Shown: positions 1 through 64,000 of the stretch, piece by piece
How the letters are laid out: each line of letters begins with the position of its first letter
Position numbering within the stretch: the stretch's first letter is position 1
Origin: Sphingorhabdus sp. Alg231-15
GTDB lineage: Bacteria > Pseudomonadota > Alphaproteobacteria > Sphingomonadales > Sphingomonadaceae
Length of the DNA stretch: 64,000 nucleotides
Direction of reading: 5' to 3'
Assembly (NCBI RefSeq): GCF_900149705.1
Contig: NZ_LT703001.1
Span: forward strand, 372,001-436,000
Program-made: the position numbers and the translations under genes
Notes under the pieces: model-generated
Database searches by the model: none
What the model saw: only the letters and a program-made list of their open reading frames with translations
Told to the model about the DNA's origin: nothing

Positions 1-2274
1 GAAGTGATCCGCTATGTTCAGGAAAAATATGGTACGGGGCAAGTCGCTCAAATTATTACATTCGGTAAACTGAAAGCACGCGCGGTGCTCAGAGATGTCG
101 GTCGAGTATTGCAGATGCCTTATGGTCAAGTGGATCGGCTGACCAAATTGGTACCGAACCATCCCACTGACCCATGGGATTTGAAGCGTGCGCTTAATGG
201 CATTTCTGAATTGGCACAGGACTACAAACAGGGGGATGTGAAGCGTCTGTTTGACCTGGCGATGAAGCTGGAAGGGCTACCTCGCCACAGTTCAACCCAT
301 GCTGCCGGTGTTGTTATCGGCGATCGTCCTCTCGATCAGCTTGTTCCTCTCTATCGTGATCCGCGCTCTGATTTGCCGGTGACGCAGTTCGACATGAAAT
401 TTGTTGAACAGGCCGGCCTGGTGAAGTTTGACTTTCTCGGGCTCAAGACGCTTTCAGTTTTGAAGAAGGCGGTTGAATTGCTCGCTGAACGCAATATCGA
501 AGTCGATCTTTCGGCTCTTGCATGGGATGATCCCAAGGTATTCGAGTTGCTTCAACGCGGTGATACGGTTGGGGTGTTTCAGCTGGAATCCGAAGGCATG
601 AGGCGTACTCTGGCAGCCGTGAAGCCGACGAATTTCGGCGATATTATCGCACTTGTTTCACTCTATCGCCCAGGGCCGATGGATAATATTCCGCTATTTG
701 GTGATCGGAAAAATGGCCGCGCGGATATCGCTTATCCGCATCCGTTGCTCGAAGATATCCTGAAGGAAACATACGGGATTATCGTCTATCAGGAACAGGT
801 GATGCAGGCTGCTCAGGTTATAGCAGGCTATTCTCTTGGCGAAGCTGATATGCTGCGGCGCGCCATGGGTAAGAAGATCCAGGCTGAGATGGACGCACAG
901 CGCAGTATCTTTGTCGAAGGTGCCGCCAAAAATGATGTCGGACCGGAACAAGCCAATGAGCTATTCGATCTGATCGATAAATTTGCCGGCTATGGTTTCA
1001 ACAAAAGCCACGCGGCGGCTTATGCGTTGCTGGCCTATCAAACGGCTTGGCTCAAGGCCCATTATCCCCATGAATTTTATGCAGCATCGATGTGCTTTGA
1101 TATGCACCAGAGCGACAAGCTCAGCATTTTTGTGGATGATATGAAACGGCTTGGCGTGACCATATTGCCGCCCTCTATCAACAAAAGCCGACCCTCTTTT
1201 GCTGTTGAAGAGCAGGATGGGGCGCTCCTTGCTGTACGTTACGCCCTTGCCGGCCTTAAAAATGTTGGCGAGAAGGCGATGCAGGCACTGGTCGATGAGC
1301 GTGCCGAGAGTGGTGCGTTTCAGTCAATGGATGACTTTGCCAATCGCATTGATCCGACAGGTATGAATAAGCGCCAGATTGAAAGCCTTGCCGCCGCTGG
1401 TGCCTTTGACGATATCGAGCCCAATCGCGCGGCGGTTTACGAGGGCGCGGAAATGTTAATGTCTGTTGCCAACAGTGCTGCCGAATCCCGCAATAGCGGG
1501 CAGGGCGGTCTGTTCGGTGAAGGGGGTGCCGACGATATGCAGGCGATCCGCCTGCCAGCCAATAGCGACTGGAATTTGAGCGAGATCATGGTCCATGAGC
1601 GCGATGCGTTCGGTTTCTATTTCGCTTCCCATCCCGTGACTCAGTTTCAGGCGGTCACTTCTTCGCATGGTGCAATGACATATGCGGCCTTGTGTGAGGA
1701 GGGCCCGATTGCCGAAGGGCAGCGCAAACCTGCGGTTATGGCGGCATTGGTCGAAGGCGTGCGTTGGCGGGAAAGCAAGCGCGGCAAGCGTTTCGTGCTT
1801 GTCGATCTTTCGGACAGCAGCGGTCAGTTTTCCGGTAGCTGTTTTGAAGAAGAGCAATGTGAGCTGCTCGCTGATATGGCCAAGGAAGGCAGTTGTGCAT
1901 TACTGAATGTCGAGCTTGACCAGCGATCGGATGATGAAAGTCCCCGTGTCGTTATTCGCCGTGCACAGGCCATGGACGGTCTGGAAAAGACTACGAGAAC
2001 CCGTTTGGAGCTGGATGTGCATGATTTGCAGGGACTTCAGGAACTCAAGAATCTCGTTGCACCACTTTCCGGCGGCAAGAGCGAATTGATCGCTCGTTTG
2101 CCAAGCTTCGAAGGTGAGAGCGCCGATATCTGTCTCGGCCGCTCCTTTCAGCTTGATGCTCAATTTGCGGAAACGCTTAGCCATGTGGCGGGCCTGTCGA
2201 ATATCCGGTTGGGGCCGGCCACTGGATCACGACCAGTCCGCCATCGCAAACCCAATTTAAGGCTTGTAAGCTGA
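1..2274 (+). CDS. dnaE: DNA polymerase III subunit alpha, 3' part
   Basis: Catalytic subunit of the replicative DNA polymerase. The gene is open at the left window edge; 757 residues are visible, starting just after where the PDFDxDF catalytic motif would lie. The early stretch with QIITFGKLKARAV and DVGRV is typical of C-family polymerases, and the third palm carboxylate lies in VKFDFLGL at about residue 144 of the visible part. The FGYGFNKSHAAAYAL-type segment, a helix-hairpin-helix region and an OB-fold region follow. The stop is TGA at 2272-2274. The next gene starts 43 bp later with its own ribosome binding site. Identity is secure; only the N-terminal PHP domain and first palm part are missing because of the window edge. 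Confidence 0.97.
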   Translation, partial: EVIRYVQEKYGTGQVAQIITFGKLKARAVLRDVGRVLQMPYGQVDRLTKLVPNHPTDPWDLKRALNGISELAQDYKQGDVKRLFDLAMKLEGLPRHSSTHAAGVVIGDRPLDQLVPLYRDPRSDLPVTQFDMKFVEQAGLVKFDFLGLKTLSVLKKAVELLAERNIEVDLSALAWDDPKVFELLQRGDTVGVFQLESEGMRRTLAAVKPTNFGDIIALVSLYRPGPMDNIPLFGDRKNGRADIAYPHPLLEDILKETYGIIVYQEQVMQAAQVIAGYSLGEADMLRRAMGKKIQAEMDAQRSIFVEGAAKNDVGPEQANELFDLIDKFAGYGFNKSHAAAYALLAYQTAWLKAHYPHEFYAASMCFDMHQSDKLSIFVDDMKRLGVTILPPSINKSRPSFAVEEQDGALLAVRYALAGLKNVGEKAMQALVDERAESGAFQSMDDFANRIDPTGMNKRQIESLAAAGAFDDIEPNRAAVYEGAEMLMSVANSAAESRNSGQGGLFGEGGADDMQAIRLPANSDWNLSEIMVHERDAFGFYFASHPVTQFQAVTSSHGAMTYAALCEEGPIAEGQRKPAVMAALVEGVRWRESKRGKRFVLVDLSDSSGQFSGSCFEEEQCELLADMAKEGSCALLNVELDQRSDDESPRVVIRRAQAMDGLEKTTRTRLELDVHDLQGLQELKNLVAPLSGGKSELIARLPSFEGESADICLGRSFQLDAQFAETLSHVAGLSNIRLGPATGSRPVRHRKPNLRLVS

Positions 2275-2317
2275 GCCGTTTGCGTCAAAAAACAAATCTA
2301 TAAAAACGGAGAGACAA

Positions 2318-3925
2318 ATGGCTGGAGCTATGCAGGGCAGTGCGCTCAAAATCACCAATCTGATTGATCATGCGGCACGTGAGCATGGCACGCGAGAGAT
2401 CGTAAGCCATTGGGCAGATGGCACGCTAACCCGCAGTAACTGGGGTGAAATTGGCAGTGATGCGCGCAAGTTCTCACAAGTCCTAAAGCGTCTTGGTATG
2501 GAAAAAGGCGACCGGATCGCGACTATCGCGATGAACCATGCGCATCATTTGATCAGTTGGTACGGCTCGGCAGGAATTGGCGGCATATTACACACCGTCA
2601 ATCCGAGGCTTTTTGAAGAGCAATTGGTCTATATCATCAACCATGCTGAAGACCGAGTACTGTTGTTCGACAAGATGTTCACGCCGATTATCGAAATGCT
2701 TAAACCGCAGTTAAAAACGGTGGAGCATTATATCCAGTTTGACGGAGAGAAAGGTGACTATCCGACCTTTCGTGAGCTTGTTGATGCTGAAGATGGTAAT
2801 TTTGACTGGGTGGATGTCGATGAGAACGACCCCTGCGGCTTGTGCTACACGAGCGGAACAACTGGCAACCCCAAGGGTGTGCTTTACGAACATCGCTCCA
2901 ATGTCTTGCATGCACTGACCGAAGTTCAGCCTGACATAATGGACTTAGCCACCCGCTCTGTGATGTTGCCGATCGTTCCGATGTTTCACGCCAATGCATG
3001 GGGATTGCCCTTTGCCTGTGCTGCGGTTGGCGCAAAAATGGTCTTTTCTGCCAGTAATGAGGCTCCCGTTCTGTGGAAGTTGATTCGCGAGGAAGGGGTC
3101 ACGCATAGTGCAGGCGTGCCGACTGTCTGGCTTTCCATGTTTGCCGATATGGACGCCAACGGTGGCGATTACGGCAAGCTGCGAGTGATCACAATCGGTG
3201 GATCGGCATGTCCGCGCTCGATGATCGAACGATTGATGAAAAACGGCATGCGAGTTGCTCATGCCTGGGGCATGACAGAGACATCACCGATTGGCACTGC
3301 CGGATCGCTGCCGGCCAATTGGGATGATCTTGGTTTTGACGAGCAAGTTGATGTGATTTGTAAGCAGGGGCGCCCTCCCTTCGGTGTGGAATTGCGCGTT
3401 GTAGATGATGAGGGCAACGTCCTGCCGCGCGATGGTGAGTCTAGTGGAACGCTGGAAATCCGAGGGCCCTGGATCGTTCAACGCTATTACCGCGCTGATG
3501 AGGATGCGGTCGAGGATGATCTGTGGTTTGATACCGGCGATGTGGCTGTGCTTCATCCCGATGGCACTATGCAGATTACCGATCGGGCAAAGGATGTCAT
3601 CAAGTCAGGTGGTGAATGGATCAGTTCGATCGAGCTTGAAAATGCGGCTGTCGGCTGTCCAGGTGTTGCTGAAGCAGCAGCCGTCGGCGTGTATCATCCG
3701 AAATGGGATGAGCGGCCACTGCTGTTGGTGGTCAAAAAACCGGACGCTGAGGTTACTCAGGAAGAGGTGGTTGCTTATCTCACCGACAAGGTCGCCAAAT
3801 GGTGGCTGCCGGATGAAGTCAAATTCATCGATGAACTGCCACATACGGCAACCGGTAAGATCCTGAAACGGGCTCTGCGCGATGAATATAAGGATTATAA
3901 GTTGAAAAGCCTAACTGACGCCTGA
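2318..3925 (+). CDS. medium/long-chain fatty acyl-CoA ligase (AlkK-like)
   Basis: AMP-forming acyl-CoA synthetase that activates fatty acids through an acyl-adenylate for beta-oxidation or lipid synthesis; predicted cytosolic. At 535 aa the length is normal. The P-loop [11 protein letters not shown] is at residues 177-187, GMTETSP marks the adenine-binding motif, DTGD and the [17 protein letters not shown] hinge begin the C-terminal domain, and [10 protein letters not shown] carries the catalytic lysine. The start is ATG at 2318, preceded by a GGAGAG ribosome binding site. The family resembles AlkK-type medium-chain ligases, but chain-length preference cannot be read from sequence. No operon partner is evident; the convergent gene downstream is separated by a weak hairpin. 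Confidence 0.9.
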
Positions 3926-3934
3926 GTGCAAAGC

Positions 3935-3954
3935 TTCAGATAGCTTGATCTGAA
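3935..3954. terminator. possible bidirectional hairpin between convergent genes
   Basis: A 7-bp perfect stem (TTCAGAT / ATCTGAA) with a 6-nt loop lies between the stop codons of the convergent acyl-CoA ligase and radical SAM genes. It is AT-rich and not directly followed by a long T run (TTTT appears 7 nt later on the plus strand), so it is a weak terminator candidate. Confidence 0.35.
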
Positions 3955-4017
3955 AACATGCTTTTGGCTTGTCGATCGTGTCATACTCATAACCTTGAAC
4001 ATGAAGATAGAGGGCTT

Positions 4018-5139
4018 CTAAAACAGCTCCATCTGACTGCCTCTGACGATGGGTCTTTGAAACAAATCTGTTCGCAATGAAAACTTGGCTTTGCCCAACC
4101 CGTTTTTGCGGACGGCAAGGGAGAGGCGATGATGCAATAATTCTGCCCACGGACCTTGGCCTTTCATCCGGCTATGGAAATTAGGATCATTTTTCTTGCC
4201 GCTACGGAGTGATTCGATGATGTGCATCACCTTGTTCTTACGGTCTGGAAAATGCGCCTCAAGCCATTGTTCAAACAGCGGCGCAACTTCGTGCGGCAAG
4301 CGCACCGGAATAACCGAAACTGATTGTGCATCATGATCAGCAGCGGCTGCGACTAAGGCCTCAAGCTCATGATCAGTGATTGCTGGAATGACCGGTGCGA
4401 TGTTCACATGAACCGGAATCCCAAGCGCTCGTAAGTCTTTAACTGCCTGCAGTCTTTTTGCTGGTGATGGCGCGCGTGGTTCAAGCAGGCGCGCAATTTT
4501 GCGATCCAGCGTTGTAACTGAAATAGCCACAGCAGACAGGTTCAGAGCGGCGAGTTCTGCCAATATTTCGCGATCGTCGATCACCCTGTTTGATTTGGTT
4601 GTAATGCCTACCGGATGCCGGGTTTCAAGCATAACTTCCAATATCTGATGCGTGATATTGTAGCGCTTTTCAATCGGCTGATAGGGGTCCGTATTGGTCC
4701 CGATTGCAATAGCGGCGGGCCGATAGGTCGGTTTGGCGAGCGTGTCACGCAGCAACTGGGCGGCATTTGGTTTGGCAAAAAGCCGCGTTTCGAAATCCAG
4801 CCCGGGTGAGAGGTCGTGATAAGCATGGGTGGGACGCGCATAGCAATAGACACAACCATGTTCACAGCCGCGATAGGCGTTGATCGAACGATCAAAAGGA
4901 ATATCTGGCGAAGTGTTGAAACTTAGAATTGATTTCGGGCTTTCAACGGTAACCTGTGTGCGCAGTTTTCCACTCGCATCCCCCAGTGCGTCGCGCTCGT
5001 CAAGCCAGTCGCCATCAGCGTCGCGGCTCGGCAAGTTGAACCGACGACTGTCATCATTGGTAACCGCTCCGCGTCCCTTTAGGGCCGGCGGGGTAAGGCG
5101 CTGCTTCTGTTCCATACTTATCATATAGCATGAGAACAT
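4018..5139 (-). CDS. PA0069-family radical SAM protein
   Basis: Radical S-adenosylmethionine protein of the SplB-related PA0069 family; the substrate is unknown. The cluster motif GCEHGCVYCYARP gives C-x3-C-x2-C at about residues 92, 96 and 99, the residues that ligate a 4Fe-4S cluster in this superfamily. The rest follows a radical SAM barrel (TNTDPYQPIE, VGITTKSN). Length is about 365-373 aa depending on start. ATG codons at 5139, 5124 and 5115 are all in frame and none has a clear Shine-Dalgarno; the most upstream is given. The gene lies 15 bp or more downstream of moaB on the same strand, so the two are probably co-transcribed. That proximity does not prove a role in molybdopterin synthesis. 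Confidence 0.85.
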   Translation of the reverse strand: MFSCYMISMEQKQRLTPPALKGRGAVTNDDSRRFNLPSRDADGDWLDERDALGDASGKLRTQVTVESPKSILSFNTSPDIPFDRSINAYRGCEHGCVYCYARPTHAYHDLSPGLDFETRLFAKPNAAQLLRDTLAKPTYRPAAIAIGTNTDPYQPIEKRYNITHQILEVMLETRHPVGITTKSNRVIDDREILAELAALNLSAVAISVTTLDRKIARLLEPRAPSPAKRLQAVKDLRALGIPVHVNIAPVIPAITDHELEALVAAAADHDAQSVSVIPVRLPHEVAPLFEQWLEAHFPDRKNKVMHIIESLRSGKKNDPNFHSRMKGQGPWAELLHHRLSLAVRKNGLGKAKFSLRTDLFQRPIVRGSQMELF

Positions 5140-5154
5140 ATAAAGAACAAATAT

Positions 5155-5682
5155 CTATTTTTCCTGTAACCGCGGCAATAGTTCGACAAAATTGCAAGGC
5201 CGGTGGCGGCTGTCCAACTGGGTGTCCAATATGCCATCCCATCCGTCCTTGACCGCACCATTGGAACCGGGGAGCGCAAAAATATATGTTCCGCGCGATA
5301 CCACAGCACAAGCCCGCGATTGTACGGTGGACGTGCCGATCTTGTCATAGCTGAGCCAGCGGAACAATTCGCCAAAGCCAGGTATGTCCTTGTCTTTGAC
5401 AGCATTGAGCGCCTCGGGCGTGATATCGCGTCCGGTCAGTCCAGTTCCGCCTGTGGTGATAATTACATCGACCGCTTGATCATCAATCCATTGATGGAGC
5501 TGGGCAATAATTTTCGCAGTTTCATCCCGGACCAGATGGCGGTCAACCAGATTATGCCCTTTATCAGCGATACGCTGCGCTAATATTTCACCGGATGTGT
5601 CCTCTTTCAGGCTGCGCGTGTCAGATACGGTCAGAATAGCGATATTAATGGGTTTAAACGTCCGGCTTTCGTCGATAGGCAT
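5155..5682 (-). CDS. moaB: molybdenum cofactor biosynthesis protein MoaB
   Basis: Molybdopterin adenylyltransferase-type protein of the MoaB/MogA fold, acting late in molybdenum cofactor synthesis. The reading frame shows the conserved start of the fold ([13 protein letters not shown]), the substrate-binding [16 protein letters not shown] region and the [14 protein letters not shown] region. The start is placed at ATG 5682 because GGAGA sits about 6 nt upstream; the frame is open to 5721 but those codons lack a ribosome binding site. The predicted product is 175 aa, normal for MoaB. moaA lies 20 kb away on the same strand, so the pathway is present but split. A radical SAM gene follows closely downstream. 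Confidence 0.93.
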
Positions 5683-5795
5683 GCGTTTCTCCGATGATTT
5701 TTCGGCTGCTTTATAACCCATATTATCCGACTTTTCTAAGCCATAAAGAATAGGGGGTTTTCGCCGCAGCTGTAACCGTCTAATCGCTTGTAATA

Positions 5796-8144
5796 ATGTC
5801 GAACGTTCCGGATTTAACCGCTGTCATATTGGGCTTGATTCTCGCCGCATGGCTGGCTGCGGCCGCATGGGCTGTATGGACCGGCCTGGCGATGAAAAAC
5901 CGCGCAGAAGCGACACTAAGGCAGTCGGGGCGATTGGGAAGACTGTTGGAAACGTCGCCGGCTTTACCCTTGCTGGTGCGTTCTGACGGGAAACTCGAAG
6001 CATCCCAACGCCTGATGCATTGGTTTGGATTTGATCATTTACCTGCACATATTTCAGAGTTGCACAGTCCCGGTGCTGGGATGAGCCGTGAAGATTTGGA
6101 AGGGCTGACGCAAGATGTTAATATTGCGCAGAAATCCGGCAGTAGCTTCACTCGCGCGATGAAGGTCGTGGGATCAGACAAGGCTCTGTTCATCAGGGGT
6201 GGACTGGCGGATCAGAAAATTGCTCCGAATGGTAGCGCATTGTTATGGATATTTGATGCCACCGATAGTGAAGGGCAAATCGAAGAGTTACGTGCAGAAA
6301 ACGAAGAGGCTCGCACGGCTTTTGATGCGTTGTCGGCTCTCATTGAAGCTGCACCGGTCCCGATGTGGCACCGCTCAACGGACATGAAGCTGACGCTGGT
6401 AAACAGTGCCTATGTCAAAGCAGTGGATGCAGAGGATGGGGCGCAGGTTGTGGAAGAGGGGATCGAACTGATCGAGACGATCAACGGGATCAGCCCAACC
6501 GATGCAGCGTCACAAGCCAAACAGAAGGGGGAGCCCTATGAGCGTGTCGTCGCAACCACAATCGGGGGTGAGCGCCGGACGACCCAGGTAGTGGATGTTC
6601 CGCTCGGAAAATCGGGTATTGCCGGCTATGCGATCGACATCCAGGAATTGATCGATTCTCGCAAGGAACAGCGGCGCTTTAACGAATCGCAGCGAGATAT
6701 GCTGGACAAGATTTCCGCTGCGGTGGTGCAATTTGACGCGGATAAATCGCTGCAATTCTGCAATATGCCGTTTCAACGGATATTCTCGATGCGGCAGCAG
6801 TGGATTGCAGAGCGGCCCGAGTTTCCGAGAGTGTTGGACCGGATGCGGGAAATGAATCGCGTCCCTGACATGCGGGATTTTCCAGAATGGCGTGAGGAAC
6901 GGACCCAGTGGTTCAAGTCAACCGAATCAATCGAGGAAAACTGGCTCTTGGCCGATGGCACCCATTTGCGGGTCATTGCCAATCCGACGCCAGATGGCGG
7001 CCTATTGATGATTATCGAAGATCGCACTGAACAGGTCCAACTAGCGAGTGCAAGAGATACATTGCTGCGGGTTCGGACGGCGACATTCGACAATCTGTTT
7101 GAGTCAGTTGCTGTCTTTGCGGCGGATGGTAAGCTCAATATCTGGAATCACCAGTTTGCGAGCAACTGGAATCTGGCTGAAGAGGATCTGGGCAAGCATC
7201 CACGCGTTGACACGCTGATGCAGAAAATGGCGGTACAGTTGCAGCAGCCTGCACGGATTTCGGAGGTGCGATCAATGGTCCGCACCGCGACTTCGGAGCG
7301 AGAGCAACAAGGCGGCCAGATTTCCTTTGCCGACGGGCGGCGATTTGAATTTGCAGCAATTCCTCTGCCCGACGGGAATGCGCTTTTCACGATGCTTGAT
7401 ATATCGGACAGCCGTCGGATCGAACTGGCGTTGCGGGAACGCAATGAAGCGTTGGTGGAGGCGGACTCAATCAAAGCCACCTTCCTTTCAAACATGAGCT
7501 ACGAATTCCGAACTCCACTGACTTCAATCGGAGGCTTTGCAGAACTGCTCGACAATGAAGTAGCAGGGCCATTGACCGAGCAGGGGCATGAATATGCCCG
7601 AGCCATATTACAATCTGTAAAACGGCTAGGTATGCAGATCGACAATGTTCTTGACCTCAGCCAGAGCGAGGCTGGAGCCTTGCCGATTGCAAAAGAGAAG
7701 GTGAATCTCAACAAGCTGGTCGAGGATGTCGCAGAGCAATTTGCAGATGATGCCAAGGCAAAGCAGATTGAAGTCGAGTTGCAGCTTGATGAGACGCTCG
7801 GTTCCGCTTTGGCCGATCAAAAGAGATTGGCACAGGCCGTTGCGCAGATTGTTGACAACAGTATTCGCTACACCCCAGAGGGCGGACGCATACTCATCAA
7901 CGCCAGTGGCAATGTCAAACAAGCGGTGATCCATATCTCGGACAATGGTCCCGGAATGAGCGCCGGTCAGCAATCTAAGGCCTTTGATAGCTTTGCCCGT
8001 TCCCGAAAGACAGGTGGAGAAAATGTTGGTGGGCTCGGTTTGCCGCTTGCCCGGCAATTATTGCTGGCCCATGGCGGCGAGCTTACGCTGACTTCCGAGC
8101 CGGGTCAGGGAACACTGGTCACAATTCATCTTCCGCGCCAATGA
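5796..8144 (+). CDS. divL: DivL-like PAS-domain tyrosine pseudo-kinase
   Basis: Cell-cycle signalling protein related to Caulobacter DivL, which uses a kinase fold to read DivK phosphorylation and modulate CckA. The 782 aa frame has one N-terminal membrane segment (VILGLILAAWLAAAAWAVW), several PAS-like regions between about residues 170 and 540, a dimerisation helix and an HATPase domain. The H-box reads MSYEFRTPL, so the phosphoacceptor His is replaced by Tyr at residue 569 (codon 7500-7502), the hallmark of DivL. The ATPase motifs appear intact: QIVDNSIRYTPEGG, ISDNGPGMS and GGLGLPLARQLL. Length is close to the Caulobacter protein. It is the first gene of an overlapping operon and its stop overlaps tsaE by 4 nt. 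No good ribosome binding site is seen before the ATG. Confidence 0.88.
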   Translation: MSNVPDLTAVILGLILAAWLAAAAWAVWTGLAMKNRAEATLRQSGRLGRLLETSPALPLLVRSDGKLEASQRLMHWFGFDHLPAHISELHSPGAGMSREDLEGLTQDVNIAQKSGSSFTRAMKVVGSDKALFIRGGLADQKIAPNGSALLWIFDATDSEGQIEELRAENEEARTAFDALSALIEAAPVPMWHRSTDMKLTLVNSAYVKAVDAEDGAQVVEEGIELIETINGISPTDAASQAKQKGEPYERVVATTIGGERRTTQVVDVPLGKSGIAGYAIDIQELIDSRKEQRRFNESQRDMLDKISAAVVQFDADKSLQFCNMPFQRIFSMRQQWIAERPEFPRVLDRMREMNRVPDMRDFPEWREERTQWFKSTESIEENWLLADGTHLRVIANPTPDGGLLMIIEDRTEQVQLASARDTLLRVRTATFDNLFESVAVFAADGKLNIWNHQFASNWNLAEEDLGKHPRVDTLMQKMAVQLQQPARISEVRSMVRTATSEREQQGGQISFADGRRFEFAAIPLPDGNALFTMLDISDSRRIELALRERNEALVEADSIKATFLSNMSYEFRTPLTSIGGFAELLDNEVAGPLTEQGHEYARAILQSVKRLGMQIDNVLDLSQSEAGALPIAKEKVNLNKLVEDVAEQFADDAKAKQIEVELQLDETLGSALADQKRLAQAVAQIVDNSIRYTPEGGRILINASGNVKQAVIHISDNGPGMSAGQQSKAFDSFARSRKTGGENVGGLGLPLARQLLLAHGGELTLTSEPGQGTLVTIHLPRQ

Positions 8145-8599
8145 CTGAGCACTCCATGATCCTGCAGGATGAAGCTGCGACCACCACTCTCGGAAGTCAG
8201 ATTGCGGATGTTTTGCGCGCAGGCGATAAGGTCGCATTGTCCGGAACTCTTGGAGCTGGCAAAACTACGTTGGCAAGAGGCATATTGCGCGGTCTGGGGT
8301 TTACGCAGGATGTGCCCAGTCCAACATTTGCGATTGTCCAGCATTATGAACAGCCAGAAGTCCGGTTACCACTGGCACATGTTGACTTTTATCGGATCGA
8401 GGAACCCGACGAAATTCAGGAACTCGGTCTGGATGATATTCTGATCGACGGTGCCATGGTTGCCGAATGGCCGGATCGGATCCCTGACAGTTTCTGGCGT
8501 GATGCTTTGCAAATTTCTCTCGATATAGAATCTGATAACATTCGCCGGTTGACTTGGGTCGCTGGCCCCGCTTGGAAAGACAGATGGCCAATAACATGA
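8141..8599 (+). CDS. tsaE: tRNA threonylcarbamoyladenosine biosynthesis ATPase TsaE
   Basis: Small P-loop ATPase of the TsaBDE complex that makes the universal t6A37 modification in ANN-decoding tRNAs. The Walker A segment is SGTLGAGKTTLARGIL, followed by the family-typical SPTFAIVQHYE and HVDFYRIEEPDEIQELGLDD. The 152 aa length is normal. ATGA overlap with divL upstream and overlap with amgK downstream indicate translational coupling within one transcript. Confidence 0.95.
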   Translation: MTEHSMILQDEAATTTLGSQIADVLRAGDKVALSGTLGAGKTTLARGILRGLGFTQDVPSPTFAIVQHYEQPEVRLPLAHVDFYRIEEPDEIQELGLDDILIDGAMVAEWPDRIPDSFWRDALQISLDIESDNIRRLTWVAGPAWKDRWPIT

Positions 8600-9576
8600 C
8601 ACCGCCGGCAGCGGCGCAGGAATTCTTGAAAGAAAAAGGGTGGGGTGGTGCCGAGATATTACCAGTCGCCGGTGATGCATCATTCCGCCGCTATTTTCGC
8701 GTTATCACGCCCGATCGCAAAGCGATCTTAATGGATGCCCCGCCGCCACATGAAGATCCTCGGCCATTTATCAATATAGCCCGCCATCTCAAGGCTCAGA
8801 ATTTCGCGGCGCCAGAGATATACGGTGAAGACCTTTCCCATGGCCTGGTGCTACTAGAAGATTTTGGGGACCAAAGGATGCGGGAACATCTTGATCACCA
8901 TCCCGAGGATGAAGAACGGATTTACCGCCAGACCATCGATCTGATTAAAGCATTACATCAGGAGCCAGCTGCCGATGTGCCGGCATATGATTGGGATCAG
9001 TATCTCAGGGAAGTGAACTTGCTTCCGGAATGGTACTGCCCGGCACAATCTTTGAACGTCAATCAGCCTGCTTTTGTTGATGCATGGCGACATGTGCTGG
9101 AATCGGTACTTGCCGCGCAAACATCACCAGTGACGGTTCTGCGCGACTATCATGCTGAAAATATCATGCTGCTTGATGATCATCGGTTGGGTTTGCTCGA
9201 TTTCCAGGATGCTCTTGCTGGTCATGCAGCTTATGATCTGGTTTCGATGCTACAGGACGCACGGCGGGATGTTTCGGATGATCTAGAGGAAACTATGCTG
9301 CAATATTATCTCGACGATCAATCAACAGATCAGGCACAAGCATTTCGCAGCCACTATGCCATTCTGGGAGCACAGCGAAATACCAAGATAATCGGTATTT
9401 TTACGCGCCTCTATAAGCGCGATGGCAAAGCGCGCTATCTCGATTTTTTACCCCGGATGTGGCGGTTGCTGGAAAAGGATTTGGCGCATCCAGATCTTGC
9501 CTCGGTTTCTGAATGGTTCGACGATAATGTTCCCGTTGAGGTCCGCAGCCGGCCGATTACTTCGGTGTCGGCATGA
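8584..9576 (+). CDS. amgK: N-acetylmuramate/N-acetylglucosamine kinase AmgK
   Basis: Sugar kinase of the aminoglycoside-phosphotransferase fold that phosphorylates MurNAc or GlcNAc at the anomeric position, the first step of the peptidoglycan recycling bypass that leads directly to UDP-MurNAc. Visible motifs are AGDASFRRYFRV near the N-terminus, the catalytic loop LRDYHAENIML and the metal-binding LLDFQDALAGHAAYD. The start is taken at ATG 8584 (GGAAAG about 5 nt upstream); an ATG at 8596 overlapping the tsaE stop as ATGA is an alternative. The product is about 330 aa. It overlaps murU by 4 nt, and the pairing of the two enzymes strongly supports the assignment. Confidence 0.93.
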   Translation: MANNMTPPAAAQEFLKEKGWGGAEILPVAGDASFRRYFRVITPDRKAILMDAPPPHEDPRPFINIARHLKAQNFAAPEIYGEDLSHGLVLLEDFGDQRMREHLDHHPEDEERIYRQTIDLIKALHQEPAADVPAYDWDQYLREVNLLPEWYCPAQSLNVNQPAFVDAWRHVLESVLAAQTSPVTVLRDYHAENIMLLDDHRLGLLDFQDALAGHAAYDLVSMLQDARRDVSDDLEETMLQYYLDDQSTDQAQAFRSHYAILGAQRNTKIIGIFTRLYKRDGKARYLDFLPRMWRLLEKDLAHPDLASVSEWFDDNVPVEVRSRPITSVSA

Positions 9577-10289
9577 GCAAAGTTGAAACGGCAATGGTCA
9601 TGGCTGCCGGTCTTGGCAAGCGAATGCGACCGCTGACCGCGACAAGGCCCAAACCGTTGATCAAGGTGGCAGGTAAGCCGATGATCGATCATTGTCTCGA
9701 TAAACTTTGGGAAGCGGGCGTAATGAAAGTGGTGGTCAATGCACACTATCTGCCTGATGCGTTGGAAGCGCACCTTGGTTCGGTGAACTATCCGTTCGAT
9801 ATCCGCATTTCCGATGAACGTGAGCAGTTGATGGAAACTGGTGGTGGCATGGTACAGGCCGCACCTTTGATTGATGAGGATGTATTTTTTGCTCTGAACA
9901 GCGACAATCTCTGGACTGACGGTCCGACCAATAACTTGCAACGTCTGGAACAGCGTTGGAATGATGATGAGATGGATGCACTTTTGCTGCTGGTGCCGCA
10001 AACGTCAGCGCATAATTACAAAGGGGCAGGGGACTTCAATGTTGATGACCTTGGCCGAGTTTCGCGGCGTCTGCCTGACCGGCAAGCACCTTTTATCTAC
10101 ACCGGTATCCAGTTGCTTTCAAAGCGCTTGCTACGCGATGCGCCAGGGGGACCATTCTCAACCAATATATTATGGTCCCGAGCGATAGAGGAGGGTCGGC
10201 TATTTGGATTGGTTCATGAAGGCAGTTGGTTCGAAGTCGGGTCACCGGATGCCATCGCCCCAACCGAGGCGGCGCTGGCGCGTGTGTAG
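9573..10289 (+). CDS. murU: N-acetylmuramate alpha-1-phosphate uridylyltransferase MurU
   Basis: Nucleotidyltransferase converting MurNAc-1-phosphate and UTP to UDP-MurNAc, the step after AmgK. The N-terminus has the nucleotidyltransferase signature MAAGLGKRMRPLTATRPKPL, the activating lysine region VAGKPMIDH and the metal-binding ALNSDNLW. At 238 aa it matches the short MurU family rather than bifunctional GlmU (no left-handed helix repeats). It is coupled to amgK by an ATGA overlap, and addB starts 6 bp after its stop. Because the product bypasses MurA-dependent UDP-MurNAc synthesis, organisms with this pair can be intrinsically tolerant of fosfomycin; this is family knowledge, not shown here. 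Confidence 0.93.
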   Translation: MSKVETAMVMAAGLGKRMRPLTATRPKPLIKVAGKPMIDHCLDKLWEAGVMKVVVNAHYLPDALEAHLGSVNYPFDIRISDEREQLMETGGGMVQAAPLIDEDVFFALNSDNLWTDGPTNNLQRLEQRWNDDEMDALLLLVPQTSAHNYKGAGDFNVDDLGRVSRRLPDRQAPFIYTGIQLLSKRLLRDAPGGPFSTNILWSRAIEEGRLFGLVHEGSWFEVGSPDAIAPTEAALARV

Positions 10290-10295
10290 AGCTGC

Positions 10296-13295
10296 ATGAG
10301 CAAGCGGCTCCAGCCCGCGATATATAATATTGCCGCTCATGGCGGCTTTGCCGATGCTCTTGCGCAAGGGCTGATTGATCGTTTTGCCAAGGATCCGCTC
10401 GGTTTGGCGTCCGGTCTTGTCATTTTGCCGAACAATCGGGCGCGTCGTGCGGTTCATGATGCGTTTGTGCGGCTGAGTGAAGACGGACTGCTGCTTCCGC
10501 AAATGGCAGTAATCGGGGATTTGGAACTGGACGAATCGATTGGCGTGGCCCTGGATAGTGGAGAGCTTTCGTTGGACATTCCTCCTGCCATCGATCCGCT
10601 AGATCGCCTGTTAATGTTGGCCCGCATGATCGAAACGGAAAGTGCGGCAAGACGCCAACCCATGCTGTCGAAAGAAGCGTTGCGGTTGGCCCGTGCATTC
10701 GCTCTGACACTGGACCAGCTCACTATCGAGGAAATCGGGCTCAAAGATCTATTTGAGATTGACGTAGAGCCCGAACTTTCCGGACATTGGCAGAACTCGC
10801 TCTCGTTTTTCCGTGTAATCGCAGAGAAATGGCAAACCAGGCTGTCTGAATTAGGCGCTGTAGATGAGGCGGCTCGCCGAAATGCGCTATTCGATCAAAG
10901 CGTGAAGGTCTGGAAATCTGAACCACCACCGCATTTTGTTGTTGCTGCCGGCATCACCACTTCCGCTCCGGCTATAGCACGTTTTTTGCGAGCTATTGCA
11001 TTTCTCCCTACGGGTATGGTTGTCCTGCCGGATCTTGATCTGGTCATGGCTGATGAAGAGTGGGAGATGCTGGGACCGTTTAAACCTGACGCGGAAACTG
11101 GTCATGTCAAACGGGCACAGGAGACTCATCCGCAATATCACATGAAATTGCTGCTTGAGCGTATGTCGATTGCTCGCGGAGAAATCATGCGCTGGCCACG
11201 GACCGGGATAAGCGGCGCCGCCGCCAAGCGCAGCCGCGCCTTAAGCAACGCTTTTGCCATTCCGAAGCTTACGTCGAGATGGCAATCGCTTGGAGCGGAT
11301 CAACGGAGTCTGGCTGGTGTGCAGACCGTCGAAGCGCGCAATAGTGCCGAAGAAGCCCAGATTGTCGCTCTATTGGCACGTGAGGCTTTGGAAATGCCGG
11401 AACGCCGCGTCGCAATCATCACACCAGACCGTGCGCTGGCGGGCCGTATATCCGCGCATCTACAACGATGGATGATAAATGCGGACGATACCGCGGGGCA
11501 GCCGCTTTCTAAAAAACCGGAAGGCATATTCTTTCTTGCGCTTTTGTCTGCCACAACAGACGGCTTCCCTCCGGCGGAGTTTCTGTCGTTGCTGAAACAT
11601 CCTCTGGTTCGCGCGGGCGATGATCGATTGGAATGGCTAAACAATGTTCGCAAGCTGGACCTTTTGATGCGCGGGCCACGTCCAGCTCCCGGATTAGCTG
11701 GTATTGACGGATTGTTTCACAGCAATGACCGCCGAACCCAAGCGCTTAGAAATCAATTGTTGCCGTGGTGGGAAGGCGTGCGTGAGGTCTTCACTCCGGC
11801 TGCCATTGCACTTGGTGGAACGATGAGCTGGGCCGCCATGCTGGATGAAATACGGCAACTGGCCGAACGTTTGACTAATGGACAAGTCTGGGCCGGTCCT
11901 GCTGGCAGGCAATTGGCAGATTTCCTGTCCGACATGGAGGAGCGTGCCGGACTTGGTCCAGTGAAAATTCAGCCACAAGAAATTGCCGGCTATTTCGAGA
12001 CATATCTTTCAGATATCCCGGTTCGTCCACCTTATGGTGGTCACCCCCGGATTGCCCTTTACGGCCTGTTGGAAGCACGATTGCAGCAAGCTGATCTGGT
12101 TATTTGTTGCGGCCTCAACGAAGGCAGCTGGCCACAAGCGATCACACCGGATCCGTGGCTTGCTCCAATGGTTCGAAAATCCTTGGGATTGCCGGCGCAG
12201 GAACGGCAAATAGGCCTTTCAGCTCATGATCTGGTCGGTGCCATGGGAGGACAAAATGTTGTTCTCACGCGAGCGCAGCGCGATGGATCAGGTCCGGCAA
12301 TCGCCTCTCGGTTCCTGTTGCGTCTCAAAGCCATGTGCGGGGAAAGCCTGAAAGAGCACACCACCGCACAAGACTGGGCGAGCCGGATAGATAAACCCGA
12401 AGCTTCGCTCCGGATTGGGCAACCCGCGCCTGCGCCGACGGTGGATCAACGCAAAGTTAAACTGTCGGTGACGAATGTTGATCGTTTGATTGCAGACCCT
12501 TTCGCCTTTTATGCTGCGAAGATTATGGGTTTGGGATCACTTGACATGATCGACGCAGAACCAAGCGCTGCATGGCGAGGCACGATCATTCATGACATTC
12601 TGGATCGCTGGGCAAAAGAGGACGAATATGATCCCGATGCCCTGAAAAAACGAGCCCTGGCCTTCCTCAATGAACGCTCCTCCCACCCGCTCATGCGGAC
12701 ACTATGGGCGCCGCGGTTGATGGAAGGACTGTTGTGGGTTTCTGACACGGTGGCACAGCAGCGTACTGACGGACGAACACCTCTAAAATCAGAGCAGATA
12801 GGCAGTGTAACTGTCGCTGGTATAGACCTATTTGGCATAGCCGACCGGATCGATAGAATGCCTGATGGTGGCCTTGCTATCGTTGATTATAAAACCGGTG
12901 GTCCGCCTTCCAATAAATCTGTGAAAGAGGGCTTTTCATTACAACTCGGACTGCTTGGTGCGATCGCTGAAAAAGGTGATTTCGGAGGCTTGTCGGGTAA
13001 AGCAACCGGATTTGAATATTGGTCGCTTGCTAAGCAAGGCGGCAAGGATCGCTTTGGTTATATCGCAACTCCTACCAATCCCCGCAGCCCAGACAGGGTC
13101 GACGCGAATGAAATGGTGGATCATGCAGTCACTGAAGTCACCAAGGCGGTGAACAGCTACATTTTGGGCAAAGAACCGATGACCGCGAAACTGCACCCTG
13201 AATATGCGCCTTATGCGGATTACGACCAATTGATGCGGCTCGAAGAATGGTACGGCCGTGCGGACATACCAGACGATGCGAGCGAACATGAGTGA
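10296..13295 (+). CDS. addB: double-strand break repair protein AddB (alphaproteobacterial type)
   Basis: Subunit of the AddAB helicase-nuclease that resects double-strand breaks for RecA loading. The 999 aa frame has a helicase-like N-terminal part with LPNNRARRAV and ITPDRALAGRI, a central UvrD-like region and a C-terminal nuclease domain with AIVDYKTGG, the catalytic D-x-K motif. The N-terminal region lacks a clean Walker A, as expected for alphaproteobacterial AddB in which the helicase part is degenerate. The stop codon lies inside the start of addA (8 nt overlap), consistent with stoichiometric production. Confidence 0.94.
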   Translation: MSKRLQPAIYNIAAHGGFADALAQGLIDRFAKDPLGLASGLVILPNNRARRAVHDAFVRLSEDGLLLPQMAVIGDLELDESIGVALDSGELSLDIPPAIDPLDRLLMLARMIETESAARRQPMLSKEALRLARAFALTLDQLTIEEIGLKDLFEIDVEPELSGHWQNSLSFFRVIAEKWQTRLSELGAVDEAARRNALFDQSVKVWKSEPPPHFVVAAGITTSAPAIARFLRAIAFLPTGMVVLPDLDLVMADEEWEMLGPFKPDAETGHVKRAQETHPQYHMKLLLERMSIARGEIMRWPRTGISGAAAKRSRALSNAFAIPKLTSRWQSLGADQRSLAGVQTVEARNSAEEAQIVALLAREALEMPERRVAIITPDRALAGRISAHLQRWMINADDTAGQPLSKKPEGIFFLALLSATTDGFPPAEFLSLLKHPLVRAGDDRLEWLNNVRKLDLLMRGPRPAPGLAGIDGLFHSNDRRTQALRNQLLPWWEGVREVFTPAAIALGGTMSWAAMLDEIRQLAERLTNGQVWAGPAGRQLADFLSDMEERAGLGPVKIQPQEIAGYFETYLSDIPVRPPYGGHPRIALYGLLEARLQQADLVICCGLNEGSWPQAITPDPWLAPMVRKSLGLPAQERQIGLSAHDLVGAMGGQNVVLTRAQRDGSGPAIASRFLLRLKAMCGESLKEHTTAQDWASRIDKPEASLRIGQPAPAPTVDQRKVKLSVTNVDRLIADPFAFYAAKIMGLGSLDMIDAEPSAAWRGTIIHDILDRWAKEDEYDPDALKKRALAFLNERSSHPLMRTLWAPRLMEGLLWVSDTVAQQRTDGRTPLKSEQIGSVTVAGIDLFGIADRIDRMPDGGLAIVDYKTGGPPSNKSVKEGFSLQLGLLGAIAEKGDFGGLSGKATGFEYWSLAKQGGKDRFGYIATPTNPRSPDRVDANEMVDHAVTEVTKAVNSYILGKEPMTAKLHPEYAPYADYDQLMRLEEWYGRADIPDDASEHE

Positions 13296-16200
13296 AACGC
13301 CCACTCTTTTTCCGCTCGCTGACAAGCAGAGTGATGCGGTACAGCCAGATGATAATATCTGGCTGAGCGCATCCGCTGGAACTGGCAAGACCCAGGTGCT
13401 CACGGCGCGAGTGTTCCGCCTTTTGCTGCGGGAGAATGTCGATCCCGAGCATATTCTATGCCTGACCTTTACCAAAGCAGGCGCAGCGGAAATGGCGAAT
13501 CGCATCCACCGGCAACTGGCCAGCTGGGTGAGATTGGACGATGCCAAATTGGCCGCTGACCTGTCGGCAATCGGTGCGCCAGTGGGACCGGAAACGCGGG
13601 AGTACGCCCGGACATTATTCGCTCGCGTTCTAGATGCACGGGGCGGGGGATTGCGGATCATGACGATCCACAGCTTCTGTCAGGCCTTACTTGCGAGTTT
13701 TCCTGAAGAAGCTGATATCCCGGCATTGCTGAAGCCGATTGAAGAGCGGGACCAGAAAATATTGGCACGTCAGGCCTTAGGCGACCTGTTGTTGGACGAG
13801 GAAGCATCAGAAAATGTTGAAATAATCCAGGCAATACAATCTCTCAGTGTTCGCATGGGCGAAGAGGACACGGAAAAATACCTCATGGCATGCGCATCTA
13901 AGGCTGAGGCGATGGACCAGCTTCCGAATGCTGTTTTGCCGTTTGTTCGCGGGTTGGTCGATCTACCAAGAGATATGGATGCGCGAGACTGGCTGGAGCA
14001 GAATTGCAGCGACAACGCATTTGATCTGGCGAATTTACAGGATATGGCGGAAGCGCTTGAAGCCTGGGGAACCAAAACAGCGCATGCACATATAGCCCAG
14101 ATACGAAGCTGGCTGGCGCTGGACAACGCTGAACGAGCGGCCCAGTTACCCGAACTGCATAAGATATGGGCAAAAGCGAACGGCGATTGGCGCTCGGTGC
14201 CCAAGGGACTGCATAAGGTCGCACCGCAATATGAAACATTGAGCGTCGATCTTTATGATCATTGCCGCCAGTTGATCGAAACCAAGGCATTATTTGATTA
14301 TGCAGACTTGTTTGCTGGCGCTCTGAATGCAGGCCGGGCATTTTATCATCGCTATGCAGAGGCCAAGAAATTGCAAGGGGTTGTTGATTTTGATGATATG
14401 ATTCGAATGACCGCCAAACTGCTCAATCAAGGCAATATGGCTGAGTGGATTCGTTACAAATTGGATCAGCGCACCGATCACATATTGGTCGATGAGGCGC
14501 AGGATACCAATTTGGCGCAGTGGGACATCGTCCGGGCACTGGCTGGTGAGTTTTTCGCAGGCATGGGCGCAAGCGCCGACAAAATTCGGACATTGTTCAC
14601 GGTCGGTGACTTCAAACAGGCGATTTTCGGTTTTCAGGGGACAAGCCCGCATAACTATGTGAAGGCGCGCGACGATTTTTTCGCCCGCGCTGAAGCATCG
14701 GATCGAACATTCAGCGATCTTTCCCTGGACAGAAGCTTTCGTTCTACACCGCCGGTATTGGAGGTTGTCGATGAAGTCCTGAATCATGTTGGCGCACAGG
14801 AGCTGGGGCTTGATAAAGCTATCCCGCGACATCAAAGTCATTATGCTGGAGAAACAGGCAGCGTGACACTCTGGAAGCCGGTTGCTCATGGCGCGATTGG
14901 CAATATCGATGATGATGAAAACTGGTTGAGCGATGAAAAACGAGTTTTTGCTCAAAGACTTGCGATTCAGATTAAAGAGTGGCTCTCGCCCGAAACCGCA
15001 CTCTGGCTAAATCATGAAAATCGGCCGCTGGAGCCCAAAGACGTAATGATTCTGGTTAGCAAGCGGGATGATCTCAGTGCCTTGATCGTTGCGCGTTTGT
15101 TTGCAGAAAATGTGCCAGTGGCGGGCATTGATCGGATCAGGTTAAACCAACCGTTGGTGGTGCAGGATATGCTTGCTGCCATCCGTTTCGTGCTACAACC
15201 AAATGACGATCTTAACCTTGCCTCTCTATTGGTGTCACCGCTTTTGGGTTGGACGCAGGAGGATCTGCTTGAGCGTGGTTATCGTGGCGATGCGCACAGG
15301 GAAAAAAGCCTCTGGGACTACTTACGATCACAGGATGCCGCTGAAGATCGATTAGCACCTTTACGCGCATTACTCTCAATGGCGGATTTCAATACGCCTT
15401 ATCAATTTTTGGAAACGATTGCTTCAGGACCGATGGATGGGCGCAAGAAACTGACCTCGCGTTTAAGCCACGCAGCGCTCGATCCACTCGAAGAACTACT
15501 CAATACCGCACTTGCCTTTGAGCAGGACCATATCCCTACATTGCAGGCATTTCTGGATTGGTTTGATCGCGGCGATGTTGAAATTAAACGTGATCAGTTG
15601 GAGGGCGGTAACGAAGTCCGATTGATGACCGTGCATGGGGCAAAAGGATTGCAAGCGCCGTTGGTTATCCTCGCAAATGCAACTTTTGATCCTGCCAACA
15701 AAAGAAGCGGAGGGTTCGATATACCGGATCCAATACGCCCCGATGACCAATTGGAATACCCGGTGGTGCCGATCCGTAAAGCCGAACGGATCGGCCTGCT
15801 GGATGCTTATGCGACCGTAGCCGATGCGCGAGACATGCAGGAACATTGGCGGTTGCTCTATGTCGCGATGACCCGGGCCGAAGAGCATTTGGTGGTAGCG
15901 GGGACGTTGGGGCCGAAAGCACGCGGTGAAGTGCCTGAAACCAGCTGGTATGCAGCTGTCGAGCAGGGGATGGCAGGACTTCAAACAGAATGGGATGACT
16001 CTGCGCGTTGGATTTCCGAACGGACTTACGGCGGCCCTGAAGCTTTGAAGCAACAAGTAGTCCGAGAAAGACATATTCAGAAGACAACTGGCGAAGGATT
16101 CGAACCATTACCGGAATGGATCTGTGCGCCTGCGCCTAAGGAAGCTCGTCCCCCGCGACCGCTGACGCCTTCCGATCTCGGCCCCGATGACGCTGCTAAT

Positions 16201-16734
16201 CCGCCGCCCACCAAAACTATGCGTATTGCAACTGAGCGTGGTAAGTTGCTGCATAGTCTGTTTGAGCGCTTGCCTGATATTGCCGTCGAGAAACGCGCGA
16301 CTGTTGCAAATCGTTGGCTCGAGAAACAGAAGCAGATTACTGATGCGGCCTATCGAAAAGAACTGGTCGATATTGTTCTGTCGGTACTGGACAATCCGGC
16401 ATGGTCTTCGCTTTTCGGTCCCGAAAGTCTGGCCGAAGCACCTATTGCTGCGGTTGTTGATCAGCATGTTGTTTCGGGGACTGTAGACCGACTTTTGATA
16501 ACGGAAGAGAATATTACTGTCGTGGATTTCAAAACCGGTCGTTTGGTGCCGCAAGACAGCTCAGATGTCCCGCTTTCATATCTACGCCAGATGTCTGCCT
16601 ATGTTACCGCGCTGCGGAAGATATTTCCCGACCGACCGATCAAAGCTGCATTGCTGTATACGCACGGACCATATTTGCTGGAGCTTTCCGACGATATTAT
16701 CGATCAGCACAGGCCAGACCTTATTACCCCGTAA
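13288..16734 (+). CDS. addA: double-strand break repair helicase-nuclease AddA
   Basis: UvrD-type 3'-5' helicase plus nuclease, partner of AddB. The start is set at ATG 13288 (MSETPTLFPL), overlapping the end of addB; upstream in-frame codons lack support. Visible helicase motifs are Walker A SASAGTGKTQ at about residues 27-36, LCLTFTKAGAAEMANRI, VDEAQDTN, GDFKQAIFGFQG, LDRSFRSTPPVL and MTVHGAKGLQAPLV. The C-terminal RecB-like nuclease carries VVDFKTGR. Length of 1148 aa is normal for the family. It is the last gene of the divL-to-addA run; a hairpin and a candidate trxA promoter follow. Confidence 0.96.
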   Translation: MSETPTLFPLADKQSDAVQPDDNIWLSASAGTGKTQVLTARVFRLLLRENVDPEHILCLTFTKAGAAEMANRIHRQLASWVRLDDAKLAADLSAIGAPVGPETREYARTLFARVLDARGGGLRIMTIHSFCQALLASFPEEADIPALLKPIEERDQKILARQALGDLLLDEEASENVEIIQAIQSLSVRMGEEDTEKYLMACASKAEAMDQLPNAVLPFVRGLVDLPRDMDARDWLEQNCSDNAFDLANLQDMAEALEAWGTKTAHAHIAQIRSWLALDNAERAAQLPELHKIWAKANGDWRSVPKGLHKVAPQYETLSVDLYDHCRQLIETKALFDYADLFAGALNAGRAFYHRYAEAKKLQGVVDFDDMIRMTAKLLNQGNMAEWIRYKLDQRTDHILVDEAQDTNLAQWDIVRALAGEFFAGMGASADKIRTLFTVGDFKQAIFGFQGTSPHNYVKARDDFFARAEASDRTFSDLSLDRSFRSTPPVLEVVDEVLNHVGAQELGLDKAIPRHQSHYAGETGSVTLWKPVAHGAIGNIDDDENWLSDEKRVFAQRLAIQIKEWLSPETALWLNHENRPLEPKDVMILVSKRDDLSALIVARLFAENVPVAGIDRIRLNQPLVVQDMLAAIRFVLQPNDDLNLASLLVSPLLGWTQEDLLERGYRGDAHREKSLWDYLRSQDAAEDRLAPLRALLSMADFNTPYQFLETIASGPMDGRKKLTSRLSHAALDPLEELLNTALAFEQDHIPTLQAFLDWFDRGDVEIKRDQLEGGNEVRLMTVHGAKGLQAPLVILANATFDPANKRSGGFDIPDPIRPDDQLEYPVVPIRKAERIGLLDAYATVADARDMQEHWRLLYVAMTRAEEHLVVAGTLGPKARGEVPETSWYAAVEQGMAGLQTEWDDSARWISERTYGGPEALKQQVVRERHIQKTTGEGFEPLPEWICAPAPKEARPPRPLTPSDLGPDDAANPPPTKTMRIATERGKLLHSLFERLPDIAVEKRATVANRWLEKQKQITDAAYRKELVDIVLSVLDNPAWSSLFGPESLAEAPIAAVVDQHVVSGTVDRLLITEENITVVDFKTGRLVPQDSSDVPLSYLRQMSAYVTALRKIFPDRPIKAALLYTHGPYLLELSDDIIDQHRPDLITP

Positions 16735-16751
16735 CAAGACCAGCTTTTCGC

Positions 16752-16774
16752 GCCCATGAAAATCCTTTTCGGGC
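16752..16774 (+). terminator. hairpin between addA and trxA
   Basis: Stem of GCCC/GGGC and GAAAA/TTTTC separated by a 2-nt bulge, with a 3-nt loop. It sits 18 bp after the addA stop and just before a candidate trxA promoter. There is no downstream T run, so intrinsic termination is uncertain. Confidence 0.35.
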
Positions 16775-16780
16775 AGAGAC

Positions 16781-16809
16781 TTGAGCAATGGATCGCGCAG
16801 GCCTAGATT
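16781..16809 (+). promoter_or_regulatory. candidate sigma-70 promoter of trxA
   Basis: TTGAGC (16781-16786), a 17-nt spacer and TAGATT (16804-16809), 28 bp before the trxA start. It matches the housekeeping consensus at most positions and would give trxA its own transcript apart from addAB. By-eye assignment. Confidence 0.4.
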
Positions 16810-16837
16810 GTATTTAAACCAGCAAAGGAGATTCCCT

Positions 16838-17164
16838 ATGGCTACCAAAGCAATTACCGACGAGAGTTTTGAACAAGATGTCCTGAAAGCCGACGGCCCC
16901 GTGCTTGTCGACTTCTGGGCAGAATGGTGTGGCCCCTGTAAGATGATCGGCCCTGCGCTGGAGGAAATCAGCGATGAATTGGGCGAGCAGGTCACCATTG
17001 CCAAGCTCAACATTGATGACAGTCCGGATGCGCCTGGCAAATACGGTGTACGCGGCATTCCGACGATGATCCTGTTCAACAATGGTGAGCCGGTGGAAAC
17101 CAAAGTTGGTGCGGCGCCCAAAAGCCAGCTGAAATCTTGGTTGGAAGAAAGTCTGCCAGCTTAA
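16838..17164 (+). CDS. trxA: thioredoxin
   Basis: Cytosolic disulfide reductase of 108 aa. The active site WCGPC (cysteines at residues 31 and 34) and the cis-proline loop GIPTM are intact. ATG 16838 follows AAGGAG by 7 nt, which fixes the start although the frame is open further upstream. The TAA stop at 17162-17164 overlaps the convergent inositol-monophosphatase-family gene by 4 nt, so the two mRNAs must run into each other. It is a canonical housekeeping thioredoxin, with no signal peptide. Confidence 0.97.
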
Positions 17165-17973
17165 CTGCTGAGAACATCCCCCAGAAGCTCGGCGGCCTCA
17201 TCCCACAATTGCGGTGATGAGGCCCCGAGCAACCCGGTTTTGCGGTCGGCAGGCCGGTAAGCGTCGCCATTCCAGCGCGCCGCCTTGCCGCCCGCTTCAT
17301 TGAGAAATAATATGCCTGCGGCATGATCCCAGGGCAGGCTGCGTTCAAAGGTGGAGATGTGATTGGTGCCTAGAGCCAATCGCGGATATTGCTCTGCTGC
17401 ACAGCGCGGAATATCAACAATCTTATAATGATCCTCAGCCGCGAGAAGAAGCATGTCGCGTTGCTCTGACGTCATGAAGCCAGTCGCTAGCGCAGCCACT
17501 GGTTTTCCATCCAGATTGCCTGACACAGTCAGCTGTTGACCATTGATAAAGGCACCTTGCCCTTTTGCCGCATAGCATAGCCGATCCGCCAGAGGATCGT
17601 AAAGCCAACCAGCAACGGTTTCGTTTTCCTGCGACAGTGCGACAATCATACCGAAAGGCGGCTTTCCTGCAGCAAAATTGCCGGTCCCATCGATAGGATC
17701 GATAATCCAGGTCTGATTATCGCCGAGATGATCCATGACTGAAGGATCAGCAGCGCTGGCTTCCTCCCCGACAACGGCGGCATCGGGGAGAAGCGCACCC
17801 AACTTCTCACTAAGCATTTCCTCGCTGAGTTTGTCGGCTATGGTCACCAGATCACCAGGCGATTTTTCCTCAATGTCGGCGGCTTTGAGGTTTTGATAAT
17901 GTGGGAGTACGACTTTTTTCGCCACATCTTTCAGGATATTCTGCACCGAGAGCTTGAGGCTGGAATAGTTCAT
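17161..17973 (-). CDS. inositol monophosphatase family protein
   Basis: Mg-dependent sugar or nucleotide phosphatase of the IMPase/CysQ/HisN superfamily, 270 aa. Metal-binding motifs are [19 protein letters not shown] and, near the C-terminus, [17 protein letters not shown]. The sequence does not decide between inositol-1-phosphatase, histidinol-phosphatase and 3'-phosphoadenosine-5'-phosphatase activity. Its start overlaps the stop of the upstream GST-like gene by 4 nt, suggesting co-translation, and its stop overlaps trxA on the other strand. Confidence 0.9.
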
Positions 17974-18869
17974 GCAGGAGTCAATATCTGGCCCAGACGT
18001 GGGAAATGCACGTGCAATGCGCCGGTTTGCTCATCCTCTCGTTTGATGATTATCTCTCTATCATTGAGGCCCACCAATGTCCCGCTGACGGCAGCAGGAT
18101 CAGGCGTCTCGGTTCTCACGGAAACATTGTCACCGGCTGAAAAACCGGATGCCGTATCCACTGAACCGCTGCTCACTGGCTCTGATGCCTTGGCATAGCC
18201 AATCGCCTGCTGCCCGGTCCATTCTTCAAAACTGCCATAGCCAATGCCGTCAATACGGTCATACCAGGCAGCGACATCAGCGCCAAAGTCCGATGGTTTT
18301 TTACCGGCAAAGCTGGCGAAACGGATGTTCATGTATAGCATCAGGTCCGCATGACCGGCACTGTCGCCGCTGATATAGTTTCGCCCATCGGCCAGGGTTT
18401 CCGCGACCAAAGCCGCTCCTGCTTCAAATTGCCCGGTCAGATGGGGCACCATCGGCAGAAATTTCTGCCGATCCATGCCGAAGCGTTTTGCGCGGTCTTC
18501 CCAAAATTCGTCGCTGACAATGTCAGGGTTGGTGCCGAGAGCGACCCCTACTGCTGGCATGAACCACAGGCCGCCTGACCATAAAGCAATGATCCGACCG
18601 GCGAAGCCCAAAGGCTTTGGATAGAGGCTTGGCTCAGGCTTAAGGGCTTGCAGCGCATCGACAATGACAGCCGTGTCGCAATAGATTTCTGATCCGATTT
18701 GTAGCACTGGTATGCGTTCATATCCGCCGGTCAGAGCGCTCAGGTCGGGTTTGGGGCAAATGTCAGGTTGCTGAACCGACTTCCAGTCAATGCCCTTCAA
18801 ACCGAGAGCGAGCCGCATCGCCTGTCCGAAGGGAGAGTTTTCGTAGTGATGCAAGATGATTTCGGTCAT
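17970..18869 (-). CDS. glutathione S-transferase family protein with C-terminal extension
   Basis: The N-terminal thioredoxin-like domain begins TEIILHHYENSPFGQ and contains YERIPVLQIGSEIYCDTAVI, the cis-Pro and glutathione-contact region of GSTs; a mostly helical C-domain follows. At 299 aa it is about 70 residues longer than a typical GST. The extra tail from about residue 240 (GDNVSVRTETPDPAAVSGTL onward) looks beta-rich. Substrate is unknown. An AGGAG ribosome binding site lies over the end of argJ, and the gene is tightly placed between argJ and the phosphatase gene. Confidence 0.82.
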   Translation of the reverse strand: MTEIILHHYENSPFGQAMRLALGLKGIDWKSVQQPDICPKPDLSALTGGYERIPVLQIGSEIYCDTAVIVDALQALKPEPSLYPKPLGFAGRIIALWSGGLWFMPAVGVALGTNPDIVSDEFWEDRAKRFGMDRQKFLPMVPHLTGQFEAGAALVAETLADGRNYISGDSAGHADLMLYMNIRFASFAGKKPSDFGADVAAWYDRIDGIGYGSFEEWTGQQAIGYAKASEPVSSGSVDTASGFSAGDNVSVRTETPDPAAVSGTLVGLNDREIIIKREDEQTGALHVHFPRLGQILTPA

Positions 18870-18870
18870 T

Positions 18871-20100
18871 TTAGCTCCTGTAATCGGCGTTTATCGAGAT
18901 ATATCCATGGGTCAGGTCACAGGTCCAGACAGTGGCCTTCCCGTCACCGATCCCAATATCAACGCTGATGTCAATTACATCGCCTTTCAGGTGCTCGGTA
19001 ACCGGTGTTTCGTCATAATCGGGAACAACCAGGCCGTCGCGCGCAACCGTGATGCCGCCAAAGCCGATGGAGAGCTTGTCGCGATCTGCGGGTTCACCGG
19101 CTTTGCCAACCGCCATAACCACGCGGCCCCAGTTTGCATCTTCTCCGGCAATAGCGGTTTTAACGAGTGGAGAATTGGCCACGGAGAGGGCAATATGTTT
19201 GGCGCTTTCATCACTTTGCGCGCCCGTCACCGCAATTTCGATAAACTTGCTTGCGCCTTCCCCGTCGCGGACAACAAGATGTGCCAATTGCATGCACAAA
19301 TCGCTTAACGCCGCTTGAAACGCGTCAGCGCCGGCATCATCAAATGAAGTTAGGGCAGGGATGTCACGCTGTCCTGTAGCAAAGGCCAAAACAGTGTCAC
19401 TGGTCGATGTATCGCTGTCGACCGTGATGCAGTTGAAGCTTTTTGCAGTCGCCGCATCAAGCATTTCCTGCAGCAGATCAGAATCCACGGTCGCATCGGT
19501 GAAAATATAGCCCAGCATCGTCGCCATATCCGGCGCAATCATGCCGGACCCTTTGACGATACCATTGAGATGAACGGTTTTCCCGCCGATAATCGCACTA
19601 GTGGTCGCCATCTTGGGAAAGGTGTCGGTCGTCATGATCGTGGCCGCAGCCTCTTGCCAGCTGCAAGGCTCGACTGTGAAAGCCGCGTCTAGACCCGCTT
19701 CGGCCCGGTCTTTTGGCAAAGGTTCACCGATCACACCGGTGGAGGAAACAAATATCTCTTGCTCTGTGCAGCCGAGATGATCGCTGGTGAGGGACAATAT
19801 CCGTTGCACCGCCTCCATGCCGCGCGCGCCAGTAAAAGCATTTGCATTGCCAGCATTAACGACCAAAGCTCTTGCCTTGCCGCCGGGCAAGGCTTTGCGG
19901 CACCATTCCACCTCTGTGGACGGACATTTGCTCTGGGTTAGCACGCCGGCGACGGATGTACTTTCGGTCAATTCGATATAAGTAAGGTCACAGCGGTCCC
20001 ATTGCTTATATTGGGCGCGAGCGATGCGGCAGGTGACGCCGGAAATGTCCGGAAGCTCTGGGATGTCTGCGGGGGCAAGAGGCGATATAGTTTCTGACAC
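18871..20100 (-). CDS. argJ: bifunctional glutamate N-acetyltransferase/amino-acid acetyltransferase ArgJ
   Basis: Arginine biosynthesis enzyme that recycles acetyl from N-acetylornithine to glutamate and may also use acetyl-CoA. The 409 aa frame shows KGSGMIAPDMATMLGYIFTDA-type sequence around the autoproteolysis site (Ala-Thr within DMATML, where Thr becomes the nucleophile of the beta subunit), plus NAGNANAFTG and the C-terminal GEDANWGRVVMAVG. The start is GTG at 20100 with AAAGG about 9 nt upstream. It is the first gene of a three-gene minus-strand run and diverges from the small gene before secA. Confidence 0.95.
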   Translation of the reverse strand: MSETISPLAPADIPELPDISGVTCRIARAQYKQWDRCDLTYIELTESTSVAGVLTQSKCPSTEVEWCRKALPGGKARALVVNAGNANAFTGARGMEAVQRILSLTSDHLGCTEQEIFVSSTGVIGEPLPKDRAEAGLDAAFTVEPCSWQEAAATIMTTDTFPKMATTSAIIGGKTVHLNGIVKGSGMIAPDMATMLGYIFTDATVDSDLLQEMLDAATAKSFNCITVDSDTSTSDTVLAFATGQRDIPALTSFDDAGADAFQAALSDLCMQLAHLVVRDGEGASKFIEIAVTGAQSDESAKHIALSVANSPLVKTAIAGEDANWGRVVMAVGKAGEPADRDKLSIGFGGITVARDGLVVPDYDETPVTEHLKGDVIDISVDIGIGDGKATVWTCDLTHGYISINADYRS

Positions 20101-20158
20101 TTAACTTGCCTTTATCTATTGGTTTGCTAAAGCGAAGATCTTCTCACAGGGCTTATTG

Positions 20159-20443
20159 ATGAACGTCTATATTGCAAGTTTTATGTTGCTGCTTTTCAAT
20201 GCAGTTGGCGTTAATCCGCCGGCTGCTGCTATGGCAACTGAGACCGCTGGCAATGAGGTCACGTCTGAAGCCGAAGCAACTACACCATCAGACTGGGGTA
20301 AAGTTGCCCAAACCTTCATCCAAAGTGAGGCACCCTTTGCAATTCGCTTGCAAAGCGGACGCGATATTGCATCTATCTGGTCCGTATTGCCGGTCCAATT
20401 CACGATCGGCGACAAGCTGGAGCATGAAGAAGGCGCGCCTTAG
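20159..20443 (+). CDS. small predicted secreted protein upstream of secA
   Basis: An uncharacterised 94-aa protein. The N-terminus (MNVYIASFMLLLFNAVGVNP) is a hydrophobic segment followed by an AAAMA-type signal peptidase I site; the mature part is acidic to neutral and ends EHEEGAP before the stop. It starts at ATG 20159 (a TTG sits directly before it) with AGGG a few nt upstream, and it ends 109 bp before secA on the same strand. A short exported protein directly upstream of secA recalls SecM, the E. coli arrest peptide that tunes secA translation, and the RAPP/RAGP-type arrest peptides of other bacteria. No known arrest motif is recognised here, so this is an analogy of position only. Confidence 0.6.
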   Translation: MNVYIASFMLLLFNAVGVNPPAAAMATETAGNEVTSEAEATTPSDWGKVAQTFIQSEAPFAIRLQSGRDIASIWSVLPVQFTIGDKLEHEEGAP

Positions 20444-20552
20444 CTGTACGCCCGGACAATCACGTACGTTGATTTGTTCCAATTCATCCCTAAATGCAGA
20501 CAAGACTGGGCGCTAAATACGTCCAATATCTAAAGAAATATCGGAAATCATC
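20444..20552 (+). promoter_or_regulatory. secA leader with possible SD-sequestering pairing
   Basis: This leader separates the small secreted-protein gene from secA. TGATTT (20470-20475) is complementary to AAATCA (20545-20550), with flanking CC (20479-20480) facing GG (20543-20544) across a bulge. The pairing covers the GGAAA that serves as secA ribosome binding site. A further GTACG/CGTAC hairpin lies just after the upstream stop codon. Read by eye, not folded. Confidence 0.3.
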
Positions 20553-23279
20553 ATGATCGGCGGCTTTGCCAAATCCCTATTCGGGTCTTCTAACGACCGT
20601 TACGTCAAATCCATCATGAAAGTGGTTGATAAGATCAACGCTTTCGAACCAGAAATTGAACCGCTTAGCGATGAAGAACTGGCGGCTAAAACGCCGTATT
20701 TCCGGGAACGGGTAGCCAATGGCGAAACACTCGACGATATTTTACCAGAGGCATTTGCAGTCGTCCGTGAAGCAGCAAAAAGAACCTTGGGCCAACGCCA
20801 TTATGACGTTCAAATGGTCGGCGGTATCGTATTGCACCGGGGCGAAATCTCCGAAATGCGGACGGGTGAAGGTAAAACGCTTGTCGCCACGCTGGCTTGT
20901 TATCTCAACGCCATAGAAGGCAAAGGCGTCCATGTTGTTACCGTGAACGACTATCTTGCTCGCCGCGATGGCGAATGGATGAGCCAGGTTTATAACTTTC
21001 TTGGCATGAGTGTAGGGACAATCATTCCGAATATCGGTGAAGAGCAGCGGCGCGAAGCCTATGCCGCCGATATCACCTACGGCACCAACAACGAATTTGG
21101 TTTCGACTATCTTCGCGATAATATGAAACATGATCGTGGTCAGATGGTGCAACGGCCTTTCAACTTTGCAATTGTCGATGAAGTCGATTCAATCCTGATC
21201 GACGAAGCGCGGACACCGCTGATTATCTCGGGTCCGACGGACGATAAATCAGACCTCTACATCTCGGTGAACGAGATTGTTCAGCATATCGACGAAGAGG
21301 ATTACGAAAAGGACGAGAAAAGTCGCAATATCTCCCTGACGGAAGAGGGAACAGAGAAAGCAGAACGTTTGCTTGAAGAAGCCGGATTGCTTGAGGGTGA
21401 CAACCTCTATGATTATGAAAATACGCAGGTTGTTCATCACCTTAACCAGGCCTTGATGGCCAACGTCATGCGCAAGCGTGACACGGACTATATCGTCAAA
21501 GATGGCAAGGTTATCATTATCGATGAGTTTACGGGACGTATGATGGATGGCCGCCGCTGGTCCAATGGTTTGCATCAGGCGGTGGAAGCCAAAGAAGGCG
21601 TTCAGATCGAACCCGAAAACCAGACGATGGCATCGATCACCTTCCAGAACTATTTTCGTATGTACCCCAAATTGTCTGGTATGACCGGCACAGCGGAGAC
21701 GGAAGCGGCAGAATTTTTTGAAATCTACAAAATGAACGTTGTTACCATTCCGACCAACCGACCGATCCAGCGGATTGATGAAAATGACGAATTTTATAAG
21801 AATACGCTCGATAAATTTGCTGCGATCGCAAAAAAGATCAAAGAACATAGCGACAAGGGCCAACCGGTTCTGGTTGGTACAGTGTCGATTGAGAAATCAG
21901 AACTCCTGTCCGATTTTCTGAAGAAAGAAGATGTGACGCATAATGTTCTGAATGCCCGTTTTCATGAACAGGAAGCGCATATTGTTGCCCAAGCCGGTAG
22001 TCCGGGTGCCGTGACAATCGCGACCAATATGGCTGGCCGCGGTACGGATATCCAGCTCGGCGGAAATATTGATTTTCGTATCGAGCAGGAACTGGCCGAA
22101 TTGGAAGAAGGTCCTGAACGGGATAAGGCCATTGCAAAAATTGAAGAGGAAGTCCGGGCTTTACGCGAACAGGTCCGTGCAGCGGGCGGCTTGTTTGTTC
22201 TAGGCACGGAACGGCACGAAAGCCGCCGCATTGATAACCAGCTGCGTGGCCGTTCCGGTCGGCAAGGTGATCCGGGACTCAGTCGCTTCTATCTTTGCCT
22301 GGAAGACGATTTGCTTCGGATTTTTGGCACCGAGACAATGTTTGCCAAGATGATGAATAAGAATCTGGAAGATGGCGAAGCTATCGGTGGCAAATGGCTC
22401 TCGAAGGCAATTGAAACCGCTCAGAAAAAGGTTGAAGCGCGTAATTATGAAGCGCGTAAGCAGGTCGTTGAATATGATGATGTCATGAACGACCAACGCA
22501 AGGTGATTTATGAGCAACGCTCTGAAATCATGGACGCCGAAACCGTTGGCGATGTTGTAGAAGATATGCGGCACGAGACCGCTAATGCAATCGTTGCCGA
22601 CAGTTGCCCTCCTGGCAGCTATCCTGAGCAATGGGAAATAGACTTGCTCAAGAAACGCGTTGAAGAGGTGTTCGGCTTAACTCCCGATATTGATGCGTGG
22701 ATGCAAGAGGATGCGGTAGAGCCAGAGATTCTGGAAACTCGCATCGCTGAGCTGGCAGACGCCGATTTCAATGCCAAAGTAGAGCAAATCGATCCTGAGA
22801 TCTGGGTGCAGATCGAAAAATCGATATTGCTGGAGTCTCTTGACCATCATTGGAAAGAACATCTCGCAACCTTGGATGCACTGCGTCAGGTCGTATTTTT
22901 GCGTGCTTATGCCCAGAAAAAACCGCTGGATGAGTATAAGAAAGAGGCCTTTGGTCTGTTCGAACGCATGTTGGAAGTGATCCGCGAAAGCGTTACAAAG
23001 ACAATCGCGGTCAGCCAGTTCCATCGCCAGGAAGAAATCGAAGTACCGGAATTGCCGGAGCTGCCTGACTTTCTCACCACGCATATTGATCCACTTACTG
23101 GCGAAGATGACAGTAATGATATTGATGGCGGCACATTGGGTACGGTCTCCGCGACATTACCGCCACGTCAGTCAGGCGGGGCGGTTGCAGCCGATATCAA
23201 CTTTGATGGCGTAAGTAGAAATGCGCCATGTCCTTGCGGTTCGGGGCGGAAATTCAAGCATTGCCACGGTAAGTATTGA
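20553..23279 (+). CDS. secA: preprotein translocase ATPase SecA
   Basis: Motor of the Sec translocon. The 908 aa frame has Walker [12 protein letters not shown] at about residues 102-112, the [19 protein letters not shown] motif [12 protein letters not shown] and [11 protein letters not shown], and a C-terminal zinc finger [13 protein letters not shown] that binds SecB and phospholipid in the family. The ribosome binding site is weak (GGAAA), and the gene is preceded by a small secreted-protein gene on the same strand. Length and domain order are complete. Confidence 0.98.
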
Positions 23280-23311
23280 TATCGTGATCACGATGCCGAG
23301 CGAGACCTGAT

Positions 23312-24085
23312 GTGGCTCTTGGTGTCACCGGTCTAGCGCTATTGTTTCTTCTGACGGCGGCGCTTTACGCTTCTGTTGGATTTGGTGGCGGGTCAACATA
23401 TATCGCGCTGCTTGCGCTTTCTGATGTCGATTATCGAGCGCTTCCAATTGTCGCATTGCTTTGCAACATCATCGTTGTTCTGGGCGGAACGCTGCGGTTT
23501 CAGGCTAGAGGTTTGATCGACTGGAAAAGAATTTGGCCCATTCTTCTCTTGTCGGTACCAGCGGCCTGGGCAGGGGGACGTTTGCCGATTGATCGTGACA
23601 GTTTTCTGATACTGCTGGGGTCTTCATTGTTGGTCGCCGGGGCATTGCTGCTGGTGGAGCCCGCGTTGCGTGATCGCAGCAATTTAGAGCGAGGTAACTG
23701 GGCAAAGCATGTAAGCTTTGCACCGGTCGTCGGTGGTGGGATCGGATTTCTGTCGGGAATGGTAGGCATCGGAGGAGGAATATTTCTCGCCCCCATATTA
23801 TTGCTGACCAACTGGTCCGATGGACGGAGGATAGCCGCAACAGCCAGCCTGTTCATACTTGTCAACTCAGCTAGCGGTCTTGCTGGTCAGTTGATGAAAT
23901 CGAATTGGGAGCAGGGGGTAGATGTTTTACTTGGCTTTTGGCCGCTCTATCTTGCGGTTCTCGTCGGCGGCCAGGCTGGCAGCATTCTGGCGAGCAAAGC
24001 ACTGCCAGAGCTGTGGATTAAACGATTGACCGCTATATTGATCCTGTACGTAGCAATCCGCATAATCTGGCAACAATTTGCCTGA
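23312..24085 (+). CDS. TSUP family (TauE/SafE) permease
   Basis: Integral membrane protein of 257 aa with about eight hydrophobic segments and the two family repeats: FGGGSTYIALLAL near the N-terminus and GMVGIGGGIFLAPILLL in the middle. TSUP proteins export sulfite, sulfoacetate or other organosulfonates or take up related anions; the substrate is not evident here. The start is GTG at 23312 with only a weak upstream purine stretch, 33 bp after secA, so it may be co-transcribed with secA. No sulfur-metabolism neighbours are present. Confidence 0.85.
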   Translation: MALGVTGLALLFLLTAALYASVGFGGGSTYIALLALSDVDYRALPIVALLCNIIVVLGGTLRFQARGLIDWKRIWPILLLSVPAAWAGGRLPIDRDSFLILLGSSLLVAGALLLVEPALRDRSNLERGNWAKHVSFAPVVGGGIGFLSGMVGIGGGIFLAPILLLTNWSDGRRIAATASLFILVNSASGLAGQLMKSNWEQGVDVLLGFWPLYLAVLVGGQAGSILASKALPELWIKRLTAILILYVAIRIIWQQFA

Positions 24086-24135
24086 AAACGTCTTATTGTG
24101 TCAGGTGACATCGTGCATTTCTAGATTTTAGAAAA

Positions 24136-24210
24136 TGGCTCCCCGGGACGGATTCGAACCATCGGCCAATCGATTAACAGTCGATTGCTCTACCACTGAG
24201 CTACCGGGGA
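24136..24210 (-). tRNA. tRNA-Asn (GTT)
   Basis: The minus strand folds as a tRNA: acceptor TCCCCGG/CCGGGGA, discriminator G and encoded CCA (24136-24138), D-arm AGCTCAGTGGTAGAGC, anticodon loop CTGTTAA with GTT anticodon, and T-arm GGTTCGAATCC. Length is 72 nt plus CCA. It lies 63 bp downstream of nadK on the same strand. Confidence 0.97.
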
Positions 24211-24273
24211 ATAGAAGCGATTTGCATCACAACGAGCGCGGCTATAGCAACGTCATTCGCACCCGGCAAGCCA

Positions 24274-25047
24274 TCAAACAACAAATTGTTCCATCGCGAT
24301 CCGATCATCCAGAGCATGTTCCGGATCAAACAACATGGTCAGTGTCTGATTGCGGTCAATGGAGACCGTTACATTAGCAACATCGCGAACCTCTTGCTGG
24401 TCACCAACCGCACTGACAGGCCGTTTTTCGGCATTTAGAACCTTGATGCTGATTGGCATTTTGTCTGGTAAAATGGCGCCTTTCCAGCGTCGTGGACGGA
24501 ACGGACTGATAGGTGTTAGCGCCAGTAAATTAGAGCCAAGTGGCAAGATTGGGCCGTTCGCAGATAGATTATAGGCTGTCGAACCTGCCGGCGTTGCGAT
24601 CAAAATTCCGTCACATACCAGTTCCTCGAGCATGATTCGGTTATTTACCTCAATTTCCAGTTTTGCGGTCTGGCGGGTTTCTCTTAGTAATGAAACTTCG
24701 TTGATCGCTGGCAACACGAAGCTGGCACCGGAAATAGTTTCGACTTCCATCTTGAGAGGACGAACCTTAAACGGACGGGCACCCTCAATCCGCCGAATCA
24801 GATCATCTTCATGCCAATTGTTCATGAGGAAACCGACCGTACCGAGATTCATCCCATAGACTGGCATAATCTTGCGCCGATTGAGCATCTGATGAAGGGT
24901 TTGCAGCATGAAACCGTCGCCGCCCAGTACAACGGCTTGATCCGCATCCTCAACCGGTACCCAGTCCATCAAAGGTTTGAGCTTGTCTCCCGCTTCTTGT
25001 GCCTGAGGAGTAGGGGACACGATCAGTGCCCATTTTATTTCGCTCAT
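24274..25047 (-). CDS. nadK: NAD kinase
   Basis: ATP-dependent NAD kinase making NADP, 257 aa. The substrate motif LGGDGFMLQTLHQML is at residues 41-55, with NEVSLLRETRQT, the ATPAGSTAYNLSANGPILP nucleotide-binding segment and a normal C-terminus. Its ATG overlaps the moaA stop by 4 nt, so it is probably translated in coupling with moaA. Essential housekeeping enzyme. Confidence 0.96.
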   Translation of the reverse strand: MSEIKWALIVSPTPQAQEAGDKLKPLMDWVPVEDADQAVVLGGDGFMLQTLHQMLNRRKIMPVYGMNLGTVGFLMNNWHEDDLIRRIEGARPFKVRPLKMEVETISGASFVLPAINEVSLLRETRQTAKLEIEVNNRIMLEELVCDGILIATPAGSTAYNLSANGPILPLGSNLLALTPISPFRPRRWKGAILPDKMPISIKVLNAEKRPVSAVGDQQEVRDVANVTVSIDRNQTLTMLFDPEHALDDRIAMEQFVV

Positions 25048-26030
25048 CCGCCAGTGACGTTCATATGACGCTCCAATATCTCTGCGGACCCGTCCAATTG
25101 CGCATTAAACTCATGTCGTAACGGTTTGAGCTTCAAAGCTTTCTGAAGCAACCGATCAACCGCCTCTATTCCTTCATTGCGCACGGCGGCGCGTAAATCA
25201 ACATGCGCGTTGTGGCCAAGGCACATAAATATTTTACCGTCGGTAGTTAGGCGCAGACGATTACAATTATCGCAGAAATTATTGCTGAGTGGTGTGATGA
25301 GGCCAAGGCGAAGGCCAAGCGGCTCAACGGACATATAACGTGCCGGACCAGCACTTTTATGCGCTATCGAGCGTAACTCGTAATTGTCGGACAGTGGAGC
25401 GATAAACTCTTCCGCAGGGATATGTTCGAGCTTTCGATCAGCTCCTACATCGCCAAGAGGCATGGTCTCGATCACCGTTAGATCATGGCCCTGTGTCGCA
25501 CAATATTCCGCCATCGGCATCAGCGATTCCTGATTAAACCCGCGCAAGGCAACCATATTGATCTTCACTTTTATACCAGCCTCTTTGGCCGCCGCTATCC
25601 CTACGAGCACCTGTTCTACCGATGCTCCTCTGGTGATTTCGGAAAACTTATCAGGATCGAGCGTATCCATGCTGACATTTATTCGGCGCACATGATGGGC
25701 AGCGAGATGGTCCGCATATTCGCTGAGGAGAGATCCATTGGTTGTAAGTGTAAGCTCTTCCAATTCGCCAGAATTCACCTTTCTTCCAAGGCGTTGAATC
25801 ACGTCGCTCATATCTCGTCTGACGAGGGGTTCTCCTCCGGTCAGACGAATTTTCTTCACACCATGTCCAATAAAACGCTCTGCAATCAGGGTGATTTCTT
25901 CCAAAGTCAGCAATTCGCTCTTTGGCATGAACGTCATATTTTCAGACATGCAATATTGGCAGCGGAAATTACATCGGTCGGTGACCGAAATGCGTAGATA
26001 ATCGATTTTGCGGCCAAATCCGTCGAGCAT
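25044..26030 (-). CDS. moaA: GTP 3',8-cyclase MoaA
   Basis: Radical SAM enzyme for the first step of molybdenum cofactor synthesis. Counting from ATG 26030, the N-terminal cluster motif DRCNFRCQYC gives Cys 20, 24 and 27, and the C-terminal cluster region NNFCDNCNRLRLTTDGKIFMCLG-type sequence holds three more cysteines. RLTGGEPLVRRD is the SAM-contact motif. A GTG at 26033 is an alternative start. The usual C-terminal double-glycine MoaA tail is present as VTGG. It sits upstream of and coupled to nadK, while moaB lies separately at 5.2-5.7 kb. Confidence 0.95.
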   Translation of the reverse strand: MLDGFGRKIDYLRISVTDRCNFRCQYCMSENMTFMPKSELLTLEEITLIAERFIGHGVKKIRLTGGEPLVRRDMSDVIQRLGRKVNSGELEELTLTTNGSLLSEYADHLAAHHVRRINVSMDTLDPDKFSEITRGASVEQVLVGIAAAKEAGIKVKINMVALRGFNQESLMPMAEYCATQGHDLTVIETMPLGDVGADRKLEHIPAEEFIAPLSDNYELRSIAHKSAGPARYMSVEPLGLRLGLITPLSNNFCDNCNRLRLTTDGKIFMCLGHNAHVDLRAAVRNEGIEAVDRLLQKALKLKPLRHEFNAQLDGSAEILERHMNVTGG

Positions 26031-26070
26031 CACATTGTTCCAATTCAGAATGAACCCAAATGCTAGCGTT

Positions 26071-26099
26071 TTGTAAGATGGCAGGCAACGGCATATAAA
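26071..26099 (+). promoter_or_regulatory. sigma-70-like promoter upstream of the EAL gene
   Basis: TTGTAA (26071-26076), a 17-nt spacer and TATAAA (26094-26099). Transcription would begin near 26106, some 120 nt before the predicted TTG start of the EAL protein and 5-6 nt before a 22-codon ORF. It is one of the best promoter-like sequences in the window. Confidence 0.5.
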
Positions 26100-26111
26100 G
26101 AATTTGGGGCT

Positions 26112-26180
26112 ATGGAAAAGGATAGGGAAGTTTTGCGGCGTTATATGAAGCCGAAGATAGACAGAATAGGGGTATTGTAA
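26112..26180 (+). CDS. possible 22-codon leader ORF
   Basis: ATG 26112 to TAA 26178-26180 encodes a highly charged peptide (begins MEKDREVLRRYMK). It starts a few nt after the predicted transcription start and ends 45 nt before the EAL gene's TTG start. There is only a weak GGGG upstream. It may be a leader peptide or chance; translation is unproven. Confidence 0.2.
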   Translation: MEKDREVLRRYMKPKIDRIGVL

Positions 26181-26225
26181 ATCACTCGCCGATCATCAGA
26201 ACCAGGTCAAAAGGAAGCAAAGCAT

Positions 26226-28229
26226 TTGTTTTTGCTATCTTTTCATGATCGCGACCCATTGGCTGCTGCGATTTCGGTGCAGGGATGGCGTGTGAGTTCT
26301 GCTCGGCGAAAGGATAATCTGCGGGGCCGGTTATTGTCTTCTCATGCTCTGATTGCGGTTGTTGACATGCGTGGTGCGGCGGAGAATGGCTTAACCGCCA
26401 TCGCTGAGATTGCGGGCTTGGACGAAAATCGCGGGATTGCGATCCTGGCTCTAGCAGACCCATCAGTTCAGAAAAATATCGCTCACCTTTGCTATGATGC
26501 GGGGGCTACCCATTTTCTTGATATCGCCAATGAGCATGCTGATCTCCATCAAGCGATAAATTTTGCTTATCGTTATGTTGAGAATATCCGTGGTGGCAAA
26601 GAATCGACCTATTATTTCAATGGCCTGCTGGCACAAGCCGACGAGCATTGGTTCTTCTCAAAAAAGGATATCAAGGATAATTGGGTCAGTGAAAAACTGA
26701 AATTGAATTTGAACGACGCCGACTTTGATCACTATCCGGTAAGCGGCATGTATCGCAAATTGTCGGATCATGAACGCAAACGCGTCCGGGGGGCTTTGGG
26801 CCGGCTGAAGACTGGATCTGCGCAGGCAGCGGTGCCGCATATGTTGAACGGGGAAAAGGTCATTCACCACCTTCATGATTCAGGTGAACGTATACACGGT
26901 CGAATTGAGAGAAATACCGACAGTCCGACGGATCATAGTTGGTCAGGTCAGGATCTTCTGTCAGGGTTGCGTAACGGTTCTGCGGCTCGAAGTTGGATGC
27001 GGACTTGCCTCGAACGAGGCAACAGCCTCGGACTGATCATTCTTGGTCTCAAGAATATTGGAACGATAAACGCTGCCTATGGGCGCGCAATCGGTGATGA
27101 AGTCATGCGCCGCGTTGGCCAACGCCTGATCGCGGAAACGATAGATCATCCGCCAGATGACTGTATGGTTGCCCGATTGGATGGCCAGAATTTTGGTGTT
27201 GCGATGACCTTTGATGATTCCGCTGACGGTGGAATACAAAAGTGTGTCGACTATGCCGGGCTGCTGCTTGGTGATATTTTTGAATCGATCACGATAGAAG
27301 GCCGCGAAATCGGGTTGGTGGCGCGGGCCGGTATTGCTGTGGGCGAGGATTCAACTGATGAAAGCCTTCTGATCAGGCGTGCAACTCTTGCCCTGGCTGA
27401 AGCCATGATATCTGATGCATCGCCGATAAGGATCAGTGGTTCCTCAGAAAAAAATATACTCATGGAACATCAACTGGAAGGGGAGTTGGCCCATGCGCTG
27501 GAACGGGGCGAAATCGCTATAGCGCTCCAACCTCAGATTAAAGTGGATACCGGTCAATTGGCAGGCGCCGAGGCGTTAGCGCGCTGGAATCATCCAAAAC
27601 TCGGTTTTCTAGGAGCGGCAACATTATTTTCCGTGGCTGAGCGGGCGGGGCTTATGGAATTGCTTTCAATCCATATACACAAGCTGGCTTTTGCCACGGC
27701 AGCCAAATGGCCCGACAGCCTCTCGTTTTTGAGATTGTCAGTAAATATAACCGCTGGTGATCTCGCAAACGCTGCTTTCGTGCAAAATATCATCCAGGCC
27801 ATTGATGAAACCGGCTTTGAGCCAGATCGAACCACTCTTGAAATTACCGAATCTGAGCTGATTGGTGATGTAAGGAGTGCGGCGCAAAGGCTCTCAGCAA
27901 TCAGAAAAAAAGGTCTGCATATTGCGATAGATGATTTCGGAACAGGCTATAGTAGCCTGAGCTATCTTAAAAACCTGCCGCTCGACTATCTGAAGATCGA
28001 TAGTGGTTTAACTAGCGATATTGGCGGATCCGTCAAAGACCAGGTGGTGGTGAAGTCGATTATCGATATGGCCCGAAGTCTTGATCTTTCTGTGATTGCA
28101 GAAGGCGTTGAAACAGAAGCACAACTCGAAATGCTAGCACAACAAGGATGTGAATATTTTCAAGGCTTCTTGCGATCTGGGCCAATATCACCCGACGAAT
28201 TTGAGATATTTGCTTTGAAAAGCAACTAG
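26226..28229 (+). CDS. EAL-domain c-di-GMP phosphodiesterase with degenerate GGDEF
   Basis: Predicted cyclic-di-GMP phosphodiesterase of 667 aa. The N-terminal 115 residues resemble a receiver-like alpha/beta fold. A GGDEF-like domain at about residues 250-400 has RLDGQNFG in place of the GGDEF signature, so cyclase activity is unlikely. The EAL domain (from about residue 415) keeps EALARWNHP, VNITAGDL, LEITESEL, IDDFGTGYSSL, LKID, AEGVET and QGCEYFQGF, the residues for metal binding and hydrolysis. The start is most likely TTG 26226, with AAGGA about 10 nt upstream; there is no ATG in frame between it and the upstream stop at 26178. No membrane segment is seen. A PilZ protein lies 6 kb away. 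Confidence 0.88.
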   Translation: MFLLSFHDRDPLAAAISVQGWRVSSARRKDNLRGRLLSSHALIAVVDMRGAAENGLTAIAEIAGLDENRGIAILALADPSVQKNIAHLCYDAGATHFLDIANEHADLHQAINFAYRYVENIRGGKESTYYFNGLLAQADEHWFFSKKDIKDNWVSEKLKLNLNDADFDHYPVSGMYRKLSDHERKRVRGALGRLKTGSAQAAVPHMLNGEKVIHHLHDSGERIHGRIERNTDSPTDHSWSGQDLLSGLRNGSAARSWMRTCLERGNSLGLIILGLKNIGTINAAYGRAIGDEVMRRVGQRLIAETIDHPPDDCMVARLDGQNFGVAMTFDDSADGGIQKCVDYAGLLLGDIFESITIEGREIGLVARAGIAVGEDSTDESLLIRRATLALAEAMISDASPIRISGSSEKNILMEHQLEGELAHALERGEIAIALQPQIKVDTGQLAGAEALARWNHPKLGFLGAATLFSVAERAGLMELLSIHIHKLAFATAAKWPDSLSFLRLSVNITAGDLANAAFVQNIIQAIDETGFEPDRTTLEITESELIGDVRSAAQRLSAIRKKGLHIAIDDFGTGYSSLSYLKNLPLDYLKIDSGLTSDIGGSVKDQVVVKSIIDMARSLDLSVIAEGVETEAQLEMLAQQGCEYFQGFLRSGPISPDEFEIFALKSN

Positions 28230-28239
28230 CCCTTGGTTT

Positions 28240-31200
28240 CTACGCAGATTGCTTCTGCGCTAGCTTTGACAATCCCGTGGTCAGCTGTGTGAGGCCATGA
28301 AGACGCGACTTGGGATCGCGCCAGCGCCGTTCGATAAACAGTTTATTATCCGGCCTGATCCGCGCCGTTCCTTTGAGGCGGTCAGCATAGGCAAGTAGTC
28401 CCGGAACATTGGGGAACTTGTCGTTGTGAAAGCTCACCAACGCACCGCGAGGTCCCATTTCAATCTTGGCGATATGGGCTTTCACGCAGTTCAGTTTGAT
28501 TTCCATCAACTTGAGCAGATTGTCGGTTTCGACCGGCAATTCTCCGAAGCGGTCAATCATTTCAGCAGCAAAAGCCTGAATTTCCTGATGACTATCAAGC
28601 CCGTTCATGCGTCGATACAGGCCCATGCGGAGCGATAGATCGGGCACATAATTTTCGGGGATCAGGATTGGAGCATCCACGGTAATCTGCGGCGAGAAGC
28701 TCTCGGTTTCTGCATCCAGACCGGCACCCTTGGCTTTGGCCTCCAAAATCGCGTCTTCGAGCATCGACTGATAAAGTTCAAAGCCGACTTCCCGGATATG
28801 ACCGGATTGCTCGTCGCCGAGCAAGTTGCCCGCGCCGCGAATGTCGAGATCATGGCTGGCCAACTCAAAGCCTGCACCCAGGCTGTCGAGGTCACCGAGA
28901 ATTTTCAGGCGCTTTTCAGCCTTCTCGGTGATGATCCTGTCCTTTGGTGTGACCATATAGGCATAGGCCCGTGTTTTTGATCGTCCCACCCGGCCGCGAA
29001 GTTGATAAAGCTGCGCAAGACCGAACCGGTCGGCGCGATGGATGATCAATGTGTTGGCGCTTGGAATGTCGAGCCCGCTTTCGACAATGGTGGTCGCCAG
29101 CAACACATCATATTTCTTATCGTAAAAGGCGGACATACGCTCTTCGACCTGCGCCGGAGGCATCTGGCCATGGGCTACAACATAGGTGATGTCAGGCACA
29201 TATTCTTTCAGAAATTCCTCAATTTCTGGCAAGTCCGCAATGCGCGGTACGACGACGAAGCTCTGTCCGCCGCGATAATGTTCCCGCATTAATGCCTCGC
29301 GCAGGGGTATCGGGTCCCAAGGCATGACATATGTGCGCACTGCCAGCCGATCGACGGGCGGTGTCTGAATAACTGACAGCTCCCGCAAACCGGTCATCGC
29401 CATTTGCAACGTTCGGGGGATCGGTGTTGCCGTTAGGGTGAGGACATGAACGTCCGATTTCATCGCCTTCAAACGTTCTTTATGTGTGACGCCGAACCTT
29501 TGTTCTTCATCTACGATGATCAGTCCAAGGCGTTGAAATTCGACAGATTTGGCTAGAAGAGCGTGGGTGCCGATAACGATATCGATATTACCATTGGCCA
29601 TACCTTCTTTGGTTTTCTTCGCCTCTGCAGCCGGTACCAGTCTAGACAATCGGCCAATGTTAAGTGGGAATGGGCGAAAGCGCTCTTCAAAATTGGTGAA
29701 ATGTTGCCGGGCGAGCAAAGTGGTGGGAGCGATAATTGCGACCTGCATACCGGCCATGGCTGCTGCGAAAGCGGCACGCATGGCGACTTCGGTCTTGCCA
29801 AAGCCGACATCGCCGCAAACGAGCCGGTCCATCGCCTTGCCCGATCCCATATCGCCCAGGACCTCTTCGATGGCCTGTTGTTGATCGTCTGTTTCCTGAT
29901 AGGGAAAACGATCCACAAAACCGGCCATGTCCCCGGCTTCAATCTGCGCCGGTGTCGCAGGTTGTAATGCCCGCGCTGCTGCGGTTTTGAGCAATTCATG
30001 CGCAATGGCTCTTATACGCTCTTTGAGTTTGGATTTACGCCTCTGCCAGCCTTCTCCGCCCAGGCGGTCCAGCACGACTGTCTCACCGCCTTCGCCATAA
30101 CGGCTGAGAACGTCGATATTTTCCACCGGTACAAATAATTTGTCGCCACCGGCATATTTCAGGGAGACGCAGTCATGCGGGCTTTCACCGACCGGGATCG
30201 AGACAATCCCTTCGTAAAGCCCAATGCCGTGCTCCAGATGAACGACCAGATCGCCTTGACTGAGTGCTGACAATTCCGCGAGGAATGCATCACCGCTTTT
30301 GCGTCTTTTGGACTTGCGGACCAAGCGGTCGCCGAAAATGTCCTGCTCGGTGAGCAAGGCCAGGCTGTCTGTGCGAAAACCCGCTGCCAGTGGCAATATG
30401 GTCAAGGCAACTGCCGCGTCCGCCGTACTGCAGGCTTCCCAGTCGTCACAGAGCATTGCCGTCTTGACGTCATGGTCTTTCAACAAGTCAAAAAGCCGGG
30501 CGCGAGAACCCTTGCTATAACTTGCCAAGACAACCGTGGTGCCAGACTTTGTGAGCGAATTCACATGTGCAGCCAAAGCCTTGTAAATATTCTCGTTACG
30601 CGCACGTTCCGGAGAGAAGTCACGTGGGGAAGATATGGATAGCGACTGAACAGTAGCGGATTCCGGCTCATCAAATTCGCTGATGATATGGATGGGACAA
30701 TTGGTCTGCAGCTTTCGCCATTCTGCAGATTCAAGATAGAGCATTTCAGGCTTCAGCGGACGATAGCTCGAAAGATTGGCTTTGTCCGCTTCTTGCCGGT
30801 TCTTGTAATAGTCCTGGATGGAGGAAAACTGCGCGTCAGCCGCTGCAGTGACTGCCGCATCGCGAAAAATCAGCGAGTCGTCCGCAAAATAATCAAAGAA
30901 GCTCGCCAGATTATCTTCGATCAAAGGCAACCAATGCTCCATCCCGGAAAGCCGCCGACCCTCCGAAAGAGATTGGTATAGCGGATCACTGGTAGCCACG
31001 GCTCCAAATAGCTCCCGATAACGGGTGCGAAAGCGGGTGATGCTCTCTTCATCCAGCAAAACTTCGGATACGGGTAGCAGATCAAGCCCATCAATATTGC
31101 CAATAGTGCGCTGATCGGCGGGATCGAATTGGCGCAATGTGTCTATTTCATCACCAAAAAGATCGATACGCAGCGGCATCTCGGCGCCTGGAGGAAACAG

Positions 31201-31710
31201 ATCAATCAGTCCGCCGCGGGCGGCAAACTCACCGCTATCCGCGACTGTATCGACCCGAACAAAGCCATTTGCATAGAGAAAAGAAATAAGCTTTTCCTGC
31301 TCAATCATCGTTCCGGGGGCCAGTCGGGTAACGAGCTCTTTTACCCGTTCAGGTGTCAAAACCCTTTGGGTGACTGCGTTGGCCGTGGTAATCACCAGCT
31401 GAGCCGTCGAAGCGGGCGCGGCTAACCGGGACAGAGCGGCAAGGCGTTCCGATGTGGTATGCAAGGCTGGTGAAGCGCGGTCATAGGGCAGGCAATCCCA
31501 AGCCGGAAATTCGATGATCTCCAGATCCGGCTGAAAGTAACGCACGGCTTCCGCCACCGCGCTCATCGCCGCATCATCGGTCGCAATGAAAACGGTTCGT
31601 TTGCCGGATTGAACGGCGATATCCGCCAGACAATAGGGACGATATCCTGCCGTTACGCCAGCAAGCGTCATTCCGTCTTCTGCGGATAATAATCTATCTA
31701 AATACGACAC
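28240..31710 (-). CDS. mfd: transcription-repair coupling factor Mfd
   Basis: ATP-dependent DNA translocase that removes stalled RNA polymerase and recruits UvrA. The 1156 aa frame shows the UvrB-like N-terminal region, the CarD-like RNA-polymerase interaction domain (GDLVVHLEHGIGLYEGI), Walker A CGDVGFGKTEVAMR, motif II VDEEQRFGV, TATPIPRTL and the RecG-like C-terminal TRG region with LYQLRGRVGRS. The start appears to be GTG 31710 with no clear ribosome binding site. It is 35 bp downstream of sdhE, a common alphaproteobacterial arrangement, and convergent with the EAL gene. Confidence 0.97.
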   Translation of the reverse strand: MSYLDRLLSAEDGMTLAGVTAGYRPYCLADIAVQSGKRTVFIATDDAAMSAVAEAVRYFQPDLEIIEFPAWDCLPYDRASPALHTTSERLAALSRLAAPASTAQLVITTANAVTQRVLTPERVKELVTRLAPGTMIEQEKLISFLYANGFVRVDTVADSGEFAARGGLIDLFPPGAEMPLRIDLFGDEIDTLRQFDPADQRTIGNIDGLDLLPVSEVLLDEESITRFRTRYRELFGAVATSDPLYQSLSEGRRLSGMEHWLPLIEDNLASFFDYFADDSLIFRDAAVTAAADAQFSSIQDYYKNRQEADKANLSSYRPLKPEMLYLESAEWRKLQTNCPIHIISEFDEPESATVQSLSISSPRDFSPERARNENIYKALAAHVNSLTKSGTTVVLASYSKGSRARLFDLLKDHDVKTAMLCDDWEACSTADAAVALTILPLAAGFRTDSLALLTEQDIFGDRLVRKSKRRKSGDAFLAELSALSQGDLVVHLEHGIGLYEGIVSIPVGESPHDCVSLKYAGGDKLFVPVENIDVLSRYGEGGETVVLDRLGGEGWQRRKSKLKERIRAIAHELLKTAAARALQPATPAQIEAGDMAGFVDRFPYQETDDQQQAIEEVLGDMGSGKAMDRLVCGDVGFGKTEVAMRAAFAAAMAGMQVAIIAPTTLLARQHFTNFEERFRPFPLNIGRLSRLVPAAEAKKTKEGMANGNIDIVIGTHALLAKSVEFQRLGLIIVDEEQRFGVTHKERLKAMKSDVHVLTLTATPIPRTLQMAMTGLRELSVIQTPPVDRLAVRTYVMPWDPIPLREALMREHYRGGQSFVVVPRIADLPEIEEFLKEYVPDITYVVAHGQMPPAQVEERMSAFYDKKYDVLLATTIVESGLDIPSANTLIIHRADRFGLAQLYQLRGRVGRSKTRAYAYMVTPKDRIITEKAEKRLKILGDLDSLGAGFELASHDLDIRGAGNLLGDEQSGHIREVGFELYQSMLEDAILEAKAKGAGLDAETESFSPQITVDAPILIPENYVPDLSLRMGLYRRMNGLDSHQEIQAFAAEMIDRFGELPVETDNLLKLMEIKLNCVKAHIAKIEMGPRGALVSFHNDKFPNVPGLLAYADRLKGTARIRPDNKLFIERRWRDPKSRLHGLTQLTTGLSKLAQKQSA

Positions 31711-31745
31711 TTATGGAATCTATATCATTTTTTCTTTGAGGGTTT

Positions 31746-32012
31746 TCACTTGGTAAAATCAAAATAGTCGAGCTGTTGCATCGCGGTCATTTGATCGTTC
31801 TGAAATTGTTCCGGTGGTGGTTGCTTTCCAATCGCCCAGGCCATGATGTCGACATCTTCTTCTTCGAGCAGTTTTTCAAACCAGTCGATTTGCGTATCGG
31901 ACCAGGTCTGCCCCCATTTATCGAAAAAGCCACCGATCATATTATCAGCTTCCCGGGTGCCCCGATGCCAGCTGCGAAAATGGAGCCGTTTCAGCCTGAC
32001 TTCGCGTTCCAT
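31746..32012 (-). CDS. sdhE: succinate dehydrogenase assembly factor SdhE
   Basis: Small protein (88 aa) that promotes covalent FAD attachment to SdhA. It has the family signature FRSWHRGTREADNMIGGF, with the RG of the SdhE RGxxE motif, and the later EEDVDIMAWA. ATG 32012 is supported by AGGAG 7 nt upstream, although the frame is open to 32210. It is 91 bp from divergent recG and directly upstream of mfd. Confidence 0.93.
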   Translation of the reverse strand: MEREVRLKRLHFRSWHRGTREADNMIGGFFDKWGQTWSDTQIDWFEKLLEEEDVDIMAWAIGKQPPPEQFQNDQMTAMQQLDYFDFTK

Positions 32013-32103
32013 ATTTGCTCCTGAATCTTTGCTTCGCGATTGTATCAATGCACGGGGACTGTATCTGGTATATTGGTCCCGCTTGCGTATAAGGCGGATA
32101 GAC

Positions 32104-34158
32104 ATGCGGCCCGAGATACTCAATCCATTATTTGGCGAAACACAGTCGCTTAAAGGTGTTGGCAAAGCCCTAGCCAAGCCATTGGAGAAACTGCGCCTTA
32201 CGCGCGTCAAGGATCTGCTCTATCATAAACCCAGCTATTGGATGCGGCGCAAGCGGGTGCAAGAGCTGGATGAGGCGGATGTCGGCCTGACGATCATCGC
32301 CGAAGTAACACCAGCAGATTATCGCAGTGGCGGACCGCGAAGCCCGTTTCGCGTGCAGGCGACGGATGCGCAGGGCAATTATATCAGTCTGACCTTTTTT
32401 GGCCGCAACACAGGTTGGCCAAAGAAATTGCTACCCCTCGGTGAAAGCAAGATCATTTCGGGCAAGCTTGAACGCTATGGTGACGAGCTGCAGATGCTGC
32501 ATCCTGACGTTCTGGAACTGGCTGAAGAGGAAGAGATCGCACTGGTCGAGCCGATCTATCCACTATCCGACGGTCTTGGCAACAAGCGGATGGGACAACT
32601 GGTTACGCAGGCCGTGGTTTTGGCGCCGCAACTGCCGGAATGGATTGAACCGAGCTTGCTGGAAACCAAGAAGTGGGAAGGCTGGCACAAGAGTATTGCT
32701 TCTCTGCACAGCCAAGAAGATGCCGATAACGCTAACCGACTTGCCTATGACGAAATTTTTGCCAACCAACTGGCCTTCATGCTTGTTCGTGCCGATAATC
32801 GCCGCAAGAAAGGCGTCTCCATTCAAGGGGACGGGCATCTGCGGGATCAGATTAAACTGCCATTCGAGCTGACCGGCGCACAAAAACGATGCATATCGGA
32901 AATTGAAGGTGATCTGGCGCAATCTTCACCCATGCTCCGGCTTTTGCAGGGCGATGTCGGATCAGGGAAAACATTGGTTGCACTGATGGCATTGCTCAGT
33001 GCAGTTGAGGCCGGTTATCAAGGTGCCTTTTTGGCTCCGACGGAAATCTTGGCGCGACAGCATTATGAAGGGCTGCAAAAACTCCTCACTGGACTGCCAG
33101 TCAATCTTGCGATCCTCACGGGCCGGGATAAAGGGAAAATACGTGAATCCACTCTGATGGGGCTTGCCAATGGCTCCATCGACATTCTTGTTGGTACGCA
33201 TGCGATTTTTCAGGACAAGGTTCAGTATAAAAAACTCGCCGTTGCGGTCATTGATGAACAGCATAAATTCGGTGTTTCGCAGCGCTTGATGCTGACACAA
33301 AAAGCAGAAAGCACGCCGCATCTCTTGGCGATGACGGCGACGCCCATCCCGCGCACTCTGACGCTAAGCCAATATGGAGAGATGGATGTTTCGCGGATTG
33401 ATGAACTGCCGCCGGGGCGTCAGGCCATCGAAACGCGGGTCATTTCAGATGCCCGCTTACCTGAAGTGGTAGATGGACTTGGCCGTCATATCGCGAGCGG
33501 CGGACAGGCCTATTGGGTCTGTCCGTTGGTGGAAGAAAGCGAAAAAAGTGATCTGGCGGCCGCAGAAGAACGGGCAGCGGCCCTTAAGTTGCGGTTTGGC
33601 GATCAGGTCGGCCTTGTTCACGGGCGCATGAAGGGGCCTGAGAAAGATGCCGTTATGGAAAAGTTTCAGTGCGGCGAGACAAAGCTTTTGGTTGCCACCA
33701 CCGTCATTGAGGTCGGCGTCGATGTTCCCAATGCCAGCCTGATGATTATTGAGGCCGCCGATCGCTTCGGTTTGGCGCAGTTGCATCAATTGCGTGGCCG
33801 CGTGGGCAGGGGGGACGTAAAATCCAACTGTCTATTGCTGCGCGGAGATACGCTCAGCGAGACTGCACGAGCCCGTCTGACACTACTGCGGGAAACCAAT
33901 GACGGTTTCAAAATCGCCGAAGAAGATCTGCGGCTACGGGGTGCCGGTGAGTTGCTGGGGACTCGGCAATCTGGCGATGCCGGCTTTCGGGTAGCGACGC
34001 CGGACCAGATATCGCAGTTGATATCCGCGGCCACTGATGACGCCAGGCTTCTGCTGGATCGGGATGGCGGTTTGAACAGCGAGCGCGGTCAGGCCGCTCG
34101 CATCGCTTTGTATCTGTTTGAGAGAGATTGGGGTGTCAGCCTGATCCGAAGTGGCTAG
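32104..34158 (+). CDS. recG: ATP-dependent DNA helicase RecG
   Basis: Branch-migration helicase acting on stalled forks and Holliday junctions, 684 aa. The N-terminal wedge/OB region begins MRPEILNPLFGETQSLKGVG; helicase motifs are LLQGDVGSGKTLVALMAL, APTEILARQHYE, VIDEQHKFGV, MTATPIPRTLTL, and LHQLRGRVGRG with the TRG motif after it. The frame is open upstream into sdhE on the opposite strand, but MRPE at 32104 is the conserved start. It diverges from sdhE-mfd and converges with the PilZ gene. Confidence 0.97.
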   Translation: MRPEILNPLFGETQSLKGVGKALAKPLEKLRLTRVKDLLYHKPSYWMRRKRVQELDEADVGLTIIAEVTPADYRSGGPRSPFRVQATDAQGNYISLTFFGRNTGWPKKLLPLGESKIISGKLERYGDELQMLHPDVLELAEEEEIALVEPIYPLSDGLGNKRMGQLVTQAVVLAPQLPEWIEPSLLETKKWEGWHKSIASLHSQEDADNANRLAYDEIFANQLAFMLVRADNRRKKGVSIQGDGHLRDQIKLPFELTGAQKRCISEIEGDLAQSSPMLRLLQGDVGSGKTLVALMALLSAVEAGYQGAFLAPTEILARQHYEGLQKLLTGLPVNLAILTGRDKGKIRESTLMGLANGSIDILVGTHAIFQDKVQYKKLAVAVIDEQHKFGVSQRLMLTQKAESTPHLLAMTATPIPRTLTLSQYGEMDVSRIDELPPGRQAIETRVISDARLPEVVDGLGRHIASGGQAYWVCPLVEESEKSDLAAAEERAAALKLRFGDQVGLVHGRMKGPEKDAVMEKFQCGETKLLVATTVIEVGVDVPNASLMIIEAADRFGLAQLHQLRGRVGRGDVKSNCLLLRGDTLSETARARLTLLRETNDGFKIAEEDLRLRGAGELLGTRQSGDAGFRVATPDQISQLISAATDDARLLLDRDGGLNSERGQAARIALYLFERDWGVSLIRSG

Positions 34159-34160
34159 GT

Positions 34161-34487
34161 TTAGCCTTGGTCGGATTGACCGATTTCATCAAGCAACGCA
34201 ACGAAATCCGGCTCTCTAATGACCCGTTCAAATTCAAATCCGGACCGACCGCTATGGGACCAAACCAGAAATGCCTCGATACGGCCCGCAACTGGAAGGC
34301 GGACAACAACCCTATCGCCTTTGTTAAGCTCAACCTCATGGATAAACTGGCATCCATGGGCTGAGATATTGCTCAGCTTAACCGAAAATTCACCGTCTTT
34401 GCGGGTTTCACAGATCGTTTCGAAATCGACCGGAAATCGCGTTGCGCGGCGCAATTCAGGCATTTGTTTTTTCGATACGCTTGGCAT
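34161..34487 (-). CDS. PilZ domain protein
   Basis: A single-domain PilZ protein of 108 aa, a cyclic-di-GMP receptor. The two binding motifs are RRATRFP (RxxxR) at about residues 13-17 and LSNISAHG (the D/NxSxxG box) at about 38-45. ATG 34487 follows a GGAGC ribosome binding site. It converges with recG (2 bp between stops). The partner of the domain is unknown; PilZ singletons can control motility, polysaccharide or cell-cycle functions. Confidence 0.88.
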   Translation of the reverse strand: MPSVSKKQMPELRRATRFPVDFETICETRKDGEFSVKLSNISAHGCQFIHEVELNKGDRVVVRLPVAGRIEAFLVWSHSGRSGFEFERVIREPDFVALLDEIGQSDQG

Positions 34488-34574
34488 TTGAAGACGCTCC
34501 GTGGGCTGCTGGAACCTTTTATTAACTCAGTTTTCCAAACAAAAGGTAAACTAGCGTCACAAAATACCGCAATA

Positions 34575-35807
34575 TTAGTTTGAGCGCCGCAAAAGACCGT
34601 GCTTTTTCTTACCAGCTGAAATTTTGATATCACCATCCGTGGTGGCGATCATTGTTCCTGCATCCTTGATCGGCTCATCATCAATGCGTGCGCCGCCACC
34701 TGCGATCATCCTTTTTGCTTCGCCTTTGGATGCACAAAAACCGATGTTCACCAATGCGTTAAGAATAGAGATTTCGTCTTCGGCAACTTCGAGCACCGGA
34801 AGATCACCGCCGGCATTGCCGTGTTCGAACGTCTGTTGGGCAGTGCTGGCTGCATCTCTCGCCGCATCTTCGCCATGAGCCATTGCTGTCGCAGCATCTG
34901 CCAGAACTTTCTTGGCTTCATTTATCTCGGAGCCTTCCAGTGCCTCAAGCCGAGCAATTTCAGATAGATCAATGTCGGTAAAAAGTTTCAAAAACCGGCC
35001 AACGTCCGCATCTTGCGTATTGCGCCAAAATTGCCAGTAATCATACGGAGCAAGCTGATCTGCGTTCAACCACACGGCGCCGCTCGCCGTTTTGCCCATC
35101 TTGCCGCCATCGGCAGTGGTGATCAAAGGTGTCGTCAGGCCGAATAATTGTTTGCCGTCAATGCGCCGCGTGAGTTCAATACCATTTACAATATTACCCC
35201 ATTGGTCAGACCCGCCCAACTGCAGACGGCATTCATTGCGTCGGGACAGTTCCAGAAAATCATAGGCCTGAAGGATCATGTAATTAAATTCAAGAAAGGT
35301 GAGGGGCTGTTCCCGGTCGAGACGAAGTTTTACAGAATCGAACGTCAACATCCGGTTGATGGTGAAATGTGGTCCAATATCGCGCAGGAAATCTACATAT
35401 TGCAGAGCATCAAGCCAATCTGCATTGTTGATCAATACTGCATCGGTCGGACCATCTCCGAATGCCAGGAAGTTGTCGAAAATCCGTCTGATGCTCGCAA
35501 TATTTTCATTAATATCTTCCGCACTGAGCATCTTCCGGCTTTCGTCTTTGCCGGAAGGATCTCCTACTTTCGTTGTACCGCCGCCCATAACGACAATCGG
35601 CTTGTGACCAGCCTGCTGCATACGGCGCAGCATCATGATCTGGACAAGGCTGCCGACGTGCAAAGAGGGTGCCGTCGCATCAAAACCTATGTAACCGGGT
35701 ACAATCGTCTTGGATGCTGCAGCATCCAACCCATCTGCATCGGTTAATTGGTGGATATAGCCGCGATCATTCAGTAAGCGGAGGAGATCAGATTGATAAT
35801 TGGTCAT
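34575..35807 (-). CDS. tyrS: tyrosyl-tRNA synthetase
   Basis: Class I aminoacyl-tRNA synthetase charging tRNA-Tyr, 410 aa. The HIGH-equivalent lies in [11 protein letters not shown], tyrosine-binding residues include GGSDQWGNI, and the KMSKS-equivalent is [10 protein letters not shown]. The C-terminal S4 RNA-binding domain runs from about residue 340 ([17 protein letters not shown]). The start [12 protein letters not shown] at 35807 is set by family similarity; the frame is open to 36029 but overlaps the divergent gene. Only 38 bp separate its ATG from the divergent ATG at 35846. Confidence 0.97.
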
Positions 35808-35845
35808 GGAGTGGTTCGTTACATGCAGCAGAGGAAACTCGCAAT

Positions 35846-36391
35846 ATGCGTTTAGACCTGCAATGTCATCCTTTGACACCCGTCTCTGTGGTTGACGAAA
35901 TTTCTCTGACCTACGAATGGCATGCACATGAAAGTCTGTGGTTGAGATATCATGCCGAAGGCTTGCTTCATGATCTGGATTTGCCGGCTTGGACAGAAGC
36001 ACGGCGCGCTGATAGATTGTGGCAAACAACCTGTTTTGAGCTATTTCTGCAGGAAAAATCTGCCAATAGATATTGCGAGTTTAACTTTTCGCCTTCCAGT
36101 CTCTGGGCCGCCTATCAGTTTTCCAACTATCGCGACGGCATGAAGCATCTGCAATTACCAAAGCAGCCAGATATCTTCCTTGATTTGAGCGATTCTCACG
36201 TCGCTATCGAAATAACACTGGGTTTGCCGGATATCTGGGGGGAAGTGCCTCTTAACGCGTCTTTTTCGGCCGTGATCGCCGAAAATAGCGGCCCCAAATC
36301 CTATTGGGCTTTATCGCACCCACCCGGTAAGCCAGATTTTCATCACAAAGATTGCTTTTCACATCAACTGAAGGCAGCAGGACATTTATGA
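35846..36391 (+). CDS. DOMON-like domain protein
   Basis: Uncharacterised 181-aa protein of a DOMON-like, sphingomonad-type family. It is predicted beta-rich with no signal peptide: [13 protein letters not shown], a central [20 protein letters not shown], and a C-terminal [15 protein letters not shown]. The start ATG 35846 follows AGAGGAAA. It overlaps the next gene (NamZ-type) by 4 nt, so the two are probably functionally connected. Similar proteins are assigned to a carbohydrate/heme-binding-like beta-sandwich fold, but no ligand can be assigned here. Confidence 0.72.
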
Positions 36392-37584
36392 AATTTGGAA
36401 TTGATCGACTTCTCGCCGAACCGGAATTACGAGCGCCGCTTGCTGGTCAACGGGTTGCTCTGCTGGCTCATCCGGCTTCTGTTACTGAAGACCTGACCCA
36501 TTCGCTTGATGCCTTGGCGCAGTGTGAGGAGATAAACCTCAGCGCCGCTTTCGGCCCGCAACATGGGCTACGTGGCGACAAACAGGATAATATGATTGAA
36601 TCACCGGACTATGTGGATCCGATCCATGAAATTCCAGTGTTCAGCTTGTATGGAGATTCCCGTCGGCCAACTGGTCAGGCGATGAGCACATTTGATGTGG
36701 TGATCATCGATCTTCAAGACTTGGGTTGCCGGATTTATACCTTCATCACGACTTTGCTCTACATGTTGGAAGCCGCTGCGGAGCACAATAAGACTGTGTG
36801 GGTACTTGATCGCCCCAATCCCGCGGGCCGTCCCATTGAAGGCATGATGCTGGAAGAAGGTTGGGAGAGTTTTGTCGGTGCTGCACCCATGCCCATGCGT
36901 CACGGGCTGACTTTGGGAGAAATGGGTGCCTGGTTTGTCAGCTATTTCAATCTTGATGTGGATTATCGCGTCATTGAAATGCAGGGATGGCAGCCTGAAG
37001 GCCCCGGATTTGGCTGGCCGACTGATCGTGTTTGGATCAATCCCAGTCCCAACGCACCGAACTTGTCAATGGCACGGGCCTATGCCGGTACCGTAATGTT
37101 GGAAGGGACAAACTTGTCAGAAGGGCGTGGAACAACCAGACCGCTCGAGCTTTTTGGCGCACCAGATATTGACGCCAAAGCCGTTATTGCCGAAATGCAA
37201 CGTAAGGCTCCGCAGTGGCTTAAGGGGTGCGTGTTAAGGGATTGCTGGTTTGAACCAACATTTCACAAACATGTCGGAATGCTTTGTAACGGCGTCCAAA
37301 TTCATCCTGAGGGCCCTTTTTACGATCACGCAGCGTTCCGTCCTTGGCGATTGCAGGCGCTTGCGCTTAAAGCCATCAGCAAAGTGCATTTCGGTTATGA
37401 ACTCTGGCGCGACTTTGCTTATGAATATGAAGAAGGGAAGCTCGCTTTTGATGTGATCAATGGTGGGCCTCGTCTGCGAGAATGGATTGAGAGTCCATCA
37501 ACCATTGCCAATGACCTCGAAGCGATTGCGGCGCCAGATGAGCGTATGTGGGGGCAAATGTTACAGGACTATCTGATCTACTAA
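36388..37584 (+). CDS. DUF1343 / exo-beta-N-acetylmuramidase NamZ family protein
   Basis: 398-aa member of the DUF1343 family, whose characterised member NamZ releases terminal MurNAc from peptidoglycan fragments. Family landmarks seen are AFGPQHGLRGDKQDNM, VFSLYGDSRRPT, VIDLQDLGCRIYTF, LDRPNPAGRPIEG and LSEGRGTTRP. No clear signal peptide is present at the ATG (36388), so a cytosolic role or a different export route is possible. Start and stop of the neighbouring DOMON-like gene overlap. A product of such an enzyme (MurNAc) is what AmgK and MurU, encoded 26 kb away, would recycle; this link is inference. Confidence 0.82.
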   Translation: MKFGIDRLLAEPELRAPLAGQRVALLAHPASVTEDLTHSLDALAQCEEINLSAAFGPQHGLRGDKQDNMIESPDYVDPIHEIPVFSLYGDSRRPTGQAMSTFDVVIIDLQDLGCRIYTFITTLLYMLEAAAEHNKTVWVLDRPNPAGRPIEGMMLEEGWESFVGAAPMPMRHGLTLGEMGAWFVSYFNLDVDYRVIEMQGWQPEGPGFGWPTDRVWINPSPNAPNLSMARAYAGTVMLEGTNLSEGRGTTRPLELFGAPDIDAKAVIAEMQRKAPQWLKGCVLRDCWFEPTFHKHVGMLCNGVQIHPEGPFYDHAAFRPWRLQALALKAISKVHFGYELWRDFAYEYEEGKLAFDVINGGPRLREWIESPSTIANDLEAIAAPDERMWGQMLQDYLIY

Positions 37585-37698
37585 GACAGGCAATCAGTCT
37601 GTTTGAAGGTCATGGCCCTTGATCACTCGCGCTAACATGACGGAGAGGTCCGGGCGTATGAGCAAAGGCAATGAAAATGCTGCGATGCAACATAAGTC

Positions 37699-37726
37699 TT
37701 GCGTCCTTGTGCTTTCGTGATATTTT
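37699..37726 (+). promoter_or_regulatory. candidate promoter placing the start codon at +1
   Basis: TTGCGT (37699-37704), a 16-nt spacer and TATTTT (37721-37726). The -10 box ends 6 nt before the ATG at 37733, so transcription would begin at or next to the start codon, giving a leaderless mRNA. By-eye and unverified. Confidence 0.3.
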
Positions 37727-37732
37727 GCCTTC

Positions 37733-38035
37733 ATGTTACCAAGCAAAGAATTTTTCGAAGGTGTAGCGCTGAAAAAATGCGTCTCGGCGACTTATAACCG
37801 TATGCAGGTTATATTGGCGCCGCACATTCTTTACACACGCCATGATGAAATGCATGTTGATGCCGTCACGGTCGAACGGGAAGGGGAGCCTCCTCGCGAG
37901 TTTAAATTGGGAACTTTCAAGCTCTCCGGTTTAAAGGATGTCTCCGTCGAAGAGCGGCAATTTGAACCTTATGATCTTTTTGATGCCACAGCTGAGAAAT
38001 ATCAGGGCACAACGTTAATGGCGGTGGAAGCTTAG
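37733..38035 (+). CDS. hypothetical protein, 100 aa
   Basis: Not recognised. The frame has normal codon use and a complete ORF with ATG at 37733. The protein is predicted beta-rich and soluble, with no signal or membrane segment; HVDAVTVEREGEPPREFKLG followed by FKLSGL faintly recalls the ligand-sensing WYL fold, but the similarity is too weak to name it. It stands alone between the NamZ-type gene and the convergent VWA gene (stops 7 bp apart) and has no Shine-Dalgarno. Confidence 0.6.
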   Translation: MLPSKEFFEGVALKKCVSATYNRMQVILAPHILYTRHDEMHVDAVTVEREGEPPREFKLGTFKLSGLKDVSVEERQFEPYDLFDATAEKYQGTTLMAVEA

Positions 38036-38042
38036 AATTTGA

Positions 38043-39224
38043 CTAGCCCTGTTTCCGGGTCAGTTCCTTCATAGCATCGCTCAGTCCTTCCAAGGTCAAC
38101 GGGTACATGCGATCATTCATCAATTCCTTGACGATTTTGACGCTTTGCGAATAGCCCCATTGCTTTTCCGGCACAGGATTGAGCCAAGCCGTAGCGGGAT
38201 AGGTATTTGTCATCCGATGAAGCCAGGTCACGCCCGCTTCCTCATTGAAATGCTCAACAGAACCGCCTGGATGCGTGATTTCATAGGGGCTCATTGACGC
38301 ATCGCCGACAAAAATCAGCTTATAGTCGTGGCCATATTTGTGGAGGATATCCCAAGTGTTTGTCCGCTCCGAAAAACGCCGGCGATTATCTTTCCAAACG
38401 CCTTCGTAGACACAGTTGTGAAAATAGAAAAACTCGAGATTTTTGAATTCTGTTGTCGCAGCAGAAAAAAGTTCTTCGCATAGCTTGATAAACGGGTCCA
38501 TTGATCCGCCGACATCAAGAAACAACAAGAGTTTTACGGCGTTATGCCGCTCCGGACGCATATGGATGTCGAGCCAGCCTTTTTTGGCTGTTCCGTTAAT
38601 GGTGCTGTTGATATCCAACTCATCAGCAGACCCTTCGCGAGCGAACCTGCGTAAACGCCGCAAGGCTACCTTGATATTCCGTGTGCCGAGTTGCTTGGTG
38701 TTGTCGAGATTCTGAAACTCCCGTTTGTCCCATACCTTGATGGCTTTCTTCTGACCACCTTCACCGCCAATACGCACGCCTTCGGGATTGAAACCGCTGT
38801 TTCCATATGGGGAAGTGCCGCCAGTGCCGATCCATTTGCTGCCACCTTCATGGCGTTTTTCCTGCTCGGCAAGACGTTCTTTCAACGTCTCCATAATCTC
38901 ATCCCAGCTGCCAAGTTTTTCGACCTCGGCCATCTCTTCTTCGCTGAGATATTTCTCGGCAACGGCTTTCAACCAGTCGAGCGGGATTTCCTCTTCCTGC
39001 ATGCCGTAGCTGGTCTCAATACCCTTGAAAACCTTTGAGAATACTTGGTCAAAGCGATCCAGAAGGCCTTCATCTTTCACGAAAGTTGCTCGCGAAAGAT
39101 AATAAAATTCCTCCGGACGTTTCTGGATAACCTCCTTGTCCAATGCTTCCAGGAGCACCAGATGTTCTTTTAGCGATGCGGTAATTCCTGCCGCTCGTAG
39201 CTCATCCATGAAGTTGAAGAACAT
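38043..39224 (-). CDS. CoxE-like VWA domain protein
   Basis: 393-aa protein with a C-terminal von Willebrand A domain. The MIDAS motif is FLDVGGSMD (DxGxS) at about residues 236-244, followed by EFFYFHNCVYEG and LIFVGDASMSPYEI. It resembles CoxE-family proteins that pair with MoxR-type AAA ATPases to remodel or insert metals into target enzymes. The cognate ATPase is encoded immediately upstream (14 bp gap), and CGGAGC gives a good ribosome binding site. No carbon monoxide dehydrogenase genes are in the window, so the client is unknown. Confidence 0.85.
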   Translation of the reverse strand: MFFNFMDELRAAGITASLKEHLVLLEALDKEVIQKRPEEFYYLSRATFVKDEGLLDRFDQVFSKVFKGIETSYGMQEEEIPLDWLKAVAEKYLSEEEMAEVEKLGSWDEIMETLKERLAEQEKRHEGGSKWIGTGGTSPYGNSGFNPEGVRIGGEGGQKKAIKVWDKREFQNLDNTKQLGTRNIKVALRRLRRFAREGSADELDINSTINGTAKKGWLDIHMRPERHNAVKLLLFLDVGGSMDPFIKLCEELFSAATTEFKNLEFFYFHNCVYEGVWKDNRRRFSERTNTWDILHKYGHDYKLIFVGDASMSPYEITHPGGSVEHFNEEAGVTWLHRMTNTYPATAWLNPVPEKQWGYSQSVKIVKELMNDRMYPLTLEGLSDAMKELTRKQG

Positions 39225-39238
39225 CCGTGTTGCTCCGT

Positions 39239-40084
39239 TTAACGCGCTTCGCGTTTCGCCATAAATGCCAGGCGCTCAAACAGCATGACGTCTTGCTCAT
39301 TTTTAAGCAATGCACCGTGCAGTGGTGGAATCGCTTTGCTGGGGTCCTGTGATTGCAGCACTTCCAGCGGCATGTCTTCGGCCAACAATAGCTTCAACCA
39401 ATCCAGCAATTCCGAAGTGCTCGGTTTCTTTTTCAGGCCAGGGACTTCGCGTACATCATAAAAGATATCCATAGCCTTTTTGACCAAAATCCCTTGAATA
39501 TCGGGGAAATGGACATTGATGATTTCCTGCATCGTGTCACGATCTGGAAATTTGATATAGTGGAAGAAGCAGCGGCGCAGAAACGCATCAGGCAATTCTT
39601 TTTCATTGTTCGAAGTGATCACAACAATCGGCCGTTCTGCAGCTTTAATCGTTTCCTTGGTCTCATAGACATGGAATTCCATGCGATCGAGCTCCTGAAG
39701 AAGGTCATTCGGAAATTCAATATCGGCTTTATCAATCTCGTCGATCAACAAAACGGGTAGCTCTTTGCTGGTAAAGGCTTCCCAGAGCTTGCCTCTCCGG
39801 ATGTAGTTGGAAATGTCATGCACGCGCTCGTCACCGAGCTGACCATCGCGAAGGCGCGCAACGGCGTCATACTCATAAAGGCCTTGATGCGCTTTGGTGG
39901 TTGATTTGACATTCCATTCAATCAATGGAGCACCAGTGGCTTTGGCAATTTCATGAGCCAGAACGGTCTTGCCGGTACCGGGTTCACCTTTCACCAGGAG
40001 TGGGCGACGCAGAGTCACGGCAGCGTTAACCGCAACCTTCAAATCATCGGTTGCTACATAATCTTTGGTACCGTCAAAACGCAT
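39239..40084 (-). CDS. MoxR-family AAA ATPase
   Basis: 281-aa AAA+ ATPase. Walker A is GEPGTGKTVLAHEIA (about residues 37-51), Walker B is LPVLLIDEIDKAD, and sensor 1 is VITSNNEKELPDAF with an arginine finger RRCFFHY. MoxR ATPases act as chaperones for metalloenzyme maturation or stress functions together with a VWA protein, and the VWA gene follows directly. The pair forms a two-gene unit. The client is not evident from neighbours. Confidence 0.92.
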   Translation of the reverse strand: MRFDGTKDYVATDDLKVAVNAAVTLRRPLLVKGEPGTGKTVLAHEIAKATGAPLIEWNVKSTTKAHQGLYEYDAVARLRDGQLGDERVHDISNYIRRGKLWEAFTSKELPVLLIDEIDKADIEFPNDLLQELDRMEFHVYETKETIKAAERPIVVITSNNEKELPDAFLRRCFFHYIKFPDRDTMQEIINVHFPDIQGILVKKAMDIFYDVREVPGLKKKPSTSELLDWLKLLLAEDMPLEVLQSQDPSKAIPPLHGALLKNEQDVMLFERLAFMAKREAR

Positions 40085-40191
40085 ATTCCATATTCCCTTG
40101 CCGTAAACGTCAATGGAATAGCGATAGGGAAAAGGCCGTTTTGAGGCAAGTTAATCATTTAGTTAATTGGAACCTGCTGTCAGGAAGACGA

Positions 40192-40851
40192 TCATTCCAC
40201 CAAACGGGCATTGCGGCGGGCTTCCAAAAGCTGCCAGAGACCACGATGCTGAGTCAGAATTTGATCGGCGCCAAAATTGATCGCCCGCTCTACAGCGCTG
40301 GATTGTGACAATTCGGTGTTTAGCAGGTTGGTAGAATCAACCGAAGGCAGAGCTACTGAACGAGGTTCGACCCCAAGTTTGATTGCAACTTGTTCCAGTA
40401 GTGGACGGATTGCTTGCCAATCCAATACCAATGCGAAAGATGCACCCAAAGCGCAACCATTGCGATCTGACTGGGATAGCATTTCCAGCGCTTTGCGCTG
40501 GGCAAGAACCGTGGCGTTGCTCTGATCTTCGGTTCGAACCCCGGATATAGGCCCTGCCGCAACTGTCAGTCTTGTCAGAAACGCCCGTTCTGCGGAAAAG
40601 CCATCCATGGCCGCAACCAGCCATTCGCGGGCAGCGACATCGGCTGTTTTTGTCGCAGCATGATCAACAACGCCAGGATGACGTCCGTGCAAGATGCACA
40701 GAAAATGCGCGATGTCGGCAATGTCGATACCGCTGAGCATCGCAAAATCACTTTCGATCGCTTTCACATAACCGGCGGATTTTGTACCATGCTCTGCCAC
40801 GTGATCCATCAATGATGGGCGCGCGGATGATATTATATTTGTTTCTGGCAT
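40192..40851 (-). CDS. hypothetical protein, 219 aa
   Basis: Not recognised with confidence. Predicted mostly alpha-helical and soluble; it lacks a signal peptide and any catalytic motif that stands out. GIDIADIAHFLCILHGRHPGVVDHA and a C-terminal region rich in polar residues are the visible features. It is likely a lineage-specific sphingomonad family. It lies between the MoxR gene and rpoD on the minus strand, 107 bp upstream of the MoxR start, so it may or may not share its transcript. Confidence 0.65.
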   Translation of the reverse strand: MPETNIISSARPSLMDHVAEHGTKSAGYVKAIESDFAMLSGIDIADIAHFLCILHGRHPGVVDHAATKTADVAAREWLVAAMDGFSAERAFLTRLTVAAGPISGVRTEDQSNATVLAQRKALEMLSQSDRNGCALGASFALVLDWQAIRPLLEQVAIKLGVEPRSVALPSVDSTNLLNTELSQSSAVERAINFGADQILTQHRGLWQLLEARRNARLVE

Positions 40852-41010
40852 TGCGCTCGCATACGTTAGAGTTTCGGGCGATTAATCTGACCTTTGACAG
40901 CCAATCCAATCGTTCTGAAATTCTCGTCTAGCGTCAAAACCTAAAGACCCGGTTTACGCCGCGTTAGGTAAGTGCAAACCATAGTGTCGATAGCCCTTAA
41001 AAACAGGGCT

Positions 41011-43035
41011 TTATTGGTCCAAGAAACTGCGCATTTTGCGGCTTCGGCTAGGATGTTTGAGCTTGCGAAGGGCTTTTGCCTCAATTTGGCGAATACGCTC
41101 ACGCGTCACGCTAAACTGCTGACCGACCTCTTCGAGCGTGTGATCCGTATTCATGCCGATGCCAAAACGCATCCGCAAAACCCGTTCCTCACGTGGTGTC
41201 AGGCTTGCCAATACGCGGGTTACAGTTTCTTTCAGGTTCGCCTGAATCGCAGCATCAACCGGAATAATCGCATTTTTGTCTTCGATGAAATCACCGAGAT
41301 GCGAATCTTCTTCATCACCAATTGGAGTTTCCAAACTAATGGGCTCCTTGGCGATTTTCATGACCTTACGCACTTTTTCAAGCGGCATGGACAGGCGTTC
41401 AGCCATTTCTTCCGGCGTCGGCTCCCGGCCCTGTTCGTGAAGGAACTGGCGTGACGTGCGTACAAGTTTGTTGATCGTTTCAATCATATGCACAGGAATA
41501 CGAATGGTCCTGGCCTGATCGGCAATTGAGCGCGTAATCGCCTGGCGAATCCACCAGGTTGCATAAGTGGAGAACTTATAGCCGCGACGATATTCAAACT
41601 TATCAACCGCTTTCATCAAGCCAATATTACCTTCCTGAATCAGATCCAGGAACTGCAGGCCGCGGTTGGTATATTTTTTGGCGATGGAAATAACCAGCCT
41701 GAGATTGGCTTCAACCATTTCCTTCTTCGCAATACGTGCTTCGCGTTCGCCTTTTTGCACCATGTTTACAATGCGGCGGAACTCATCGAGCGACGTACCG
41801 GTGGCGGCAGAAATATCGGAAATTTCAGAACGGATACGTTCTACAGAAACTGCTTCTTTTTCTGCAAAGGCTGCCCATTTCTTGTCTGTTTTGGACATGC
41901 CGGCAAGCCAACCATCATCGAGCTCGTGGCCGATATAATTCTCTAGAAAGGACCGACGGGGCACTTTGTGACGCTCGGCCAATCGCAGCATTTGACCACC
42001 AAGCGCGGTCAAACGGCGATTGAAGGAATAGAGCTGATCGACCAAAAACTCGATTTTATTGGCGTGAAACTGAACACTTTCAACCAATGCCGTCAGTTCC
42101 TCGCGCAGATTATGATATTTTTTCTCCGATGCTGCGGGAAAGTCATCGCCGACCGCGAAAGCTTCCATCCGGGTATTCTGCAATTTAGAGAATTTCTTGA
42201 ACACGGACGTGATGGTTGCAAATTTTTCGAGAGCCTCGGGTTTGAGAGCTTCCTCCATCTGCGCCAGAGAAAGTGTGTTATCTTCTTCCTCTTCTTCGAC
42301 AACACGCTTGGTGCGTCGTTCGGTTAGCTCGTCTTCGTCATCCCCTTCGCCTTCAGCGGTTTCAGGTTCGTCTTCTACTTCGTCATCATCTTTAAAAGAG
42401 GGGCCTGCGGTTTTCTCGCTAATTTCACCGTCATCATCATCTTCATCTTCGAGATTCTCAGGCACAGGATCTTTTGACAACATCGCGTCCAGATCGAGTA
42501 TTTCACGAAGCTGCATCTCGCCATCATTGAGCGCGGTTGACCATTCGATAATTGCATTGAACGTCGTTGGACTCTCGCAAAGCCCCCAAATCATCGTATC
42601 CCGACCAGCTTCGATACGCTTGGCAATGGCAATCTCGCCTTCGCGGCTGAGCAACTCGACCGCGCCCATTTCACGCAGATACATCCGGACTGGATCATCG
42701 GTGCGGTCGCCAGCAGCCTTTTTCGGTGCTGCCGCTGCTGTAGTTTTTTTATCCTTGTCGGAGCCGTCAATAGATTCGACTTCATCACCGCCCATTTCTT
42801 CGGCGGCTTCATCGTCATTTTCGACAATCTTCACACCCATGTCAGAAATAGATGACATGACATCTTCGATTTGCTCGCTGGACATCTGATCCTGTGGCAG
42901 CGCTTCGTTTAATTCATCATAGGTCAGATAGCCGCGTTTTTTTGCCTTCGTGAGAAGTTTTTTAACGGCCGAGCCATTCATATCAATGAGCGGTGCATCT
43001 TCGGTTGCCGCTGACTTTTTTGCTTTACTTGCCAA
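41011..43035 (-). CDS. rpoD: RNA polymerase primary sigma factor RpoD
   Basis: Housekeeping sigma-70 of 674 aa. Region 1.1 starts at about residue 19 ([20 protein letters not shown]), followed by a long acidic non-conserved insert (about residues 195-270). Region 2 holds [20 protein letters not shown] and [15 protein letters not shown], and region 4 the helix-turn-helix [20 protein letters not shown]. The start is TTG at 43035: an in-frame TAA lies just upstream, no ATG occurs before residue 19, and AGGGG sits 9 nt upstream. It is the last gene of the yqeY-DUF559-dnaG-rpoD run, 48 bp after dnaG. Confidence 0.97.
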
Positions 43036-43083
43036 TGCTTAGGGCCCCTAAATTTAAAAACTAATCTTCAAAGTTCACACAAT

Positions 43084-44952
43084 TCACACGATGTCGTCTA
43101 CCTGAGTGAGTTCAACCAACCGTTCATGAAATTCCTGCTTTGCCTTGCGCAATCGTTGCTGCTCAGCATAGCTTTCTTCATCAAGATTATCTTGCACCCG
43201 TCGTGTTGCTTCCGCCAGAGCCGCTTCCAGTCCGGGGCGCGCCGTGATCACTTTAATCGCTTCCGCCAAATCATTTTGCGCCCGTTCGATAAAATCTGAC
43301 GGGGCAGAATCTGGCAGTTTGCGGTTGAAAGTGAAATTCAGCGCATCGGCCCGTAACAGCCCTTTTGCGACATTATAACAATCTGTCTGTTCCAATATGG
43401 TAAGAAGGGCCTGCATATCAAGCATTTCTTTGCTCATTGCCGAACCTATCAACTCGGACAGCAAGGTCTGCATTTGCGAATCGGCAAGGCGCAAAACGGT
43501 TAGCTCTTCAAAATGCTTGGAAATCTGGGATGGATGGCGAATTAATCCGCCCAATATGGCCTTTGCAATGCGCAGGTCATGTCCTTCGACCAAAACGGAC
43601 TTGGTGTCATCCATCGGCTTGAATGAAACATATTGGGAACCGTATCCCCCTTTGGAGCGTTCAAATTGCTTCTGCCTCGGTCGATTTTCACGTCTGGCAA
43701 AAAACGTGTTTTCATATCGCTGCTGAAAATCTTGCCGATAGTGTTGGGCAATATCCTGATCAGCAATATCACGAACATGATCAGACAGGCGTTTTTTCAG
43801 TCCAGCCTTGGTTTCCGGTGTGTTCAGAGGTTCGGCCTCAAACTCGACTTGCCAGATTTTATCACCCAGCATTTGTGGGTTTTCGATCAACGTCGCAAAG
43901 GCTTGTGGTCCATCAGATCGAATCAGATCGTCAGGATCTTGTCCTGCCGGCAGCGCGATGAAGTTCAGGCTGTGGGACGGACGAAGGATCGGTAGCGCCC
44001 TTAACGCGGCGCGCATAGCCGCTTTTTGGCCCGCATTGTCCCCATCAAAGCAAAGTATGGGTGCTTCAACCATTTTCCAGATCCGTTCGATCTGATGTTC
44101 TGTCAGAGCGGTGCCCAATGGCGCAACGACATCCTCGAAACCGGCCTGCGCCAGCGCAATCGCATCCATATAGCCTTCGACCACCAATATACGTCCGGTC
44201 TGACGCGATGCCGGTGACGCCTTGTCGAGATTGTAGAGTGTGCGGCCTTTATCGAACAAAGGTGTATCGGGAGAGTTGAGATATTTCGGCTCGCCATCGC
44301 CCAATATCCGACCGCCAAAGGCGATCACACGTCCCCTTGGATCGCGGATCGGGATCATCAATCGGCCGCGGAAGCGATCATAGGGATCACGATCGTCGAC
44401 TTTTATGAGCAAGCCTGCTTCGACCAGTTGGTCGACGCCGTGAGTTGACAGTGCTTCCTTGAGGCGCCCGCGTGAATCCGGGGCAAAACCAAAGCCGAAT
44501 TCGCGAATTGTCTTTTCCGAAATGCCGCGGTTTTTCAGGTATTCACGCGCCGCCGTACCCTCGATCCCGTTAAACTGGGTGACGAACCAATCCTGTGCTG
44601 CCGCCATGACGTCATGTAATGTTGCCCGGGCCTCCTGCCGCTGTGCAGCGCGTGGATCGGGGGCAGGGACTTCCATCTGCGCTTCGGCCGCCAGGTCCTT
44701 CACCGCATCCATGAAGCTGAGGCCGCGCTGGTCGGTCATCCAGCGGATGGCATCACCATGGGCGCCGCAACCAAAACAATGGTAGAAGCCTTTCTCGTCG
44801 TTAATCGTGAAACTAGGCGTCTTCTCGTTATGAAACGGACAGCAGGCCTTAAACTCGCGCCCGGCCTTCTGGACCTTCACCGTCCTGCCAATCAGCGTGG
44901 ACAGGGTCGTCCGGCTGCGCAGTTCATCAAGCCATTGCGGAGAAAGGGTCAT
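43084..44952 (-). CDS. dnaG: DNA primase DnaG
   Basis: Replicative primase of 622 aa. The N-terminal zinc domain has Cys 38, His 41, Cys 59 and Cys 62 in CCPFHNEKTPSF and YHCFGCGAHGD; the RNA-polymerase domain follows and the Toprim domain has VVEGYMDAIAL and LCFDGDNAGQKA. The C-terminal DnaB-binding region is present. ATG 44952 overlaps the stop of the DUF559 gene as ATGA. The only Shine-Dalgarno (GGAGGGGG) lies inside the palindromic repeat at 44956-44990. Confidence 0.97.
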   Translation of the reverse strand: MTLSPQWLDELRSRTTLSTLIGRTVKVQKAGREFKACCPFHNEKTPSFTINDEKGFYHCFGCGAHGDAIRWMTDQRGLSFMDAVKDLAAEAQMEVPAPDPRAAQRQEARATLHDVMAAAQDWFVTQFNGIEGTAAREYLKNRGISEKTIREFGFGFAPDSRGRLKEALSTHGVDQLVEAGLLIKVDDRDPYDRFRGRLMIPIRDPRGRVIAFGGRILGDGEPKYLNSPDTPLFDKGRTLYNLDKASPASRQTGRILVVEGYMDAIALAQAGFEDVVAPLGTALTEHQIERIWKMVEAPILCFDGDNAGQKAAMRAALRALPILRPSHSLNFIALPAGQDPDDLIRSDGPQAFATLIENPQMLGDKIWQVEFEAEPLNTPETKAGLKKRLSDHVRDIADQDIAQHYRQDFQQRYENTFFARRENRPRQKQFERSKGGYGSQYVSFKPMDDTKSVLVEGHDLRIAKAILGGLIRHPSQISKHFEELTVLRLADSQMQTLLSELIGSAMSKEMLDMQALLTILEQTDCYNVAKGLLRADALNFTFNRKLPDSAPSDFIERAQNDLAEAIKVITARPGLEAALAEATRRVQDNLDEESYAEQQRLRKAKQEFHERLVELTQVDDIV

Positions 44953-45338
44953 AAATCCCCCTCCCGACTGCGGGAGGGGTTAGGGGTGGGCATATCGTCC
45001 AAAATTTCTTCAATTTGCCGCAAGACACCCTCGATATTACCCATGACTTCCTGATTTGAAAAGCGGACGATATGAAAACCATTTGCTTCCAGAAGCATTG
45101 TCCTTCTTTCATCATAGCGTTGCTGCAGGTCATGGGAATAACCGTCAATTTCGATTATCAGATTAAGTTCTCGACACAGAAAGTCTGCGAAATATGGCCC
45201 GACGGGCATTTGCCTACTAAACTTACGTCCCTTGACTTGGCGTTTCTTTAGACAATTCCAAAGTTTACGTTCTGCTGGAGTCGCTTCTTTCCGCAGGGAT
45301 TGGGCGCGATTGGTATCTCTTCGTTTGAAAGTTACCAT
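44949..45338 (-). CDS. DUF559 (Vsr-like endonuclease fold) protein
   Basis: 129-aa protein of the DUF559 family, with a PD-(D/E)xK/Vsr-like fold. The conserved residues are visible: ATPAERKLW (Glu 23), YFADFLC (Asp 52), IIEIDGYSH (Glu 63, Asp 65, His 69) and GFHIVRFSNQEV. Many such proteins are uncharacterised. Residues 117-128 (PTPNPSRSREGD) are encoded by a 35-bp palindromic repeat whose near-identical inverted copy lies 19 bp upstream of the start. The stop overlaps the dnaG start. The gene sits between yqeY and dnaG, so it looks like an insertion in that operon; mobility is inferred. Confidence 0.9.
   Translation of the reverse strand: MVTFKRRDTNRAQSLRKEATPAERKLWNCLKKRQVKGRKFSRQMPVGPYFADFLCRELNLIIEIDGYSHDLQQRYDERRTMLLEANGFHIVRFSNQEVMGNIEGVLRQIEEILDDMPTPNPSRSREGDL
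44956..44990 (+). repeat. 35-bp palindromic repeat, copy 1
   Basis: Contains a 9-bp perfect stem CCCCTCCCG/CGGGAGGGG with loop ACTG, followed by TTAGGGGTGGG. It matches the reverse complement of copy 2 (45357-45391) at 33 of 35 positions. It encodes the last residues of the DUF559 protein and supplies the ribosome binding site of dnaG on the minus strand. Confidence 0.92.
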
Positions 45339-45356
45339 GCTTCCATAACCATATTT

Positions 45357-45391
45357 CCCACCCCTGACCCCTCCCGCAGGCGGGAGGGGGA
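45357..45391 (-). repeat. 35-bp palindromic repeat, copy 2
   Basis: Inverted partner of copy 1, with the same 9-bp stem and loop CAGG. On the plus strand it is followed by GAATTTTT, resembling an intrinsic terminator. It lies between the yqeY stop and the DUF559 start. Confidence 0.92.
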
Positions 45392-45395
45392 ATTT

Positions 45396-45848
45396 TTAAG
45401 ACAAAGCAGCCTTCACCAGACCGCTGGCCTTGCTCATATCGATTTCGGTGCCATGGCGAGATTTCAGTTCCGCCATAACCCGGCCCATATCTTTCATCGA
45501 TTCCGCGCCGAGCTCCGTCTTGATGCCGTCAATCAGCGCCGCCGTATCGGCTTCACTCAACTGAGCGGGTAGGAATTCCTCGATCACAGCAAGTTCCATC
45601 TTCTCGCCCTTGGCCAATTCATCGCGGCCACCCGATTCGAACATTTCAATCGATTCGCGCCGTTGCTTGGCCATTTTTTGCAGCACATCGGTCACCATGA
45701 CATCGTCATCAAGCTTGCTATCCTTGGTGCGTAGCTCGATATCCTTGTCCTTGATCTTAGCCAACATGGCGCGTGTGGCCGCTGTGCGATCCTTGTCGCC
45801 AGCTTTCATGGCCGCAATTTGTGCCGCTTTCACGTCATCGCGAATCAT
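45396..45848 (-). CDS. GatB/YqeY domain protein
   Basis: 150-aa helical protein of the YqeY family, related to the C-terminal tRNA-binding domain of GatB. The start MIRDDVKAAQIAAMKAGDKD at ATG 45848 has GGGGAA about 7 nt upstream. Visible family segments are RTAATRAMLAKIKDKDIELR and EFLPAQLSEADTAALID, ending in a region like MGRVMAELKSRH. The molecular role is not settled. It heads the run yqeY-DUF559-dnaG-rpoD and diverges from carA. Confidence 0.93.
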   Translation of the reverse strand: MIRDDVKAAQIAAMKAGDKDRTAATRAMLAKIKDKDIELRTKDSKLDDDVMVTDVLQKMAKQRRESIEMFESGGRDELAKGEKMELAVIEEFLPAQLSEADTAALIDGIKTELGAESMKDMGRVMAELKSRHGTEIDMSKASGLVKAALS

Positions 45849-45959
45849 AGCGTTCCCCGTAATTTTGGAATAAGCTACCAACATAGCCGCAACTTATTTT
45901 TTTTCATAGATTGTGACGGTAAAAAACTACACCTAGTCACGGCGAAATTTGCTTGAAGC

Positions 45960-45980
45960 GCAGGAGCATGCGGCTCCTGC
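45960..45980 (+). promoter_or_regulatory. perfect hairpin in the carA leader
   Basis: GCAGGAGC (45960-45967), loop ATGCG, GCTCCTGC (45973-45980). The 8-bp stem ends 7 nt before the AAGG ribosome binding site of carA. It has no T run, so it is not a standard terminator; it could stabilise the mRNA or control translation. An inverted repeat GTGAC-N17-GTCAC lies about 20 bp further upstream. Confidence 0.45.
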
Positions 45981-46000
45981 CATTTATAAGGAAAATGCCC

Positions 46001-47182
46001 ATGACCGACGCCAGCATCCCCGCCGCTCCCGAGGGCGCCACTGGGATATTGGTATTGGCCGATGGTACTATAGTTTGGGGACGCGGCTTTGGCGCGACGG
46101 GTTCTGCGGTCGGTGAAGTTTGTTTCAACACCGCTATGACCGGCTATCAGGAGGTCATGACGGACCCCAGCTATGCCGGACAGATTGTCACCTTTACCTT
46201 TCCCCATATTGGCAATGTCGGCACCAATGATGAGGATGTCGAGGCGGACGCGCCCCATGCGTTGGGATGCATTGTCCGTGAAGATGTGACCGAACCGAGC
46301 AGTTTCCGGAACAATAAGCCGTTTGACCAGTGGATGGCAGATCAGGGCCGGATTGGCTTGGCCGGTGTCGATACACGTGCATTGACGCGCCGGATCAGGG
46401 AAGCCGGCGCGCCCAATGCTGTGATTGCGCATGACCCGGATGGGCAGTTTGATATTGATGACCTGCTCTCCAAAGCGCGTGACTGGGCCGGGCTGGAAGG
46501 CATGGATCTAGCGGTTGAAGTGACCGGGCATCAGACGAAAATCTGGGATAGCGGTATCTGGCGTCTGGGACATGGTTATGCGCCATTGGATGACATGGAG
46601 ACAAGACCGCATGTTGTCGCGATGGACTTTGGAGCCAAGCGTAACATCTTCAGAAACCTTGTGAATGCTGGTGCAAAAGTCACTGTTGTTCCTGCGCAAA
46701 CTTCGCTTGATGATATCATCGCATTGGAACCTGCGGGCGTGTTTCTCTCCAATGGCCCCGGTGATCCGGCGGCGACGGGAGGCTATGCGGTTCCGGTGAT
46801 CAAGGCGCTGCTGGACAGGGATATGCCGATTTTCGGCATCTGTCTGGGCCATCAGATGCTGGCGCTGGCGGCGGGTGCAAAGACGGTTAAGATGCATCAG
46901 GGCCATCGCGGCGCCAATCATCCGGTACAACGGGTTGGCGGTGACTGGGATGACAGCGAAGGGCTGGTTGAAATTACTAGCATGAACCACGGCTTTGCAG
47001 TGGACAGCGAAACACTCCCCGACACGATTGTCGAAACCCATAAAAGCCTGTTCGACGGCAGCAATTGCGGCATCAGCATCACCGGCAAACGCGCCTTTGG
47101 CGTGCAGTACCACCCCGAGGCTAGTCCTGGGCCACAGGATAGTTTCTATCTGTTCGAGAAATTTGTCGGGGGATTGGGGTGA
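46001..47182 (+). CDS. carA: carbamoyl-phosphate synthase small (glutaminase) subunit
   Basis: Glutamine amidotransferase subunit feeding ammonia to CarB for pyrimidine and arginine synthesis, 393 aa. The nucleophile is in FGICLGHQML and the His-Glu pair in YHPEASPGP. The N-terminal small-subunit domain contains CFNTAMTGYQEVMTDPSYAGQ. The start is ATG 46001, with AAGG at a workable distance; ATG 45995 is too close to it. The stop overlaps the next gene (rraB) as GTGA. It diverges from yqeY over a 152-bp intergenic region that holds a strong hairpin. Confidence 0.97.
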   Translation: MTDASIPAAPEGATGILVLADGTIVWGRGFGATGSAVGEVCFNTAMTGYQEVMTDPSYAGQIVTFTFPHIGNVGTNDEDVEADAPHALGCIVREDVTEPSSFRNNKPFDQWMADQGRIGLAGVDTRALTRRIREAGAPNAVIAHDPDGQFDIDDLLSKARDWAGLEGMDLAVEVTGHQTKIWDSGIWRLGHGYAPLDDMETRPHVVAMDFGAKRNIFRNLVNAGAKVTVVPAQTSLDDIIALEPAGVFLSNGPGDPAATGGYAVPVIKALLDRDMPIFGICLGHQMLALAAGAKTVKMHQGHRGANHPVQRVGGDWDDSEGLVEITSMNHGFAVDSETLPDTIVETHKSLFDGSNCGISITGKRAFGVQYHPEASPGPQDSFYLFEKFVGGLG

Positions 47183-47556
47183 GTGACACTGTCGATCCTG
47201 ATCATTTCACTGAAGAATGGGCAACAGATCAAGAAATCCTGGATCGTATGGTGGATGGCGGCGATCAACCGCATGTTGTCCGAGAGATTGATGTTCAATT
47301 TGTTGGTCAGTTAGCCAAATTAAACCGGTTTAAAAACGAAGCTTCGAAATGGGGTTTTCGTTCAGCAGAAGTCGAACGTTATGAAGATGGATGGCAGATC
47401 GAACTTCAAATACATTCGGACACACAGAAGGACACGATGCGCAAATTGACCCGAAAATATATTGAAATCGAGCAGGAATTCGACATCGATCATGATGGTT
47501 GGGGATGCTTCAGTTGTAATGAAAATGGCCCAATTTCCGACGAGAATCCTGCGTAA
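47179..47556 (+). CDS. rraB: ribonuclease E inhibitor RraB family protein
   Basis: 125-aa member of the RraB family; E. coli RraB binds RNase E and alters mRNA decay. Seen are [21 protein letters not shown], an aromatic-rich middle ([20 protein letters not shown]) and the acidic C-terminus [20 protein letters not shown]. The start is GTG 47179 overlapping the carA stop, and the stop overlaps the carB ATG (TAATG). It is therefore translated between the two carbamoyl-phosphate synthase subunits. Function in alphaproteobacteria, whose RNase E C-terminus differs, is unproven. Confidence 0.8.
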
Positions 47557-50500
47557 TGCCCAAAAGAACTGACATAAATTCCATCCTGATCATTGGCGCT
47601 GGCCCGATTGTTATCGGACAGGCCTGCGAGTTTGATTATTCGGGGACACAGGCGTGCAAGGCGTTGAAAGAAGAGGGCTACCGGATCATCCTGGTCAACT
47701 CCAATCCGGCGACGATCATGACTGATCCGGAAATGGCGGATGCGACCTATGTCGAGCCAATTACCCCCGAAATTGTCGAGAAGATCATCGCCAAAGAGCG
47801 CCCGGATGCGGTGCTGCCGACTATGGGCGGGCAGACGGCGCTGAACACCGCGCTGACGCTCAACAAAATGGGCGTGCTCGACAAATATAACGTGCAGATG
47901 ATTGGCGCGGATGCCGAAGCCATCGATAAGGCGGAAGATCGCGAAAAATTCAAGGCGGCGATGGACAAAATCGGGCTGGAAAGCCCGCGTTCCGCCATTG
48001 CGCATAGCGAAGAGCAGGCGCTGGAGGTTCTCGAGGATATCGGGTTGCCCGCGATCATGCGGCCCAGCTTTACTATGGGCGGAACCGGTGGCGGTGTCGC
48101 CTATAACCGCGAAGAGTTCATCCACTATATCCGGACATCGCTGGAAGCCTCGCCAACCAATGAAGTGCTGATCGATGAATCGCTAATTGGCTGGAAAGAA
48201 TATGAGATGGAGGTTGTTCGCGACAAGGCGGATAATTGTATCATCATCTGCTCGATCGAAAATGTTGACCCGATGGGTGTGCATACCGGTGACTCGATCA
48301 CGGTTGCACCGGCGCTGACGCTGACTGACAAAGAATATCAGATCATGCGCAACGCGTCGTTGGCGGTTCTAAGAGAAATAGGAGTCGAAACAGGCGGTTC
48401 CAACGTACAGTTCGCAGTTAATCCGAAGGATGGGCGGCTTGTTGTCATCGAAATGAACCCGCGGGTTTCACGCAGTTCAGCGCTCGCATCCAAGGCCACG
48501 GGCTTTCCGATCGCGAAAGTCGCGGCGAAACTGGCAGTTGGCTATACGCTCGACGAGATTGACAATGATATTACCGGTGCGACACCGGCGTCCTTTGAAC
48601 CGACCATAGATTATGTGGTCACCAAGATACCACGCTTTGCCTTTGAAAAATTCAAGGGTGCGGAGCCATTGCTCGCTACCGCGATGAAATCCGTTGGCGA
48701 AGTCATGGCAATCGGCCGCAATATCCATGAATCGCTGCAAAAAGCGCTACGCGGCTTAGAAACCGGGCTGGATGGATTTAATCAAGTGCGCGAGTTGATC
48801 GGTGCGTCGCGTGACGAGATTGCGGCGGAACTGGCACGACCAACGCCCGACCGGCTGCTGGTCGCGGCACAAGCGATGCGTGAGGGCTTTAGCGATACCG
48901 AAATCCATGAAATCGCCCATTATGATCCCTGGTTCCTGGCGCGGATGCGCGAGATAATCGATGCCGAGCAAGATATTTTGGACAATGGCTTGCCTAATGG
49001 GCCGGAAGCACTCCGCAAGCTGAAATCCATGGGCTTTTCCGATGAACGGCTTGCGAAGCTGGCTGTGGATGCTGTGCATGTCGCCGGTGGGGCAGGGCGC
49101 GCGGTAGCCGGAGCGCACGGGCTGGTTCATGACGCCGTTGCCGCCATGGCAGGCGCGACGACCGAGAAGGAAGTCCGCGAATTGCGCCATAAGCTAGGCG
49201 TAAGACCCGTATTCAAGCGGATCGACACCTGTGCTGCGGAATTCGAAGCCAAGACGCCCTATATGTATTCCACCTATGAAGCGCCGATTTTCGGGGAACC
49301 AGAGAATGAAGCGCAGCCGTCAGATCGCCGGAAAGTGGTGATTCTAGGCGGTGGACCCAACCGGATCGGGCAGGGGATCGAGTTTGACTATTGCTGCTGT
49401 CATGCCTGTTTTGCGCTGGCCGATGCGGGTTTTGAAACGATCATGGTCAATTGCAATCCGGAAACCGTTTCGACCGACTATGATACGTCCGACCGGCTTT
49501 ATTTTGAGCCACTGACTGCCGAAGATGTGCTGGAAATTCTGGCCGTGGAGCAGAGTAAGGGCGAATTGGTCGGGGTGATCGTGCAATTTGGCGGACAAAC
49601 ACCGCTGAAACTAGCCTCTGCGCTAGAAGATGCAGGGATTCCAATCCTCGGCACGACGCCGGATGCGATTGATCTAGCCGAAGACCGCGAACGTTTTGCG
49701 AAACTGGTCAATGATCTAAAGCTCAAGCAGCCTGAAAATGGCATGGCTCGGACCGAAGAAGAGGCCGTGAAAATCGCGGAGCGTATCGGTTATCCGGTAC
49801 TAATCCGGCCGAGTTTCGTGCTTGGCGGGCGGGCGATGGAAATTGTCGATGGGCCAGCGCAGCTCGAAGACTATATCAATACCGCCGTGCAAGTGTCGGG
49901 CGATCAACCTGTTCTGGTCGATCAATATCTGCGCGATGCCGTGGAGGTCGATGTTGATGCGATTTGCGACGGTGATGAAGTGGTCGTTTGCGGCGTGCTC
50001 CAACATATTGAGGAAGCCGGGGTTCATTCGGGCGACAGTGCCTGCACCATCCCGCCCTATAATCTCAGCGATGAGATCATAGCTGAAATGGAGCGACAGG
50101 CAGGGGCGCTGGCAATCGGTTTGAAAGTGCGCGGGCTGATGAACATTCAGTTCGCCGTGAAAGATGGTGAGGTCTATCTCATCGAGGTCAATCCAAGGGC
50201 GAGCCGGACAGTGCCATTTGTCGCGAAAGCCATTGGCGTCCCAATTGCCAAAATTGCTTCGCGCGTGATGGCGGGAGAGAAGCTCAAAAACTTACCAGTG
50301 ATTGATAGACATATCGATTATATTGCTGTGAAAGAAGCCGTCTTCCCGTTTAATCGCTTCCCCGGAATTGACCCGGTTTTATCGCCGGAAATGAAATCTA
50401 CGGGTGAAGTCATGGGCATCGATAACAGTTTCGCGATTGCTTTCGGCAAAGCGCAGCTGGGTGCGAATAATCATTTGCCGGATGGGGGAACGCTGTTTGT

Positions 50501-50891
50501 TTCCGTGAAAGAAACGGACAAAAAAGTGATCGAGCCCGCCGCACGATTAGCCGAAAAACTGGGTTTCAAGATAATTGCGACCAGCGGAACAGCTGATTAT
50601 CTGACCGACAAAGGTATAAAGGTAGAGAAGGTCAACAAGGTGGCTGAAGGGCGGCCGCATATTGTCGACCGGATTATCGATGGCGACGTTGACCTGATTT
50701 TCAACACAACCGAGGGTTGGCAGTCGCTGAAAGACTCCAAATCCATCCGGGCAGGGGCGCTGAACGGCAAGATTCCTTACTATACGACTGCGACAGCAAG
50801 CGTAGCGGCAATGGAAGCAATATCGGCCATGCGCGACGAGACTCTTGAAGTTCGTGCGCTTCAGTCTTATTATAAGTCTTCGCAGACTTAA
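47556..50891 (+). CDS. carB: carbamoyl-phosphate synthase large subunit
   Basis: Ammonia- and ATP-dependent synthase subunit of 1111 aa with two ATP-grasp halves. The first half has [19 protein letters not shown] and [16 protein letters not shown], the second [19 protein letters not shown] and [15 protein letters not shown], and the C-terminal allosteric MGS-like domain lies in the last 130 residues ([13 protein letters not shown]). It starts at ATG 47556, 1 nt overlapping rraB. Complete and canonical. Confidence 0.98.
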
Positions 50892-51005
50892 TTCCCGACA
50901 ATCTGTCACACTGCGGGCGAGCCTTCACAGGGAGGGGCGCCGGGAAACTATTTTTGACGCAGTGGTCCTGAAAACCACGGTGAATAGAAGGAAGAAAGGC
51001 CAAAA

Positions 51006-51479
51006 ATGGCTGTAGAAAAAGTACCGATGCTGGCCGAAGGCCACGCCAAACTGGAAGCCGAGCTGAAGGCGCTCAAGGAAGAGCGGCCTCGCATTGTCGA
51101 TGCGATTGAGGAAGCGCGTGCCCATGGTGATCTGTCGGAAAATGCCGAATATCATGCCGCAAAAGAGCGTCAGGGCCAGGTCGAAGCAACAATTGCTGAT
51201 ATTGAAGATAAGCTGAGCCGCGCTCAGGTTATTGATCCAACGGCTTTGTCCGGCGATAAAGCCGTATTTGGCGCGACGCTGACCTTACTCGATGAAGATG
51301 ATAAACCTGTTAAATATCAATTGGTTGGTCAAGCAGAGGCCGATGCAAAAGTGGGTAAGATAAGCTATAACAGCCCGATCGGACGCGCTTTCATCGGACG
51401 CAGCATCGGTGATGAAATCGAGGTCACCGTACCTGCGGGAGACAAATATTATCTGCTCGAGAAAATTGAGTTTATCTGA
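51006..51479 (+). CDS. greA: transcription elongation factor GreA
   Basis: 157-aa RNA-polymerase secondary-channel factor that restarts arrested complexes by transcript cleavage. The N-terminal coiled coil contains [20 protein letters not shown], then the catalytic acidic tip [16 protein letters not shown]; the C-terminal domain includes [11 protein letters not shown]-like [23 protein letters not shown] precedes ATG 51006. It lies 114 bp downstream of carB, an alphaproteobacterial gene order, and 6 bp before a rhomboid gene. Confidence 0.97.
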
Positions 51480-51485
51480 TTTGAT

Positions 51486-52127
51486 ATGAACCTGCCGAAC
51501 GGAAAGCTGACCAACGGACTCGTGATCGCCAATGTCGTGATCTTTCTGTTGCTTTGGATTTCCGGTTGGCAGGCCGATGCGGTCCTGCGTGGCGGCTTCT
51601 TTCCGATAAGACTGGGTGAAGGACTGCCGGAGTTCGAAAGCATCAACGGGATGGTTCCGGCATGGCTGACGCCGTTGTCATCAGCTTTCCTGCATGGCGG
51701 CCTGATGCATATTGCGTTTAATATGTTGATGCTTCTGTTTTGCGGACGTTTTGTGGAACAGGCGCTGGGGCCGCAGTTAATGGCCTTTCTCTACGTGGTC
51801 GGCGCCTATGCCGCTTCCCTAGCGGAATTTGCCTTTAATGGAGATTCGGTCATTCCTGTCGTCGGTGCCAGTGGCGCAATATCGGCGATTCTGGGCGCCT
51901 ATGCGCTGTTATTTGCGCGCAATGAGGTCAAGCCTGTTGGACCGTTTCCCGGACATATTGTAAGGATTGCGTGGCTCACGCTCGCCTGGATCGGAATCCA
52001 GTTGATGATCGGGATTGCCACACGCGGCAGCCTTAATGGCATCGCGATTTTTGCTCATATCGGCGGCTTTGTCGCTGGGCTGGTCCTGACACGGCCCTTG
52101 CTGCAATGGCGCTTTAAAAACGCTTAA
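51486..52127 (+). CDS. rhomboid family intramembrane serine protease
   Basis: 213-aa membrane protein with about six transmembrane segments. The catalytic Ser 129 is in GASGAIS and His 191 in AHIGGFVAG; HGGLMHIAFNMLML supplies the oxyanion-stabilising Asn and His motif. The substrate is unknown. It begins 6 bp after greA, probably on the same transcript, and its stop overlaps the convergent DUF4170 gene by 4 nt. Confidence 0.92.
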   Translation: MNLPNGKLTNGLVIANVVIFLLLWISGWQADAVLRGGFFPIRLGEGLPEFESINGMVPAWLTPLSSAFLHGGLMHIAFNMLMLLFCGRFVEQALGPQLMAFLYVVGAYAASLAEFAFNGDSVIPVVGASGAISAILGAYALLFARNEVKPVGPFPGHIVRIAWLTLAWIGIQLMIGIATRGSLNGIAIFAHIGGFVAGLVLTRPLLQWRFKNA

Positions 52128-52357
52128 TCTTCAGCAGGCAATTCCGGTTCGAGAATTTTGTGCAGGTGCACGATCACATATTTCATCTCAGCATCGTCCA
52201 CCGTACGTTGCGCGTTGGAGCGCCAGACGTCTTCAGCTTCTTCGTAATTGGGATAAACACCGACAAGATCGACCTGGTCGAGATTTTCGTAATCTAGTCC
52301 GCGTGGATCCTTGACCCGACCGCCCATCACCAGATGAATTTTGCTGCGTTCACTCAT
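52124..52357 (-). CDS. DUF4170 domain protein
   Basis: 77-aa small protein of a family found mainly in alphaproteobacteria. Visible are HLVMGGRVKDP, VDLVGVYPNYEEAEDVWRSNAQRTVDDAEMKYVIVHLHKIL. Function is unknown. It is the most downstream gene of the minus-strand block with the four helical membrane-linked proteins and converges with the rhomboid gene. Confidence 0.82.
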   Translation of the reverse strand: MSERSKIHLVMGGRVKDPRGLDYENLDQVDLVGVYPNYEEAEDVWRSNAQRTVDDAEMKYVIVHLHKILEPELPAED

Positions 52358-52371
52358 ATGTGCCCCAATTT

Positions 52372-52908
52372 CTATTTATCAGATTTTTCCGATTTTACCG
52401 CTTCGGTAGCGGCTTCGGCGGCGCTCTTAGCAGCTTCGGTAGCTTTGCCAAGCAGATCTTTGATCTGGTCTTGAACACTGTCTTTGCTGAGGCCTAGATT
52501 TTCAATCTGTTCCTGGCCGGCCTCTTTCGCTGCACCATAAGCCTTTTTGGCGGTTTCGTTGATTTTTTTGCCTGCACCGCCGACATATTTGGTTTCAGCC
52601 TTGCTCTTCGGAAGCAAGGCGCCAACCAACGCCCCAAGCGCCAATCCACCGGCCACCACGGCTAGCGGGCTTTTGGTTATGGTTTCTTCGGATTTGTTCG
52701 CGGCAGTTTTTGCGATCTGCTTGGTTGCAGCAACGCCTTCTGCGGCTTTTGCCTTGCCATCACCCAACAGAGCTGCGGCGCGCTGCTTGCTTTCGGACAT
52801 TTTTTCTAACGCGATTCCAGTACCTTCTCCCGCAATTTCCTTCGCATCTGCCAGTCGTTTCCGGGAAGCGGCCCGTGCTTTTTCAATATTTTCGGACAAA
52901 TTACTCAT
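52372..52908 (-). CDS. YqjD/ElaB-like membrane-anchored helical protein
   Basis: 178-aa protein, Ala/Lys/Glu-rich, nearly all predicted alpha-helical. One glycine-rich hydrophobic segment (SPLAVVAGGLALGALVGALLP at about 83-103) resembles the C-terminal anchor of DUF883/YqjD proteins, flanked by amphipathic helices. No enzyme motif. It is the last of a four-gene minus-strand run and is preceded by a 3-bp gap from its neighbour. Members of the YqjD group tether ribosomes to the inner membrane in stationary phase in E. coli; transfer of that role here is inference. Confidence 0.7.
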   Translation of the reverse strand: MSNLSENIEKARAASRKRLADAKEIAGEGTGIALEKMSESKQRAAALLGDGKAKAAEGVAATKQIAKTAANKSEETITKSPLAVVAGGLALGALVGALLPKSKAETKYVGGAGKKINETAKKAYGAAKEAGQEQIENLGLSKDSVQDQIKDLLGKATEAAKSAAEAATEAVKSEKSDK

Positions 52909-52911
52909 TAC

Positions 52912-53238
52912 TTACTCCTCGGAATCTAGGCTATCGGTGCCGTCATTGGCGGCCTTGCGATTGGTGAAATAGTTGGTCAGTGGTTTGCGCAGCGCCAACA
53001 AAGTAGCTGCGGCCGCCACAGTTGCGACCTTTCCGGGATTGTCTTTCACCCCTTGCAATGCGGTTTCACCAGTTTTTTGGACACGATCCAGGGCCTTGTC
53101 TTTGGCCTCTTGGATTAGATTGGCTGGTTTCAGCCGTTCTTTTGTCTCGGAAATATCTTCCTTAACATTCTCCATTGCTTCCTTTTTTTCAATCGCAAGG
53201 TTGCGCAGCTTGAAGATATCGTCGTTTTTCTGTGTCAT
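52912..53238 (-). CDS. DUF3618-like small membrane-associated protein
   Basis: 108-aa protein with an N-terminal coiled-coil-like part (KKEAMENVKEDISETKERLKP), a middle helix resembling DUF3618 (NLIQEAKDKALDRV) and one short hydrophobic stretch VATVAAAATLLALRKP near the C-terminus. The start overlaps the stop of the upstream holin-superfamily gene by 4 nt, so the two are co-translated. Function is unknown. Confidence 0.68.
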   Translation of the reverse strand: MTQKNDDIFKLRNLAIEKKEAMENVKEDISETKERLKPANLIQEAKDKALDRVQKTGETALQGVKDNPGKVATVAAAATLLALRKPLTNYFTNRKAANDGTDSLDSEE

Positions 53239-53660
53239 TGATCATTCTCGTCCAGAGGTAATTTGCGCGCCCGTTTAATTGCCATACTCATTAGGACCGT
53301 TGTGAGTAGCAATGCTCCTCCGGTCAACAGTCCTGTTGCCGCGATGGGGCCCCAATAGTGGGATAATATCAATAATATTCCCAATATGAGAGCAACCATG
53401 GTGGTAACGCCCAATATGATGGCGACACTGAACAAGACCAATACGGTCTTGGTCGCCGCCATATTGACGGACAGTTTTACGCGATAATATTCAAGTTCCG
53501 CTTCTGCGAGTTTGCGAACGTCATCAACCAGGTCAGTGACCTGTAGTTTTAGCGGTTTGTCGTCGGAACTGGATGCCGATGCGTTACCTTTCGCCTCGCC
53601 ACTTTCATCGGGAGACGGCTGATCTTCCAAAGCTGCAGTCTTATTGTCCAACATTATCAC
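53235..53660 (-). CDS. phage-holin-superfamily (YqjE-like) membrane protein
   Basis: 141-aa membrane protein with two long hydrophobic helices (TKTVLVLFSVAIILGVTTMV and GLLTGGALLLTTVLMSMAI) after a soluble acidic N-terminus and the LVDDVRKLAEAELEYYRVKL helix. This is the Phage_holin_3_6/YqjE arrangement common beside YqjD-like genes. It is not evidence of a prophage. The stop overlaps the next gene. It probably forms a small complex with its neighbours. Confidence 0.75.
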   Translation of the reverse strand: MIMLDNKTAALEDQPSPDESGEAKGNASASSSDDKPLKLQVTDLVDDVRKLAEAELEYYRVKLSVNMAATKTVLVLFSVAIILGVTTMVALILGILLILSHYWGPIAATGLLTGGALLLTTVLMSMAIKRARKLPLDENDQ

Positions 53661-53695
53661 CCATCGCGATCTGGTTGAGATTGGTGATACACGCT

Positions 53696-54262
53696 CTAGC
53701 TACGATCATCCATCCCTGACTTGATCAGCCGTGAAACAAGCAGGCCGACGACAGCAGCAGCGCCAATAGCAACAGCAGGGCGCTTGCGGACAAAGCTCCG
53801 TGCGTCTTCAACCATTTCGTCGACATCCTTGGAGTTGATTTTCTCAGCGAAAGAAGAGACCGCATCTGCTGTTGAGCGTGCATAGTCACCATATTTTTCG
53901 CCGACATTTTCGTCGATTGTCTTTGCGCTGTTTTCGATCATCTCGCTCAAAGTACCAATGGCTTCACCGGCTTTGGCTTTGCCATCGTTCGCGGTGGAGC
54001 GTGCTTTGTCGATCGCACGATCCTTCAAGTCACCGGTCACATTTGAGGTTGATTTTGAGGATCCAGCGCGTGTTGCTCCGGCTTTAAGCGGAGCTGACGG
54101 TTTTGCCGAGGTTGACTTTTTGACGTTAACCCCTTTTGCAGGCGTGGATTTTTTCGCTGCAGTGCGTTTGGTTGCCGTTTTTTTAGCCGCGGGCTTTTTT
54201 GCAGCCGGTTTTTTGGCTGTTGTTTTGCGCGCTGCTGGTTTCTTTTCCTGATCGGCGGCCAT
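53696..54262 (-). CDS. histone-H1-like tail fused to YqjD-like membrane anchor
   Basis: 188-aa protein with two parts. The first 60 residues are Lys/Ala/Pro-rich repeats of AAKK type (AKKPAAKKPAAKKTATKRTA), like histone H1 tails and bacterial H1 analogues that bind DNA. The rest is helical (DLKDRAIDKARSTANDGKAKAGEAIG) and ends in an Arg-rich stretch and a hydrophobic helix (PAVAIGAAAVVGLLVSRLIK) typical of YqjD/DUF883 anchors. AGGAAGGA precedes the start. It is the first gene of the run. It could tether DNA or ribosomes to the membrane; low-complexity sequence limits certainty. Confidence 0.75.
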   Translation of the reverse strand: MAADQEKKPAARKTTAKKPAAKKPAAKKTATKRTAAKKSTPAKGVNVKKSTSAKPSAPLKAGATRAGSSKSTSNVTGDLKDRAIDKARSTANDGKAKAGEAIGTLSEMIENSAKTIDENVGEKYGDYARSTADAVSSFAEKINSKDVDEMVEDARSFVRKRPAVAIGAAAVVGLLVSRLIKSGMDDRS

Positions 54263-54435
54263 ATTTAAAATTCCTTCCTCAAAACCCTTGCCATTACACT
54301 GTAATCGATAATGTTACCGATCGGTTTTTCCCAAAACCTAAATGGTGTCTAATCCTTATGATTCAAGGGTAAATTAGCGTAATCTGATCATGATCTACAA
54401 AGCTGGTGATTGCCACAAGCCTATCATGACGATAA

Positions 54436-55752
<1,317 letters not shown>

Positions 55753-55856
55753 AGCTGTCTCGGGTTAAGGGCATTTCGGCTGCGGAAACTGAATAAATCG
55801 CAATAAAAGTGTTAATGCGCTTGCCAGCGAATCATTATTCTGATTCAAGAGTGAAT

Positions 55857-56168
55857 ATGGCACATAGAGAGAAAATCGGTGGTTTGATCAAAGCGGCGCT
55901 CGGGCCAGGCTTTGCACTGCTGACTCTGCTTGCCATTGCGGGTTATGCGATCCTTGGTCCAACCGGAATTTTGGCGTGGGGTGAATATCGCACCGCACTT
56001 GATGAGCGAGGGACGCAACTTGCTTCTCTTGAGGCTGATCGTGATGCATTGAAGAACCGTGTGAAGCTGCTGGACCCTGCAGGTGCAGATCCAGACTTGA
56101 CCGGCGAACTGATCCGCAAAGAATTGAATGTTGCGCACCCCGACGAGATTGTCGTTCCGCTGAAATAG
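55857..56168 (+). CDS. ftsB: septum formation initiator (FtsB/DivIC) family protein
   Basis: 103-aa bitopic membrane protein of the divisome. A hydrophobic segment FALLTLLAIAGYAILGPTGIL at about residues 21-41 is followed by a coiled coil (RGTQLASLEADRDALKNRVKLLD) as in FtsB. ATG 55857 is the conserved start (MAHREK); the frame is open further upstream without support. It sits between eno and pdhA, the usual FtsB location in alphaproteobacteria. Confidence 0.88.
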   Translation: MAHREKIGGLIKAALGPGFALLTLLAIAGYAILGPTGILAWGEYRTALDERGTQLASLEADRDALKNRVKLLDPAGADPDLTGELIRKELNVAHPDEIVVPLK

Positions 56169-56278
56169 GTTCACTTTCCCATTCTGAAATTTTGTATCTT
56201 TTCCAGCGTATAAGGCTTGGGAAATTCTGCCTATCTGTTTATGGTGCTGCAAAATTAAAGAGACAGGAAACTGCAAGC

Positions 56279-57376
56279 GTGGCAAAAACTCCCCAGAAAG
56301 CCTCATCAAAATCAAAGGTCCCGGCAAAGAGGGCTACCAAAGCAACGCCGAAAAAGACTGCGGCCAAACCAGCAAGTCGCCTGCCTGTTCTGAAAACTCC
56401 GATTTACAAGGCGAACAAAACGGAGTTGATGGAGTTTTATGAGCAAATGCTGCTCATCCGTCGCTTCGAGGAAAAGGCGGGGCAGCTTTATGGCCTTGGT
56501 CTAATTGGTGGTTTTTGCCATCTGTATATCGGTCAGGAAGCTGTGGTTACCGGATTGCAATCGGCGATTGAGCCGGGTAAGGATAGTGTCATTACCGGCT
56601 ATCGCGACCATGGTCATATGCTCGCCTGCGGTATCGATCCCAATATTGTTATGGCGGAGTTGACGGGACGGGCATCCGGCATTTCAAAAGGCAAGGGCGG
56701 CTCGATGCACATGTTCTCTGTCGAGCATGGTTTCTATGGGGGGCATGGTATTGTCGGAGCGCAAGTATCATTGGGAACAGGTTTAGCCTTCGGACATAAA
56801 TATAAAGAAGATGGCGGTGTTTGCCTGGCCTATTTCGGAGATGGCGCTTCCAATCAGGGGCAGGTTTACGAGAGTTTCAACATGGCAGAGCTGTGGAAAC
56901 TGCCAGTGATTTTCGTGATTGAAAACAATCAATATGCCATGGGTACCAGTGTCAATCGTTCCTCGTCCGAGGATCAGTTGTATCGCCGTGGAGAGAGTTT
57001 TCGGATTCCGGGAGTTCAAGTTGACGGCATGGATGTTCTTGCGGTGCGAGGGGCTGTTGAAGAAGCTCTGAAATATGTGCGCGGCGGCAAAGGGCCAGTC
57101 TTGATGGAACTGAAAACCTATCGCTATCGCGGCCACTCGATGTCTGATCCGGCAAAATATCGCAGCCGGGATGAAGTGCAAGATGTGCGCGAAAAATCTG
57201 ATCCGATTGAGCGGCTGAAAGCCATGCTTTTAAAACAGGGCGTCAAAGAAGAAGATTTGAAGGCGCTGGACAAGAAAGTACGCAAAACGGTTTTGGAGGC
57301 GGCAGATTTCGCCGAGGAATCGCCAGAACCGGAACTTTCTGAACTTTATACTGACGTTTTGGTGGAGCAATATTGA
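56279..57376 (+). CDS. pdhA: pyruvate dehydrogenase E1 component, alpha subunit
   Basis: Thiamine-diphosphate-dependent E1-alpha subunit, 365 aa. The core has [42 protein letters not shown] and the ThDP motif [21 protein letters not shown]. The start is GTG 56279 with CAGGAAA about 8 nt upstream. The first 35 residues are a Lys/Ala-rich extension ([20 protein letters not shown]) not needed for the fold. TGA and the pdhB ATG overlap by 1 nt (TGATG), which is strong coupling. Confidence 0.95.
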
Positions 57377-58749
57377 TGGCGATTGAGTTGAAAATGCCAG
57401 CGCTGTCGCCAACGATGGAAGAGGGCACCTTGGCCAAATGGCTTGTTAAAGAAGGTGATGAGGTAAGCTCTGGAGATATTCTGGCAGAGATTGAAACCGA
57501 CAAAGCTACGATGGAATTTGAAGCTGTGGACGAAGGGGTTATCTCAAAGATCCTGATCGCAGAGGGTACCGATGAAGTTGCTGTTGGAACGGTTATTGCC
57601 GAAATGACTGGCGAGGACGAAGAGGAAAGTGCCACGCCAGCGCCGGCTCAAACACCTAAAGCTAAGGTTGAAAGCACTCCTGAACCTGCGACAGAGACTG
57701 CATCTGATACAACTAAGCCTTCTACAGTATCTCGGGCAAGTGATCCGGCTATTCCCGAAGGTACATCGATGACTGCGATAACTGTGCGTGAAGCCTTGCG
57801 GGATGCGATGGCGGAAGAAATGCGCACCGATGACTCTGTATTTGTGATGGGTGAGGAGGTCGCTGAGTATCAGGGGGCCTACAAAGTAACGCAAGGCCTC
57901 CTTGATGAGTTCGGTGGCAAGCGCGTAATCGATACGCCCATTACCGAACATGGTTTCGCCGGCATTGGAGCCGGTGCAGCTATGGGCGGATTAAAGCCTA
58001 TTGTGGAGTTCATGACCTTCAATTTCGCGATGCAGGCGATTGACCATATCATCAATTCCGCAGCGAAGACCAATTACATGTCTGGCGGTCAAATGCGCTG
58101 CCCTATTGTTTTTCGCGGTCCCAATGGTGCTGCATCGCGTGTTGGTGCACAGCATAGCCAGAATTATGGGCCATGGTATGCCAGTGTTCCCGGATTGATA
58201 GTTATCGCCCCCTATGACGCAGCAGATGCCAAAGGTTTGATGAAAGCGGCGATCCGGTGCCCCGATCCAGTTGTTTTTCTGGAGAATGAACTGCTTTATG
58301 GCCGGTCCTTCGAGATACCGGAAATTGATGATTATGTCCTGCCAATCGGCAAGGCGCGGATCATGCGGGAAGGTACGGATGTCACGATTATAAGCTATTC
58401 CATAGGTGTCGGGCTTGCTCTGGAAGCGGCGGATGCACTTGCGGATGAAGGGATTGATGCGGAGGTTATAGACTTACGGACATTGCGGCCTCTCGATACC
58501 GAGACCGTGCTGAATAGCCTGGCGAAAACGAACCGCTTAGTGGTTGCTGAAGAAGGGTGGCCAACCTGTTCGATAGCAAGCGAGATCGTTTCACTGTGCA
58601 TGGAGCAAGGCTTTGATGACCTTGACGCGCCGGTCATGCGTGTGACCAACGAAGATGTGCCGTTGCCCTATGCCGCGAATTTGGAAAAAGCCGCACTCAT
58701 TGACAGCGATCGTATTATCGCTGCCGCCAAGAAAGTTTGTTACAGTTAG
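57376..58749 (+). CDS. pdhB: pyruvate dehydrogenase E1 component, beta subunit with lipoyl domain
   Basis: E1-beta of 457 aa, fused to an N-terminal lipoyl domain, a known alphaproteobacterial arrangement. The lipoyl lysine is K43 in [11 protein letters not shown]; an Ala/Pro/Thr-rich linker follows (about residues 80-128) and then the transketolase-like beta domain with [20 protein letters not shown] and the C-terminal [20 protein letters not shown]. It is coupled to pdhA and ends 10 bp before the convergent TadE-like gene; no E2 gene appears in the window. Confidence 0.95.
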
Positions 58750-58758
58750 AAATCTGGC

Positions 58759-59469
58759 TCAGGTTATCACGTCGTAACGGTTACAACGCCACAGTTGTCC
58801 GTTTGCAATGTTGCTGGCGTTGCGCATTGCATGATCGTTGCGTTCGCGGGCAACAAATGCGCTTTCGTAACGGATAACAATATTTCCAAAAAACCGGTCT
58901 GATATCAGTGGCTTGTAGTCGTATATGACCTCAACAAAGTTGACCGCTGATGCAGGTGTAGCCGTGATTTTCTTGCCGGTGGGCCCAATCCCTGTGGCCA
59001 GAGATGCGTCGGTTTCTCCGTCGCCCTCAGCACCAAAAGTGGACGAATAGGCTGTATTGCCGCCGTAACAACGCTGCCAGCGGATCCATTGCCCTTCATC
59101 GGCACCGGCTAGGCCATTATGCTCCAGATTAGACAGAATAATTCTGGCATTAGGCGAGAAGTCGATGCTGCTGCCAGTCAGATGGGCGCCGGTGAAAATT
59201 TCCCGAATATCGGCCTCATCAATAGTATTGCGGACACGTGATGCGTTATCCGCGACAAGCATGGCGACCTGACTGACTTGCAAATGACCAACAGCGAGAT
59301 TGGCCGTCTCCATTCCGGTAAGGCCGATCGTCAGCATGAATGGCGCAACGAATGCAAATTCTATCAGCGCCAGGCCGCTCTTGTCCTGATGGAGTTTACC
59401 GAGAAACCGGGTTGCCCGGTTGTCAGGTACAATTTTCTTTGGCTTAAATTCTCTCAAAATATTTTTCAT
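58759..59469 (-). CDS. TadE-like pilus assembly protein
   Basis: Predicted pseudopilin-like protein of about 236 aa from ATG 59469. The N-terminal region holds KSGLALIEFAFVAPFMLTIG, a TadE-type prepilin-like hydrophobic helix with a conserved Glu. The rest is predicted extracytoplasmic and not well conserved. It begins 1 bp after the stop of the second TadE gene, completing the tadG-tadE-tadE run. The frame extends upstream but without a ribosome binding site. Confidence 0.78.
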   Translation of the reverse strand: MKNILREFKPKKIVPDNRATRFLGKLHQDKSGLALIEFAFVAPFMLTIGLTGMETANLAVGHLQVSQVAMLVADNASRVRNTIDEADIREIFTGAHLTGSSIDFSPNARIILSNLEHNGLAGADEGQWIRWQRCYGGNTAYSSTFGAEGDGETDASLATGIGPTGKKITATPASAVNFVEVIYDYKPLISDRFFGNIVIRYESAFVARERNDHAMRNASNIANGQLWRCNRYDVIT

Positions 59470-59470
59470 A

Positions 59471-60064
59471 TCAAGGCTCACACAATTCTGGATCGGCGAC
59501 CTGGGTACCAAAAGGTTGGTTTCGGACCGCCGTAGCGTTGTAGCTGGTCATTCTTTTGCTGCCGCCAAACATACCGGCCAGCGGAAATATTCGCGGAGAA
59601 TCGATCGTGATTTCATAGTTCACAATATCGTCGGGCCCACCGGTACCGATAGTGCCGGTATTCACATCAAATACGCCGTTACCATTGCCATCAAGATAGC
59701 AATCTCCGCTATCGAGGTTACCGTCGCTATTGAGATCAGTGGTTAGCTTTTCCGGTTTACCGATATTGGTAAACTCAAAATAGCTACGGACTTTGACCTC
59801 TACTGTCGCATTTTTCAGCAGAAGCGGACCCAATCCCTTTATAACGTCGGCTTTGATGTCGTCTTCGGTTTTGCCGCCAACCGAGGCTTGGCGCGCGACC
59901 TTGTGCATCACGGATTTTGACAAAGTGTCGATATAGCCCTGATAGCCAATTTCCATGATTCCCAGCAGCAGCGCAATCAGGGGACCGGCGATTAAGCCAA
60001 ATTCCATCAGTGTTGCGCCATCTTGGTCGCGGTTCAGGCGAGAAAGTCTAGATTGTATATTCAT
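59471..60064 (-). CDS. TadE family protein with calcium-loop-like motif
   Basis: 197-aa TadE-like pilus assembly protein with an N-terminal hydrophobic helix after DQDGATLMEFGLIAGPLIAL. Unusually, residues 110-121 read DLNSDGNLDSGD, matching the DxNxDGxxDxxD calcium loop of dockerins/EF-hand-like domains, and 125-136 (DGNGNGVFDVNT) is a second, imperfect loop lacking the last acidic residue. Its start codon overlaps the tadG stop by 1 nt (TGATG). The protein would face the periplasm or surface. Confidence 0.8.
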   Translation of the reverse strand: MNIQSRLSRLNRDQDGATLMEFGLIAGPLIALLLGIMEIGYQGYIDTLSKSVMHKVARQASVGGKTEDDIKADVIKGLGPLLLKNATVEVKVRSYFEFTNIGKPEKLTTDLNSDGNLDSGDCYLDGNGNGVFDVNTGTIGTGGPDDIVNYEITIDSPRIFPLAGMFGGSKRMTSYNATAVRNQPFGTQVADPELCEP

Positions 60065-62073
60065 CAGTTTGACAACCTCAATCCACCGATTTTCTGGGCA
60101 ATGTTCGAGAAAGCAGCTTGCAATGTTGCTCTATCGGTTGCTGCCGCGGCGTTACCCGGGCTGCTAGCACAGGCCAACATGTTCGCTGACACCGTGGCAG
60201 TACCAAATTGAACGACCCAGACAGTCCAACCCTTCGCCCGGACAGCTGCGCACATTAACTGGAAGCGATGGGCCTGACGTGCTGCCAATTCAGCGTCGCC
60301 GGCATTTGCTGCCGCGATGCTGCTATCGAGTTTCTGATACCCATAAGCACCGTAGTTGGTCTGCCGGATTACCATGTTACCATCAGTCATAAACACAACG
60401 TGCCGGCCAATGCTAAAACCATTTGGTGCGGTTGAATTCTCAGCTTGGAACAGTCCATCTTCCGACAGCAAACGAGCGCCCCAGATCATGCCAATGGTAT
60501 GATTGGTGAAACCACCATCCTGCAATCCGGAGATATAGCTTTCCAGATCATTTGAAGAACCATCATCATAGGTTGCATAGGACTGCAGTTTCCTGGCAGG
60601 AGCCGGACAGGCTGCAGAATCGCCACTCAGGGCAATTTTGGATCCCGATGTCGCTGGATTTGTGTTTGCACGGTCATATTTCAAATCCCGCCAGAATGGG
60701 GCCCATCTGGAATTCGCATCAGTTGGCAACAGATCAATTTGCAGATCAAGCGCATCCGTCGGAATAGCTGTTGTGGCCGTGGTTATAGATGTATTGGAAT
60801 TGCGTTCGACGATGCAACCGTCCCAACGCTCCAGATCCTCACCGTCGGTGGTTGGATTCTGTGCAGCAGGATTCGCAGGCTTGATAGAACGGACATAGTC
60901 ATAAACGTCGTGCGTCTCTGCATCATAAGACCAATCTGTAATACGGACAGCTCCTGACTGCCATTTGTCTACTTGGACAACGGGTATCTCTTCCGTTGTT
61001 CTGGTACGGGTGCGTTCACACTGGCGCCAAAAGGCAGAGCCAACCGCTCCAGCCGGCGGTGCAGCCGTACTGCCATCCCAGGACCTATAGTCAAAAGTAT
61101 CTACGACACGCGTTTTAATATTTCCGGTTCTTGTCTCGGAAATAAGGAGCGGATCACCGGATGGGTTTGGAACAAAATAGGACTCAACATTGAGGTTGTT
61201 TGCATACCGGTCTGTACACTCCGGTCCATCGAGTTGTGCTAACGATTCGACAAACTCGTTTTCAACAATGGTGTAGCCAGCAGCGGTTTTATCTTCCACT
61301 TCGAACGTCGCTTTACGGGTCTGATAAGTCTCCCGATCACCCGCTGTTCCCCCGATAAGCCAGGTTGGATCGGCATCGTATAAGATCTCTCCGACATTGA
61401 CGGTGCTTGAATAAGGCACAAAGCCGTAACGGATCTGTTCGTTTGAAACACCGCCACCGGGGCCCAATATTCCATAAAAGTCTTCAACTGCGACTTTCAA
61501 AGCATCCAGTCTGGTGCCGCCATCCGTTACGTTGCTACCCATAGAACCGGTAACGTCGAGTACCATCATAACGTCAACGTTACCGACATCAAGACGACTG
61601 GTGCAATCTGTTTCGATTACCATATTCTCGTAACCAAAAACACGCATTAATGTCGTTCTGATAGTGGTTTGCGCCTCGCCATTGACGACCCTGACGCCGG
61701 AACCGTCCGTAAAGGCCACCTTGTTTTTTGAAACTTCGGTGCCATCGCTGTCTGTAATCGTCGCGTCAAAGGCGGTTGACCCAAAAGACCCTTCCGGAAA
61801 GTTGAATGCAAAAAACTTATTGGCTTCATCCAAGTCATCCGCAGTCAATGTATCCTGGGTCATGTTGCGCCGCGCGGCGAGAACGCCAGCGTCACATGCC
61901 TGCTGGAGGCGGGCCTGCGCCATATAGGCGCGGCCAATGTCCACACCGCCGCCGACCAAGCCGGCAATTGGGAAGAGGGCCGCAGCCGCCATCGCCAATG
62001 TATTACCCGCAGTATCCTTGCGTAACTTTTGCAAAAATGACACTCGCGATTTTATCTCGTTATTATCAACCAT
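60064..62073 (-). CDS. TadG-like protein with VWA domain
   Basis: 669-aa predicted surface or pilus-associated protein. The N-terminal TadG segment is TAGNTLAMAAAALFPIAGLV with VDIGRAYMAQARLQQACDAGVLAA after it. A von Willebrand A domain starts near residue 165 with MIDAS MVLDVTGSMGSN. A large inserted region is rich in Ser, Thr and Asn. ATG 62073 is supported by AGAGG; ATG 62100 is an alternative without a ribosome binding site. It heads the tadG-tadE-tadE run; no tad secretion ATPase or prepilin genes are in the window. Confidence 0.85.
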   Translation of the reverse strand: MVDNNEIKSRVSFLQKLRKDTAGNTLAMAAAALFPIAGLVGGGVDIGRAYMAQARLQQACDAGVLAARRNMTQDTLTADDLDEANKFFAFNFPEGSFGSTAFDATITDSDGTEVSKNKVAFTDGSGVRVVNGEAQTTIRTTLMRVFGYENMVIETDCTSRLDVGNVDVMMVLDVTGSMGSNVTDGGTRLDALKVAVEDFYGILGPGGGVSNEQIRYGFVPYSSTVNVGEILYDADPTWLIGGTAGDRETYQTRKATFEVEDKTAAGYTIVENEFVESLAQLDGPECTDRYANNLNVESYFVPNPSGDPLLISETRTGNIKTRVVDTFDYRSWDGSTAAPPAGAVGSAFWRQCERTRTRTTEEIPVVQVDKWQSGAVRITDWSYDAETHDVYDYVRSIKPANPAAQNPTTDGEDLERWDGCIVERNSNTSITTATTAIPTDALDLQIDLLPTDANSRWAPFWRDLKYDRANTNPATSGSKIALSGDSAACPAPARKLQSYATYDDGSSNDLESYISGLQDGGFTNHTIGMIWGARLLSEDGLFQAENSTAPNGFSIGRHVVFMTDGNMVIRQTNYGAYGYQKLDSSIAAANAGDAELAARQAHRFQLMCAAVRAKGWTVWVVQFGTATVSANMLACASSPGNAAAATDRATLQAAFSNIAQKIGGLRLSN

Positions 62074-62175
62074 GCCCCTGGCCTCTGATCTATGCGTCAT
62101 CAATTCACGCCGGTGGATTTCAATTCAGCGTGTCTGATAAAGAAAAAAGGGTTAGCGGCTGACCAAGGGCTATGG

Positions 62176-62190
62176 TTAAAGCAATCTTTA
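62176..62190. promoter_or_regulatory. possible CtrA-type box
   Basis: TTAA-N7-TTTA, one mismatch from the CtrA consensus TTAA-N7-TTAA, between divergent tadG and the squalene/phytoene-synthase-like gene. Tad pilus genes are CtrA-controlled in some alphaproteobacteria. Such a short site occurs by chance, so this is weak. Confidence 0.2.
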
Positions 62191-62227
62191 CCTTGATTTT
62201 CGCCGGAAAACTGTGGACGGCATCGGC

Positions 62228-62899
62228 ATGAATGATGCGGTTTTACAACTTGATCCGTTGCGGCGACTGGTTTTGGCCTATGCAAAGAAGCTCGATCGCG
62301 AACGTTATGCCCTTGTTTTTGCATTGGACTCCAGATTTGCGGAGGTTATCCGGTCCACCTCTGAAACATTGATTGGACAAATGCGGTTAACCTGGTGGCG
62401 GGATAATTTAACCAAGCCCATCGTTGATCGTCCGGCAGGAGAACCGCTCGTTGCGTTGATCAATTCGGTTGAAGAGCAGGGAGCCGATCTGGGACCCTTA
62501 CTGGATCTCGTTGAAGGGTGGGCTGTGTTGCTAGATGACTTTCCTTGGGATGACCGGCAATTTGATCAATATGCGACAAAGCGCGGGGAAAGTGTATTTC
62601 GCTTTGTACTTGGTGCTGATCGAGAATTAACCGAGATCCAGAGAATAGCAGCCCAAGGCTGGGCGCTATGGGATTTTGCCCGACATTGTACAGATACGCA
62701 GATGAGAGAAGAGGCTTTCTCTAGATGCAGCAGCCTTTTTGATTCGGTATCGTCGGTCCGGTTTGACAGAAGCGGACGGCCGCTCTCTATTCTCTGTAAA
62801 TTGGCGCAGCGAGATGTAAAAACAGGCACGTTAACAGCCGACCTATATCGGCCCAAGGTCGCAAGTATGATCATCTGGCACGGCGTAACCGGCTGTTAA
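62228..62899 (+). CDS. squalene/phytoene synthase-like protein
   Basis: 223-aa protein of the isoprenoid synthase class-I-like fold. LTWWRD and the downstream helix-rich sequence match the squalene/phytoene synthase family, including the NDUFAF6-like branch. The first aspartate-rich site reads DSRFAE rather than DxxxD, and no second DxxxD is seen, so diphosphate chemistry is doubtful. ATG 62228 is preferred; GTG 62213 is an alternative. It is divergent from tadG. A non-enzymatic assembly-factor role is possible. Confidence 0.72.
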   Translation: MNDAVLQLDPLRRLVLAYAKKLDRERYALVFALDSRFAEVIRSTSETLIGQMRLTWWRDNLTKPIVDRPAGEPLVALINSVEEQGADLGPLLDLVEGWAVLLDDFPWDDRQFDQYATKRGESVFRFVLGADRELTEIQRIAAQGWALWDFARHCTDTQMREEAFSRCSSLFDSVSSVRFDRSGRPLSILCKLAQRDVKTGTLTADLYRPKVASMIIWHGVTGC

Positions 62900-62934
62900 C
62901 ACCAGTCTGGACAGCGAGAAGGAGCCCGTGACTT

Positions 62935-63402
62935 ATGAAACGATATGTCGCCGGCGCCGGCAGCATGATGTTTATGATAATCGCTGGCCTCTTCTTGTGG
63001 ATTGGCGTCAATGGGCAAGAAGTAACGATACCTGATGCCCCGCCTCCTCCAGAACCAGTTGAGGAAGAAGGTTTGCCGGAAGCTGATGAGAGTGCTCCGG
63101 CAGTTGGTCCGCCGCCGCCGACCCCGCCCAAAGCTTACAAAGCATCGCGCGAAGAACGCCGTTTCAATCGCTACGATCGCAATCGCGATGAGATAATCAC
63201 CCGGCTTGAACTCATGAGTAGTCGAACCAAAGCGTTCAAGGCGCTGGATAAAGATGACAATAATCTGCTGACATTCGAGGAATGGGCGGCTGTTACGAGT
63301 GACCGCTTCACCGGAGCGGATCAGGATAGCAATGGTGCGCTTACCAGAATGGAATTCAGAACCACACGGCCAAAACGGAATACATCGCGCTGCAAATGCT
63401 GA
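62935..63402 (+). CDS. EF-hand domain protein with N-terminal anchor
   Basis: 155-aa protein. An N-terminal hydrophobic segment (AGSMMFMIIAGLFLWIGVNG) acts as a signal or membrane anchor, a Pro/Glu-rich linker follows, and three EF-hand-like loops lie at the C-terminus: DRNRDEIITRLE, DKDDNNLLTFEE and DQDSNGALTRME, each with acidic residues at positions 1, 3 and 12. The ribosome binding site AAGGAG precedes ATG 62935. Likely a periplasmic or inner-membrane calcium-binding protein. It converges with trmFO. Confidence 0.83.
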   Translation: MKRYVAGAGSMMFMIIAGLFLWIGVNGQEVTIPDAPPPPEPVEEEGLPEADESAPAVGPPPPTPPKAYKASREERRFNRYDRNRDEIITRLELMSSRTKAFKALDKDDNNLLTFEEWAAVTSDRFTGADQDSNGALTRMEFRTTRPKRNTSRCKC

Positions 63403-63408
63403 AGAAGC

Positions 63409-64000
63409 TTAAGCCGCTTCTGGTTCTCCGACAGACAATTGCTGCCAGTCCGCAAAATCCTTTCGCGCACGCGTGGTATAGGCTTCCTTTCGCTCTTTCT
63501 TTTTCACTCTTTGCTCAAACGGAGGAAATAGTCCAAAATTGACATTCATCGGTTGATAGTCCTGCGCGTCTGCACCGCCTGTAATGTGTGACAGCAGTGC
63601 TCCAAAAGCTGTAGTTTCAGGAGGATAGGTGAAAGGCTCTCCCTTAATTTCTGCCGCCGCCATACGACCAACCATCAATCCAACTGCGGCACTTTCGACA
63701 TAGCCTTCGCAACCGGTGATCTGGCCCGCAAAGCGGATGTGCGGTGCGTTTCGTAGGCGCATTTCCTTGTCCAGAAGTTTGGGAGCATTGATGAACGTAT
63801 TGCGATGCAAACCACCCATACGCGCGAACTCCGCATTTTCCAGACCAGGGATTGAACGAAGCAGGTCAGCTTGTGCGCCATATTTCAGTTTTGTCTGGAA
63901 ACCGACCATATTCCAAAGCGTTCCGAGCGCATTATCCTGCCGCAATTGTACCACAGCATAGGCACTTTCATTCGTATGCGCATTGGTCAATCCAACCGGT
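63409..64000 (-). CDS. trmFO: TrmFO, C-terminal part
   Basis: FAD- and folate-dependent tRNA m5U54 methyltransferase. The gene begins beyond the right window edge; 197 codons are visible. [40 protein letters not shown] and [19 protein letters not shown] match the family, followed by [15 protein letters not shown]. The stop is TAA at 63409-63411, converging with the EF-hand gene. It is partial because of the window limit, not a pseudogene. Confidence 0.95.

Follow-up and report, generated by a model that had tools for sequence, protein, structure and literature searches.

Why should a small DUF559 gene lie between yqeY and dnaG, bracketed by two palindromes in opposite orientation? This question is raised by one locus of the window (the whole stretch of DNA analyzed, 64,000 nt). 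Our answer is that the cassette is probably a small autonomous mobile element, made of two inverted triplex-type repeats around their own nuclease gene, with REPINs as its non-autonomous, gene-less relatives. The features of the locus are given below.

45396-45884, minus strand: yqeY, the upstream neighbour of the DUF559 gene (PF09424, 131.1 bits).
45357-45394, minus strand: upstream repeat, in gene orientation (inverted-repeat search and folding as DNA), with its hairpin at 45368-45389 and its inner tail TCAGGGGTGGG at 45357-45367.
44949-45338, minus strand: DUF559 gene, 129 aa, with a Vsr-like PD-(D/E)XK nuclease fold (PF04480, 125.9 bits).
44953-44990, plus strand: downstream repeat, inverted relative to the upstream one (inverted-repeat search and folding as DNA), with its hairpin at 44958-44979 and its inner tail TTAGGGGTGGG at 44980-44990.
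43084-44952, minus strand: dnaG primase, the downstream neighbour (Pfam DNAG_N, zinc ribbon and Toprim matches).

The first-pass annotation had described a 129-aa DUF559 gene that separates yqeY from dnaG and lies between opposite 35-bp repeats agreeing at 33 of 35 positions, each with a 9-bp stem. All of this was confirmed: the three genes are on the minus strand, each arm folds as DNA into a 9-bp stem with a 4-nt loop, and the arms (44953-44990 and 45357-45394, with a spacing of 366 nt) extend to 38 nt, of which 35 are complementary (92%). The 38-nt arms are terminal inverted repeats such as those of an insertion sequence or MITE. One reads AAATCCCCCTCCCG...GGGAGGGGTTAGGGGTGGG and the other is a near copy; their stems are CCCCTCCCG/CGGGAGGGG, and each arm consists of the hairpin and an 11-nt G-rich tail directed to the DUF559 gene. 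The DUF559 stop codon overlaps the dnaG start codon, and the downstream arm encodes, in frame on the minus strand, the last ~13 residues of the DUF559 protein (C-terminal PTPNPSRSREGDL). The structure model is poorly defined at this end (mean pLDDT 52 in the last block). Rfam at curated thresholds returned only a tRNA in the window, with no match at the repeats.

The PF04480 match of 125.9 bits, against a curated cut-off of 20.6, places the protein in the DUF559 family. Its predicted structure is near 3hrl, the homing endonuclease I-Bth0305I (3r3p) and Vsr (1cw0, 1vsr), and the model displays both the catalytic-domain fold of homing nucleases and the Vsr fold. E63, D65 and D76 are invariant across 59 DUF559 sequences, and the protein is probably a DNA-cutting enzyme. 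DUF559 is under purifying selection, with a median dN/dS of 0.136 over 178 pairs with usable dS (DUF559 genes at the yqeY-dnaG junction in the genus of G122). DUF559 is present in 127 of 149 genomes of the window's family. A plasmid or phage origin was rejected; tblastn found relatives in just 45 of 72,556 plasmid and 3 of 50,697 phage records, and the gene is therefore mainly chromosomal.

We located 80 DUF559 loci via conserved protein motifs, ignoring the flanks (the best tblastn matches of 496 confirmed candidates). They span alpha-, beta- and gammaproteobacteria, together with records named Nitrospiraceae and Gemmataceae. A gene was scored as bracketed when the best inverted repeat across it reached at least 16, and same-size intervals shifted within the same loci served as controls. 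Inverted palindromes bracketed 58 of the 80 loci, compared with 2 of 417 control intervals; the 22 loci with no strong inverted pair count against an autonomous element. Within the window's genus, 21 of 29 DUF559 genes were bracketed versus 0 of 116 shifted intervals, and 1 of 30 yqeY genes, taken as a control, reached the score. Inverted pairing around DUF559 exceeds chance. With looser expressions, written after the data had been seen, 74 of 79 named DUF559 loci had a triplex-type palindrome on one or both sides, and 48 had one on each side. The 30 DUF559 loci from the window's family were the best-scoring ones.

The two ends also match each other. A stem class could be assigned to both ends of 73 DUF559 genes, and in 71 of them the two sides agreed. 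Further, the repeat class tracked the DUF559 tree, where eight classes required 32 changes against a shuffled mean of 47.4 (0 of 200 as low), and the window's class GGGAGGGG required 3 against 11.6. The tree used 119 domains of 133 distinct genes, leaving out 2 with mixed ends and others without a classed repeat or with too short a match. Two features of this tree weigh against the autonomous element: class GGGGGAGG was unclustered (18 changes versus 17.9), and 15 of 116 inner branches were starred, few being well supported. From the bracketing, the matched ends and the agreement of class with tree, the repeat-linked cassette that the first-pass annotation proposed gains support and proves general. 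The opposite outcome, that repeats elsewhere show no association with DUF559 genes, is refuted by the association in alpha-, beta- and gammaproteobacteria.

The window's own genome (3.62 Mb) has two DUF559 genes. The second, between recN and ligA (names from reading), is bracketed by inverted palindromes too; their stems, CCCCTCCCTTTCAAGGGAGGGG and CCCCTCCTCTTCAGAGGAGGGG on the two sides, are related to the window's but differ from it. Elsewhere in the genome, the window stem pattern with at most 3 mismatches was found in two close inverted pairs (C1:691133/691195 and C1:2471613/2471678) and at two weak single sites. Both pairs are arranged as a gene-less cassette, with the G-rich tails inside and the hairpins outside. 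They lie in frame within the glyS and ileS reading frames (names from protein reading), and a related-type pair lies in frame within ligA (L004, L005 and L301 for all three genes). The conserved core enzymes glyS, ileS and ligA thus carry repeat-encoded peptides.

In the window's genus, CCCCTCCCN2-9GGGAGGGG occurred 201 times in 31 of 32 genomes, while the reversed control occurred 0 times. The pair analysis covered 74 listed of the 201 palindromes, in six genomes, with one listed site (G207) left out. Of the 74 listed sites, 58 formed 29 pairs: 26 were without a gene and spaced 53-119 nt, and 3 held DUF559 at a spacing of 408-409 nt. Dispersed inverted palindrome pairs, which characterize REPINs, thus number two in the window's own genome and 29 among the 74 listed congener sites. 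The cores of these listed sites were compared with those of the cassettes. G211 has a GC-core cassette and nine gene-less pairs, all GC-core; in G209, one flank of a DUF559 gene has a CT-core palindrome, and the four pairs are CT-core; and G210 has both cores, in cassettes and in pairs. That the core subtype of the pairs is that of the cassette palindrome in these three genomes argues for the autonomous element. Two genomes speak against it: in G208, which has three GC-core pairs, neither of the two DUF559 genes is flanked by an exact palindrome, and in G213 the CCCCTCCC palindrome is absent despite four DUF559 genes. Across the window's genus, DUF559 copies correlated with palindromes (0.47, p 0.006, n 32), with kinship ignored and cassette ends included. 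In the 149 family genomes, CCCTCTCCC palindromes numbered 911 versus 3 for the control, and their correlation with DUF559 copies was 0.58, again ignoring kinship and including cassette ends.

The glyS site was surveyed in 32 genomes of the window's genus, of which 20 loci were read. It was empty in 12 of the 20, and held a window-type pair in 3 (G000, G210, G215), a CCTCCC-type repeat in 4 and a third type in 1. Window-type alleles were 75 nt longer, with ~16 nt of the gene replaced. The glyS insertion had no target-site duplication, a point against the autonomous element. Two further repeat types occupy the same place of glyS in congeners (L305, L307, L318, L320, L322), as if it were an insertion hot spot.

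The first-pass annotation had suggested that the cassette may be "mobile or domesticated", an idea that was to fail if relatives shared one junction throughout with no empty-site allele and repeats elsewhere were unrelated to DUF559 genes. The yqeY-dnaG junction was examined in the genus of G122, which is not the window's genus (60 genomes searched, 56 junctions read). The junction held DUF559 in 26 of 56 (2 of the 26 matches being partial), a GIY-YIG nuclease gene in other repeats in 15, and no nuclease gene in 15. Of this last group, 2 junctions were 154-160 nt and 13 were short; 11 of the short ones were 57-61 nt and resembled, by eye, a single decayed hairpin and tail, and those of L255 and L286 were empty (16 and 13 nt). 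Both empty and otherwise filled alleles thus exist. On a yqeY and dnaG tree of the 56 species, the three states required 20 changes, against 24.9 after label shuffling, and 3 of 200 shuffles were as low; DUF559 alone required 15, of which starred branches force at least 8. The sister species L250 and L160, joined with 100% support, carry DUF559 and GIY-YIG, respectively. Mobility is favoured over domestication at the junction because of the 20 state changes in this other genus; homologous recombination could account for part of them, and homologous exchange could explain the allele turnover as well as transposition. The 44 junctions from the window's family comprised 14 picked for an adjacent nuclease gene and 30 not so picked. 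The 30 unselected ones held DUF559 in 4 (one a remnant), GIY-YIG in 3, a short junction in 12, a short REPIN in 1 and other contents in 8, and dnaG was not found in 2. The yqeY-dnaG gap is too diverged to resolve a target-site duplication, and often has repeat arrays. Among L232-L285, many junction DUF559 alleles have an extra upstream repeat in opposite orientation, and L238, L263, L268 and L271 have another repeat downstream too, giving alternating arrays.

GIY-YIG genes form a parallel class. In a set obtained with PF01541 from 59 genomes (the 30 best-scoring loci, L199-L228), inverted repeats bracketed 22 of 30 single-domain GIY-YIG genes versus 1 of 120 controls. These genes carry either CGTC-kind repeats (CGTCATTCCCGCGAAGGCGGGAATCCA in L207; CGTCATGCTGAAC...TTCAGCATCCA in L213) or GTCGA-kind ones (L203, L205). 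By expressions likewise written with the data in view, CGTC/GTCGA-type repeats accompanied 1 of 79 DUF559 genes versus 22 of 30 GIY-YIG genes, and triplex-type repeats 74 of 79 versus 2 of 30. The two families hardly share repeats. GIY-YIG genes bracketed by REPs are also seen at the yqeY-dnaG junction (L160, L233, L242).

We favour the autonomous element because of the bracketing, the agreement of the two ends, the way in which repeat class goes with nuclease clade, the gene-less pairs, the insertion polymorphism, the purifying selection and the nuclease fold. Its main rival is that DUF559 is a homing-type endonuclease that colonized REPINs, cutting the empty or repeat-bearing allele so that repair copies the cassette in, while the repeats are neither created nor spread by it. 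To judge from the sequences, the allele replacement at the yqeY-dnaG junction would fit such homing-type copying. However, the ends match, nuclease clade and repeat class go together, and gene-less pairs with matching cores are scattered at unrelated sites, for which homing by itself gives no explanation; we therefore regard this rival as unlikely. The window cassette also differs from I-Bth0305I (3r3p) and Vsr (1cw0, 1vsr) in having no intron or intein.

Less likely still, and in our view improbable, is that DUF559 serves the host as a Vsr-like repair nuclease, the repeats being passengers or spread by another enzyme such as a RAYT. The Vsr-like fold of the model would agree with this, as would a Caulobacter DUF559 protein, VsrA: PMC12907096 connects it with the DNA damage that arises when the methyltransferase ScmA is missing, and interprets this as mismatch repair. 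By analogy with the loci described here, a repeat-directed nuclease would be another possible reading of that damage. Against a repair role stand the bracketing far above controls, the different repeats of the DUF559 and GIY-YIG families, and the rapid turnover of the junction.

If the cassette is an autonomous element, its ends may be what the nuclease recognizes. The tail is the mirror image of the purine arm, not a copy of it, with A or T opposite A and G on G. The same mirror pairing governs the antiparallel purine triplex. The window arms, GGGAGGGG with tail GGGGTGGG, obey the general pairing rule of intrastrand triplexes. Over 159 non-redundant elements, the mirror score was 3.56 of 8, against 2.03 for permuted tails (sd 0.14, highest 2.49 of 1000), and the direct-repeat score was 1.85 against 1.60 (sd 0.13). 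In 120 asymmetric arms the mirror was better in 72 and the direct repeat in 5, with 43 ties; in the subset of these with G-rich tails (80) the counts were 62, 2 and 16. The tail as a direct repeat of the arm was thus rejected, the mirror fitting better in both comparisons. It is very improbable that transcription terminators of the usual sort, or control elements based on G-quadruplexes, flank the gene by chance: a T run does follow one arm on the plus strand and the G-runs would also permit a G-quadruplex, but the terminator-like site is on the strand opposite the operon, related pairs lie in frame inside coding genes, and a quadruplex needs no mirror, which won by 62 to 2 in the G-tailed arms.

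For the autonomous element we propose the following cycle. The repeat would become single-stranded, most likely at a replication fork, and form a hairpin, with the G-rich tail folding back along the purine arm to provide the third strand. This folded end may be recognized by the DUF559 protein and nicked or cut at its foot. Repair or replication would then copy the element to a new location or an allelic site, either together with the gene or lacking it.

Motifs of this architecture are known. Holder et al. (2015, PMC4666352), in the part that we draw on, describe intrastrand triplex motifs (PIT / TM_ECO) as hairpins of C-rich and G-rich arms with a G-rich third strand, single or in inverted pairs and widespread in Proteobacteria, and demonstrate triplex formation in vitro with TM_ECO oligonucleotides. 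At the E. coli sites, that part reports no mobility gene and no transposase or integrase remnants nearby, and the main text contains neither the word DUF559 nor endonuclease. By sequence, many DUF559-flanking repeats carry the CCCTCTCCC...GGGAGAGGG stem of TM_ECO. The window stems CCCCTCCCG/CGGGAGGGG differ, falling outside the exact consensus CCCTCNCCCN3-6GGGNGAGGGN3GGGNGAGGG, and the motif, as far as this source goes, was published without an associated enzyme. The triplex motif is thus already known, and its link to an enzyme is the new part. We found no published link between DUF559 and repeats in the open-licence literature, although a paywalled or unpublished report is possible.

The consensus is found at ycjD, the DUF559 gene of E. 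coli, which is strain-variable (3365 of 5426 complete genomes). In strain KE47, an inverted TM_ECO-consensus sequence overlaps the end of the ycjD DUF559 match. This copy escapes the consensus in BW25113, a K-12 derivative, where ycjD is followed ~168 nt downstream by a TM_ECO; by sequence and place, the latter looks like motif 9 in Table 1 of PMC4666352. The ycjD motif is on one side only, the upstream flank being a different hairpin, which again counts against the autonomous element. We rejected ycjD as a clean empty-site test: one ycjD-less locus read (loci set L188, L229, L230) has efflux genes upstream of fabI and so is not a simple insertion. The portion of PMC12817139 consulted describes eefRABCD upstream of fabI.

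Like the cassette, the REPIN-RAYT system (Bertels and Rainey 2011, PMC3116915) combines dispersed inverted pairs of short palindromes with an enzyme gene flanked by the same repeats. Unlike it, that system uses an HUH tyrosine transposase, RAYT, and GTAG-tagged repeats (PMC3116915), whereas here the bracketed gene is PF04480 with a PD-(D/E)XK fold, the repeats are of the triplex type, and a GTAG tag at the repeat foot is absent from both window arms. The likeness to RAYTs and REPs drawn by the first-pass annotation therefore holds for organization and fails for homology. The window element is of the REPIN kind, but its nuclease is not a RAYT and its ends are of the triplex type; support for the cassette idea reaches well past the window. 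CGTC REPs (Di Nocera et al. 2013, PMC3733652) are alphaproteobacterial palindromic repeats too, mostly dimers and some inside genes, for which a dedicated transposase is said to be missing. In tag and stem they are unlike the window's repeats, both arms of which lack the CGTC tag with CCA tail, and in the loci studied the CGTC type goes with GIY-YIG, not DUF559. The GIY-YIG nuclease is a candidate partner of these REPs; we found no published link between GIY-YIG and repetitive extragenic palindromic repeats in the open-licence literature.

The recurring pairing suggests that a class of bacterial DNA repeats, common but so far unexplained, owes its spread to DUF559 as the missing partner. Beyond this, we lean towards the view that every REP family marks the termini of a minimal element that has a nuclease superfamily to itself (RAYT, HUH, for GTAG; DUF559, PD-(D/E)XK, for triplex motifs; GIY-YIG for CGTC/GTCGA), and that DUF559 recognizes its target by the folded triplex. 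If so, the missing partner would be supplied for PIT/TM motifs and CGTC REPs. Two published puzzles become testable, namely triplex motifs of E. coli without a mobility gene nearby (in the part of PMC4666352 cited above) and CGTC REPs without a dedicated transposase (PMC3733652). With small nucleases of homing superfamilies as partners, REP evolution would no longer be a matter of RAYTs only; DUF559, a domain of unknown function, would gain a predicted substrate, and DNA triplexes a likely natural enzyme.

Two minor observations concern individual DUF559 loci. The DUF559 flanks of L115, in a record named Bacillus sp. 2B10, share long stretches of 71-77% identity with sphingomonad records, which points to a possible error in its name or assembly. 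In a deep DUF559 clade (L176, L177, L180, L183, L347), the hairpins are of the CCTCCCC type and the tails are not G-rich mirrors, possibly representing a second mode of end recognition.
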